From Capniomyces stellatus (lineage: Eukaryota; Kickxellomycota; Harpellomycetes; Harpellales; Legeriomycetaceae), in the NCBI GenBank assembly GCA_001661515.1, contig LUVW01000012.1, positions 186,001-250,000 of the forward strand: a stretch of DNA of 64,000 nucleotides, in the 5' to 3' direction. Of the stretch, positions 1 through 64,000 are shown in pieces. Position numbers and translations under genes: made by a program. The first letter of the stretch is position 1. Each line of letters starts with the position of its first letter. A model generated the notes under the pieces. The model saw only the letters and a list, made by a program, of their open reading frames with translations, had not been told where the DNA came from and did no database searches.

Positions 1-3000
1 TGAGACTGGTACAGACTTCTCCTCAAGCCAACAGAACGTAGCTTGGAGAAGTAGGTGTCAAACCCGTGCTTGAGGTACGGGGTGAGGGGTCGAACAAGCC
101 AATCGTCAGGCAGCATGTCAACCACGGCCAAAAAGTCAAACGCGTGGTTGTACCTTGTCAGTAGGCTAGACACGAGTTTGTATGAAAGCTCTTGGTCGTC
201 TATTTTGGAGTACAAACGAAGCAGGTTGTTTGCAGCCGCAGAAACGCTGCCCACTGCATGGTGCTTGGCGATTGGCACTGTAACATGGCAGCTGTCTAGC
301 ACAGGAAGTGTGTTGGTAGAAGCAGTACCTGGGACTGAGGTAGCAACAGAATCGGTGAGCGAGGAGGTGCGGAGTTTGGGGTTTAGAAAGTCGGGGACGT
401 TGTGGTTTGAAATTCTTTTTAATGAGTTTGGAGTGAGCTTGTATAAAGAAAGCGATGCGCTTGGAGTGAGAGCCAGGAGTTCAGCCTCGGAAAAGTCGGA
501 AAGCTTGTAGATGAGCGTGTGCAATGCCTGGTCGACTTGCCCGAGCCTAACAAGCAGGATGGCGTACTCAAGGCCCAGGTAGTCAGGGGCGTGCTGATTT
601 ATGGTTTGGATGACGGCCTCAATGTCAAAAACCTGCTCAGGGTCGGTGAGGTGGACAATAAGGCGGTTTCTCAGGTTCAAACTGGATCTGTAGTCAGCGC
701 TCATTGTGCTTTTCAAAACAGGATCGTAGTAGCAATTGTGCACAGCAGACTGTTTGTCCAAACTGTCCAACGCACCAGCACTGGAAGCAGACTCATAGTG
801 CTGGGAAACAGCGTGCAAGGAGCGAGCAACAAACACGCGGAAGGAGAGGCCGAGGTCGGAGTTTTGTCTTATCCGAAACGCCCTATTCAGCTCAGACCGG
901 CGGGATTCGGACCTGGATGTCTCGGAGTCAGACAAGAACCAGCGCTGGATATCACGCACGTAGATCTGGGCCAGCAGCGTCGTATATGTTGGCGACTTGG
1001 AGTGATGAACAGCTATCAGCCGCTCAATAAACTGACACAGCGACGAATCGTCCCCGCTCGCCTCAATTCGCCTCAGCAGTTTATCGGTGTTCAGTCCCGC
1101 AATTGTGCCGGGCGAAACAAGCTCAAACACCCTGATTGCCAATTTGGGGTCGGCGTCCAACAGACTGTAAAAGCAACGAACCATCAGCTGCTCGTCTCTG
1201 CAGCTCACCAAGTACTCCAAATACTCGTCCATTCCTTGAAATTCGGCGTCTTTGGTTTGCCCAATAAGTATGTTTTTCCAAATCTCCAACACCTGCTCAA
1301 CCAAATTGAACTCCTTGTACACCAAGCTTGCATGGTAGTTTCTGCCCCTCTTCGTCAAGTACTTTGTTACTGTCCCACAATCCACGCTGTTTTTCTCGCT
1401 GCTAATAAGCTTCTTGAATAGCCTGGCTTCGTTCTGGTCAGAGTAAAGCATCGCTAGCGAACTGTCAATCGTCGCAAGAATTCCTGGCAACGTAAACACT
1501 CGTCTACAATGCTTCAAGTACCGCATCAGAACATCAACCGAGTTTTGCAGCAATATTTCCTTCAACTCCTCCAACTGTGACTCGTCCTCTCCCTCCCCCG
1601 CAAAATTCTTTGCCCCGTTATTAACTATATTTACATTTTCATTCATTTAATTTCTTATTTATACTCTCATTCATTTAATCTCATATTTATACTCTCATAA
1701 ATTTCAATAGTCAACATCTCCCGACTAATCTTACTTATTTTGTTAATGTCTCCTAACTGCTCCACCAACTTGCGTATACTTGGATGTATACCTATATTTT
1801 CTAAAGGCTCCATAATATCCCCTAATTCATCCTTAAACGGTGCATATATATGTAAAAGCCCTCGTGGGTCAAGTTGTCCTAGTTTAAAGTTGGCCAGCGC
1901 ATCATCAAACAACATTTTTTCCAAATAAAGTAGCCCAGCGTATTGATAAAAGTATTGCACCTCCCAAGTCTACCAAAATTAAAATAACGATTAAAATTAA
2001 ATTTAAATTTAAATAACAATAGCAATACTTTATATTTGAAATTGTTTTGGTTTATATTTGTTCATTACTAGCAAGCAAAGCGGTTTAATTGATCAAAATT
2101 CAATACATAACGACGCGTTTAATATAATAAGGCTTACTATTCTCGAATTTAACAGCCCTGATTCAGACTCCAACTCAAATTCAACGATATTAATCGCCTC
2201 TTCAACTCGCTTTTGTTCCAGCAGCCTGCATACTTCAACAAATTTAGGTGGCCTTATCATAACATCAACCGAGTCGTTGTATAGTACCACCAGATGCGCC
2301 AAGAACTTGCTACTAAGGTGTGAGTTTATTTTGCTTCGCCGATCTGATTTATTCATAATAATATCACTTGATATTCCTTTATCATGTCCATCCTTATCAG
2401 GCGTTAAAAATTGTGTCTCTGCATTTCCAATCTCGGCTTTAATTGATGAAACCCAAGCCAACTTGCGCGGCTTTAGGCCTGCGTCCAAATGAATTGTTTG
2501 TTCAAGAGTCCCATCAAACATCAAAGTGTTGTGGATTTCTAGCCGGCCGTTTGAAAATAACCCCACCAAGTGAGGCTCCTCGTATACTATTGATTTTGGG
2601 TTCTCTGAGAACTGCATAGTCGCCCTCTGTGCTTCTCCCAATGGCGATACAACAACCCCCAAACATGATTCCTCCTGCAACGACAATGTGATAAACAAAA
2701 ACTCATCTCTCCCCACCACCTCCACTTTTGGCCTTGGCGGTCTCATAATCTTTCCTGTCTGTTCATCCTTATACACCTCGGGAATTGGAAATATCTCCAG
2801 TTCTTTTCCATTCCTCTCCAGTTCCAGGATTCTATACCCCTTTATGTCCGCCATACATGCAAATCGACCGCTATGACATAGCGTGACTGCCCCATACTCG
2901 AGTGGGATTTCCTATTTTACATACATCTTGAAAGTTAAGCAAATTCTCCATCCCTCATTTTCCCCTCTACTCTTCCTCACCCCTACTCATTCAAATAATA

Positions 3001-4713
3001 ACCAACATGTATACTCTAAAACTACAACAGCTGCAACTATATCTTTACAACCAACCAATGAACCTCCAGCTATAACCTTGATTCTTGGTTATTATGGTGT
3101 TAAATATTTTATTTTTTTTGTATCAGTTTATGTTTACCTTTTCCTTAACAATTCCTTCTTTAATTCGAAACACTTGCAGAACCTTTCTTTTCGCTACACA
3201 TATTGTCAGCCCCTTCCCCACCTCTTTCTTCTTTGTGAACTTGTGCATCTGGTCTGTCGAAAAACAACTCACTCCTTTAATCGTATACGAGTCATTTCCG
3301 CGCAGCCGAGTCATGTCGTTTAAATCATACCATACCAGTGTAGAATCTAAACCACAAATTCATTTACAAAACTTTATTAGTATCCCCACATTACATAATA
3401 CCACACCATACCAAATCATATCAAATCATACCAAATCATACCATATCATACCATATCATATCACTTAGCATTGCTAAACTCTTACCTATCAAACATGCCA
3501 GCTTTCTATACTCTACAAAAACCTCAAGCTGCTCCACTTTCTTTTTTCCAAACCCTAAATTCACTCGATGTGTTTGCTCCCATCTTACCGGCCCCTCCAT
3601 TCCATACTGCACCTCTGAAACCAAATACTTGAATATCTGCCCATCATTTGTCCCAATATACACACTCTGTTCATCACAATCAAAACTCTCGATTCGTGCA
3701 TACTCTGTCGAACCTGCCCGACTGTTCCGCCTTTCCCTGTTCTCCCCACTTTCCACTTTTATCCTTGCCACTTTGTCTTGCATCATTACTTTGTCCCCAA
3801 TTTCTTCTATTTTCTTCATAATCTTCTTTGTCTCATTCTCTTTTGAACTTACAATAGATCCTCTGCTACCTTCGTCTACATCCTTATTAATAACACCAGG
3901 TTCTGCTTTGCTTCCAATACCTCCCAATTCTATCCCTTCCTCTTCATTTACTTGTTGCTCTTTTGTATCGCCCATTTCATCTTTCGCCATTTCCCCTTTG
4001 GGCATTGAAACACCTGTCTCACCAGCATCTCCACTATCTTTCTCTGCACCATCCATTTCCAGCCCCTCTTTGGCCTTCTTTTCCTCATCACCGCCTACTT
4101 TTTTCGTTTCGCTATTCGTACTCCCATCATTCACCTTAGCTCCTTCCTCACTACTTAATTCAGCATCCCCTTTGCTGCTGACTCCTAACTTCGCTTTAAC
4201 TTTTTCTTCTTGGATACCCTCCTCTTTATCTTTTGCTTTTTGTGTTGCTTCCTCCTCTTTTACGCCTCCCTCCTCAATTAAAATATTCTCTCGACCAGCG
4301 CTTTTGTCCTTTTTACCGCCGCTTGCTTCCTCATTTTCTTCATTCTTGGTTTCCTCCCTCCTCCTCCCATTATCCCCCTCCCTTAATTTAACTTTCGATT
4401 CCCTTATATTCTCTGCTTTGACCGTTCCTTCTGCACTTACTTCCAGGTCTTTTGAAACCCCTTTTGTTTCACTACTGTTCGAGACACCCTCCTTTCCATC
4501 CTCAGTTTTGCCATTATTGCTAATTATCTCTTTGCTTTGAACCTTCTCGATTCCCTGTTCCTCTTTTGCCACACTTGAAGATTCCGAGGTCTTGTAATGA
4601 TTTAATGCATCTGGAACCGATTCCCCAACCAGCTTTATGTTGCTAAACAAAGCCTGCACAATATATATGTCCAGCTTTTTTTCTTCTGCTAAATTCACTT
4701 GAGCTTTAGACAT
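1..4713 (-). CDS. VPS3: Vps3/TGFBRAP1-like CORVET subunit (3' end off window)
   Basis: Five exons with matching phases: 4713-3486, 3346-3138, 2911-2138, 1969-1693 and 1624 to beyond the left edge. The protein is about 1370 residues to the edge and still open. The start is the ATG at 4713. It has an N-terminal CNH/beta-propeller ('ESFDCDEQSVYIGTNDG' near residue 340, then 'ISVKRR'-like strand 'ICVAKRKVLQVFRIKEG') followed by Vps39-type helical repeats ('LANFKLGQLDPRGLL', 'VVDMLPDDWLVRPLTPYLK'). This order matches TGFBRAP1/Vps3, which tethers early endosomes within the CORVET complex and binds Rab5-type GTPases. Vps39/Vam6 is the main alternative, but the C-terminal part fits TGFBRAP1 better. 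Residues of about 40-335 are a Lys/Glu-rich low-complexity insertion placed before the first propeller blade. A long plus-strand reading frame across that region is only its shadow. The terminal zinc-binding segment would lie outside the window. Confidence 0.88.
1640..1695. repeat. 28-bp direct repeat inside a VPS3 intron
   Basis: Two adjacent 28-bp copies, 1640-1667 and 1668-1695, differ at two positions. Together they make up most of the 68-bp intron 1625-1692 of VPS3. The duplication overlaps the donor site, so each copy carries a GTATAA-like donor. Confidence 0.8.
3405..3464. repeat. Imperfect ATCATACC repeat in VPS3 intron 1
   Basis: Roughly ten-base units built from 'atcatacc' with variants are tandemly arranged in the 139-bp intron 3347-3485. 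No coding potential is needed to explain it. It makes the short exon-1 extension on the minus strand spuriously open. Confidence 0.7.
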
Positions 4714-5671
4714 TTCATTCTATTTTTACCAAGCGAGTAAGACTCAAAAAAAAAAACTACTGCTATTTACTTGTTCGCTGCTGTACTCGGCAACTTTTTA
4801 TTTCCTAAACTGCAAAGATGAGTAAAAGTTCAACAGAGATGAATAAGTTTGAAGTCTAAAATTAACAATACAATCATACACCGTTTTCAGAATTATAAAC
4901 CCAATTCGCCCAATTTAGCTAAATTGCCTCTAGATGAATCTTAAAATTGACTGCTTGTTTGTTTTTTAATTATTGAAACTGTCTTTTTATTTTTGTTTAA
5001 ATAATTTTCGAGCTTCCGAATTTCCCTCATTCATTCTTCTTTTCCTTTCCAGAATCCACTTTTAAATATTATCCACCACTGGTGCACAGGTAATAATCCC
5101 TGAATGTTTTGAACGTCAATATACGGGATAGCCTTGGGCTTGAGTTGGGACCTGACAAAAAAAACTCAAAGAATTGAACCGAAATTACTTGCAACTCAAA
5201 TACAATATTGCCTAGTTTTTTTTAAAGTTTTTTTTTGACACAGGACCAAGCCAAGCTTTTTTTTCATGCTTGTTGCAAGTATCAAGACATATACTAAGGC
5301 GTGGCATTTGTCTGTGATTAATTTTAAGCTTGACATTTATCAATTATACTGAACCTCAGAATACTAAATGGGTAGATTAATTGTGATACCGATTTTACTA
5401 TGATTAACTGGCGTTTACTCGCACTAGCGTATAGCAAAAAACCAACCAGAAACTTAACATGCAAATGTATGGAAATAGAAAGGAAAAATAGTACTAATAC
5501 TGAAAGAAAGCTCCACAAGGGCCAATTCCGCTTAAAAGGGAGGGAACCTAAATTGGTAGTACACTTCTCATCAACGAAAACCCTGACGATGCGTTCTGCA
5601 AGCCGGACGCTCCAGACGGTAAATATGTAGCAACATATCTAACATTAAGTACATTGGTATTTTCATTTTGT
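4714..5671. other. Intergenic, VPS3 5' flank to SFT2 3' end
   Basis: AT-rich sequence with poly-A and poly-T runs. It holds the presumed VPS3 promoter and SFT2 3' flank. A 76-codon plus-strand frame at 5400-5630 shows no family resemblance. No RNA gene was recognised. Confidence 0.5.
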
Positions 5672-6824
5672 TTAGTTCTGTTTAATCGGCAATGTTGGAC
5701 CTTTCAACCTTTTCAAATCGAGCATCAAGTGCGTGCTAAAAACAAACATGACAAACGTGTGCTTACCTAATTAGCGCGACAACTTGGACTACTGACATCA
5801 GTATTGTCAAGATGTACGACTTTGACTATTTGATTCAAAAAGCTGGTTACTAATACTGAAAATCATTTGAAAGACTACAAGAATATGACTGGCACAAAGT
5901 AGAAAAGTAAACTATTAGCATACGTAACGATACTTACTACAACCGACACCCATATTGTTAGCAGGATTGATCCTACGTACAACGATGTCGAGACAATTCT
6001 ATCCTTTGAAATCATATGATGGAAGTGCGCTCGAGGCCCATTCAATAGTCCCAACCTACAAAAATAACCACCAAACATCAATCAATAACGAAACGTTGGT
6101 AAAAACATGGGTATTAAACGGGGTATGATGTTTTGGATCCAATGCTGGACGGTTCAACCTCCAAATAAAAAGTACACAAAAAGTTGCTACTTACGCCAAA
6201 ATTGTCATGATGCTTCCTAGAGAAAAGCTGGTCGCAAATTTTGAAGGATTTAAAATCATAAAGGGCAATGCCATGACAGCCTATTTAGCAACAAAGTAAG
6301 AGTAAACGCTATTGTTTTAAACAGCCCTTGTACCCAGAATACCAGTCTATAACAATACAACTTATTAGTTTAGTTACCATAAAAAAGCAGAAGAAAGCGG
6401 TAAGTAAAAACCCAACAGCTCCTATCCATCTCTACGCAGCAAAAGTTACATAATATACACAAAGTCTTTTTTTAAAAAAAAGGAGCAGAATAAATCCAGT
6501 CAATTAGGTTTTTATTGCAAGTATTTTTTTGTTTATATTTCGGATTTCTACTGAATGCTTTTGTATTTTATGCTTTAAATTTACTTGGAACAATGTAAGC
6601 CCAAACCATTCAGGCTGATTCTCAATACCAAGGGAATCTGAGCCAGAAAACAGTGATATTCCTCCTATCCTGTCTCTTGTGTTTGAGGCAAAGCTGGTTG
6701 CGCTATCGGCTATTCCCGAAAAGAACCCGTTCGAATTGTTGTTGCCTAATCCATCGCTTCCGACATTAGAGTACGAACCAGATGATGTTTTTAATGAGCC
6801 TAAACCCTCTCTTAATGAAGACAT
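5672..6824 (-). CDS. SFT2: SFT2-family Golgi membrane protein
   Basis: Six short exons join in phase: 6824-6585, 6431-6378, 6280-6195, 6055-5938, 5825-5767 and 5735-5672, giving 206 residues. This is close to the usual size of yeast Sft2 (about 215). The N-terminal 65 residues are polar and Ser/Gly/Asn-rich. The SFT2 core follows: 'EWFGLTLFQ' then a hydrophobic helix, 'ALPFMILNPSKFATSFSLGS', 'LGLLNGPRAHFHHMISKDR' and two further hydrophobic helices, matching the four-helix topology. In yeast Sft2 acts with Sed5 in retrograde fusion at the Golgi. Exons 1-5 are well supported by alignment. The last 21 codons align poorly with the usual C-terminus, so the final exon is the weakest part. Confidence 0.85.
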
Positions 6825-7767
6825 TCCGAACTTTTGATTTTTAAATTAAAAAAGGAGCAAAGTAAATAAGCGGTGTTGAGGAGTTTGGGGAATCGAGCAG
6901 TATTTCTATTTATTTGACAAACTTGAATAAAAAGTATAAAAAAATAGTGCTTGGATTGAAGAAATTGTTACAGCTTTTAAATTGGCGTTGGTAGGTTGGC
7001 GGCTTTAAAATATCAATACGAAACTTGGCGTTTAGTTGGCCAATTCTTTTTTTAGCCAATTACAATCTGGCATGAAGAGTCAAAAGCAAAAAAAAAAAAG
7101 AGACTGCGTATTATGAAATCCAACCCATGAAATAACTAATGGAATAAACCTTCTGACTTTCCAAGTTGTCTGAATTGGTGTTATACCTGGACCGCTCCCC
7201 GGCTCTTTGTATTGCCAAGTAACCAAATGAACCAAATATTGGCATTAGTTGTAAATAACCCAAAACTGTATTTCGGCGCAAGTACGGCACAATTACAGTA
7301 TACGTACGGTGATTTTTTCTTCTGAAACCCTGCCTCAATCTTCAATAATGCTCGCCACCAACCCACTTTTCAAAAATTGGTAATAAAATTTCTAATATCG
7401 ATTTTTTCTTTTCTTTTCAGTTACTATATTAAAACTTTAAAAAAAAATCGCATCAATCTAAAGAGAAAAAAACCACAGTTTAATGAGTAAAAAAAACAAC
7501 AATCTAAATAAATAAGTAAATTTCAATAAGTAAAAATTAAATAAATCAATAAAAACAATGGTTTAAATAAAATTACGCCAGCTACCGCTTTAAAGAAATT
7601 AATTGAAATTATTTTGGAATATTTTTGCTCTTGTTTTTATTTTTTTTGCTTCAAAAATCCAATTAGTTGAATCGAAACAGGGTAGAGCTGTGGTATTGAA
7701 TGGGTTTTAAGATACTTGAGGCGTTTAGAGAATATAGAATTAGTACAAATCATTAATTTAATCGATA
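6825..7767. other. Intergenic between divergent SFT2 and SNU23
   Basis: AT-rich upstream region shared by two divergent genes. Minus-strand frames at 7111-7366 contain one hydrophobic stretch but have no clear start or splice structure, so I do not call a gene. Long A/T homopolymers occur at 7438-7450 and 7620-7650. Confidence 0.45.
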
Positions 7768-8382
7768 ATGTCGAATAAGGAGGGTGTGTATGGAAAAACT
7801 GATTCCAACTCAAATTTCAGAAAGGTTTGGGACAAGGAGGAGTATGAAAAGAAGGCGCGGGAAAGGGCACAGAAATTAAAAGAGACGGGTGAAGATGGGA
7901 AACCCAAGCCTCAAAAATCAAAGCAAGAGAGAAGCACAGTACAGCGCGAATTGCTAAAATCTCGAGATGAAAAAGTAAATTTAACTGCGATGCTGGGGAA
8001 AACCCAAGTAGTCCAAATGTCGAGTGTTGCAGCTAAGCAGCCAGGATATTACTGCAAAGTATGTGATTGCACGATTAAAGACAGTATAAGCTATCTGGAC
8101 CACATAAACGGCAAAAAACATCATCAGAATTTAAATACATCAATGAAAACTAAAAGAGATACATTGGACGATGTTAAATCCAAATTGGCTAAACTAAAAA
8201 ACAAAATTGAAAAGAGTACCGGTAAGGATTACGACTTTGAGGAGAACGTGCAAGAGCTAAAACGGAAAAGAGAGGAAGATGATATTAGGAAAAAGGAAAA
8301 AAAAAAAGAAAAAAAAAAGCGAGAGGTAGAGGCTGCTGAGGATGATATAGCTGATCCGGGGTTCGAGAGCATGATGGGGTAA
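7768..8382 (+). CDS. SNU23: Snu23/ZMAT2 spliceosomal zinc-finger protein
   Basis: A single uninterrupted exon encodes 204 residues, very near the size of human ZMAT2 (about 199). The C2H2-type finger uses Cys96, Cys99, His112 and His118 in the U1-C/matrin spacing C-x2-C-x12-H-x5-H, inside 'GYYCKVCDC' and 'DHINGKKHHQNL'. The conserved segments after it ('KRDTLDDVKSKLAKLKNKIE', 'DYDFEENVQELK') and a Lys-rich tail also match the family. Snu23 belongs to the U4/U6.U5 tri-snRNP and the pre-catalytic (B) spliceosome, near the 5' splice site. It lies divergent from SFT2 and is intronless in an otherwise intron-rich window. Confidence 0.93.
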   Translation: MSNKEGVYGKTDSNSNFRKVWDKEEYEKKARERAQKLKETGEDGKPKPQKSKQERSTVQRELLKSRDEKVNLTAMLGKTQVVQMSSVAAKQPGYYCKVCDCTIKDSISYLDHINGKKHHQNLNTSMKTKRDTLDDVKSKLAKLKNKIEKSTGKDYDFEENVQELKRKREEDDIRKKEKKKEKKKREVEAAEDDIADPGFESMMG

Positions 8383-11300
8383 GGATTGGTTGCGTGAATA
8401 TTGTGATACTGCTCTTTAATTGGCATTGATTTGGTAAATATTTAATGCAAGTTTGTTTGTGCAACTTGGTTTATATTAGTTTCAAAGGATTTGGGTCGAC
8501 AAAGAAATAGTCTGCTGGGTATTCTTAGATCAGTGCTTATCAGGCCCTTTACACTCTGCTGTCTTTGTTCTATTCTAGGATATATACACTTGTAAATAAT
8601 ATTTAACACACTTGTTTTTTTAAGACTAAACAAAAGAAAAACAACAAACCGATTAAATATTGGTTACGAGAGTCAAGGAGTTAAAATGCTATTTACTGTT
8701 AAGCAACCACTATGTAACAGCCGGTTTTACCCGTAGCAATGGCTTGCATAATCTACGAGTATAATTATGTCTATAATACCTCCTAAAGTGCTGATCCCGG
8801 TGCCTTGCTGCTCAATAGCTTTTTGGCGAAGCGGTCTGTCTAACATCTAAAAAGGGGTTTGAACAATTTCAATAAAAAAAAGGGGGGTTTGAGCAGAACA
8901 TAACTTGGTTAAGCTTGGTGTGAGTTGATAGGCCGAGTATATTTGATTAGGGATTTTATAGCGACTATCCATGTGTTTAAAATATCAACGCACTTACTTG
9001 CCTGCTAGTATGTGGCTTACTTGATCTATACCTTGTTTTTATTTCTCAGTTAAGGGGCTAGTTTAAAAATCTTGGACTTTTCGCGATTCCAGATTCTGTC
9101 AATGTGTGTTTGGCACTTTGCGTTTATGAACATTATCCTAATATAATCATTTCAAGTTGGTGCAATCTTCAAACGCCAGACCTTGTGAATAGACTTGACA
9201 TCCTTTTGGTTTCTCTTTGTTGAAATAGGATATAGATTTGTGTTTTTACAGAAATCCCGGTTAATTCTTTGTTGTTATCAACAATAATAAGTACCAAATT
9301 GGTAAACCAAGATATTAAGCCAACACAAAAACCAAGTACAGATGGGGAAATATCACTAGCCAGGTCAGTCGGTTATAGTCGGATTAACTTAGACTTAAGG
9401 TTTTATCGTTGGGCTAAACATTTTGAAGAAGAAGAAAAGTGAGAGCAATACATTAAAAGGGTGGCTTTTAAGAATTTCGGAATCTAGTTTGTGGTTTGGT
9501 TTCAAATGGATCGAATCGGTTATCTACGATTTTTGTCGATTGCTTTGTTATTGCGTTTTGGTAAAACCATCAGTATTACGAATTTGCTTTCCTCCACACA
9601 AAAATCTTGGTTGGATGGATTTTGCAATGATAAATCGCAATGTTTTAACACTTCCAAATTGGTATTGAGTAACGATCAAACAGTCTTATTTTGGATAAAT
9701 TAAATCAATTGGGCACAACATCTATTGAGCCAAATTGGCAGTTTTTTTTCAACAAAACTCCGTTTGTTTTTGTTTTTTTTTAGCGAAATAATTCATTTCG
9801 TTTTGTTTATTCAAAAATCCGTAGTATTTTCCAGATGAGTCAAGAGCTTTATATTGGAAGTTTGGCATTCGTCTTGGTAGCTGGAGCCACTTTCAATGAA
9901 ACTAGAGTCAGAAAAACGGATTCAAATGTTCTAAAGTTGAGCCAATAGCTTGATAAACACTACACCAAGCCGCTTAACGATCTACCAAGGAAACGATTCC
10001 AGAAAATATTATGCTTTCTTTTGGACTTTCTTTGGTGCAGTTGGCACAGCTTCTTTGTGTTGTTTTTTTGTAAAACTAATCTACGCATTTTACAAATCTA
10101 GTAAATAAATGATAATTAATTATAAATAGTATTCAGTACTGCCATTGCTAAGCCATAGCTTTTGCTTTGATATTTGTAATTGCTTAAAAATCATGCATTA
10201 TTCATGTTTAAGTATTTAAGCCTTTTCTAAGAGTAGAATGTCAGACGCTTTTCGACAAGAATAACTCTAGTGGTGACTATGATGATAGTTAATCACAGTC
10301 TACTTGGACTCATTTAGTAGCTTAGTGTATGTGTATATGTATGAAGTGATGTAATGATGTAGTGAGGTAGTGAGGCAGAGTTATAATATGTTGATGGTAT
10401 ACGTTTTTCTCGAGCATTTTTATCTTAGCAGCAAGCAATGAATAATTTAGTTCAAGTTATGTCGTTGAGATTATTTGGTAATAGTAAAGATTAATCAACA
10501 AGCAAGTTGGCCTAGTGGGGTAAAAAAGAAATAGTACAGTTGGTACTGGTAATGTCTTTGAATAGTGAATTTGATGATAAAACCGACTTAAACAACACTG
10601 AATTGGATTTGGTTTGGTTTGGATTTTAACATTCAAACCATCTCTAAATTAGTGAAACTGCCTGGATTGTTCTTTGTGTTGTTATTGTTGTTGTTGAATC
10701 ATCTTTGAGTTTAAAATACCAGAGTAAATAAATGTGCCAGCTTTATAAATCCAAATGTTTTAGTTGACAAAAACATAAACCTAAATGTGGTGGTGTTTAT
10801 CTAACAAAATAATACAATTTGTCCGTAAATTCTTGAAAAAAAAGGGCAGTAAAATGAAGCAAGGAAAATAGTAGTAAAAAATTTGACAATTTCTAATAAA
10901 ACGGCAGATTTTATCACCTTTTTTGCCTTATTTACTATTTATTCGAGCAAAAAAATTGGCCAATCTTGAACCTCGAAAAAAAAGAAAAGTAGCCAAATTT
11001 ATAATTAAAAGCCTGGTTGAAAAAACTAGATTTGTTTACAGCATGGAATATTACTATTTCACACATTTTTAATATTAGTGGGACGAGGGGCGGGGAAGAG
11101 AAGGGAAAAGAGGGGGGGGGGGGGGGNNNNNNNNNNNNNNNNNNGGGGGGGGGGGGGGAGTCATTTTTTCTCTTCAAATCAGCCGTGTTGACTATAATGT
11201 GGAGTTAGAAAGTAGATTAAACCCTAAAAAAAAAGTATTAGGCAGAGACATGCTCGTGTAAAGCATCAGAGTCGATGAGATTATTGGGTGTTGTAAAAAA

Positions 11301-12598
11301 CAATTTTCATATGTGTGTATGCTCATCCCCGCGCTTCCCTCAATAACCAAATCTCAGCTTCAATCAATGATGGTCGATATAGTTAGTTGGGTCAGAATCG
11401 TTGATTAATGCTGAAATGGGTTGCAATGTATTGACGGGATTTAAAACACAAGCAATAAATTAATACACGATGAATAGTTAAGAGCATAAGGAAAATAAAA
11501 CATTAAAACAGGTTGATTTGAGTAAGGTTTTAAATCATAAGCATGGCTTGTTGGGTGAAATTTTGTAATTTAAAAAAAAAAAAATTAAAGATGGGCAAAA
11601 AGATGAAAGCAAAGCCAAGAGAGAAAAAGGGTATCTAATAACGAATAGCAAACGGTTTTACTAGCGAAACAAATAGAATGCTGAATTACAGGCTTGATGG
11701 TTTGAATTGTAATTACTACCAAGTTTGTTATGAAAATTTTTTTTTCTATGCGAGCCGAGTTGGCTATTAGCAACTATTGGTAAACACTCGATGACCAAGT
11801 CATTTTTTATTCGTATGAGGAGCAGAAAATTAATAACAGAAGCAAGCTGAAAGAAGCAAATAAGCAATAATGGTAAAATTCGAGTAAATGGTAAATCTAC
11901 TACCAGAGCATAATCAATTTGCAAGTGGATAACAATATAGACACAGAAATTAAATAAGCTAATAAATTGGTCTTGGTCAATTGCTTGGCTCATTAAATAT
12001 TCGACATTTAGCTTTATAAAAATAGTTTAATTTTAAGCAGGAAATAGTAATAAACGGTAATTCATAGCAAACATCATTTTAAGAGTTTGGGAAAGTAAAA
12101 TAAAACTTGAAAGTTTTACAGCTATGTTGCTTTATTTCAGCTAAAACTTGTTTTTTTATACCTTAATAATAGTAGTGGAACAATAAAAGAATCCCACAAG
12201 ACACTTTTAGAATTGTGTTTATTTCTTTATTTACAAACATCCTCACAACTATATTCGTACCAAGATACCTTTTCAAAGTGATTGTAAACGTGGCATCAGT
12301 GTAAATAAAACACATTTATTTCAAAACAGTTGCTATTTTAACATCAGTGTGGTACAAGGAAGAAGAAAAAGAAAAACGTAAATTAAACCATCAAGTTCAG
12401 GTAGCAGCGGTGGGATCAATATCAGTGATAGTGATAGTGGCAGTGATAGATATATTATAAAAAAGGCTTTTGGTAAGAAATAGGAGAGAAAAGAAAAGAA
12501 AACAGTGAGTATAGCTGAACAGGCGCAGTTATAGATTGGGTGCGGAAAAAAAAAGATCAACAGCTCAAATAATATAAAGCTAGAGAAAAGCCAAAGAC
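8383..12598. other. Gene-poor 4.2-kb intergenic region
   Basis: I found no gene I can support. Short frames exist, for example a 66-codon plus-strand frame from the ATG at 9506 with a hydrophobic start and two cysteines, but nothing links it to a family. The region is AT-rich with many A/T runs and contains the poly-G assembly gap at 11.1 kb. The last 300 bp probably hold the promoter and leader of the gene starting at 12599. Confidence 0.5.
11112..11158. other. Assembly gap (18 N) within a poly-G tract
   Basis: Fifteen G residues (11112-11126) precede 18 N (11127-11144) and fourteen G residues (11145-11158) follow. The gap is most simply a homopolymer that could not be read through. Its true length is unknown, and 'proteins' drawn across it (Pro- or Gly-rich) are artefacts. 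Confidence 0.98.
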
Positions 12599-15594
12599 AT
12601 GAGCATAGATTCGATGTCAGGAAAACAGAGACCCCACAACGGCATGCCCATTTCTTCGCTAGGCGCAGAATTAGATGATGGTGCTTTTATTAGGAAGCAG
12701 GTGGAAAGATCAAAGATGGGAATGCAGCAGCAATACAAGAACTCTCTCCATAGTAGTTCAAAGATCAGACAAAACGCTCCGCCAGGCAATCGTCAGGGAG
12801 AGCACAGCAGAAATGCCAGCTCTTCAAGCCTCAGCTCACAGGGGGTTAATCGGCCTGGACCAGGATCCAATGGAAGAAGTAGTGTTAACAAAAACGGTCA
12901 AAATCATAGAAGCAATGTAGATATTTCTGGATCATATGGGCAATCTCAGAATCCACAACAATACCAGCAACAGCAACAACAGCAGCAGCAACGACAGCCT
13001 AGAAGACATTCAAAGATATCAGGTAAAAACTAGATATAAATATAAGCATTTTTGTTTATTTTTACGGCTGATTATGGAATGTCGGCAGTATTTCATTTTT
13101 TATCATTGAAGGTGGAGATTGAAAGTACAGTATCTCGATTGCAACTGCGTGTGTATAAATACAAGATTAACTCTTCGGGGGTTGGAGTTATTCGCTACTA
13201 AACAAACATTTGCTTGTAATTTTTGCTTCAACTAATGTAGCGCCTAAATTTTACCAGACAATTGGAGACATATTCTTCTCCAAGTTTCTTGTTGAGGAGC
13301 TTTTTTATTTTGGTAAGTCTACAGTCCCAAGTGTACTTGAGTAGGAGTTTTGCTAAAGCAGGGGTAGTGTGCATAATGTAGGGATAGAGTAAAGTGCAAG
13401 TCTTTGCTTGGAGGTAGCAGGAAATTGAAATAACAACAACAAAATTATTTTTTTGAAAATAATAGAAATCAGAGAATCTGTAGCTCGTCGCATCCAAGAG
13501 AATTCGCATCGTTCAGACCCAGAGGACTTGGAGGATATAGTTAAAGAGGTTGCAGAGGCTTGCAAATCAACAAAGTAAGTTTTGTTTTTGTTTCTGCATA
13601 TTTACACGATGACTTTGTTCTTGGTAATAAGAGTTAGAAAAAGAAGAGAAAAGACTTGATGTGAAACAAGTTGTGGAAATACGTTGCATTAGTAAATGTG
13701 ACTTTTGTTGTGGAGACAAGCGCTTGATTGGTGATGTGTTTATGAGGGCTGTGAATACTGATAAAAAGCGGTGCTATTTGATGGAAAAAAATAGATTAAA
13801 CCTTGATGCAGTGGTTCAATGGAAGCTTAGTAGATTTGACCACACAGTAGAGTCGTCAGTAATTGACCATGTGTTTTTGATTAATATAAACATTATGAGT
13901 TTCGACTTCAAGTATTCGCGGATGTGTATTGAAAAGTACTGCATTGATCCGTTGTGCTGCGATCTTCACACAGAGGGAACAACAGAAAACGACAAAGGTA
14001 AGATTGTTATGATGTAATAATGTTATTTGTATAATGATTTGGCAAAAACAGTGATTGATATTAAAATTGATGTTGATTGGGTGTTTTTTTTATTCTTGTT
14101 GTTCCTGTTGCCTTCTTTTTTGGATTTATTAGCAAGAGCATTCCGCAGAGTTCTTAATATAGTGCTGAATGAGGCGATCAGGGCACGGATTCTTAACAAA
14201 GATCAAAAGAGTCGTATCAGAGCACGACTAGTGAAGTCACACTTTGCTATTGATGACCGAGTAGCAGTGATTCGAGAAATGGCGCTATTGATTATGCTGG
14301 GACAAACGGAAAGATACCAGGAGCTGGCAGTGCAGGGACTGATGTCGGTGGGAAGTACGTGGGTGCCACCACCAGAGGTTATCCCAGAACTTGACCGGGA
14401 ATGCAGCCTGGATCCAGAGAAGGTTTTCCACAAGGCAACAGCAGCAAGCTCGAGTGCATACATGGAGTCTATTTTGGATGTCAGCAGGCTTGGGCTTGGG
14501 ATATCCAAGTTTGAAGTCGAGTCACTGCTGACACTTTGGGCCCAAGTTGTTCCCCGTGCTGCCGCTGTTCGAAAGCTAACCATCCCAATGCTATTGCATG
14601 TACTGGTCCACTGCAGCGAAAATGAGCTCCAGAAAACATTCTCTGAGGCTGCGGTCAAGGAGGGCCTCGACATCCAGCCTGACCGAATCAGCCAAGTCGA
14701 GGATGCTGCCTTACAGGTCGTCCAGAATCTTGGACTGGCCTGGGAGCTGGGCGACAACCCGCCACGTGACCTTCGACAGCTGTGCATGACTTTGTTGCTA
14801 GACATTGGCTCTGTCTTCTCCAAATTCATTATCCGCGACAGGCCAAACAATCAGCCGTCCAATCAGGATTTGGAAGAAATCGGTATAGTTGAGGATGGTC
14901 TTTTTAACTGTAAGTCTTTTTCTTTTCCTTTTTCTTTTCTTTTTATTCACCACTATCTACTGTTTTTGCCTTACATTGTATTCTAACCCGTATTTTCTGC
15001 TTTTGTAACTCTCCCCCCCCCCCTCATTCCTCCTCTTTTTATATAGCTTGGTTTGAAACATGTACTTTGTTGATACGCCACGAACGCGCCAAAAAAGGTT
15101 TTCTGGTGTCTTTGCTGATATCATATCTCAGCATCTCCAGCGAGCGGCTGCTTGCCCAAAAGGCAGACTTTAACCCGGAACTACATTTGACCATTCTTCT
15201 TGAACTCTTGACTGAATACCGCAAACGCCGTCCAGGGTACGACGCCGTGTGTGTCTCTGCCGATTTGACTATAACCGATCTTCGTGACAACGAAGGCAGA
15301 CCCGTTGACCTAGATAGGGCAACTAAGGAGAATATTGGGTCTGAGTTTGACCGCTTGTATGCTTGGATTGATCCAAACATCCCTGCCTCAAATCGCACCC
15401 GCTCTCTAATCCGCCCCCAATCTCCTAAAAGTGGTGGTGGAAGCGGAAATGGAAACGGAAATCCAATGTACAGAAGAAACTACAGCTCGAATGGAAACTT
15501 TGACCAATACAATGATGATCAGCATCTGAATGATGCTGTATTGAACGCCGTTGAGTTGTCTGAGTCTTTTAACTCTCATGTCAACTTTGACTAG
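12599..15594 (+). CDS. Unrecognised Gln-rich protein, multi-exon
   Basis: I do not recognise this gene. Likely exons are 12599-13022, 13466-13574, about 13634/13638-13997, 14133-14909 and 15047-15594. Exon 1 encodes a polar N-terminus rich in Ser, Asn and Gln that ends in a poly-Gln stretch (CAG/CAA repeats, 12961-12993) followed by basic 'RRHSKIS'. Exons 4 and 5 encode a helical, soluble region ('RVLNIVLNEAIRARIL', 'AALQVVQNLGLAWELG', 'CTLLIRHERAKKGFLV') that resembles alpha-helical repeats, then a Gly/Asn-rich tail. Exons 1-2 and 3-5 agree in phase. Exon 2 to exon 3 does not: the strong donor at 13575 leaves phase 2, and no acceptor near 13633 restores the exon-3 frame. A weaker donor upstream in exon 2 would fix this. 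Function is unknown. Confidence 0.6.
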
Positions 15595-17447
15595 ATAATT
15601 TCCAGCCTTTACCAACTTTTACTAAACTACCATACCCCCCCCCTCTCTCTCTCTCTCTCTTTCTTTCACATCTACTCTTCTACTTCACGAACTACAATTT
15701 AACTTGCCATTTCCCACTCCGCTTACACTTTAATAGCACCTCCACTCTCCTCTATTTCCTTTTTTTTCCTTTTAACTTCAAACTATGCTATACTCAGATA
15801 TATCGGTTTATTTTTATATTTATTTTTTCGTTTCTTTTTCTGCCTCCACTACAATCTTTTCTTTTTTCTTTCCTATTTTACTGTTACAACGTTTATATAT
15901 TTTTTGATTCTACTCTTTTCTTTTCCTCTACTCTACTCTTTTCTTTAAAATATACGTCGTTCAAATACCTTTCATTTTGCCATCCTAATACTCAGTCTAA
16001 TGCCTTCTTGTAGTTGGCTATCGCAACCCGAATGTACTTTTGCTCCTACATCACTAGACTGCTGTAAATACTATTTCTCTTTTGCTTACTTCAAGAGTAT
16101 TTTTTTCTTCCCCCCCCCCTATTTTGTTTTTGGTATTTAAATATAATACGAAAAATCTAGAATCTGATTCAATTACAACCAAGTTCAAACAGAAGTTACC
16201 GGCTCGGTTAACATTATAGGCTTTTGCTGTTTGTATACCACCGCAACAGATGTAGTTTAAACGTACATTTGAAACATTCTTTGTTGGGAAATCACAATGA
16301 TGATGGATCAAATGGTACTTGCTTTGGATTCAATACGCAAAGTTGGATGCAAATAATGATGTTACAATAGTGCTGTTTGTCTTGACCAAACGTCTTGGTT
16401 TAATTGCGATTAAAAGTTGAAATCGTAAGTTGGAAAAGCCAACAATTCAGAAAGAATGTTATTAACATTGCATCGTTCAATTTTTCTTGGTAAGTTGGTT
16501 AATATCAATTGTCATTGTACTACTAAATACAAGCAAACATAATCACAATAAATACAGGCAACGTTTTCTCGCTGTTTAATTAACAATAAAATTTATCCAA
16601 TATCTACAAACGTATTAGAATAAAAGCAACTCTTACAATTATCATTCCAATATGGACACACACTTTTCAGTAAAAGAATATATATATATATACATTTATA
16701 GTACTCGGGTTTCTTCTTTCAAAGGCCTCAGCTGCTATTTTCAAAACAGTTTTCAGGACTTGGAACCTTGATTTGTTGTCACAAAAGTAAACCAAAAAAA
16801 ATGGAGTGTAATACACAAAATGGCATTTGAATATTAACCGTGTAAGCCCAACACCTCAAACTATTATAGTAGAGATACTAATGCAGTTCTTCCCTTTGTT
16901 TTGTTCTTGATTCTTTCTTCTTGTTGTAAAAATTCCACTCTAGTGATCAAAAACAAAGATAACAATAAAGAACTCAAAAGAATGCGATGAAGTACAACTT
17001 AATCAGGGCGTTAATTGCCAAACGCAACCAAGTACAATCCATACCAATTGCTAAAAAATTTGGCGCACTTGTTCGTTTCGAGTTACACATACCACCACTG
17101 CTCATTTAACTTGTTAAGGTTTGCTGTTTACTGATACATGTTTGAGCGTATATGTTTTAATGCCACTAAAAACAAGTGTATACTTTTTATATAGTATAAC
17201 TCAAAATTGTTCCTCCGAGTCATATTGACCTTATTTCGTATACTAGGCTGAGATTTGTGTGTGTGAAAACGTATAAAATCAACCGCGTGTACTAATAGTA
17301 TTCTTTTTTTCCCAAAAGAAATATTCTCTTGACCCAACAAACTTAATTTGTTAACTATTTAAACTAAGATTTATACTCCTAAAGTCATTACTTAACTTTT
17401 CAAACTACCCCCCCCCCACACACAAAGTAGTAAAAAAACCAGTAATA
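15595..17447. other. Intergenic with pyrimidine-rich tracts
   Basis: A C9 run and (CT)n microsatellite sit at 15635-15662 just after the upstream stop codon. A strongly pyrimidine-rich stretch runs to about 16000. The rest is AT-rich. No gene or RNA was recognised. A C-rich run at 17407-17417 lies 30 bp before the next start codon. Confidence 0.5.
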
Positions 17448-17867
17448 ATGAAGTTTTCCGCTCTTGCAGTTCTTTTGTTGGTAGTTCCAGCCATCTCGGT
17501 TATGGCGCGTATACCAATAGATGGTCTAACCCCAGCGCAGTTGAGAAGACTGTTAAGGAATCTAAGCCGGCGAAGAAGAAGGTTTGGAGGACGTTTTGGA
17601 GGGCTAGGTAGATTTGGAAGCAGATTTGATATCGAGCAGCTGCTAGCAACCCAGAGTTTTTTGCCGGCACAAACTATTATTGGAGCTGGAAGCGTTGTAG
17701 GTCTGGAAGGACTGGGAGGACTGGAAGGATTGGGAGGACTGGAAGGTCGAGCAAGTATTGACAGTTTTGAAAACATTGAGAACGAAAGGTTGAACAGAGA
17801 GGTCATCAGATCCTTGATCCGTCTGTTGTCCAGATCCGAAAGAGACGATGTTTCTGAGCTAATCTAA
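17448..17867 (+). CDS. Small secreted Gly/Arg-rich protein
   Basis: An intact 139-residue frame with a clean signal peptide (residues 1-19, 'MKFSALAVLLLVVPAISVMA'). After it comes a basic stretch with a run of five arginines ('LSRRRRRFGGRFGGLGRFG', about residues 39-57), which could be a Kex2/furin-type cleavage site. Three short 'GLEGLG'-type units lie near residues 85-100, and the tail is Arg/Glu-rich. There are no cysteines. No family was recognised. The signal peptide and composition suggest an exported or wall-associated protein, but function is not known. Confidence 0.6.
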   Translation: MKFSALAVLLLVVPAISVMARIPIDGLTPAQLRRLLRNLSRRRRRFGGRFGGLGRFGSRFDIEQLLATQSFLPAQTIIGAGSVVGLEGLGGLEGLGGLEGRASIDSFENIENERLNREVIRSLIRLLSRSERDDVSELI

Positions 17868-18701
17868 GCCACACACACACACACACACCCGCCCCATAGT
17901 ACCTAAAACAAAGATATGTTGAAAAGTATAAATTCGAGAAAATGACCAAATATTCGTAACTCTAAACCCAGCGGTTTTATCAAACATAGTTCAGATGTCA
18001 AGTACCCGAATTTGAACTGTTTGCAGTAGTAGTATTAGTTTTTTATTATTATTGATATTTTGATAATATAAATAAAATAGAAACTAGACTAAAAACTCTA
18101 CATCAAATCTACAAACCAACCGTCTAAAAGAAAATTACTTGCTCATAACATTTATCAGAATAAATCTGGGAATGGTAGTGTCAAATACAATTAAACAGGC
18201 GAAATATAATATGGAAAATCATTAAAAACATGCATCTCAGCATTCACAGTCGTTTTGGCAGTATTTCCCAATCATACCGAAGGTTGTGACTATCACGGTT
18301 GATGTGGTATTAAGTTTAGATGTCTTTTCTTTATTTATTTTTTTGCGTGTCAAACTCTAATCTCAACAATTGTTGCGTATTATTCATTGTTTGTTAAAAG
18401 TTAAAATCAAGATACTTTGGTGGTTGTCAAACAAATGGAGTTGCCGAGAACGCAAACCAAGAGTAACGCAAGGTAAAAAAAAAACACAGGAAAGTATTAA
18501 AAGATATAAACTGTGCAAAGAAAAAACAAAAGTCTTTGATCTGTTTATTATGTATAAAGCGAGTAGATACGCCGTATGAGGGTAATTCGAGGTGTTAATA
18601 CGTGTATGCTATATTCTCATTTGGATTTTTTTTTAACTCTATTTGGGCCAAGTTTTGAACAAATAGTTGAAACTGATAATATAACACGTTAGTTGGTTAT
18701 A
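17868..18701. other. Intergenic with (CA)n at the 5' side
   Basis: A (CA)n microsatellite occupies 17870-17888 directly after the upstream stop codon. The remainder is AT-rich. A 69-codon plus-strand frame at 18370-18579 has no recognisable features. Confidence 0.5.
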
Positions 18702-21700
18702 ATGGATAAAGTAAAGATTGGATTTAGTCAAGCAGAGACGCTCGGTAAAAAAGAAAAGAAAAGGGATAGCAAAATAACGGAGCTTTTGTCGTTTTCCGGC
18801 GATAATAGACCGAAAAGGTTCAAGGATGGTCCAATGTTGGAGTTCAACAGCGTGTACGAGGAGCGTGTACAAGCTGGAGCAGCACTTATATGTAGTTTGG
18901 ATGAGCAGACAGCTGACAACTCAAAGGATGTAAACGTGGAAGACAGTGGGGGCAGATGTCAGAGCTTCCAAGACAGCTATATGCTCACTGTAGCTGACGA
19001 GGCTAAAAAGAAAATGGGTGTTAATAGAAACAAAGAAATGATAACTGAGGTCGATATAGGAATGTATATTGAACAAAAAAAGGCAGCCAGATCGTTTGGA
19101 GTTTCAAGCACATCAAAAACACAAAACATATCGAATGATGCGGACAGCTATACAGAATCGTTTAGTCAAAGCAAAAGTGGGAGGAATGAATTGTGCGGGA
19201 GAGAGGATATGTTCAGTGGAGTAAGAAGTTCTATAAAGGGCCAGGACCGTTCAGGTAATTCGGTTGTGTTGAGTTCGGACGATATGTATTTTTCAAACGG
19301 TTTTGGTTGCAAGATAGAGAGTAGCGGCAACAGTTTTGTTATAGACAGTGATTGTGAGGAGCAAGAACAAGGCTATGGACATCCAAGGTTCTTGAAAAAC
19401 GCATACTTGAGTACCAATACAGATACAATTACAGCGACGAACGCAAACACAGAACTGGATAGTGGAATTGATTTGATGCCTGACATGGGCAGAGTTCAAA
19501 GTGAAGCACAGATACTGGTGTCGATAATTGAAGGAAGAGGCGTGGCTAGCGAGGTGGGAATATGCGCGCTAAACCTGGCAACGCAAGAGTGCTTTTTAAC
19601 GCAGTATGCAGACTTTGGGGGGTTTTCAAAGACAACTTACAACTTGGAGGTGCTTAACGCGCAGAGAGTTGTTATGTCGGCAACAGCGGTGGATAAAAAA
19701 AAGTCAAAGCTGTTTGGAAGGATAAGTAGTCAGATGCCATATATTGAGTTTCAAAAGGTACCAAGAAGCTTTTTTAACGAAGAAAAAGGTAGGATTATCG
19801 TCACTTTATATATTTCACATGCTTTTTTTTATATTTTACTCATTGGTAGGGTACGTATTGTATAGCTGTATATAGTCTGTAAAGCTGTGTGGTAAATGTA
19901 TTGGATACACCGATAGACAGTTGTAAGTAAATGGATGATTGAGGAGGCAAATAAATGTGTACATGTACATAGGGTTGGCTGCGGTTAATGAATGGGTGTG
20001 TAAGACGGACAGAACAGACTTGATGCTGACGTTGCAAACAAAGTACTACTGTTTGGCGGCAATGGGTGCACTGTTTAGCTATGTGGAAAAAAGCAAGGTA
20101 TTGGAACTAAAAGAAGGTAGTATAAGGGCCAGTTTCCAGCTACAAGACTGCACAATGTATATTGATCCAATGACATGCCAGGAGTTGGAGCTGACAGAAA
20201 GCGCAACAAAACAGGAAAGTTCGTATTCGCTGTATGGGATCATGAAGCATACAAAAACACCAATGGGAAGCAGGCTACTCAGGCTGAGTATTTTGCAGCC
20301 ATCTACGGATCTGATTACTATAAACGGAAGACTGGATGCTGTTGAGGAGCTGTTGAAGTCAGAGTCGGTGTTTTTTGCCCTGCAAAACGAGCTGAAGTTG
20401 CTCCCCGATATTGATTCGATAATAGCTTCGGTAAGTGTTATACAAAAATGTGTAGTGTTGATCAACAGCCAATAAAATTAGCCGGAAATGCAGATCTACA
20501 GCACACACATTTAGAGCCAAATGTAATTTTTTTGTTCATGTAGATTGTTCAAATAAGCGAGACAGTTACCGTAAAGCACGCCGAGGCCAACATAAATAAC
20601 ATCATAAACATCAAAGAAACGTTCAAGCAGTGTGGCAAGATTTCAGAGTTGCTGGGCAGATCCAGAAGCAATGTCGTAGTAACTATAGCCAAAGCGCTAT
20701 GCGATCCAACAGTCAAATCAGTGCAGAGAAATATAAACGAGAAAATCAGAGACGACATTTCCATCACCAAGTCTGCCCTGGCACTAAGAAACCTCAGATG
20801 CCATATCGTCAAAGTAAGTCGACTGAAAAATATATTTGCACAACTAACCTATTAATCTATGTGATTTAAAGACCAGCCCCAAGTAATCAAACTTTACCCA
20901 ATTAAAATTTAGAATGGCCAAAATGGATTCCTGGATGTAGGTAATGTTTATGTATAAATGTGTGTATGTGTTGTATGTGTGTATGTGTGTATGTGTGTAT
21001 ATAATGCATTTAAAGGTTATTTGGGAAAACATGTCTTGATTTGATTTTTAGGTTGTTTTATTTTTGTAAAGTCTGGTCGTATAAACATGTACAAAACTAC
21101 AAATATATTTATATTTATATTTATATTTATATGTATACATATATTGCGTGTAATAGCTAGAAAAACCTACGACGAGTCAACACAGGATGCTTTGGATTTG
21201 GTTAAGCAGTATTGTGGTAATTCAAGTTTAATTGATATGTGCTATTTGTTACTGCTTGGTTTATTAATGGGTTGTATTAAAGGAAAGAAAAAAATTATTA
21301 CTTTGCTTGTGGGACCGGTGGATTAGATAGGTTCAGCTTAACAATAAGGATCCAATACAAGCATCCTCACGGGTACTATCTAGCAGCGCAAACCAACGAG
21401 TTTACTAACCATGGCCCACCACCCGAAGAGTTTATAAACATAAAAAAAAAACAGAAGCTCGTGACGTTTACGACTTTGGATCTGATAAAACTGAACGACA
21501 GAATCCAAAACTCAATAACCGAGATCAACCTGCTGTCGGATAAAATAATAGCAGAGGTTTTGGAACTTGTCAAACAGAACCTGTCAATATTGTATAAGCT
21601 GTCTGAGGCAATAGCGCTGCTAGACATGCTGCTGGCGTTTGCTTACCTGTGCACAACATCCAATTATAGTAAGCAACACATTACACATTGGGTTTGTTTT

Positions 21701-22782
21701 TTTTTGCTTTATTTGAGGCGATTAGCCAAGACTTGTAGCATGGTTTACAAACACTAAATATTGTATGAACAAACAACCAACAATGCGTTCTAGTTCGGCC
21801 CAAATTTTCTGACCACTTGGAGCTAATTGACGCGAGACACCCAATAATCGAGTATAACCAGGCCCAAGTAGTACCAAACAATATAATATCCAACAAAGCC
21901 AACCAACTAACACTGATAACCGGCCCCAACATGAGCGGCAAGTCAACCTACGTAAGGCAAGTCGCTCTGCTAAGCATAATGGCGCAAATGGGCTGCTTTG
22001 TACCCGCCAAATCCGCAACTTTCCGTGTAAACGAACAGCTATTCGCCCAACTAAACCACAACGACTCCATCGAAATGAACGCATCCAGCTTTATGGTTGA
22101 AATGAGAGCTGCTTCTTTGTTTCTCAAGCTCGCTACCAACAGGAGTCTTGTCATTATCGACGAACTGGGGAGAGGCACCGGCGTTCTTGAAGGAACTGCC
22201 ATTTGCCACGCAATCATCTCTGAGCTGCTGTGTTCTCAAGCCTTTGTGTTTTTTACCACCCATTTCCTTGACCTGAGAAAGGCTCTCGTCAACACCCCAA
22301 AAGTATCCATACTCAACATTGGCCCCAAGGTATCTTCCTTTTATTTCTTATTAATCTTTTTAATCCTTTTTCTATAGCTTTTGTTTGCTAAAACATCACA
22401 CTTTGCTTTACTTTTGTATGTTATATATTGCATATTGCATATTGTACTCCAACTACTCTGTATTACCTCGCTGTTAGGATCATAATGCAAATAGCCAGAT
22501 AAAAGGCCTACAATACAAGGCCAACGTCTCAAAGGAAATTCCCTCCACCGTTGTTCATTATGGTAATCCGTACAATATCAGCTAAATGCTGATCCAAGAC
22601 TTGCTCCAAAGCGGTCGATATAACAACAGCAACACTATCTATTTAACGCTCATTACAAACCATCCAACTCTAACAGGAACACTTTTTTTATTTTAGGAAT
22701 TGACCTTGCAAAGTCGATAGGATTCCCAACCAAAGTAACAAAGCTGGCCGAAGAGATTGCTGACTCGATTTCTCTGTTTTAG
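18702..22782 (+). CDS. MSH4: Meiotic MutS homologue Msh4
   Basis: Nine exons join in phase to 983 codons: 18702-19788, 19973-20430, 20544-20813, 20913-20940, 21157-21216, 21327-21668, 21794-22329, 22478-22562 and 22697-22782. The first 265 residues are polar and not conserved. MutS domain II follows ('ILVSIIEGRGVASEVGICAL'), then the lever/clamp region ('KYYCLAAMGALFSYVE', 'TKTPMGSRLLRLSILQP') and the ATPase. The ATPase has Walker A 'GPNMSGKST' at about 792-800, the 'SSFMVEM' signature and Walker B/D-loop 'VIIDELGRGT' with Asp-Glu at about 871-872. There is no mismatch-recognition domain I, as expected of Msh4. With Msh5 it forms a clamp on Holliday junctions and promotes crossovers, so the organism is probably capable of meiosis. 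Exon 4 is only 28 nt. Confidence 0.95.
20958..21002. repeat. TGTGTATG microsatellite in MSH4 intron 4
   Basis: Tandem tgtgtatg-type units lie in the intron between exon 4 (ends 20940) and exon 5 (starts 21157). Confidence 0.75.
21103..21132. repeat. (TATATT)n microsatellite in MSH4 intron 4
   Basis: A short run of six-base tatatt units lies in the same intron, about 25-55 bp upstream of the acceptor at 21156. Confidence 0.7.
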
Positions 22783-23073
22783 CATTTATTATTATATTTT
22801 TACTTTTCATCTTTATTTTACAGAGTTGCGGATTTGTTATACTCGAGTTACTCGTGATATAGTTGCTGATGATAATGTTAATGTTAATGCGTATGTATTT
22901 TCTTAGTAAAAAAAGAAAGAATATATTAAACACATAAGAATAAGTGAGAGTAAAATAAAAGTTCCCCTTCATATCTATGCAAAAGTATACTTCATAAATA
23001 TATAAAAGGAGAGAAAGAAAATAAAGATGGGAAAGGGAGGGGGTGGAGTTAAGATAGTTAAATAAACTTAAAT

Positions 23074-25015
23074 TTATAAGGATGCTAATCCAACATTTCC
23101 TCCAGCCATCTGTTCCTTGGCAAAGATTTCAAAGTAGTTGAAGATGATTGTAACAGCAAGCAAAATACCAGTTCCTGAACCAATGGCACCCATAAGATCT
23201 GCACCAATAGACAACAAGGCAATTATCACACCACCTGTTGTGGCAGCAGTTGGAATAATACGCTTAAGCTCCTTGTACATTGATGTATCGCGATATCCTG
23301 CAATAACGGTTTGTTGGTCACGCATCTCCTTGGCTACATCACGTGGTCCTGATCCACTGACATCCAACCAGGCGCGGGACAAAAGAGCACACACGGTAAC
23401 CATGTACAACACATAGAACAAGAATTGGATTGGGTCTTTGAAGGTGTCAAAGAACGATCTTGGTGGTGTCATGTAGTAAGCAAGTCCTGAAACTGGCACA
23501 AAGTATGATGAACCCTCAAATGGCTCCCATGATCCAAGAAGACGAACCAAGATGTTGGTTGGGAAACGTGAGTAAAGGAGCTGGGAAATCATAAAGACGT
23601 TGGATGCCAATGCTGATTGGAGCATAATTGGCATGTTGGATGTGTAGAAAAGCTTGACTGGGAAAGTTGCGCGGTGTCCACGGAAACGTGCTGATTTGAT
23701 TGGAATTTCAACTCTGAATCCTTGCAAGTAAATAACTGTGGCAAACACAATAGCTGTGGCGATCAAGTTGGTCAGATTTGGCAAGCTGGATCGGAAAAAC
23801 GCCTCGAACAGTCCTGAGAATTTGTTCTTGCGGACAATCAACAAATGGAACAATGCAACAATTCCTCCCTCGAATTCTGGTCCACGTCCAGAGTTGATGG
23901 TAAGTGGCGAAAGTGCCTTCCAGACGATATCCTCACAGATGTTAACTGCAATGAAAAGATTGATTCCTGATCCAAGTCCATATCCCTTTTGCAGCAACTC
24001 ATCAAGCAAAATTGAAATCAATCCTGAAACGGAAAGTTGAATAATAAGCAAAAGACAGATACCGGCTCCAAGACTCTTTGGGTCTCCGTAAGTTCCTGTC
24101 ATAACGGCAACTGTTGCTGATCCGAATGTAATGAGAAGAGCAAGCACTATTTTTTTTTATTAAAAAGAAGGTTAGGATTTCATGTTTCTGGTATTGGTTT
24201 TGATATTATTTTCTTTTATTACAAACACGCCAAGACATTGGTTTGCGTATTCAAGTCTTGTGGTGTTGTCCCTGTACTATTGTGTTTACAGCTATATAAA
24301 TGTTTATCAAGCTTACATTTTTGTGCTCCTGAAAACAAGGCGCGGTCTTCACGCAGGCTGTAGTCAACTTCAATCAATTGTGCTCCGGCAAGAAGCTGCA
24401 TAATCATACCTGATGTGATAATTGGGGTAATACCGAGTTCCATCAAAGTACCACGGTTGGAGGCAAGAATAACACGCATCCAGTACAAAGGATCTGAAGA
24501 ATCTGATGACATGATACCATAAAGTGGAACTTGCGACATTACCAAGAAAATCAACAGTGTTACAACTGTCCATAGCAGCTTCTGGTTGAATGGAACTTTG
24601 CGATCTGGAGAGGCAATCTCTGGGATCACTGCCATAAATGGCCTGACAAATTGAAGAAGTCTCACTATTTGTTTATAAAGAAATAATTAGGTTTCGGTCT
24701 AGCGTTGGTGGTTATATTGTTGGATAGTTGGGTCCAAGTTCGTTTTATATATGTGTGTTTATAGCTGGTCTCTTTTCTTGGTGCCAGTACCAGTGCTGGT
24801 GTTTAAACTAATCACAGCGATGAGCTATGTTTTGTTGCTTTTAAAACAAACACCCTCATCATCTTGTCATTTTTTTCCCTTTAAACAGGCCCAGCTTGGC
24901 GAATTAACAAACACATTCAATCATCTACGCTTTTCCTAGCAATCTAAAGTATATATTGCTGTTTTTTCTTGTCTGCAACTCCAGTTGGTGTGGTGTATTA
25001 TTTGAAGGACTTACT
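23074..25015 (-). CDS. SEC61: Sec61 translocon alpha subunit
   Basis: The two main coding exons are 24664-24317 and 24146-23074, totalling 473 residues, close to the 476-480 usual for the family. Diagnostic segments are '[20 protein letters not shown]', '[20 protein letters not shown]', '[19 protein letters not shown]', '[16 protein letters not shown]' and '[19 protein letters not shown]', within about ten membrane segments. It is the pore of the ER translocon for secretory and membrane proteins. The 5' coding exon opens with 'TG AGA CTT' straight after an acceptor. A strong GTAAGT donor at 25014 leaves an A, so joining it would create the ATG (A at 25015, TG at 24664-24663) and the N-terminus '[10 protein letters not shown]'. 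The exact 5' exon is inferred. MSH4 converges on it, with 291 bp between stop codons. Confidence 0.95.
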
Positions 25016-26363
25016 CGTAAAGTGCTTTTATTAATGTTACTTGGCAAGCTTTGACTAGATGCTGGCAAAATATATTCAAGATTTAAAAGCCTACTTGATT
25101 ATTTACTTTTAAAGCTTGTTTAAACAAAAGACAGTTTTAAAACGCAAACGCAAAAAAAGTGCTTGTTTATAGAATATCTCCAACTTAATAAATGTTGCTT
25201 TCCTAGTTTTCAACCTTTTATCTATAGTTTGAATTGGCTTCAACTAGTTTTATTTATTTATTTCCGCTTTACTTTTTTATTTTTATTTTTGTTGACTATT
25301 AGACTCTGCAAGTGATCTATTAATAAATATTTCGTTTTATTTTAACAATAATAGCACTAGAGCAATAGCAGCGTTATTAGTTTTGTCTTTTCTTTTTTTT
25401 CTTTTTCCTCCTTTTCAAATCAGTGTTTCTATTAGCCATAATCTTATGATTCTCGATTTTCAAATGAAAAATCATATTCCATTTAGTTCCAATACAAACT
25501 GGCCCTTTAAGTTGAGAAAAACTGTCAGAATATAATACGCCAACACCCTCAAAGATGTTTGGATTTACAATTCGACCTCACCAACGCAATAGCGCAAATT
25601 CAAAACTAATACCAAACTCCCAGCACCAACCCGAATCCAAACAAAACTTTCTTTCTTTCTTTCTTTCTTCTTCTACGTTAATGGTGGAGAGGGAAGGGAC
25701 TTTCCCCTTCCGCACGCTTTTATTAGTATGTTTTATTTTAATATTGATTATGTTGAGGTTTCCTATTTGATAGCTGCTGTTTGCTTTAGCTTATAATTCG
25801 CTGCTCATTTTCGTCGCTCTTTATTTGCTTTATTTTAAAGACGTGGCAAAAATCAAATCGACTAAATTTAAAAAAAAATGTCTCTCCATTTATTTTTTTT
25901 CGCACTTTAACCTGCTTGATTATTCCAGTCTATTTATTGTTGTTTCAGCTACTTGTTGCTTGTATTAACTACCATTACTACTTTATTTTATTTCACTTTG
26001 CAAGACTTTACTTTTGCCAAAGAAAATCCCTATTCATTTAACAGCCCAAGTGTTAACTTGCCTTGAACAAATTAAAAAACTGGTTCTGGCCAATTGGCGG
26101 CTGTCCTTTGTTAGTGTTGTCATTTATTACGCATTCCTTCAAACACGATTTCTGCATTTTTTATTTTTTTTTCTGAACTGATTTCCAATTTTTTTGCTTT
26201 TTTTTGCTTTTTTTTTGCTTTTTTTAAATAGGCTAAATGGATAACACGGATCAGCTCTTTATTGGATGCATTAACAAACTAAATTCCAGCCATTCGACTG
26301 CTAATTTCAATTATAAGCCCATATTGTTACCATTACATAACTTGAATCTCCAACACAATCACC

Positions 26364-26419
26364 AACTCCAACACCACTAATATTAACTCCAACACCACTA
26401 ATAATAACTCCAATATCAG
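26364..26419. repeat. 21-bp tandem repeat, about 2.7 copies
   Basis: Unit 'aactccaacaccactaatat' plus one base is repeated at 26364 and 26385, with a partial, diverged third copy from 26406. Confidence 0.75.
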
Positions 26420-26840
26420 TTTCAATTAGGCACTCAACCAACAGGATCAACAAAAATCATGTAAACCAAATCTAGTCAGAGCAGTCACCGATTCACCAAC
26501 TCCGTGTATCATTATACTTGGCTATGGTAACAAGGTAAAGATGTTAAAATACATGGCTCGCTGGCTCATTGTGTCAAATAGTTGCCCATGTGTTTAAACT
26601 CCTGGACCTATCCATAACACGAACTAAGCCCAGCCGAACCATCACAAACTTTTTCTCACTGTACTTTTTACTGGACACCTTTGCCAGTCAGAAACTTGAA
26701 GAAAACTACTCTATGAACCAATACTTGAAAACAAGATTTTACAATATACATAATTTAACGTGTACCATTGTTGGATGAAAGTGTACTGACTACCAACCAT
26801 GGAATAGCTTCAAGCCAGTCAAAGACGTTTATAATTAATT

Positions 26841-26930
26841 ATGATATTTTATGGTTTTATACAATATTTTATGTTGTGATATGACATTTTATGTTGTGTT
26901 ATGATATTTTATTTTATGATATGATATGAA
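26841..26930. repeat. Degenerate AT-rich repeat, 'gatattttatgttgt'
   Basis: Several imperfect copies of a 15-20 bp AT-rich unit occur in tandem about 190 bp downstream of the PER1 stop codon. Confidence 0.6.
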
Positions 26931-27117
26931 ATCTCATCTCGTCTTATAATGTAGTATAGTATAGTATAGTATAAGTTAATTACAATAATTTTAATATATA
27001 AAAATAAAACATACGAATAAACAGAAGGGTAAATTGTGACTATTAAATTTCGATGTGTGGTATTTCTCTACCCGCTCTGGTAAGCCTAGATTTGCAAAAT
27101 TGAGGCAGTGCTCGGTA

Positions 27118-28080
27118 CTAGTGGTACTTTGGCTGAGGTTTGGGATTCTGTAATGCCTCTGGGAACTCGTTTATTAGCCATTTATACCATAGGTATGTTA
27201 TCGGTATAGTGGCGGCATGCCATAGAGAATGGGCGTCAATCATTTCTAAAAACGGTGGGAAATCAAAGGCCTCCAGACTAAATGCCAAGTCGGTACAAAG
27301 TATCAAAATACCTGGCGTGTACCATTTTTTTAATCCAATCTTGTGTAGTTTGAACGATATCACAATCCACACTAAATTAGCCAGCACACCAACAATGGCA
27401 TTAGCCAGCATGTTGTACCCATAGTCAAACCTAACGAACTGGAGGTAAAATACATGGGAGCTGTAAGCCATGATAAATATAATGGCAAAAAACACTGTTC
27501 TACGATTGTAGTAAGCATTGAATAGCGTGATGGTTGGCAAAAACAACATAAACAACACATTAAATCCAGCAGAGTAATAATCCATCCGCTCCGTCCAAAT
27601 GTAGTCACGCGTGTGGAAAACTGATGACCACAGCCAAGTCCACATTCCAATAGCCGAATAAAGTTTTAGCCAAAAGTGAAGAGGGCTAGCTGCTTTTATT
27701 GCTAAATCTATTTTGCTCCAATATATGTAGTGTATGTAGCCATTCAGCACGCTGAACAACACACTAAAGGGCTCTTGCATACCGAACATTCTAATAAACG
27801 GCCACTTTCCATGAAACTGGTGAATTTTCTCGCCCGATCTTACTGCCTCGATTGTCAGCTTCCTTTGGCAATTGTAGTTACAGTTGCTTTCGCAAGTCCA
27901 GAAAGTCAATCTCAGCACCAAGTGTAGCTGTTGGCGGTCTAGCACACACTTTTCTTGGACGCATTCTTCAATACAGCTCTGAAACTCTGGTAGCTTATCT
28001 CCGCTCGAAGCAATCGTCAATTGCAGACCCATCATTAACGAAAGGCAACACAACAGTGCCTTTACTACCGGAATCCTCAT
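27118..28080 (-). CDS. PER1: Per1/PGAP3 GPI-anchor remodelling protein
   Basis: A single exon encodes 320 residues, within the family size. A signal peptide (residues 1-25) is followed by the luminal Cys-rich segment ('CIEECVQEKC', 'WTCESNCNYNCQRK'). The multi-spanning CREST-type core carries the conserved His/Asp residues 'SSVFHTRDYIWTERMDYYSA' and 'DAHSLWHAATIP'. Per1 removes the sn-2 acyl chain of GPI anchors in the ER so that anchored proteins can leave. The final 'PKPQPKYH' tail is not a known retrieval motif. It is divergent from YEA4. Confidence 0.94.
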   Translation of the reverse strand: MRIPVVKALLCCLSLMMGLQLTIASSGDKLPEFQSCIEECVQEKCVLDRQQLHLVLRLTFWTCESNCNYNCQRKLTIEAVRSGEKIHQFHGKWPFIRMFGMQEPFSVLFSVLNGYIHYIYWSKIDLAIKAASPLHFWLKLYSAIGMWTWLWSSVFHTRDYIWTERMDYYSAGFNVLFMLFLPTITLFNAYYNRRTVFFAIIFIMAYSSHVFYLQFVRFDYGYNMLANAIVGVLANLVWIVISFKLHKIGLKKWYTPGILILCTDLAFSLEAFDFPPFLEMIDAHSLWHAATIPITYLWYKWLINEFPEALQNPKPQPKYH

Positions 28081-29641
28081 TTCTTTATACCTGTTATATC
28101 TGATCTATTGTGTGTGTTTTTGTGCCACAATAGAATGTTTTTACAATGCTTTTATGTGCAATGGATAAGATAAAGGAGAGGTTGATAGGTGTTCTAAATT
28201 AAAGAGGTTTGGTGTTTCAAGAAAGTGAAACTTGATGAATATTTCGATAAACAAAAAGAAAAAAAAAAGAAAAATGAAGAAAAAAACATTGACAACATTT
28301 CAATAATAAAAAAGCAAAAGCGTCAACAACACCAATAAATAAAACAAAAGCACCAATAGTTATTTCCGTAAAGACTAATCATTTCCATGTTCAATTGATT
28401 TGGATTGCCACAGTAATTTGTGTTAGTAGCAACAACAACAATGATCTTGCATTTCTATTTGCTAAAGCCCTGCAAACAAATTGTCGCATAGACTTTGCTT
28501 AGCCCTGCTCACAGACGTACATTACCACGCCTTATTTGTATACCTGTGTTATAACGCACACCAGTATGTGTGTTCAATACTGCAGCAAGTGGTCCGCTCA
28601 ACATTCCAGCACATAGAGCGGCCATAACAAGATGTTTGAGTTTATGTCTGCTGTGCAACGAACCAGTAAATAGCAAGGGAAGTGGCTTGAAGATACTACC
28701 AGCTGTTTAAGGCTTTATAACACGCTTAAAAGGTAAAGATATAACCACTGGTCGGCAGGAAAGTTTGTGACCGATACTGCTATACGATACGGGGTGTACC
28801 TTTGTTATTATTATTTTGAAACAACCTATTTCGGTAATGTTTAAATAACCAGGCGAGTAGTGATGCTTTAGTTGCTGTGAAGATTGTTTGCTGAGATGGT
28901 ATACCATATACAACAAAACTCTGTATAAATAGTCTTAACTGTGAAAACGCGGTGCTGGCTCGGTGCGCATTGTTGGTGGCTAGATGTATATTGTGAGCAA
29001 GAAGCTTCGAGTGCGGTTTAGATAAACCACCAATACTTTGAATATTAAGGCTGTCTTTATTGGAAAAAAAAAAGAAAAAAAAGTGTTCTAATTAGCAGAA
29101 ACAATACAATCTAATTTAAACGGTTGAGCCTTATTACAATAACGTTCTGCTGGACTGCTATTAAGCCAACATTCAATCATTGAAGCGATCCAGTTCGTTT
29201 TTGTGGCTATCGAGTTTGGTTGTTGAATGCAAATAAAAGCAAACGGGCAGTTTATTTTTATTATTACAGAATCAAGGCTGTTTAACTTTAAAAGAAAATC
29301 AATCCATTAATAAAGGCAAATAAATAAAATTAACTTGAAAAAGTTTCAAACACCAAGCACTAAAAAAATTTAAAAAATACTAAAAAAAAAGTACATACCA
29401 CTGTATCTAAACGGAAATAGTTTGGGTTGATTCCCAATCAACTTTACCAAAAAACGACAGAAACCAACTCTCGATATAGACATAACTATATATTCGTAGA
29501 TTTATTTTGATTATTAACTTTAACTTTCTAGAGATTTGTTTTTTTTCCCTGGAGATTTAAAACATATTTGGCTGTAGTAGAAATGGTATTTTGAAAACGG
29601 GAACGGAAACAAAAACGAAAGCGAAAACGAAAACGAAAAAA
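28081..29641. other. Divergent intergenic region PER1/YEA4
   Basis: A 1.5-kb AT-rich upstream region shared by two divergent ER/Golgi genes. A purine-rich run 'aacgaaaacg' lies just before the YEA4 start (29600-29640). No gene or RNA was recognised. Confidence 0.5.
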
Positions 29642-31077
29642 ATGCTAGCCAAAACAATTCCTTTGGCTGCGAGCACTTTGGTATTTGCGAATTTCCAACT
29701 TGTTCTGTCATTAATTCTTGGTGGATGCTGCGGAAACATTCTTGCTCTAGAGGCATTTCTAAAGTAAAAAAAACAATCATACTTTTAAATTATATTTAGT
29801 AACCCACAAACACCAAGCACGCGTTATCCACTTTAACTCGATTGCTTTACCGCTTTATAAGCACAAACTCAAACATGAATTTCAAGCATCAAGTATTATT
29901 TTTATGTTTATAGAACGACTCCCAGTTGCGGTTCTTTTCTCACGTTTACCCAATTTATTTTCATTTCGTTAATCTCCTTGCCCTTCCAGATATCTTTTTC
30001 CAATCCCAAGACTGCTAGTGGTAATCAGTGGGGTTTCCCGCGATTAGTCAAACGTCAGGTTCCACTAAAGAACTGGTGTCTTATGGTTTTACTGTACTAC
30101 GCCTCCTCAATGTTTAACAATCTGGCTTATAGCTACCGCATTTCTGTACCACTACACATAGTGTTCAGGTCGAGTAGTCTGGTTGTGAACATGCTTCTTG
30201 GTAGGTGTTTCTTAAAAAGGCAGTACTCAGCCCAGCAGCTGGTATCGGTATTGATGGTTACAATTGGTGTGATTTGGGCCACAATTGACACGCAGATAAA
30301 CCGAGCCAACAGTACCGACACCAACCTCAACACAGATAGCACAAGTCCGACAAATGATAGCAACGAGTTCAAAGAGTGGGTTTTTGGATTGGTTATTCTT
30401 ACAATGTCTGTTATCACAGCTTCGTTTTTAGGGGTTTATCAAGAAAGCGTGTACAGGAAGCACGGAGGAAACTGGAAAGAGAGTCTATTCTACTTGGTAA
30501 GCAACATGTTATTTTGGAGTATAGTGGGCGGGATCAACAGTTTAAGGAGACGTATTTATACAATGATTTTCCAACTGACCCGATGCTTTGTAAACCCTGT
30601 GTATAGCATTTTTTGGCACTGCCATTGTTCTACTTTTCATGGTCAGAGATTCGGCAGCAGTCAACAATAATGAACATGAAGTCTGCGATTCTGAGCTCTG
30701 ATGCCAAGGAGGGACTGCTATCACTATCCAAAACATGCGGCGCTGACCTGCTATTAAACAACTTTGCTGGACTGCATAGCTGGGTTTATCTTTCATTTAT
30801 TCTGCTTACACAGGTGATGTGTACTTTTGGCGTCAATTACATGTCAACACAAACATCATCGCTGACGCTAAATCTTGTTCTTACAATCAGGAAGCTAATA
30901 AGCCTGGGCTTGTCGTTGTTGATTTTCAAAAGTAACACGTCTTCGGGATTTGTGCTTGGTAGTGTGCTGGCAATGTCAGGCACCTTTATCTATGCCCACA
31001 AGGGGTCGATATCATTACCATTCTTTTCAAAAATATCCGAAGCACCAGAAAAACTAATCAAAAAAAAAGCAGAGTGA
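29642..31077 (+). CDS. YEA4: Yea4/SLC35B4-type UDP-GlcNAc transporter
   Basis: Three in-phase exons, 29642-29763, 29914-30496 and 30607-31077, encode 391 residues with many hydrophobic helices. The family motifs appear in order: 'LGGCCGNILALEAFLK', 'CGSFLTFTQFIFIS', 'ISVPLHIVFRSSSLVVNMLL', 'LGVYQESVYRKHGGNWKESL', 'LHFLALPLFYF' and 'SSLTLNLVLTIRKLISLGLS'. These match Yea4 and SLC35B4, which import UDP-GlcNAc (and UDP-xylose in animals) into the ER/Golgi, supporting chitin and glycan synthesis. The last four residues are KKAE, a KKXX-type ER-retrieval signal, consistent with the ER location of yeast Yea4. Exon 1 was found by extending upstream from a frame that lacks a good start. Confidence 0.93.
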
Positions 31078-31905
31078 TGGATCTGCACCATATTAGACCT
31101 TTCCATTTACGTATATTTCTGTTATTTTTAAATGTCGCTAATGTACTACTTACCAAACATATGTTTAATAAAGTCAAGATTTGTGATTGCAAAGCTGCAG
31201 ATTGGAGCGTTGGGCTTAAATTCTTGGAAGGTCCTGATTATAGCAGAATCGGCCCTTTATAGCACAAAGCTGGTTTTTTTTTATTTTTTAGAAAACTCAA
31301 AGTAGTACAGATACCAGTGGTCAGCTGTTGGACTAAACACAACTAAGACTGTAGAATCAACAGGATGTAGCTTGTATTCGTGTGTGCTTTCAAGATTATC
31401 CATGTCTCTAAAACATAACACCAAGTACAACGCCAATAAGAATGTTGAGCTTTACTTCAATAAAAAAAATATTGAGTTTTACATATTGTTTTTTTTGCTA
31501 GCCTAGTTAAAAGTAAAACACAAAGTGTCTGAAATCCAATTATAACCTAGGAGTAATTAAATCAAGAAATGAACTTTCTAACAAAGCCAATGAGCCCATT
31601 CTTTAACGGCTATTGGGGAAGTTTATTTTGCTCCAAACAATGCTATTTATTAACGTTGTTATTGAAGGCACATAAAATAGCAAGCCTTTTTTTTTATTTC
31701 AAATTAAGGTTTGGTTAAATAGTTACAAGCTTGGGAATACACGGTTTATCAGAGTTTATCAAAGGCTGATAAATTGATCGAGCATACAACTGAGCTGGTT
31801 TGGTGTTTCTGTTTATTTAAAGAACATAGTATTTTACAGAATAGAAGGATATATTGAATAATTTTTGACAACAAGAGCGATTCGAGCAACAACAGAGAGT
31901 ATAAT
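31078..31905. other. Intergenic YEA4-ATG27
   Basis: AT-rich, with the YEA4 3' flank and ATG27 promoter. A 62-codon frame directly after the YEA4 stop (31074-31262) is not supported by any feature. Confidence 0.45.
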
Positions 31906-33741
31906 ATGAACAGGTTGGGATATTTGGCACTAGGGCTAGCGGCAGCTGTCACAAATGTTCAATCAAATACGTTTGATTGCAGCAAAGTGAATCTTTATAA
32001 CTCTACACACGATCTGAGTTCATTAAACACGTAAGTAACCTGCAAGTATATACAGAATGGGTACTGTGTTGCTCCGAACTTGATTGATACACGATACGGA
32101 CTCGTGGCAAAGTGGCAAATAAAAAAGTGAGACCTGGATTATAAATAAAATCAAAGGTTATAAAAAAGCTCAAGAAAATTAAAAATAAATATTCGAATAG
32201 AGAATTGACTGTGTCACTGAATTTAACAACCCCGCCAACAATAAACAATTACTTGTACACCGTGAACTTGTGCGAAAAGCTAAAGGAAGACACAAGCGTT
32301 CCTGAATCAGATCGCTGTGTTAGTGGTTCTTGGGGTTGCCGCATTGTTACAAATTTTAAGGAAAATGAGCCTAGGATTGTTGAGGTTGGATCAGTAGCTG
32401 GAGGTGGTAGTGTTTCGGTCCCAGAAATAATCCAAAGAGAAAAAACCGAGCAAGCTGAAGGTTGGTGCAAGATAAACAGTGAACTGTGTTATTTGTATTA
32501 TATTTATATCTACGTTTACTGTGTGCTGTACTACTTGGTCTGCAAATAAGCCGGTATCGATATCGTATGCTGTGTTACATAGGAGGTATTTTTTGGAAAA
32601 TGGAGGGTCAAAAGTTTAACGAGATCGTTTGGTCTACAGAGATCCAAATGCTGTGCAACAAGACCGAAAATGTAACTATTTGATGTATTATAATCCCAAC
32701 AGTCATATATTAGTTCAGAATTATTTTATCTTTGGCCCACTGCTGCTAACAATGACATCTATTTATTTTAAACTTGTTGAATTATCCTTTTTTTTATATT
32801 TAGAAATACGGCATATTTGAACCAGTGTTCAAAGAGGGGCATTTGCTGCTCAAGCTTTACACCCACGCTGTTTGCGAGTAAGTGACTAAGTCACCAATAC
32901 TACCAAACCGACGCTTGTTTACTTTGGCGATCTTGAACTAACAATGATACTTTTGGCATTTAATTTGGATAGTATCGAGAAAAAGCCAGACGAAAAAGAA
33001 CCAGAAAAAGAGGTTCCAGGAGGCGGCGAAAAAAAGAAGAGCACCATAGGAGGCTTCTTTTCGGCAATATTCAACTTGTAATTATTCAAATCAAATCAAA
33101 TCAAATCAAATCAAATCAATATTTTATTATATTTGTGCTCTTGTGCCTTTATTAGAACAGCACGGCCATGAATACAAAACTGGCAGCGTGTGAGCTTAAC
33201 TAGCAACTGAGAATATTTTTTAAAATTAACAACGGTATTCTGTTATAGCCTCTTTTTCGGGTTTATTCTGTACTTTATTGTTGGTATGGTTTACAACTAT
33301 TTGGTGCTCGGTGCAGCTGGGCTGGATTTAATACCCAACAGAGGTAAAATGATCTATTCACTTTTTTACTTTATTATAAAGTCTGTAATTGTACTTGTTG
33401 TTTTATACGTATGCGTTTACTAACTTGTACATATTCTTTTTCGTTTTCCTGGACTTGGTGATATGTGGCTCAAACCAGACTTCTGGTCAGAGTTCCCTAG
33501 CTTGACAGTCGTAAGTCATCACCGCCTTTTCTCATGTTTTGTCATTTTTATCTTTGCTGCATTTTTTCTGCTTGTCAGGCGAATGGTGTCTGGCTCCAGC
33601 AGTTTTTTTTTGTAGAGTTGAGGGTTTGCCGGTGAGCGAAGTCTAATTTTCTCAACTATTTTTCAACGATTATAGGGGTTTTTCCAGCACCTGTATGGAA
33701 CAATTAGCGGGAGCAGTCGTGGTGGATATACCGTTGTTTAA
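31906..33741 (+). CDS. ATG27: Atg27, type I membrane autophagy protein
   Basis: Eight small exons fit in phase to 281 residues (yeast Atg27 has 271): 31906-32030, 32201-32460, 32583-32671, 32804-32877, 32973-33077, 33249-33343, 33479-33510 and 33676-33741. A signal peptide (about 1-20) leads to the luminal MRH-like domain ('FDCSKVNLYNSTHDLSSLN', 'LTTPPTINNYLYTVNLC', 'HLLLKLYTHAVCE'). One membrane span follows ('FGFILYFIVGMVYNYLVLG'), then a short cytosolic tail ending 'SSRGGYTVV', which resembles the C-terminal YSAV sorting motif of yeast Atg27. In yeast Atg27 cycles between Golgi, endosome and vacuole and supports Atg9 traffic. The exon-2 donor is an unusual GTTGGT at 32461; GTGAAC at 32479 is an in-frame alternative that would add six residues. 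Confidence 0.9.
33088..33118. repeat. (TCAAA)n microsatellite in ATG27 intron 5
   Basis: About six pentanucleotide units start ten bases after the donor at 33078. Confidence 0.85.
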
Positions 33742-35479
33742 GACGAGATTCAACTGTCTATTGGAGCCGTCTATCCTTTCATCTTTATTTTGCTTTAACA
33801 TTTATCTCTTCGTATGGCAATTAATTGGAATAGTCAAAAATATACCCGTTTGATCGGAGGATAAAGAAAAACCAGCAAGATCACAATCTAGCTATATATC
33901 TATAATACAGTGTTGGTTCGTCAATGCGTTTTTTCAAAGCATTTACAGGCGTTTCAAGACATAGAGTGTAGTGCATTGAGCCAAAACAGAGGTAAACTCT
34001 TGGCGAGCTAGTGAGGAAGAAAAAAAAAGGCAGAGCAAGCCGAGTTTTTACAGCAGTAAAAACCCCTATTTCAGCTGAGCTGAAATGGTTTTGTTACAAG
34101 ACAGTTGTGGTCGTTCTAGTAGCTAAGGCTGAATGAAGGCAGATCCAAGGCACAATAAAGCCGAGATATTACGAGCCAAGGTGACTTGTATTCTTGGGTA
34201 TTAGCAATTTGGTATTGATAAATACTGTGTTAATAAGGCTTTGTATAGAAGCCGAAGCTAATGTGGCAGAGTAAAAAATAGCTGTATTGGGAGGAGGGGT
34301 AGATACTACAAGCTAAAAGAAAAGACTGATGATGAATAAAAAAGAGCAAACAAAGTTTTTCAAAGTAAACAAGAGAAAGTAAATGAGGTCGAGGTGGTCA
34401 GATTAAATAAGAGTTTGTGTAATTTGCTTTATTTCTTTTGTGCTTATAAGTTACAAGGAAAAGCATGATAAATATTTAAAATAAACAATTGGAAATTGAA
34501 TAATAGCAAAACAAAAATAAAGGCAGGAAGAATAAATTGAAAAATGAGCAAAAATAGAAAGCGTAGTAAAAGTAAATAAAACCAAAATTGCAATGAAAGC
34601 TTGACAATAAAGTTTCTACAATTGGAAAAAACAAAAGCAAAAGCAAAAACAAAACAAAAATCGATAGAAGGAAACTTGGAGTTCAAACTTTTTTTGTACG
34701 ATACCAAAAAGAGTCTGAGAATATTTCAACACAAGCGAGCCTTTATTTTAATTTGAAAGAAGCGCGAAGTAATCAGGATATTTGAGAACCAGCTCTGTTC
34801 GACAAATAACGACTAAGGCGATAAGCGGAAAAACGAAAAAAAAAAACAAAGTAGCAAAAATAATAAAAGTACAAATAGAATTGCACCGAAACCAAGCAAT
34901 TAGTAGGAGGAAAAAAAAGCAGGCTGATAAGGTAAGTGTGTAAATTGGACGCGAATTTTAGTTCAGGTTTAGAACAGTAGAATAGGAAAATCTATGTAGA
35001 TAGAACTAGGATCAAACACACTTTGGTAATTATATGCCGGAAATAATGGTCGAAGGCATTTTTGAAATACAGAAGCGTTAATTGGTATATATATGTATAT
35101 ACAGGAGACTGGTAATTGATATTAAATAATAAAAGTAGGATATTCCTACCTTTGATAGGTTCAGGTTGGCGAAATACAAACACTTTGGCGGTGAAAGGAG
35201 GATATAGTTGTGACAGTTTATAACAGCTAATAGGTACGTTTTGTTAATAGCAAGAGTATAGATCGGAATAGTAAAGATATAATACGAGATAGTGTAGTTG
35301 AGCGAGTAAATCAAGCCAAGTTGTTTTGGCGATAAAGGGGACTTTAGAGAATTAAGGGAATAAATGGGAATGAAAAAGAATTAGTTACTTTTACTGAAAA
35401 TAAAAAAAGATTAGCTGGCGGATTTCATAAACAGAAGAGCTGATTAAACGAATGAAATATAAAAATAGATGGATTGTGT
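33742..35479. other. Intergenic ATG27-NTO1
   Basis: AT- and purine-rich on the plus strand. It holds the NTO1 leader. An upstream ATG at 35469 opens a 19-codon frame (stop ends at 35528) that overlaps the NTO1 start in another frame. No other gene was recognised. Confidence 0.5.
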
Positions 35480-38400
35480 ATGGATTATGGGAACAATCAT
35501 CAAGGCAAAAAAAGCGACAAAGAACTAGAGGGCAGAAGGATGAGGAAAAGAATGTTATCGGTTGATATAATTAAACAGACAGGAAATAAAAATGGAATGG
35601 GTAATCAAAAAGACAGTGTGCAGGCAGAGGAGAGAGATGAGTCGAACGAAGGTGAGAATAAGCCAGAAGACGAGGTGACACAGCGACAAGCAGGAAATGG
35701 AGAGAAAAAGTCGGCGGTAATGGACAGAGAAGGACAAATGGGCAAAATGACGCTTCCTAGTGTCGTTGTTAGCCCGTTAAAGGGGAGCAGAAGAGATATG
35801 AGAGGCGATTTAAACAGCCAGGGGATAGAAGGCGAAACGAATAGTGATGGTAAACTGCCAACAGTTTTAGTGAGAAATAACGGGGTGAGTAGAAGTAGTA
35901 TGAATAGAGTGACCGAGGTTTATGTTGAACAAATAGAGATCGACAAGACGGAATTAAGCAGACACAACAAGAGTCCGGAAATACAAAAAGTTGGAGGGAA
36001 AAGGGCACTGAGATTGATTGATGGGGATGAAACGGATAATGAAGAGGATTCAAAAGACAGTCACAGTGGCAAAGTAGCAAATGAGAGGAGAAATGTGAGA
36101 ATAGAGATTAATGGAGGAATGAAACCAAATGATAAGAATAAGAGGTTTAAAGCAAGCGTAGAAATAGACAGAAATGATCAATCGAGAGACTATGGCGAAT
36201 TTAAAGAGCAACTGAGCAATGAAGAGAAAGGTGAGTCGGAGGTTGAGGAGGAGTCGAACTCGCAATTGGAGGAAGATGAGGTGTCTACGGATTTAGACAC
36301 AGAGGTACTAGAAGAGTACGAATATGTGAAGTTGGATAAAAATGTTGAAGAGGAATTTAACAATGATGGAGGTGAAGTTGAAGTAAGTGAGGAGTATGAA
36401 GAGTGGGAGGAGGAAGGAGAAAAGGAAGGAGAAGAGGAAGAGGAAGAGGAAGAGGAAGAGGAAGAGGAAGAGGAAGAGGAAGAGGAAGAGGAAGAGGAAG
36501 AGGAAGAGGAAGAGGAAGAGGAAGAGGAAGAGGAAGAGGAAGAGGAAGAGGAAGAGGAAGAGGAAGAGGAAGAGGAAGAGGAAGAGGAAGAGGAAGAGGA
36601 AGAGGAAGAGGAAGAGGAAGAGGAAGAGGAAGAGGAAGAGGAAGAGGAAGAGGAAGAGGAAGAGGAAGAGGAAGAGGAAGAGGAAGAGGAAGAGGAAGAG
36701 GAAGAGGAAGAGGAAGAGGAAGAGGAAGAGGAAGAGGAAGAGGAAGAGGAAGAGGAAGAGGAAGAGGAAGAGGAAGAGGAAGAGGAAGAGGAAGAGGAAG
36801 AGGAAGAGGAAGAGGAAGAGGAAGAGGAAGAGGAAGAGGAAGAGGAAGAGGAAGAGGAAGAGGAAGAGGAAGAGGAAGAGGAAGAAGAAGGATGTGAAGA
36901 GAGGGATATGCCTGATATAATGAGCCTAGACGGTTATGAAAAGAGCGTGGATGAAGAAGGAAATGGAGAAGAGGAAGAGAGTGACAGAGAAGAGATTGGC
37001 AATGAGGAAGGGGATTGTGGAGGAGAGGAAGAGGAAGAGGAAGAAAAATTGAAAATTAACAACCAATTGAATGGGCAAGATAATGGGGACAATAAAGGCG
37101 AAATTGGTGGTGAGGAGCAACCAAAACGAAGGAGAGGAAGGCCACCAGGAATAAAAATGAAATCTAAACGCGGGGGAAGGCGGGGTAATGAGAGGGTACA
37201 GGTGAGAAGAAGAAGTTTAAGGTCAGTTGGAGCAGGGTATAGCGGCGATGAAATAGAAGGTAAGCCTAAACTCAGGAGAAGAAGCGGGAGTGGCAATGTG
37301 AGTGGAAGTGGGAGTGTAGGGGTAGAGGAGCGAATTCGATTTAAGTTTGGAGTGAGGGGAGGAATAATAAAACAAAGCAGAGATGTTAAAAAAAGCCCGA
37401 TAAAGGCGCGGCAGAAGCAGGGCACAGTGGCACGAACAGGGATTGGTAGTGGGAATTGGCGAGGGGCACGAGCAGGGATAGTATCAGGAAGAGGAGTGAA
37501 TAGTACAGTGAAGGGAGTTGGGCGAGGTCGAGGTCGAATACAGGGAAGAGAAAAGGCAATTACGAGTAATGTAGGCGTAAGAGCAAGTGGAGGTGGAAGC
37601 GGAAGAGGGAGGGGAAGGGGAAGGGGGAGGGGGAGGAGGAGGGGGAGACAGCCAATTAACAATATTGGAGTAGAAGTTGAGCTTGAAAGTGAAAGTGAAA
37701 GTGAAGGGGATGAGGATGAAGATGGAGAAAGCGGGGATGAAGAAGAAAGCGAGGATGAAGGAGAAAGTGGAGATGAAAGCGAGGATGAAGAAATTATAAT
37801 TGGAAGAGGGAGAGGGAGAGGGAGAGGGAGAGGGAGAGGAAGAGTGAGAGTGAGTGGTAGGGGACAAAGTAGAGGTGTGGGATCAGGTTTGGGGATGAAA
37901 TTAGGATTAGGGTCAGGATTAGGGTCAGGAATGAGAGTGAGAGTGGGGCTGGATAGAGGGGTTGGTAGAGGAAGGGGGCGGGGACGAGGACGGGGGCGGG
38001 GACGAGGGCGAGGACGTGGACGAGGTAGAGGAGGGTACATTGGAGGGATGGAGATGGTGTATGAAAGTGATGAAGATGAGCTATTGATGGATGTAGATGC
38101 AGGTAGCAGTGTTGGTGGCAGTAGAAAGAGGGAGGAGGTAGAAGAGATAACGGAAAAGCCAAGAGAGGAAAGAAGCTGGCAGGAATTCTTCCCGTATTTA
38201 AGGCTGGATAATAAAATGCGAGTGTTGGAGAGCTACCCTGACGAACCCGATATAGCCAGTGGCAAGAGCGAGCAGGTAGAAAATCAGGGGAGTAGAGAAG
38301 AGGCAGAAAATACAAAAGAGGGAGAAGAAATTAAAGAGATAAAAGAGGTAGAAGAGACAGTGGACAAGATGGTTAGATGGAAGCTGGGGAAGCCATTAGG

Positions 38401-41400
38401 ACTAGTTAACACCACAAGTAAGAATATATTGTACATGGTATGCAGTTAAAGATTTGAAAAATGAGTTTATATAGAGAGTTGCGTGACTAATTGGGGGAAA
38501 TTGACTGGGTAATTGAATAGGGGCCGCAATGATGCTTTCGGTTAAAAAGCCAATCCAGTCGCTGCCAAAAGCAGAATACGAGACGATAAAGTTGGGGGGC
38601 GAGAGGGCAGAGTATTTGAGACCAGAGACACACTATATAAGACATATAGGGCCGTTGGAGAGGGAGCTTTTGGAGTCAGTGGAGTATGATTTAGACGATG
38701 TGGACTACGAGTGGCTGAAACTGGCGAATGCGAAGATGGGAGAGAAGAAGGTGGAGATGAGCGAAGAGTTGCTTGAAAGTATTATAAGTCTAATAGAGAG
38801 GGAGTGGTTTGAGCTGGTCCGAGAGGTGCAACACGACATAACACAGAAGAATTTGGCGTCTTTGCCAGCAGAGGATGCGGCGTGTGCGATATGCGAGGAG
38901 GAAGAATGCGACAATAGCAACGTGATTGTGTTTTGTGACGGGTGCAACCTGGCAGTGCATCAGGATTGCTATGGGGTGCCGTATATTCCAGAGGGCCAAT
39001 GGTTGTGCAGGAAGTGTATGTTGTCGCCGGACCGAGAACCGAAATGCATATTTTGTCCCCAGCTGGGAGGAGCGTTTAAGAAAACAGCAGAGAACCAATG
39101 GGGCCATCTGCTGTGTGCGCTGTGGATTCCCGAGGTTGGGATATCCAACACGGTGTATATGGAGCCAATCGACTCTGTGCAGTTGATTCCAAAGTCCAGG
39201 TGGAAGCTAGTGTGCGGGCTGTGTGGGCTGAGAGACGGGGCTTGTATTCAGTGTTCGCATAAACAGTGTTTTATGGCGTTTCACGTGATGTGCGCAAGAA
39301 AGGCAAAGTTGTACATGAAGATGCAGATATCCAGACAGACCAAAGAGCCGATTTTTCATGTGTATTGCAACCGACACTTACCAGTAAGTTACAGATGGTA
39401 AACTATATTTCAACTGCATCAATCTACTTGATTATTTGTTTGCTCACATTTGACTATTTACGTGTGTTTTTAGAGTGGGTACGAGAAGGAGCTTGATTTG
39501 AATGCACCAAGAGCAGCGTTGGGTTTAAGTAGTTTGAACCTCGAAGTTGGAGGGGATCTGCAGGAGTGGAATGATAACACGAAGATGAAACTGAACATCA
39601 TAGACTTGACCACGGGCAGAAAAAGCAACTACTTTGGGGCCGAAAAGCCCTTATTGGCGGGCAAAAACGCAGTTGTGCCAAGCTCTGGCCACGTTTATTC
39701 GCAGATGCAGGGCAAGCCTTTGGAACAGCATTTAATCAAGCACAAGTCAAGAGGGCGGCCTAGAAAGATAAAACTGGTTGAAGAGGACCAGCAAGTGGTG
39801 AGGATTGCTAGTGATCAGGACTCAATGGCAGCCCATGAAGAGTTGGAAATTGAAGCTGGCGAAACGCTTGGAGAAGATAGGGGTGCTGTAAGAGATTTGG
39901 CAGAGGACAGCGGTAAAGAGGAGCGCGAGTCGGCGGAGGCAGAAAAGGATGCTGATGGTGCAAGTGGAAATATGTTGGCTGATAGGCCTCATACATTGGC
40001 CAGATCAGCCTCGTCGTTGGCAGCGACAATGCAGATATACTCGCCCGACTCGCCAGTGATTAACCAGTTTGTGCTGAACAGGGTGGTTCGGTACATGTCT
40101 AAAAGCACAAAGTGCTCTGGGTTTAGTAAGAACCGGGTACAATGGGCTGAGTTTGCAAAGCTGGTGTGTAGGTACTGGGCATTGAAGAGAAAGCAGAGAC
40201 AAGGTGCGCCGTTGCTGAAGAGGTTGCACTTGGAGCCGTGGTCAGAAACACTAAGCGAACTGGAGATGATTTCCGCAAAGAAACTGGAGGAGGTGACTGA
40301 CGACAGGATGAACGAGATTCTGGAGATAACCAGAAACGACCTGGTCAAGGTGCGCGAGCTGATGCAGCTGATTCTGGACCGAGAAAAGGTGGTTCTGGGC
40401 GTGGTCAAGAGGACTGTGCAGATCGCATACGATATAGTGGCCCCAATCCGCCAGCTGCTTATAGACACTCTACTGGTGCTGATTGAGAGGGATAAGCAAA
40501 ACTCGTTTCTGAAACACGTCAATGAGGACGAGGCGCCTGGGTACTTTGATGTCATAAAGCAGCCCGTGTGTTTGCAGGAAATGCTCGATCGGGCCAGGCG
40601 AATGGGCTACACCAGCATTGACCAGTTTGAATCCGACCTCAACTTGATGTGGTCAAACTGCATGGCTTACAACAAGCCCAGATCGTACCATCACAACTTG
40701 GCAAAGCGGTTCCGCCACATGACTGTTGATCTGATTGCCGATTTGAAAAGCAATTGCGATAGGCTGAACATCCCCTACAACGACGTCTCTTGCTTACCAC
40801 TAGGTCTACATTTACCCGCAAATCATGGCCCTGATTCCCAGAACACCGCAATGGACCAAGATTCTATAGAAACTGCAAACCCAACCCGTGTTTCAGCTCC
40901 AGACTCGGCCCCAGACTCGACTCCAGGTTCGGTTCCAGATTCTGGTCAGGATTCTGGTCAGAATGGCAAAGAAAATAGTAAAGCTGAAAAAATCGATTCG
41001 GTCGAGTTGTTGATGAGCCCTGAAGAAATTCAAATTGTAAATAGTAAAGTCAAGGAATCCTGGGCCAGAATTGTGTCTGTCGCCCTGGATCCTGGTCTTG
41101 ACCCAGTGCCCGAGTTTCCTAACAGGGAGATCATTGTTCAAAATGTTTATAACGAACTACATCCCCCACCCCCGCCTCCGCCCCCACCATCCCCGTCAAA
41201 ACTAAAACCGAAACCGAAACCGAAATCGAAATCAAAATCAAAATCAAAATTAAAAGCAGAATCCAAATCCAAGGTTAATGGTAAAAGCAAAGCCTCAAGC
41301 GCAACCAATGATCCAAACATCAGGGTTTTGCGTACATTGCGTGGGTTGTTAAACACGCACCCATTGCATTCAAGCAAATCCGTGCAGAGTTCAGCTAAAA

Positions 41401-42179
41401 AGAGCAGTGGAGACGTTCAATCATATTTGGACGAAAAAGCGGGTGATTTGGCTGGCCTTGGTTCTGCAGAGTCGCCTGAGATAGAGATCCAAGTGCTGAA
41501 GGAAATGCTAAAGAAAAGCAACGATTCAAACACCCAAAACTCTACAACCATTGGCGGCCGAACTTTCCGGTCGCGAAGAGTCACCAATTTTGGTGCCAAA
41601 GATAAAGACGACTTCAAGATTGTTGACATCAACGAGCTGAAATCCGGCTCTAACATCAAGGAGGAGGCGAGTGTGGAAGCGAACATAGTGGAAGAAAATG
41701 ACGGTGGTAAGATGGATGTGGATGGGCAGGACCTGGAAAAGAAAGAAGTCAGCACACACTTTTACAAGCCTAAAACCAAAAAACTTGATAAAAACTATGA
41801 GCTCAAGGACTCGTCGCCAGCAATATTTAGAGAGCCGCCAAGCCAATGGAAGGTTGGAACGCCTGTGTGGGCGTCGATGCCGTCGTTTCCATGGTATCCA
41901 GCCGAGATATATGACGGCAAGAGCAAAAAGGTGCCGAAACAGGTGCATTTGGACAAGAAGGACGAGTCGCATAGCGTGTTGGTGTTTTTTTATGATGTAA
42001 CTTTTAGCCACCGAACGTGGAAGTGGTTGTCGCCGTTTCGGTGTTTGAGGTTGGGTGTTGATGAGGAGTTGGACTTGGTTTTGAAGACTGGGAAGGGAAC
42101 TAAAAGCCACCATATGAGGCAACAGGTTGTGAAGGCGTATTATGCTGCTTGCGAGGATAATGGTTTGATACCATTATAG
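35480..42179 (+). CDS. NTO1: Nto1/BRPF-like chromatin scaffold with poly-Glu
   Basis: Exons 35480-38417, 38521-39383 and 39474-42179 give 2168 residues in phase. The first 979 residues are mostly low complexity. They include 153 consecutive glutamates (318-470), an AT-hook ('KRRRGRPPG', about 546) and long Arg-Gly arrays (about 705-725 and 774-853). Then come an Epl1-like region (about 990-1075), a PHD finger with Cys/His pattern 'CAICEEEECD', 'CDGCNLAVHQDC' (about 1101-1145) and a zinc-knuckle/extended PHD ('CIFCPQLGGAFKKT', 'FHVMCARKA', to about 1265). After these lie a second AT-hook ('SRGRPRKIKL'), a bromodomain (about 1595-1690, acetyl-lysine Asn in 'NCMAYN' at about 1667) and a C-terminal PWWP ('MPSFPWYPAEIYD', about 2060-2125). 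Nto1 and BRPF proteins scaffold the NuA3/MOZ histone H3 acetyltransferase. The architecture is BRPF1-like. S. cerevisiae Nto1 lacks the bromodomain and PWWP. It converges with RPA34. Confidence 0.93.
36431..36889 (+). repeat. (GAGGAA)n array encoding 153 Glu
   Basis: A near-perfect hexanucleotide array of about 459 bp lies inside NTO1 exon 1. Several consecutive 60-bp lines (36481-36840) are identical, showing almost no point mutation. It reads as poly-Glu in the gene frame and as Arg-Lys or Arg-Gly repeats in the other two plus frames, which are shadows. Confidence 0.97.
37595..38037 (+). repeat. Arg-Gly coding repeats in NTO1
   Basis: Purine-rich gggaga/ggacga-type units encode RG/RGR runs at about 37595-37650, 37801-37845 and 37960-38035, separated by an acidic Glu/Asp/Ser stretch. 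They fall inside the NTO1 frame. The minus-strand Pro/Leu-rich reading frames here are shadows. Confidence 0.85.
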
Positions 42180-42561
42180 TAGCTATACATCACAATTTCT
42201 GAATTTCATATACACTATATATATATTTTCTATTACATGTTTGCTTGTTTGTTTACTGACTATTTTATACCTGTTTTATATTTTATAACATAAGTTACGT
42301 TTTTATTTCTTTTCTTTTTTTTTTTTTTTTTTTTTTTTACTTTTTTTTGGATTGTTTAATGTTAATAAATCTACTTTTTTCTTCCTTTTTTTTCCTTTCT
42401 GTAAAAAAAAAATATATAAATCAAACAAAAGCAACGGTATTCCGAGTGAGCTTCCGTGAGAACTGAATAGGAAGAAACGATATAGTCTAGATTTAGCGTT
42501 TATTGACAACAAAGTAAAATATAATATAATATAATAAAAACAATTTCTACTCCAGTGCTGG

Positions 42562-43602
42562 TTAGTTTTTGTCTTTTTTGTCCTTTTTGGATTCCTTTTT
42601 GCTATCCTTGTTTTCCTTGGTTTTCGATTTGGATTTTGATTTCTTTTCTGTTTTGTTCAAGTCCTCGGCGGATTTGGTTGGCGAGTCTACTTTAATAGCC
42701 TTGTTGGGTGATTCAGACTGTCCATTAGTTTTGCGTTTAAGGTTTGTTTTGACTCCTGTTACAGTGAGGTCCGTGTTCACTGTGCTTTCGCCGCTGTAGT
42801 AGCCATACGGCTTGAATCCCATTTTCATCCCAACCAGCTGTTTTCTCACTGGCTTCGCCGTGTCTCTCACCTCGTGCCCAGCCGCAACAATATCAAACTT
42901 GGTATACTGCTCCTGCACAACAAAATTCTTTACTTTCCCGCTAACCGGTGCAAAGTTGTATTCGCCACTGTCAAATTCATCCGGTAACAACAGCGAAAAC
43001 TTGCTCATTTCCAACCCCCCCGACGCTGAACTTGGTGATACCCCAATTAGTTTATGCTCCACATTGCTTCCTGTACCAAGATTTATCACCTGCTCGTTTT
43101 CGGCCGAATTGATCTGGTCCAAATTTATCGTTTTGCCATCCAAAATGTTGATATCCATCTAAGAAAAAAAAACCCCCAGCCAAAAAAATCACAGTGTTTA
43201 TTTAATATCCATTTACTATTTCCAACTCCAATTTCTAATCGCTCGTCTTTGCCAACTCCATATTATTATTCAACACACTCTCGTTGTACTTTCATTCTTT
43301 ATTTCTTTTATTCTTTATTTCTCAATTTCTTTAATTCCTTACTTTCTGAGGCAATCGAATTAGCCATACTTCTTTGTCTTCCAATTCAGAAACCTCAAAC
43401 TTTCCGCAATTCTCAATTCGGACTTGCTCAAACCCCGCTGGTGCTTCTAGTGACCTAAATTCCCATTGTTTTTTTTTTCATCATTTATCATATCATTTTC
43501 TTTACTTTTCCTCACTTTCTCTACTTTCTTGTTATTACCAAAAACCACTTTTGGTTTCAGTAAATGTTTATTAATAATAGTAATGACAACAACTTACGAC
43601 AT
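42562..43602 (-). CDS. RPA34: RNA polymerase I subunit Rpa34
   Basis: Three exons, 43602-43598 (ATG plus two bases), 43454-43343 and 43158-42562, give 237 residues in phase; yeast Rpa34 has 233. The dimerisation-module motif 'DKEVWLIRLPQK' followed by 'MDINILDGKTINLD' matches the Rpa34/PAF49 signature. A basic segment ('TAKPVRKQLVGMKMGFKPYG') and a long Lys-rich tail ('KKESKKDKKDKN') also fit. With Rpa49 it forms the Pol I-specific TFIIF-like heterodimer that aids initiation and elongation on rDNA. The alternative of calling only the last exon as a gene would drop the 'WLIR' motif. The 5-nt coding part of exon 1 is inferred from a strong GTAAGT donor and phase. Confidence 0.87.
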
Positions 43603-45160
43603 TATATTGTGGTTTTACTCGTTTTCGTATCCGTACTCGTATTTGTTCCCGTTTCTTTTGCTTATTGCTTTTTTTGGATTTACGATTAATCTTTGCAAGA
43701 TTTTCAAAAATAAATAAAAAGAATTACTTTCAGCGCTATACTGTATATTAACCAATTTTTTTTTTAAACGTTGAATTTACATATTCACTTTTTTTTTCTT
43801 GAAAAAAAAAAAAAGTTTTTAGCTTTAAATTAGCTTTTATTGAATTGAATTAATTCCAAACAAAAATTCGATTCGATCATTTAGCAACCTTATTGAGTTA
43901 CTTTTTTCATTTCCAATTTCGCTCGATTTGCCATACTCTCACCAGCTACGAATAAAACGTTAACAAAAACAAACTTGGTTTACCAATCCATAAACCAAAG
44001 TTATTCGTTAAATAAATCGCCAACTTGCCTGCCAATGCAATAAAAACAAACTCTTGACAGTTATGGGTATTGCCTATTAACAAACCAGAGTTCCCGAGTA
44101 GCTTTACTAACATTTTGAAGATCCGCTAAACTCTACAAAAATTCACAACAACGCACGTTATTTAAAGCGTCTTACTAGCTAACAGCATTGTCCTTCATCA
44201 ATTTAAGCAAAGTTGCTTTACTGATAGTAAACTCATTTATTTTAAATGGTTAATCCAACATGCCGTTTAACACCATACTGCTGGATTAGCACGAGCCGCA
44301 TGATTTACAAGCAACTTTGTTTGTATTCCGGCGTTCTTCGCGAATTAAGAAAATTTGTGGCAGATGATTTTTCTTTGATTGTTGTTAATTCAGCAGGGGG
44401 TTTTTTTTCTTCAATAATTTGCAACTATTAAAATCCGAGTTTAAATCTACCAGTTGCAAATAATGGAATAATGGAATGGTGGAACAGCTCAGAGAAACTC
44501 ACCAACATTGACTTGGTGAGTTGTAAAACCTCGATAAAGTTTTTTACTAGTTGGTAATTAAACTCGAGGCATTGCACTGGTACTTTTGAAAAGTTAATAA
44601 ATAGAACAAGTAGGAAAATCTACTGAATTAACACATCAACACAAACACAAGGGATAATTATGACAATTATAGGCGCGTTTCCAGTGATTATAGCAAAGGA
44701 ATAGCAGCGGTGTACATTAATGATAAATGATAAATCTTGTCTAAGCCAAATGAAGGGATTTGTGTGAGATTCATTATACTCGAGTTGAACATCAGATTAT
44801 CTGATTTATAGGATACCACAAGATACTACACTGAACAAAGTAAACCAATGTGGGTATCAAGTTGGTTTAAAAGAATTGTAGATGCAACAGCAAATTGCGA
44901 GGATAGCCCAAGTATAACCACACTTTTAAAGCACAATTTAAATTGTAGTAGAGTCAGTAGTCACAGCAATAAAACCAAGTTACAGAGTTGCAAATATATT
45001 ATATACTGAGAATATCAAATGCGGGCTTTAAATTGTTTTTTGAATATATAAACGAGGAACAGCTACCCAAAAAAAAAGTGTGAGTGATAAATCAATCAAT
45101 TACTTTTTATTAATCAAAAATATTACCCTATTTCAATAATAAAAAGTATATTACCCTGCC
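43603..45160. other. Intergenic between divergent RPA34 and secreted-repeat gene
   Basis: AT-rich with homopolymer runs. A 61-codon frame at 44246-44431 has no recognisable features. A TATA-like box is annotated separately near 45043. Confidence 0.45.
45042..45052 (+). promoter_or_regulatory. TATA-like box upstream of Cys-repeat gene
   Basis: The sequence 'aatatataaac' lies 109-119 bp before the ATG at 45161, in the right place for a core promoter. This is based on sequence and position only. Confidence 0.35.
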
Positions 45161-46834
45161 ATGACTTCTTTAAAGCTACTGCTGATAGCAGCTGTTATTG
45201 GCGTTTGTACGAATACGTACTTGGTCGATTCAAGACCAGTAAACAGAGACGTCACATTTGAAGCAAACACTCTTGAGAAACGCCAGGAGTGTAGGGGGCC
45301 TAATAATTTTAGGAGGTATTCCAGTTGCGTCAGAAGGCATCCACCAGGAGTTTGGCTTAGCCCATCAAGGAGTCAGATATGTAGATGCGCCTTAAATGGC
45401 TGTGAAAGCTGCACAGACATTTCATCGGTAAAGTGCGTAAAAGGGAGAAGAAATCGTATGCTTGAGATAGCCTGCAACTTGAAACATCCAGGAGGAAGAT
45501 GGTTTGACCCGAAAGACAACTCAAACTGTAGATGCACTGATGACGGATGTGAAACTTGTGTTCCAAGACCGTCAGGTCGATGCATCGAGGGTGTTCCTAA
45601 CCCCAGGCTTGAAGCAGCATGCAAAGCGGCCAACCCAATCAGCCCATGGATTGAGGGTGGCAAGACTTGTGTGTGTGCCACTTCAGGCTGCAAATCCTGC
45701 AGAACCCAGACATTGACTGACTGTGTTGTAGGAAAACCAAACACATACCTGGCAGCTTTGTGTAGGAGAGCCCATGGAAATGGCGAGTACATTAACGGTG
45801 CAAACACGTGCAAGTGTCTTGATTCAGGCTGCTCGGATTGCAGCCCAACCCCACCAGCCCAATGTATCGAAGGCGTTCCTAACGCTGTCCTCGAGGCAGC
45901 ATGTAAAGCGGCCAACCCAATCAGCCCGTGGATCGAGGGTGACAAGACCTGTGTATGTGCCACATCAGGCTGCAAATCCTGCAGAACCCAGACATTGACT
46001 GACTGTGTTGTAGGAACGCCAAACACATACCTGGCAGCTTTGTGTAGGGGAACCCATGGTAATGGCGAGTACATTAACGGTGCAAACACGTGCAAGTGTC
46101 TTGATTCAGGCTGCTCGGATTGCAGCCCAACCCCACCAGTCAAATGCATTGAAGGCGTTCCTAACGCTGTCCTCGAGGCAGCATGTAAAGCGGCCAACCC
46201 AATCAGCCCATGGATCGAGGGTGACAAGACTTGTGTATGTGCCACTTCAGGCTGCAAATCCTGCAGAACCCAGACATTGACTGACTGTGTTGTAGGAACA
46301 CCAAACACATACCTGGCAGCTTTGTGTAGGGGAACCCATGGTAATGGCGAGTACATTAACGGTGCAAACACGTGCAAGTGTCTTGATTCAGGCTGCTCGG
46401 ATTGCAGCCCAACCCCACCAGCCAAATGTATTGAGGGCGTTCCTAACGCTATTCTTGAGGCAGCATGCAAAGCAATCAATATAATCAGCCCGTGGATCAA
46501 GGGTGACAAGACCTGTGTATGTGCCACATCAGGCTGCATTGTTTGCAAACCTTTATCATCAGGATGTACACCTAAAGTAAGTAATCCAGGAGGGCAACAG
46601 GCTTGCGAGTCTCTTCACGCAGGAGGCCAGTGGATCAATGATAAGAACGAACAGTGTACTTGTGGAAGCGATGGGTGCGATGCGTGCAAGAACGTGAATG
46701 CTAGTTGTGCGTCTGGATCAAATAGCTTTATCAGAGAGAACGCTTGTAAGGGAATCAATTCATTATCCAATTCGTGGACCTTTGCAGGACTACAATGCAA
46801 GTGCCTCAAGGATGGATGTGTGTCGTGTGTTTAG
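45161..46834 (+). CDS. Secreted protein of eleven six-cysteine modules
   Basis: One intact exon encodes 557 residues. A signal peptide (about 1-24) and a Lys-Arg pair at residues 40-41 ('TLEKRQEC'), a likely Kex2 site, precede eleven modules of about 44-47 residues. Each has six cysteines in the pattern C-x(8-12)-C-x(13-19)-C-x-C-x4-C-x2-C, usually with an aromatic residue (Trp or Tyr) between the second and third Cys and Gly before the fifth. Modules 3-8 alternate two types ('CIEGVPN...SPWIEG...CVCATSGCKSC' and 'CVVGTPN...GEYINGANTCKC'), so two modules make a 282-bp higher-order repeat. I do not recognise the family. The form resembles secreted, disulphide-rich adhesins or wall proteins, but this is inference. 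A long minus-strand frame across it is a shadow of the repeats. Confidence 0.85.
   Translation: MTSLKLLLIAAVIGVCTNTYLVDSRPVNRDVTFEANTLEKRQECRGPNNFRRYSSCVRRHPPGVWLSPSRSQICRCALNGCESCTDISSVKCVKGRRNRMLEIACNLKHPGGRWFDPKDNSNCRCTDDGCETCVPRPSGRCIEGVPNPRLEAACKAANPISPWIEGGKTCVCATSGCKSCRTQTLTDCVVGKPNTYLAALCRRAHGNGEYINGANTCKCLDSGCSDCSPTPPAQCIEGVPNAVLEAACKAANPISPWIEGDKTCVCATSGCKSCRTQTLTDCVVGTPNTYLAALCRGTHGNGEYINGANTCKCLDSGCSDCSPTPPVKCIEGVPNAVLEAACKAANPISPWIEGDKTCVCATSGCKSCRTQTLTDCVVGTPNTYLAALCRGTHGNGEYINGANTCKCLDSGCSDCSPTPPAKCIEGVPNAILEAACKAINIISPWIKGDKTCVCATSGCIVCKPLSSGCTPKVSNPGGQQACESLHAGGQWINDKNEQCTCGSDGCDACKNVNASCASGSNSFIRENACKGINSLSNSWTFAGLQCKCLKDGCVSCV
45581..46543 (+). repeat. 282-bp coding tandem repeat, about 3.4 copies
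   Basis: Units start at 45581, 45863 and 46145, with a partial fourth from 46427. Units 2 and 3 are nearly identical at the nucleotide level, including silent sites. The flanking first, second and last modules are much more diverged. Each unit encodes one pair of six-Cys modules. Confidence 0.9.
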
Positions 46835-47117
46835 TTGAGCCTTTAGTCGACTCAATTTAATTTTTTAATAAATACATATTATTACAATGTGCCTGCTAGA
46901 TTGATTATTAAGGTTTAGCAATTAGTGTCGTATAAATAAAAGGTGTCTATACTGTTTCTGTAAGAACATTAAAGATTCGGTAATTCACAGTTAGCTTTCT
47001 TGGACGTTTAATTTCAAAATCGCTGTAGAGTGTAAAGCTGTAAATGTAATATTTTAATTTTTTACAAACGATTTCAAATGTATAATTATATAAATGTAAA
47101 CAAAATTTTATTAAATA

Positions 47118-50100
47118 TTAATTTTGGGAGGCGGGTGTGTTCAGTCTAACAGCACCCATCTTTTTCCTGGACTTTGGCGTTGCAGAGCTCTATTAAAGAT
47201 AATATAGTAGCAAATCAGCACAACAGAGTAGGGTTAAAGAAAATATTAGTAAGTCGGTTTATACTTCAAAAGCATGGATAATTTAAGTGTTGAACTCGTA
47301 ATATTTGGCTTGATTAAAGTTGAATGTAACGGGACTGAGAGTTTGTTTACACTGACCTTTGTGTTCATAAACGAGTTCTTTACGGAACTGGGCTTGGTTC
47401 CGCCAACACCCCCAAACGCCAAGGACGAAGGTTGTGCAGCATTTGTGGCCGGTTTAGCGATGTCTGAAATTGAATTTGTGCTAGAAATTGGATTTACGCT
47501 AGACTGTTTTGGCGAAAGTGACCAGGAGGCGGGGTTTGAGCCCCAGCCAGCGTCGTTGTTTTTGTCCTCAAGGCTGGGATCCAGCGCCGATTTACTAGTT
47601 TCACTAAAACCGGTCGGTTTATTGTCCGCTTCAGCCCTTGCATCCTGCAAAACCGGGTCGTCAAAGCTATTCCACCCGTCAAATGAGTTTTCAGATGGTG
47701 GGCGTGGATTGTTGAACCCAGAGAACTGAGAGGTTGATGAGCCCCCGCTTGCTGAGTTTAGAGAAGGTACGGTTCTTCCTTCTTCTTTATTCAAGTCTAA
47801 AACACATTGTACAAGGTCTGATCAGTTGGTGCTGGGCATGCAATGTTAAATATTTGAATAAACGCAGTTGTAAATAAATGAATACGAGCAGTAGTTGGGT
47901 ATTTGATTACTTGATCTGTGCGCCGAAGGCTTAGCTGAAGGTTTTAGTCCTATTAAACAATGAAATTGAAATGGTGGTAAGTTGGCGTTGGTAAATTGAG
48001 ATGGATAGATTAATTCATAGTTGAAAATGTACCTAAAGTGTTTTTCTTTGTAGAGGGAATGTTAGTAGATGGAGCATCAAATTGGAAATCGTCGTTATCA
48101 AAACTCCAGTCATCAACTTCAGCGTGGATGTCGTCCGCATAGCCATTATCGCCGGAATATCCCAGCCTGTCAGCATTAAAGTTATTGTAGTCGCTTTGTG
48201 ATGGATCGGGGCTGCTACTTTCAGGTATTGGTTTGGCCCAGCTGGGTAGATTGCTGGGTTTGACTATATTTTGACTGTTGGAGTTTTTCTGGACTGAGCT
48301 GTTGTTGTCGTTGCTGCTGTTGGCTGGAGCAGCATCATTTAGTCGCGAAATATGTTTGTTCAGATTGACGCTTGAGCTGTCATTAGAGCTTGGCAATGAG
48401 CTAAGCGCCCCAGTAAGCTGATTTATCGAATCAGAAAAAGGGAAAAACAACAACAATAATAATAATAATAAATGTTAATTAGATCTAACGTCATCGCTTT
48501 GATACAAAAAAATAGATGAACCAATTAGTGTGCTCGTTTAAACCAACAAGACCAATAACACTTACCGAGCTTGCAATTGATGATATCGCCCATCCGGCTT
48601 TCGAGTCTGATTCCGGTTTTTTTGTTTGAGCCAAAATCTCTGGGTTAATTGCTGGAAAGTTGGTTTCAGGCTTAGGTTTAATTGCGGTCTCAGGCTATGC
48701 AAGTTTATTGCAAGAGAATTAGATTTATAGCAGGGGAAAGGTACTTGATGGGTTTTATAAACTAAAAATAATACTATTTCAATTACCAGACTTTTGCTGT
48801 ATTCTTCTGCGCGTGCCAACAAAGCGTTGATGGAGCTTTTAGCAGAATCTCGGACAATTCTAGACATAAAAATGCGTAGGTGAATGTATAGCAACATTTA
48901 GTTAAGCTCATCGATTAATAATAATTAGAAACTCAGGCGGAGACAAGCAATACATTGGTTTAGTGGCTATGCAAGAAACACTAACTTTTCGGGATCAACC
49001 AGTAGTTGGCAGACTGTAGGAAGAATTTTCCGGCAAGTGTCCACCCCATCGAGTCGCGGAGAACATACTACAGTGTACATGCAGATTTGAATTAGCTTGG
49101 TGGCAAATATTAGACAGCATCATAATATGCTTGGCATAGACAATAAGCAGCGAGTAAGGATATGGGGCGGGAAAAAAAAAAACAGATGGTGCAGCTTTAC
49201 TGGCCACGCTTACCTGAAATCGCTTTTAGTGCAGCATTCCGAGCAGGGGGGAATTGATCTCTTAGAGATGCCAACAGGGCAGGTGTGACAATGTATTGGT
49301 GGGACTAAACATCAACATAGTGTTATTTGATTATTGTTATCACAGCAGTGTGTGTCATTGTTAAAGATCATAAACAGTGCATTTTAAACTAGTAGCTACA
49401 CACAGTTGCATGCACCAATGCAACACAGCACTTACTCTTTCAGTCAGGTTCTTTGACAACTTTCCAATGCACACCAGTGAGTTTGCCCTGATCCCAGGCT
49501 CCACATCAGATATCATTCTGACTATACATCGGATTAACTCGTTGTTGATTGTTTTCTCAGGCAACTACAGCACAAACAAACAAGCAGATACAGGCGCACA
49601 TTAGTGTCATTATAAACTCAAATACCACCCGTACCATCATTCATCAACACAACCAAACAAACAGTAATAAAATATCTGGTGTTTACATGTGGAATAAACA
49701 ACGGTGATGTTTTCACTGTTTCCCCCCTTATAGCTGGAGAGCTATCCTGGAATCCGCTTATCTACATTAAGGGTTCATAAACTTTGAATTAATAACTGAA
49801 ACGATTCAAACTATAACGCAGATAACTACAATAATAATTACTATATATGAACCTTAATCAACCTACATAATTTGGAAAGATGCTTTTAACCACTACATCT
49901 TCGGGCAAATCGCCAATAAAGTCTCCCAAATTCTTCAACAGGTTATATCGAAGCATTCTGTCATTCGATGAAAACAGCTGAACAATCGCAGGTGTAACCA
50001 GTATCTCATAATTCTCCTTGCTCAACGACCTCCCAATCTTTATTATCGTCATAAATACTTCCTCTTCACCTAATAGCAACAAAAGTGAAATAGTGAAATA

Positions 50101-52212
50101 GTTGGATTAAAAGTGAGAAAAAAATACATAAAAAAGCCAATTAAATTTATAATACAGATATGATGACCACTTTCTGATGTCGTCACCATTACTACCCGTA
50201 ATCACAACACATTTTAATCTAGATATTTGTGCACCAACCTCTGCCATGTCCCGATAACTTTAGTAGTTCAGGAAGAACCTTAAACTGCATAAACTCAGTT
50301 GGGTAAGCATTGAAATTCTCGTTTAAATCCCTATCGCCAACAGACATACATTTAGAACCCACCAGCAAATATCCAAGTACTTTCTCAATTCAGACATCCA
50401 CAAACTTGGAATAAAAATCAAGCAAAAAAGTCAATCTAACACAAGTCATCAACGGTCTATTATGTTTTACAATATTTTACACTACTCACTTTATAAATCC
50501 TTTGATCTGGTCAGGGTCCTTTGTTGACACTTCTTCAATAAATAAATTCGCGTGAATAAATAACGTGTCCAAGAACCCATTTTGCCTCGTTGACTCTTCA
50601 AAAAACCCTTTCGGCGTCAGTCTTTGCTGTGCATTATCCAACATCAATCTTTGTCCCAGTTTTTGTAAACTCTAAAAAGCACAATGAATAGTATTGGTAA
50701 GTTGCCAACTGCTTTTATCAAACGCACTTTGCTTCCTCCCTTTTCTTCATTTTTTTTTTCTTCTCTCAAGGATATTAATAGAGTAAATTAAATTGGAAAA
50801 TGTATTCACTTCTAAACTGTTCCCTCGGTTTCCCTCGACCAACCCCTTGATAAATAAACCAAGTTGCCAAGCATCTGTCGCGCCAATGTTAGCTCTGGTT
50901 TCCGAATTCACACACCAAAGTAAATTCCCCATTAGTTCTGCTACTTTGCTTCATTGAAAAGTAGGCCAATTGAAATAAAAAAAGACATATTTGCTCTATG
51001 TATCAACTCTGCTTACTTTTGCAGTGTGTTTAGAGTACGGTTTTTAACCTCAGGCGTGACTATTTGCATATACCCATGTCCTAAGCTTCCTATGCTCTAC
51101 GTTACAGATAGCCCATTTTTAGCTCTGTGATTACAGATATACTAACATACACACATATACACCAATTCAGAAACCAGTAATGCTTACTGCAAATTTGGGA
51201 TTCATGTCCAGCACGCTGTCAACAAGCTCAAATCCCGAGAGTTTCCACTCGTGACTGCTGTTCAAAAAAATCGAAGATTTCTGAATATTTCCATGTACTA
51301 GCTTGCATTCCTCCCCCAAAAACCGTATTCCCCTCTATTAAACATAACAAAGCCGGTTAATTAGCACAAAGCATACACAGAGTCGCAAACTCAGCGAGTT
51401 ATATAACCACTCCCAAGAAAGAAAAAATAATGAGCAAAGAAAAAAAAAAGAAAAACTTGCCCCTAATTTGTACAGCCCCCACTGCAAAAACGTCCCGTTA
51501 TCCTTTTCAACAGCATTATCAGAGAATGGTTTGACTTTCTCTGTCGCTATGTATATCGCATCGGTAGTCTAATAGGATATTGTTTCACCATAATCAAATG
51601 TAAGATTGCTGGATTTGAATACTCTTGTTTTTTTGCAAAACTCAATAAATTAATCAACCCAACAGTGAACAAAAGTTTAGGGACACAGATACAAGTTGGT
51701 GCTGTTTGAGCTATTTGAGCTACTCATCAGAGATGTTGTATTAATATCAACATATATAAAATATAGGAAGCTGTCTCAATATCCTTACCTCGGCTGAATC
51801 TAAATACTGCAAAAAGTCGGGATGCCTCAAGGTTTTTATTCGCTTTAACCCGTTGTTTGCTAATTCGATTTGTAATTGGTTTTCTTTCTTTTTGTAGACA
51901 AATATCGTCACCGCGCTCTTGTCCTCCTAAATATTTGGTTTGAATTTATTGTGTTGTTTTAATTATTGCGGTAGTCAAGATATGCAGTATGAGTATTGTT
52001 TTGTCAGTAAGTCTGCGTTCTTGTTTGCATTTAATTTATTGTAGCAAACTTGTTTAACTACTTACATTTTTGGTTCCTGAAAACATGCTCCATATTGATT
52101 TTCCCTCGTACTCTTCGACTACTTCTCCAAGCGTATAGGGAAAGTTCGGAATCTTCGAACCAAGCACGATATTCGAGAGCGATGATAAAAAGTAGTTTCC
52201 TAGCCCTGACAT
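47118..52212 (-). CDS. SCYL1/Cex1-type pseudokinase with HEAT repeats
   Basis: Nineteen exons close in phase to 916 residues: 52212-52066, 51926-51789, 51568-51461, 51334-51188, 51096-51017, 50948-50810, 50671-50490, 50330-50239, 50069-49867, 49761-49687, 49564-49436, 49304-49214, 49067-48986, 48859-48787, 48694-48566, 48417-48033, 47949-47911, 47796-47357 and 47189-47118. The N-terminal kinase fold is degenerate: 'KLVHGNIQKSS' stands where HRD should be and 'LSGFELV' where DFG should be. HEAT repeats follow ('ILVTPAIVQLFSSNDRMLRY', 'EPGIRANSLVCIGKLSKNL'), then a Trp/Ser-rich disordered tail and a short basic C-terminus ('KSRKKMGAVRL'). SCYL1 binds COPI and acts in Golgi-ER retrieval; yeast Cex1 also acts in tRNA export. 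The exon-6 donor (GTGAAT) is the least certain junction. Intron 3 uses a GC donor. Confidence 0.9.
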
Positions 52213-52869
52213 TCCTTGTTTGTTCTAAATCTTTATTTCTAATTTACTCGTTTTATACTAAAAGATTTAAACCCAGGTGTTTTTTTTTTTACCCTCTTTA
52301 TTTTATAAATCTCGATAAAAAGCGAGTTTTGGAAAAGCAAAAGGAAAGTTCCCTGTTTAACTTTTTTCTTACCGAAAAATCGTTTAAATTGGTAAAAGCA
52401 ATCAATACCCAACTAAAACTGGTCATGAAATTTAAACTCAACAAAAAAGGAAAAGAAAAAATAAATTAAAACCAGACCTGAAGTTGGATAGATATAACAT
52501 CATTCAAACTCTATCCAAACTTTATTCAAACTCTATTCAAGCCAACAAAACTCTGGGCTTACTAGTCTTCAGACTATACAGAACAGCTTGGCTTTGACTG
52601 CAATACCGACTCTAGCAATAACCCTGATTCTAACCCGATACTTGCCAAATTGGCATATTTTGCAAACCCCACCACCAGTATATTTACATTAAGTTTTGAT
52701 TTCAATTTTAATAAACCCAGTATTAACATTTAAAGCATTTGGGGTCCGGAACATCTTGTAGTATTAACAACTGATTGCGTGAAAATGAGATAACTCTTGA
52801 TTGTTTACTAAAACAATCCAGAAATCATCATTTAAAACTTTTTTTTATTTGAATTTACAGATAGGAACA
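52213..52869. other. Intergenic with 11-bp repeat
   Basis: AT-rich. A short tandem repeat of the unit 'aaactctattc' lies at 52504-52540 (about three copies). The plus-strand frame at 52050-52469 is mostly the shadow of SCYL1 exon 1 and has no family resemblance. Confidence 0.5.
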
Positions 52870-55373
52870 CTATAGATTATATACAAACAGATCGGTTTCG
52901 CTCGTCACGACAAAAATATTCCTGTAGACAGCCTGTAAAAGACGTTTAAATACTACATACATATATATAAAATACAGTCCGTTAATTAGTATCTGGCTGA
53001 TTATGAAAACTTCGCAGAATGCTCACAGCGCTTTAAATCGTTCTTTATATAAACCGTGTTTTGCACATTACTTTTAGGTCCAACATAAAGTAAAAATAAA
53101 AACAAATCAAAATAAAGCCAAAACTTACCGCATTTTATATGACACACTAGTCTGCCATCAAATCTATCATATATCATGGACTCATTTTCACTCAGATGCG
53201 TCACAATCAGTGGCGACAGGAAACTGTTTACCTGTATAACGTTGGGCCTATTAAAGAAAGGAGAGAAAGGATACACGTTAGCCAATTCGATTCATCAGCC
53301 GGAACACCAAGATGTGTTGAGGCTAGAAAACACCCATAAACCTTAAGCTAACCAACGACCATTTTCCAATAACCAAACAATACACGTATCCGATTTTACC
53401 TGTTACAAAGCTCAAGGTCGTGTATTTTAAATACTCTGTCGCTACAAACTCCGCAATAATACACCCTGCTGCCTGACGAAATAGACAAAGATACAGTTAT
53501 TTTGGTATCGCCACTATCTTTACAAACGGTATCAACGGTGATCGCATCTAAAACAGCCCACTTTCCACTGATCCCTAACAAGGACAGTTTGCTAGAAACG
53601 TCTGGTAGATCAAACAGCTTAACGCACCTATTGATGGACCTAATAAAAAGGATACGATTATTGAATCTTGATTTGTTTTAAGTGTACATCCATCAATTTG
53701 ATGAGAAGCAAAATGCTGTAAAACTTGCCATAAATACATCTTGTCGGGACTATAAATGATAAACAGGTCATCCGAGTTCCATATTTTACAAATACTAGGC
53801 TTTTCCGCACTGGGCTCGTCAAATCCATCACAAAAGTCTATTTTTATTGATTTAACATCCAAAATGCTTTCAAAGTCACCTGAGAACTCAAATATCAACA
53901 GGGTGTGAACGCTTGTTAGCGCCAGTAGCTTGTCTTTGATGATAATACACTCCAACACCTCTAAACCTGGCCAAGGTTCAAGAATACTATCGACAAGGCA
54001 TACATCTAGCAATTTGAATTGCTTTGTTTCTGCATCATAAACATCAAAGAGTATACCCTGACTGCCTATCCCAGCTCTAGCCAAGACAATCTTCGAATTT
54101 GTAACCCAAAACGAATTCTAAGACCAAGTTTATACACAAAATAGAGTTCCAATTTAAAATAGAGCCCTTTAATCCATACTTTGCATCAATCAAACCTAAA
54201 ACAGAACAAAGCTAAACTTACCTTCAGGCCAACAAGGTGTAAAAACCCGCTATTCTTCCACCCCAATTTATCTTGGGTGAATATCATTACCGAGTCATCA
54301 CAGTTCAATGATATATGCATTCCGTCACTGCTAATTCCGATCTTATTGGGTGTGTTGATGAGTCGATACGCAAATATATACTTTTGCGTTCGATACTGGC
54401 TACTCTTGGGTACTAAATCCAGTATATTGCTTTTGTTTGAGTCACTGCTAATTTTTAATAAGGGTACATTGGATTCTGACCTAGTTCTAGCCATCGCAAC
54501 CAGGCTGTTTTGCTGAGTACTCGGCATCAAGCTTGGCGTGTCCTTGCTAGTATTGCTATTCTTTCTGCTGTTTTTGCCTGCTTCGTTATCATTAAGCTCA
54601 TACAACATAGCCTCAAAGTCGGCATAGCTTTTTATAAGTGACTTTGATTTGCGGCTGCCTACCCTGGGTATTTTTTTGGTGATACCCGCCTTAAACCCTG
54701 TTGGCAGCGACTTTCTGGTTTTTTTATTTACATTTATCGGCAGTGGTCTCTGACTATTGGACTTAGGACAAATAGGAACTAAACCAGCATAACTACCATT
54801 GGATTCCTGTGTTGTATTTCTGTTGGCCTCAATGTTAATTTCTACCTTTGATTCGGCTTTTGCGCTCTTGCATTGAGCTTCAGTGGAAATAAATCTACTT
54901 GCGTTTACGCCTGTGTTGTCCCGTAGCTCAGGTCTAGATATTTCCTCTTTGAGCGAATATGCGGCTTTGTATTTACCTATAATTGGAATTTTAAGCAGCT
55001 GGATTAGGTAAGGATTTAATCAACCAACACTTTAATGAATGAATGCAATCTCTGTATTGTGTCCTTACTTTCTTGGATTAGGGCCAAGGATTTGATTATA
55101 TTTTCGGTTTGTTCTTTGTGATTTTGCAGTATCCTCAGAAATCGCTTGTTTTCAGTATCAGTCAATAAATCATTCTATTGTCAAGCAAAGGGATATGTCC
55201 AGTTTTATAAATTACGGTTCAGAGCGAGTACACAGCAGGTTCATTATATAATAAAAACCATGTTTCAGACAAAATATAGCCAAAGACTGTAGTTACAAAT
55301 ATCTTACTTTACAACATTGATCAAATTCGTCAATATTACTTTGAACCTCGCTCCAAAATCGCTCCAAGGACAT
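52870..55373 (-). CDS. Unidentified coiled/propeller-like protein
   Basis: Seven exons close in phase to 578 residues: 55373-55308, 55174-55069, 54976-54222, 54117-53738, 53666-53400, 53247-53148 and 52932-52870. Residues 1-57 look helical ('RFLRILQNHKEQTENIIKSL'). A polar, basic disordered segment follows ('NKKTRKSLPTGFKAGITKK', 'RVGSRKSKSLIKSY'). From about residue 230 to the end, many short beta-strand-like segments recur, for example 'RILFIRSINRCVKLFDLPD', 'GVCSDRVFKIHDLELCNR' and 'NIFVVTSETDLFVYNL'. These suggest a WD40-like beta-propeller, possibly with degenerate blades. I cannot name the family. The exon-4 donor (GTATTT) and exon-6 donor (GTGTGT) were chosen by phase. It follows SCYL1 in the same orientation and is divergent from NUP43. 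Confidence 0.65.
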
Positions 55374-56179
55374 TTTGGGCTCTATAGAGACAAACGCGAA
55401 AATGTGGAAAAAAAGGAAAAGTCGAAAGCGTTGGTATCTAAGAATGAACTACTGGGTATAATTTAAAAATATAAAAGGTCCAAGCAGTACACATCAATAG
55501 AGCTATAACTCTAAAATTAAGAAGAAATTAATAGTAATTGAAAAGAGAGAGGAGAGGAAAGTATAAAAGTACTAATTCGGCATTCTAGACAATTACTGTT
55601 GCTAAAAGTAAAAACGGCATAGAATATGCCGGAATGCTTAAACGGGGTAGCTCCACTGAATATTCTAATCGCGTTGTATTAAAAAAAAGAGACAAAGCAA
55701 TCCCAATTTGACTAATTGAACTTTGCTTTTTCTTTTTCCAACACTGTTTTTTTTTTCCGTTTTCTTCAATGTTGAAATATTGAAACTAATACAGTTCGAT
55801 TTGATTTGATTTAATTGTTGCTAATTTCGTTTTAATTAGTTTCGCAGAAATATTACAGGCTAAATCAAAGCACAATGCCCATTTCATTAAGAAACCAACG
55901 AACAAAATCTGTCAACTTGCTTGTTTTGTTTGTTTATATTCGACCAAATTTTCTTTCTACTCAATTCTAGCTATTGGTAACACTTGAAAATTCAATCAAG
56001 TCTCTGCTGCAAATCCAAACTTTCTTCTTTGCTCTTTCTATTGCACCGCAAGTAATTGAATAAAGATTGCAACAATCTGCAAAACTCTTCAGCAATCCTA
56101 GCTTTAAATTCAACAAGTAAACGACTAAGGAGCAAGAGCCAAGTGTCGAGCCAACGCGTAAAAAAGCTTCAGAATTGAA
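55374..56179. other. Divergent intergenic region
   Basis: An 806-bp AT-rich upstream region between a minus-strand propeller-like gene and NUP43. No gene or RNA was recognised. The minus-strand frames at 55967-56331 partly overlap NUP43 exon 1 and are shadows. Confidence 0.5.
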
Positions 56180-58142
56180 ATGCGAGAAGGCCAAGAAGAT
56201 TTTTGTGTAAAGGCGGCGGGAGGTAGAGTCACAGCGGTAGCCTGGCTGGCTCCTGAGGCTGGCTCGGCATATAGCGATACCGAGTACCGATTTGTCAGCG
56301 GATCAAGCGGAAATTCACAGGTAAAACCCAAGTAATGATTATTCTAGTTTAGCACAGGACCAGTCTTTTGTCCTGATTTTTGCTTCCCTATCCTCACCAT
56401 CCCCCTTCTTATGTGAAAAATCAATATATTTTATTCGGATAGGAGCTTGCATTGTGGAGCGTGGAAAATCCAGATTTTGTTCAAGATTTGGGTAAAAACT
56501 CGGAATTAGATGTTTATAAACACGGCTCAATAAATCATCATGGAGAAGTAACATGCATTAAAGCATTTGGTACCGAGGGCGTTGTAACAGCTTCAAGCAA
56601 TGGAAATGTGAACTTTTTTAGCGTCCAGGTCAGCTAGCTTCCAGAAATATATGTTACCAAGCATTGCTTTGGATCAGATAAAATACTTTAATCGCCATCA
56701 AAAACAAACTTTTACGATATGCTGCACAACTATGTCTGTGTTTTTGTATAATAGAAAGGCGATGGTGATGAGAATGGCGCTACCCGCCTGCTAAAATCAG
56801 TATCAACGCACCGAGCTCACTACAACAATAATTTTACAGAAAAATCTGCTGTTTGCACATCGATTGGTGTACAGCCAACACATGTTGGTGACAAGGAGGT
56901 GGTCAGTGTCGGGGAGGATGGGTGTTTATCGATGTTTAAGGGCAGCAGATTGGATTTTATAGAACGAACAGTTATCGACTACATGTCAATAACGGACGTC
57001 AAATGGCAGAACACATTCCAAATGGTAAAGTAGCTAAATACTATAGCAAAATAATAACCTAATGTTTTAGTGGTTTAAGTACAGATGTTGGAAATATATA
57101 GGAGGAGATGACTTTAATACCAACAACTATGTTTGCTTTTTTTTTTCTTTTTTTTTCATACTAACTTTCAAATCTAAATTTAAGGTGTTGAGCACAAGTG
57201 GGGGGAAGCTGCGTGTTTGTGATAGAAGAGTTTCTGGTCAGACAGCACACACGTTTGAAGAGTAATACATATTATCAATACCGCTACTGTTGTTACTACT
57301 GTTGCTTTCGGGTGGTAGGGAAGGGAGGGTATTTTTTTTAAGTTGTAAAATTGACTGATTTTCGAAAACTGCCGACTTTTTAGATATAATAATGAGCCAG
57401 AGATTATAAATAGTCTTGACATACATCCATCAATAGTAAGTTAGTTTGGAAAACACTTTTACAAGAATTATACCAGTGCATGGATATTATTTTTGTGATT
57501 TTGAGATTAAGGGGCGAAAGTTTAATAAAATACAAATAACGACTATTGTGAAATAGAACTACTTGGTGGCAACGGGGAACGACGATGGAACGGTTAAAGT
57601 GTGGGATATGCGAAACACAAAAACTAGTCTGGTTATGCAGAGCACGAGTGATAGTTTACCTGCTTGGAAAGTCCAGTTTTTGCCACAAAACCCCAAACTG
57701 ATTATCTCTTCTTCAGAAAGCGGAATAGTTTCGGCTTTCCAAACCGACCATATGGATCATGACATCAATCAAGGTATGAGCATTTAGTGAAATTATGTAG
57801 CGATTAGCGTGGGTGTGGAGGTTACAAGTATACAACTGATGAAACTACCGCTGCTTGAATATCTTGACCAGTGGTATATTATAAATAATGCGTTTTACTC
57901 GGTTTAAAAATGAGAAAAGTGACTCTAACTTGTTTATTTATTTATTTTTGGTTGACGTTGTGTTGTGTTGTGTTTGAGTAGATCTGACAGGTAGCGTTTA
58001 TAACTGGAGTCATACGATGAATCAACTGTCTGTAAATACACTGGATTGTAACACCAGCTCTAGGTTGGGGCTAATAGTGTGTGGATCGGATAGTGAAAGC
58101 GTGATGATAAAACAGCTCGATCATTCCGAGCTACTACTATAG
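56180..58142 (+). CDS. NUP43: Nucleoporin Nup43 (WD40 propeller)
   Basis: Seven in-phase exons, 56180-56320, 56443-56628, 56755-57024, 57185-57261, 57384-57435, 57557-57773 and 57982-58142, encode 367 residues; human NUP43 has 380. The order of segments matches NUP43: 'VTAVAWLAPEAGS', 'ELALWSVENPDF', 'HHGEVTCIKAF', 'VVSVGEDGCLSMF', 'LVATGNDDGTVKVWDMRN', 'SSSESGIVSAF' and the diagnostic C-terminus 'MNQLSVNTLDCN' with 'GLIVCGSDSESVMI'. Nup43 is a peripheral member of the Nup107-160 (Y) complex of the nuclear pore. It is missing from S. cerevisiae, so its presence here is informative on lineage. It converges on the alanyl-tRNA synthetase gene, with 244 bp between them. Confidence 0.92.
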
Positions 58143-58386
58143 GTTTACTCCAGACCAGCCAGCCTCTTTAACTAAACACACTTGCTTTATCAATATTATT
58201 CTGTTCATATATATTTTAAATTCAGATTAATGGAACTCGATTCAAGAAACCAAAAATTCTTTAATAAAAACCCAAAAGTCAAAAAAGTCAATTAAACAGT
58301 AGCAATAGTGATTAAAATTAAAATTGCAATAACAAGAGTGAAAAAAGTAAACGAACTGTGAAGATTAATACATAGAAACTTTGACC

Positions 58387-61300
58387 TTATATCAGATTAT
58401 TCAAAGAATTTATAAAAAAGTGCACAGATTCTAGGTTGTTCGAATCGACTGGTTTATGTAGCAGTCCTTTGGCAATGATATCTTTCCCGCCACCCTTTCC
58501 GCCAACAACGCCAAAAACCTTTTTGATTAGATTTCCAGCAAGTAAATGTTTTGGGAGGAATTTGTCAGCAACAAGAGCACCGCCGACTCGTAAAGCAACA
58601 GAGTTGTCCTGGACAACCAGTATTATTTTATTTGAATTGCAATCCAGGGATGCATAATGGTTTGCTGTTAAGTGGCACCACGAATCAATACATTGGCTGT
58701 TTGGGTTGCTGGGTAAAACAAAAACATCGAAATCAATATCTTTGTGGGGGTTCAGACACGAAGACTGCAAAATTTTAAGCGTAAACGTGTGCTTTGGCGG
58801 AATCAAAGACGCACATACGATTTTATAGTCTGCCACCTGAGCGTCCAATTTGGCCTTTGCTAGCACCGACTTGTTTACCTCTGATAGTATAACTGAGGGT
58901 TGGTACCTCTGGCTGCTTACTGACAACGATTCCAAATAATCGATCGAGTCGTTATACTCAACCTCGCTGGCTGTGCCGCTGTTTTGAGTACTCTTTTTGC
59001 TATCACTGCTTTTTTTGTCTTGCAAAGCACTGGTTTCTTTGTCGTGGCTGGTGTTGGGGTTACCATTGACCTTGGAATTGTTGATTACCATTCCTCCTAT
59101 CCTTTGCAAGTCAAGGTTAGACTTTAGCAACTGTTTTGTTGCCGCCAACCCAGCAATAGCTTCAATCCGCCTTGTCCCACTTCCAATTGAGCTTTCGGAT
59201 GTTATCAGCAAAGGGAACACATCTCTTGTGGTCTCCAAATGCGTCCCCGCACACAGCTCAGCGGATACACTCTGTGTACCTTGGTCAACTGACCCCTCGT
59301 TACCTGCTATTGAAACTACTCTTACTTTTGACAACTTGCTATAAGTAGTGTCAAAAACACCCAACGCCTGGTCATCAGCCTTTGCACTATCCAGAGTTGT
59401 TAGCTTCGAGTTGATTGGGAAGGACTCGAGCGCCCATTTATTCACCAGCGACTCGATTCTGCCTATGTTTTCGCTTGTGATTTTTGAGCTGTGGGTGAAA
59501 TCAAACCGCAGCTTGTTATAGTCAACTGCTGACCCTGCTTGAACCACATGGCTGCCTAGCACCTCCTTTAGAGCTGCCTGCAGCATGTGAGTTGCTGTGT
59601 GGTGGGTAGACACGCCGAATCGATATTTCAAATCAATAGTAGGCATAACCAGATCTCCTGGCATAAGCTCAACACTCTCCAGCACTCTGCTATCTCTATC
59701 GGAAACCTCAACCATCAACACTGTGTTATTGCTCTCGTCGGAGTAAGCATCTTTTACTTTATACTTGGCCGGTGGGCTATCAGTGGTTAGTATATACCCC
59801 TTGTCGTTTGGCTGACCGCCTCCAAGCGCGTAAAACGGATTTGACAAAAGCATCACTGCCCAGTTATCTAGAAGAAGAAAAGAAAAAGTACAACAGGTCA
59901 TACTTGTTGGAAACGCCCAGAGTAAAAAAAAAAATGTCTAAACTCATGAGTGGGAATAATAAATACATGGATTTATATCGCGTGAACATTTACTTTTGTT
60001 TATCCTTTTAGATGCCAGAATAGCTGTGGGCTTCAAGTCTGCATTTTGGCTTTGAACTGTGTACCCATTTCCGTTCCCGTTTTTTCCAACGCTGTATCCA
60101 GTAAACTCGCTCACAACTCCCGAGCTTCTCCACTCTTCCAGCACCTGTTCAAGGATTTTTGCCGGGTTTGATTCGTTTGGCTTGGAACTCCACGAAACTC
60201 TGTTCTTTTCCTTGGATTTCTCCAGTTCTATATCAAACTCTATTTTAAACAGTCCATACACATACAAAGTGATAAAGTAGCTGCTCGGTAAAAGATCTTT
60301 TCCATTATTGATCGGCACTGTATGTATAGTACGGTCACCATGCTGTAATACCTAAAAGACAGCACTAAGCACATTTTGCCTTTTATATAAACTAGAAACC
60401 CCATAAATTACCTTCCATATCAAATCCTAGCCCATTCTCCTTGGCTATAATCTGTGTCAGGTCTGCTGGAAGGCCGTGTGTATCATATAGCAAAAACACT
60501 GTCTTTATGGGCAAAGCGCCTACACCGTTCCCAGAGCTTCTTTTGCAGTCTTCGATAGCTCGATCCAAAACACTTAGTCCTTTTTCCAAAGTTGACAAAA
60601 ACGCCATTTCCTCAGACTCCAGCGTGTTGGCTATAACTTCGCTATGCTGGCCCAACGATTGGTAAGCAGCACCAACGGACTCTTCAACGTACTTGAACAC
60701 ACGCGGCATTAGTCCTGGCTTAGCACCCAGTTGGTGGCCAGATCTTATAGCCCTCCTAATTATTCTTCGGAGAACGTACCCGCGACCGGTGTTGGAGGGG
60801 AAAATACCCTGGGAGATCAAAAATGCTGCGGATCTGCTGTGATCTGCAATGATCCGTAGATGCTCCAGAACTTTGGTGCTGTTAAGCTCGCGCTGGCTAT
60901 TCTTTGACTGCATACCTGCCAAAATTTTCTGAATACCGGACATTAGTACTTCAAACTCGTCGATTTCATAGTTGCTTTTTTTGCCCTGCAGGATACTTGC
61001 TAGCCGCTCCAGACCCATGCCAGTGTCTATACTTGCCATTGGTAGCTTTTGGATGTTAGTCTCTTTAGTCATCAGCGAGTCTATAAACACTATGTTCCAG
61101 ATCTCTAGCCATTGGTCTGGATCGTTTGGTTCTAAATCTGATCTTTGCATGTTCCAAAATATCTCTGTACACGTTCCACAAGGCCCCTCAGACCCAACGC
61201 TCCAAAAATTGTCCTTCTCGGTTAACTCGTCAATTCTTTCATATCCCAAACCGATTTTTTTGCTCCAAATCTCTTTTGTCGCAGTATCGCCTTTCAGGAC

Positions 61301-61979
61301 GCTATTTCATCAGTAACATTCGCTTAACTTTTATTTCAATTGTATGGAAACGACTACTGAAAGCAATATGTTTATCAGGCGTGCTGCAACTTACCTCACT
61401 CTTAATCGATCCACGGGCAGTTCAAGGTTCTTTGTTAAAAACGTCCAGGCCATTTGTATAGCCTTTTCGCGGCCATATGAGCCAAAAGAAAAGTTCCCCA
61501 ACATTTCAAAGTACGTCTGGTGTCTTGGAGTTTTGCCAATATCGTCTAAATCGTTATGCTTGCCGCCAGCTCTAATACACTGCTGGATTGAGGTGACTTG
61601 TTTTACCAAAACTTTTTCGGGATTCGTAAAGTTATCTTTAAATGGCACCATACCTACAACATTTCCGTATTTTTATTTTTTTCATTTTAATATCTGCTAA
61701 TTTCTTGACTCATAACCCTGTACTTGAATTGAAAATGAAATAAAATCTGTTACCTGCATTTGTGAATAGCAATGAGGGGTCGTTTTTTGGAACTAGAGGC
61801 GAACTTGGCACATGTTTGTGTCCGTGCTGTTCGAAAAAGGCAACAAAACTTTTCCTCAACTCATTTGTGGTTAGATTGACTATTCCTCTTGCAAATATAT
61901 TGTTGATATTGATTTTTTGTTTAAAGCCACTGCCGCATGATTTGCCAAGTTTTGCCGGTAGTAATTTAACCTGCAACAT
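58387..61979 (-). CDS. Bacterial-type (mitochondrial) alanyl-tRNA synthetase
   Basis: Five in-phase exons, 61979-61754, 61653-61395, 61301-60412, 60239-59994 and 59867-58387, encode 1033 residues. The first 45 residues are basic, rich in Lys/Asn/Leu and lack acidic residues, like a mitochondrial presequence. The class II catalytic core follows ('[21 protein letters not shown]', '[20 protein letters not shown]', '[17 protein letters not shown]', '[16 protein letters not shown]', '[20 protein letters not shown]'). The editing domain has His630-x3-His634 and Cys746-x3-His750 ('HTATH', 'CAGTH'). The C-Ala-like end contains 'VGGKGGGK'. Motifs such as 'NFSFG' are of the bacterial/AARS2 kind rather than the cytosolic yeast Ala1 kind. 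A second, cytosolic enzyme is therefore expected elsewhere in the genome. It charges tRNA-Ala and clears Ser/Gly errors. Confidence 0.92.
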
Positions 61980-62642
61980 TTGCGACCAGAAAGAATATTT
62001 TTAGCCTCTCTGTACTTTGTTTGCAGATAAAGTCGGTGTTGTGTGCAAAGGTGTATGGAATTAAAGGTGGTTTTATTGTCCAGAGCCAAGAGTCGTTTCC
62101 AAGAACTTTTTTTGTTCCTTCTACCTTTGCTGGATTTACTTGCTGATGTTTTGATTTTAGCAAGCTATTACTGACTAAAGTTTGAGTCTGGATTATAATC
62201 ACAATATGTTTCTAATTATTTTCATTTACGTTTTTAAATTTGAAATTGAATTTGATTTGATCATACGAATTTATTGGATGTTTGGGCCTAAACTCGACAT
62301 TTATTATAAAAAAAAAATTTTACTAACGTTGCAAGATAAACTTGTGAGATAAATAAACAATAAAAGCTAAAATGATCTGAAAGCACACGAGATAAAGTAG
62401 TCGGGTTTGTGATTTATCTCAATCTAGCCTTTTTTTTTCCATTTATTTTGAAAAGATTCATTCTAGCTTGGCTTATTTTTGTACAAGGATTTCTGGATTA
62501 CGAATAATAACCTAAAATAAAAGTTAAAGCTGAAAGAAAAGAAGGAAAAGAAAGAAAGAAAGAAACAGTAATTTAGAGCGAAAGGGACAAAAGTTGGATT
62601 CGGATTGTATAAAATTCAAACAGTAATAAAGGATAAAACAGT
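61980..62642. other. Divergent intergenic region of two mitochondrial genes
   Basis: A 663-bp AT-rich upstream region shared by the alanyl-tRNA synthetase and bL32m genes. Minus-strand frames upstream of 61979 lack an in-frame link that would improve the N-terminus, so I keep the ATG at 61979. Confidence 0.5.
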
Positions 62643-63092
62643 ATGGCGAGTTTAATAGCAAAGGTTCCAATGAGCCAAAAGAGTTTGATTGTGCAAGCTT
62701 TGAGGCCAACAAACTTGATGGCGGCAGTTGTTAAATCGGTTACGATGGAAGCAAGCCAGGGCAAAGATAATGTGGATCAAAAGACTGGTATTGTAAATAC
62801 AGTAGCTACATCAGCTGGAAGTGTGGGCTTTGGATTTGATTTTGGATTAAATGGACAAATCTCAAGTGGATGGGAGGGATTGAAGGAGTTGGTTGGGGAG
62901 TTTATTCTGAGGGCAGTACCAAAAAAGAAAACAACACATTCAAAAAAACGCATGAGATCGGCTAATAAGGGGCTAAAGAACCGAAATGACATTGTGAAAT
63001 GTCCTGGTTGCGGTAGAATGAAGCTACTGGCACATTTGTGTTTGCATTGTTACAGTGATATCCGCAAGTCGTTTAAAAAACAGCTAAAGTAA
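62643..63092 (+). CDS. Mitochondrial ribosomal protein bL32m
   Basis: A single exon of 149 residues. The first 95 residues are a presequence-like region (Ala/Lys/Ser, 'MASLIAKVPMSQKSLIVQAL') with a Gly/Phe-rich middle. The mature bL32 core begins at 'AVPKKKTTHSKKRMRSANKG' and ends in a zinc ribbon with Cys pairs 'CPGCG' and 'CLHCY'. bL32m is a large-subunit protein whose presequence is cut by the m-AAA protease in yeast, a step that gates ribosome assembly. The Ala-Val-Pro-Lys junction seen here is the usual mature start of the family. It lies head-to-head with the mitochondrial-type AlaRS gene. Confidence 0.93.
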   Translation: MASLIAKVPMSQKSLIVQALRPTNLMAAVVKSVTMEASQGKDNVDQKTGIVNTVATSAGSVGFGFDFGLNGQISSGWEGLKELVGEFILRAVPKKKTTHSKKRMRSANKGLKNRNDIVKCPGCGRMKLLAHLCLHCYSDIRKSFKKQLK

Positions 63093-63582
63093 CCCACAGC
63101 ACCGAAACCTTAGACTCTCGCACATACTTTTACTTTTTAATTTCGTTATTTTGTTTTGTCTCAATATTATTTTTTTTTTTCTAACTTAATATCTTGTATC
63201 AGTTGAAATGATACTGCTAATTGTTGGTTTACAATGTTACATTGGCGATTTCGTCTTCTCAGTTTCAATTTGATTTCTTCTCAAGACTTATAATGCTTTT
63301 TTTTCTCCCTTTCACCTTGCTGCGGCTCTCTACAGCCTTACTGATTATCAAATGGAAGAAAACACTTTTTTTTTCACCACCCAAAAACAGTGAATGAACC
63401 AAACCCAAGGGATTGTTGGGATCAAAACAAGTTGTATTCTAGTAAAAATAACGATAAGCATAAATGGGAAAAGAAAAAAAGAAAAAAGAAAAAAGAAAGA
63501 AAATGAGCAAACTATAAAGCTATAGAAAGTTTGCTAGTGTAAAGTATGGATATTTTGTTTTTGTTTTTTGTTTATAATGCAA
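63093..63582. other. Convergent 3' flanks of bL32m and mL45
   Basis: AT-rich with poly-T runs at 63171-63180 and 63368-63375 and a purine-rich (A/G) run at 63467-63505. No gene was recognised. Confidence 0.5.
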
Positions 63583-63952
63583 TTATCGAGTAGCAACCAT
63601 AAACTTTGTTTCCTCAAGCTTTCCGTAGATGACCCAAGGGGTGGCATCATCACCAACCATACGCTGGTAAACAATATACTCCTTGACGGGGATGTGTTTG
63701 TTTGGGTCACCACCAATTAGATTACCATTCTTGTTGTAAACAGCCATGGTCTGGAGCTGTTCGATTTTGACAACAACCTGGAGCAAAGTTGACTGTTCTG
63801 AAAACCTACCAACTCTAGCCTGAACAATCTGTGGTGGCTTGATATCGCGTACTTTGGACCACCTGAAAACCCCAACGCGTTTTTTCATGTCGTTTTTCAG
63901 CTTTGATAGCATTTTGAATTGGCAAATTTCCTCCAATGTTGGTCTGTCTCCA
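63583..63952 (-). CDS. Mitochondrial ribosomal protein mL45/Mba1-like, last exon
   Basis: Only the 3' exon is in the window. The upstream intron, 63953-64000, starts with GTAAGT whose G is exactly the last base of the window, so the 5' exons lie outside. The 122 codons include 'PPQIVQARVGRFSEQ', 'VVVKIEQLQTMAVYNKNGNL' and 'VKEYIVYQRM', which match the Tim44-like fold of mL45/MRPL45 and Mba1. That protein anchors the mitochondrial ribosome at the inner membrane near the insertase. Tim44 itself is less likely because the beta-strand order and the 'PWVIYGKLEE' end are those of mL45. Confidence 0.8.
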
Positions 63953-64000
63953 CTACAAGCGATTAATGAACAGAAACAAATCAGTATGTTTTATACTTAC

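What the first reader, a model, noticed from the sequence alone, without database searches (positions are those of the whole stretch)
36431..36889. 153 consecutive glutamates in an NTO1/BRPF-type chromatin scaffold
The array is a near-perfect (GAGGAA)n repeat of 459 bp inside the open frame. Homopolymeric acidic tracts of this length are rare in any protein. The lack of silent or missense change points to recent expansion or ongoing slippage. An acidic block beside Arg-Gly arrays in a histone-acetyltransferase scaffold could bind histones or drive condensate formation. It would also make length variants between strains likely.
Basis: partly seen in the sequence, partly recalled or inferred. 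Interest (0 to 1): 0.8.

Follow-up and report, generated by a model that had tools for sequence, protein, structure and literature searches.

The report
Glutamate repeat in fungal Nto1 gene
A gut fungus gene for a histone-acetylation scaffold protein contains a long run of glutamates made by a repeated six-letter DNA unit; the gene and run look real, but the run is longer than the short DNA reads probably used to assemble it, so its length is unproven.

Summary
The letters are as described: 36431-36885 is a 455-bp perfect six-base repeat, read as 153 Glu codons to 36889. The gene call is right too: proposed ATG 35480, three exons, 2168 aa, EPL1-like + PHD-ZnK-PHD + bromodomain + PWWP. The exon holding the repeat ends in KPREER.W.EFFP, which Smittium orthologues carry ahead of the same domains and yeast Nto1 has at its start (weak alone). 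So it is an N-terminal extension of Nto1/BRPF. In 163 listed homologues the longest Glu run is 11.

The main correction concerns length. Size, GC and N50 (595,855; published 596 kb) point to the Capniomyces stellatus draft, built from 2 x 125-base Illumina reads. No such read spans 455 bp. The same assembly writes a telomere-type six-base loop as 558 perfect bp beside a single N. So '153' and the perfect purity may be partly assembler-made, and purity cannot date the expansion. A real, translated slippage array in a presumably disordered extension is likely. A histone-binding or condensate role is untested. Interest is modest.

The parts
35480..38417 (+). exon 1 of NTO1: N-terminal extension (presumed disordered) with poly-Glu, RGRPP motif, Arg-Gly blocks, ending soon after the conserved KPREERSWQEFFP motif
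   Evidence: open frame, stops in frames 0/1/2 = 0/73/93; start ATG chosen by resemblance to two Smittium N-termini, 6/300 and 3/300 shuffles as good (suggestive only)
36431..36889 (+). 153 Glu codons (aa 318-470); 36431-36885 perfect period-6 (GAAGAG)n
37133..37150 (+). RGRPPG, AT-hook-like motif (aa 552-557); RGRPR stands in the extension of one Smittium orthologue (P0004)
   Evidence: the label AT-hook is recalled
37601..37648 (+). Arg-Gly block 1 (9 Arg), pure purine DNA
37802..37843 (+). Arg-Gly block 2 (7 Arg), pure purine DNA, period 6
37964..38035 (+). Arg-Gly block 3 (11 Arg)
38153..38194 (+). EKPREERSWQEFFP (aa 892-905), conserved first motif of Nto1
   Evidence: KPREER identical in four Smittium and one Mycoemilia protein; yeast Nto1 from residue 11 (3.7 bits, weak on its own); one loose expression fits 96 of 163 homologues, another 61 of 120
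38418..38520 (+). intron 1, GTAAGA...TAG, phase 1 (predicted)
   Evidence: Smittium proteins are continuous across it
38521..39383 (+). exon 2: EPL1-like domain and PHD-ZnK-PHD (PZP)
39384..39473 (+). intron 2, GTAAGT...TAG (predicted)
39474..42179 (+). exon 3: bromodomain and PWWP

Best explanation
It is an in-frame hexanucleotide (GAGGAA) slippage array in the long, lineage-specific and presumably disordered N-terminal extension of the fungus's Nto1/BRPF orthologue, the scaffold of a MYST histone acetyltransferase complex (NuA3/MOZ type). Because the unit is six bases, gain or loss of copies keeps the frame and only changes the number of glutamates, so the array can grow in a region that tolerates it. 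The gene model and the open frame are well supported by sequence; slippage as the cause is inferred from the strict GAG-GAA alternation; the copy number is not established (inferred real length above roughly 100 bp, upper limit unknown). If the protein is made as written, the block adds about -153 charge, which the 27 Arg of the Arg-Gly blocks cannot balance. The likeliest effect (inference, weakly held) is a generic electrostatic one: competing with DNA for the protein's own basic and DNA-binding parts and attracting basic partners such as histone tails.
For: Array and frame. Gene identity: EPL1, PHD, PZP, bromodomain, PWWP; the four best homologues are Smittium proteins, three of them given the name Peregrin by at least one source; solved BRPF1 and yeast NTO1 match; the Smittium proteins carry the exon-1 motif and the EPL1/PZP part in one chain. 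Lineage-specific: longest Glu run 11 and longest Asp/Glu run 22 in 163 listed homologues, Glu runs 3-4 in the four Smittium ones. A second gene (SPRY-LisH-CTLH) has a 20-Glu run and six-base dipeptide arrays in its N-terminal extension. Charges.
Against: No cDNA, reads or protein data. Exact length rests on a short-read assembly. A genome-wide leaning to six-base repeats did not hold: 15 of 32 perfect short-period repeats in the sample have period 6, but 11 of those 15 lie in the window and in L022, a region fetched for its array; elsewhere it is 4 of 17. The charge effect is tested by nothing here; disorder was not predicted with any tool. Exon 1 also holds splice-like sites that could in principle excise the array in frame (36231-36929).
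Confidence: 0.7

Rival explanations
1. The length is an assembler artefact: the real array is much shorter or of quite different length, and the short-read assembler walked the six-base loop several times before leaving it. (This can be true together with the best explanation, which does not claim the length.)
For: Genome held: 59 contigs, 24,510,316 bases, N50 595,855, sampled GC 37.8%, against the Capniomyces stellatus draft: 72 scaffolds, 24.8 Mb, N50 596 kb, GC 37.8%, Illumina 2 x 125. A telomere-type loop is written as 558 perfect bp starting right after a single N. No other perfect repeat (period up to 40) above 51 bp in the 21 sampled regions, and no (AT)62 or (GAA)20 genome-wide as held. 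Both long arrays are near the 500-bp paired-end fragment size; n is two.
Against: The array leaves into unique sequence without N on both sides, so paired reads may have supported about this length. An array well under 125 bp should have been read through correctly (inference). How the assembler treats such loops was not found in print (no hit) and is from knowledge. That the two assemblies are the same is inference: 13 scaffolds are not held here.
Confidence: 0.45
2. The array is real but removed from the mRNA as an optional intron (36231-36929), so the protein has no poly-Glu.
For: Consensus-like donor AAAG|GTGAGT at 36231 and a branch-like CTGAT with acceptor CCTAG at 36929, same phase.
Against: The stretch is open in the coding frame (0 stops) but has 7 and 13 stops in the other two frames, as expected for coding DNA; 699 bp against 103 and 90 bp for the two clear introns; exon 1 has 13 donor-like sites besides this one and the true one, so one in phase is no surprise.
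Confidence: 0.08
3. A selected acidic domain: the poly-Glu block is kept long because it serves the acetyltransferase scaffold, for example as a histone-tail sink, DNA mimic or condensate driver with the Arg-Gly blocks.
For: Position in a histone-binding scaffold; acidic context around the array (17.0% Glu before, 13.3% after).
Against: None of 163 listed homologues has such a block; the codon pattern is that of a DNA repeat, not of mixed codons; the charge is far from balanced by the Arg-Gly blocks.
Confidence: 0.15
4. Exon 1 is a separate acidic/Arg-Gly protein gene just upstream of NTO1.
For: Exon 1 and exon 2 are in different frames, and each frame meets a stop between them.
Against: A phase-compatible GTAAGA...TAG intron joins them; the end of exon 1 carries the motif that Smittium and yeast proteins have ahead of EPL1/PZP.
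Confidence: 0.04

Closest known systems
Nto1 (yeast NuA3) and BRPF1/Peregrin; Smittium Peregrin-like proteins
   Same: EPL1-like domain, PZP, bromodomain, PWWP as in the Smittium proteins, and the KPREER-type motif
   Different: about 890-residue N-terminal extension with poly-Glu and Arg-Gly blocks; in yeast Nto1 the motif is at residue 11; Smittium extensions are long too (motif at 426-559) but their Glu runs are 3-4
Repeat-encoded single amino-acid tracts in other proteomes (PMC5125637)
   Same: tri/hexanucleotide repeat in a coding exon giving one residue
   Different: the section read names runs above 100 residues for Gln (163), Asn (117) and Asp (120, 144), none for Glu, and sea urchin as holder of the longest Glu run without its length; the list is not said to be complete and the heat map was not seen
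RPGR ORF15 exon (search listing with starts of abstracts)
   Same: highly repetitive, purine-rich exon; acidic product (recalled)
   Different: unrelated protein; Glu-Gly mix, not pure Glu (recalled)
Acidic tails of HMGB1, nucleolin, histone chaperones (recalled)
   Same: long acidic disordered stretch in a nuclear protein
   Different: those have tested autoinhibition or histone binding (recalled); here none is tested

Membership tests
Nto1/BRPF scaffold | EPL1-like domain | tested here: met
   PF10513, 7.3e-13
Nto1/BRPF scaffold | PHD-zinc knuckle-PHD module | tested here: met
   PF13831, PF13832; BRPF1 and NTO1 structures
Nto1/BRPF scaffold | bromodomain and PWWP (as in BRPF and many fungal homologues) | tested here: met
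   PF00439, PF00855
Nto1/BRPF scaffold | N-terminal KPREER..(F/W/Y)..F(F/Y)P motif joined to EPL1 | tested here: met
   Smittium and Mycoemilia proteins; yeast alignment 3.7 bits alone but in the right place; here the join depends on a predicted intron
Nto1/BRPF scaffold | binds a MYST acetyltransferase, Eaf6 and an ING protein | not testable with these tools
   described for yeast Nto1 in passages of PMC12789522
Repeat-encoded amino-acid tract | tract made by one repeated DNA unit | tested here: met
   alternating GAA/GAG over 455 bp as assembled
Repeat-encoded amino-acid tract | length varies between individuals | not testable with these tools
   one assembly held
Acidic histone-binding domain | long acidic run | tested here: inconclusive
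   present in the assembly, length doubtful
Acidic histone-binding domain | binds histones | not testable with these tools
   none

The most novel reading that the evidence does not exclude
The array is truly about 150 or more pure glutamates, among the longest single-residue runs in any protein and longer than the Asp runs named in the survey section read here, and works as a length-tunable acidic arm on a histone acetyltransferase scaffold, so that repeat slippage changes chromatin acetylation between strains of a gut fungus.
Probability: 0.1. Interest if true: 0.6.

Novelty: new member of a known kind. Interest (0 to 1): 0.27.

Why it matters
If the length is real, it would be an extreme natural case for how much homopolymeric charge a chromatin scaffold tolerates, and a simple system for repeat-length effects on histone acetylation. 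As it stands, it is also a warning that perfect coding repeats longer than the reads in draft genomes cannot be counted or dated from the assembly alone.

Tried and rejected
Rfam on the window: no match. DNA fold of the first 100 bases of the array, + strand only: no structure; triplex or quadruplex forms were not tested. A protein search with the poly-Glu region scored nothing (1742 candidates, none at E <= 10), so it says nothing on how rare such runs are. No structure prediction was run. Paper searches on long amino-acid runs led to PMC5125637; others on long Glu runs, acidic autoinhibition, assembler loops and acidic Nto1 gave nothing I used. That no paper describes this array is not claimed.

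N-terminal alignment to Smittium is only suggestive: 6/300 and 3/300 shuffles as good for two species, but a non-equivalent alignment to Mycoemilia also gave 4/300, and two Smittium proteins gave none (180/300, 253/300). An out-of-frame codon count for exons 2-3 was discarded and redone. In one search some N-terminal columns are empty where my anchor expression failed; the Glu-run figures do not depend on it. A first reading that this genome leans to six-base repeats was dropped on recount, and confidence in the best explanation was lowered from 0.72 to 0.70 for that.

Full report
What is in the sequence. The window has a perfect period-6 repeat at 36431-36885 (455 bp), and 36431-36889 reads as 153 Glu codons, GAA and GAG alternating until the last three, all GAA. 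It lies in an open frame of 997 codons. Over exon 1 (35480-38417) that frame has no stop while the other two have 73 and 93. Five GAGGAA in a row occur at one other place in the 24.5-Mb genome as held (72 matches, 71 of them overlapping in this array; the backward control pattern gave 6). In the window plus 20 fetched regions, 241,530 non-N bases, the next longest perfect repeat of period up to 40 is 51 bp; one of the 20 regions read N throughout and two others in large part.

What gene it is. A GTAAGA...TAG intron, 38418-38520, joins them in phase; a second intron is 39384-39473. The joined product has 2168 residues and one stop, at the end. It has EPL1-like, PHD, PZP, bromodomain and PWWP domains. 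Near the end of exon 1 stands EKPREERSWQEFFPYL. KPREER followed by a W..(F)(F/Y)P pattern stands in all four Smittium proteins, at residues 426-559, ahead of the EPL1/PZP part (PF10513 is precomputed for three of the four), and KPREERSYVDFFP in Mycoemilia. Yeast NTO1 has KLREEKHFQDFYPDL from residue 11 (3.7 bits, weak alone). One loose expression fits 96 of 163 homologues, another 61 of 120; I did not inspect the misses. So the array belongs to NTO1, in an N-terminal extension of about 890 residues. Proposed start: ATG 35480, because the first residues resemble two Smittium N-termini; the shuffle control is only suggestive.

Relatives. Homologues listed were the best 120 of 3135 (only the 7993 candidates sharing most words were scored) and the best 120 of 895 (query P0006 residues 560-1000, which admits longer proteins), 163 distinct in all. 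Longest Glu run 11, longest Asp/Glu run 22. The four Smittium proteins have Glu runs of 3-4. I saw no Zancudomyces, Furculomyces or Capniomyces name in the two listings, so the nearest relatives may not be covered.

Which organism, and why it matters for the length. The four best hits are Smittium, Harpellales. The genome held has 59 contigs, 24,510,316 bases and N50 595,855, and GC 37.8% in the sampled regions. The published Capniomyces stellatus draft has 72 scaffolds, 24.8 Mb, N50 596 kb and GC 37.8% (PMC4974312, whole text; 24.85 Mb and 37.82% in PMC5954228, passages; also named as the best Harpellales assembly in PMC10386755, passages). I take them as the same assembly, with 13 scaffolds not held here; this is inference. 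That draft was made from Illumina 2 x 125-base reads, a 500-bp paired library and mate pairs, with Ray and SSPACE. The window itself has an 18-N gap inside poly-G. No 125-base read crosses 455 bp. An internal control agrees: the one telomere-type array found by (TTAGGG)8 is 558 bp of perfect repeat, starting directly after a single N and passing into degenerate units. So the two long perfect six-base arrays known here are 455 and 558 bp, near the paired fragment size; two cases are few. (AT)62 and (GAA)20 gave no match. I conclude that the array probably exceeds about 100 bp but that 153 Glu and its perfect purity are not established. Against an artefact, the array leaves into unique sequence without N on both sides. 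Assembler behaviour is from knowledge; a search for it found nothing.

How it arose and what it may do. Alternating GAG-GAA over the run is the mark of a DNA repeat, not of codons selected one by one. Six-base units keep the frame. Whether the genome as a whole leans to such repeats is not shown: 15 of 32 perfect short-period repeats in the sample have period 6, but 8 of them are in L022, fetched for its array, and 3 in the window; elsewhere 4 of 17. L022 does hold a second case: a gene with SPRY, LisH and CTLH domains whose N-terminal extension has a 20-Glu run and other six-base dipeptide arrays. The same purine hexamer read in another frame gives Arg-Gly, and two of the three Arg-Gly blocks of NTO1 are pure purine DNA; that these acidic and basic blocks share one mutational source is a hypothesis. 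Exon 1 without the array is 75% purine on the coding strand against 59% for the core. Net charge is -153 for the run, +8 for the stretch between it and the motif, -188 for the whole protein, and the Arg-Gly blocks hold 27 Arg, so internal neutralisation would be incomplete. Binding of basic partners or shielding of DNA-binding parts is plausible from known acidic tails (recalled) but nothing here tests it.

Could the array be spliced out? A donor at 36231 and an acceptor at 36929 share a phase, but this stretch is open only in the coding frame (0 against 7 and 13 stops) and would make a 699-bp intron beside introns of 103 and 90 bp. I hold this at 8%.

Comparison. Nto1 in yeast is described as EPL1-like, PZP and a C-terminal helical domain (PMC12789522, passages). 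For runs of one residue, PMC5125637 (section 20 and passages) names runs above 100 for Gln, Asn and Asp, none for Glu, without claiming a full list. A true 153-Glu run would therefore be notable, but the length must be measured first. Verdict: a known kind of repeat in a known protein family, with a correct gene call and an unproven length.

Noticed in passing
window 45614-46538: 282-bp unit repeated about 3.3 times at 94% matches inside an open frame (45143-46834 +, 563 aa); one sub-threshold Pfam match only
   Followed up: partly
L022:3891-7616 (G000 C22): SPRY-LisH-CTLH protein (RanBPM/Gid1-like, name recalled) with an N-terminal extension of 20-Glu, Leu-Asp, Glu-Lys and Gly-Lys arrays; 8 perfect six-base repeats in this region
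   Followed up: partly
G000 C58:11152-11709: telomere-type array inside a 649-kb scaffold, starting right after a single N: likely a contig end joined by the scaffolder, possibly a misjoin
   Followed up: partly
window 34001-39000: purine-rich + strand (0.65, 0.67, 0.86, 0.78, 0.67 per successive kb) that begins about 1.5 kb before the proposed start codon, against 0.52 for the window
   Followed up: no
window 11127-11144: 18-N gap flanked by poly-G on both sides
   Followed up: no
window 3439-4719 (-): 427-aa open frame, 71% purine, 15.9% Glu, no Pfam match
   Followed up: no
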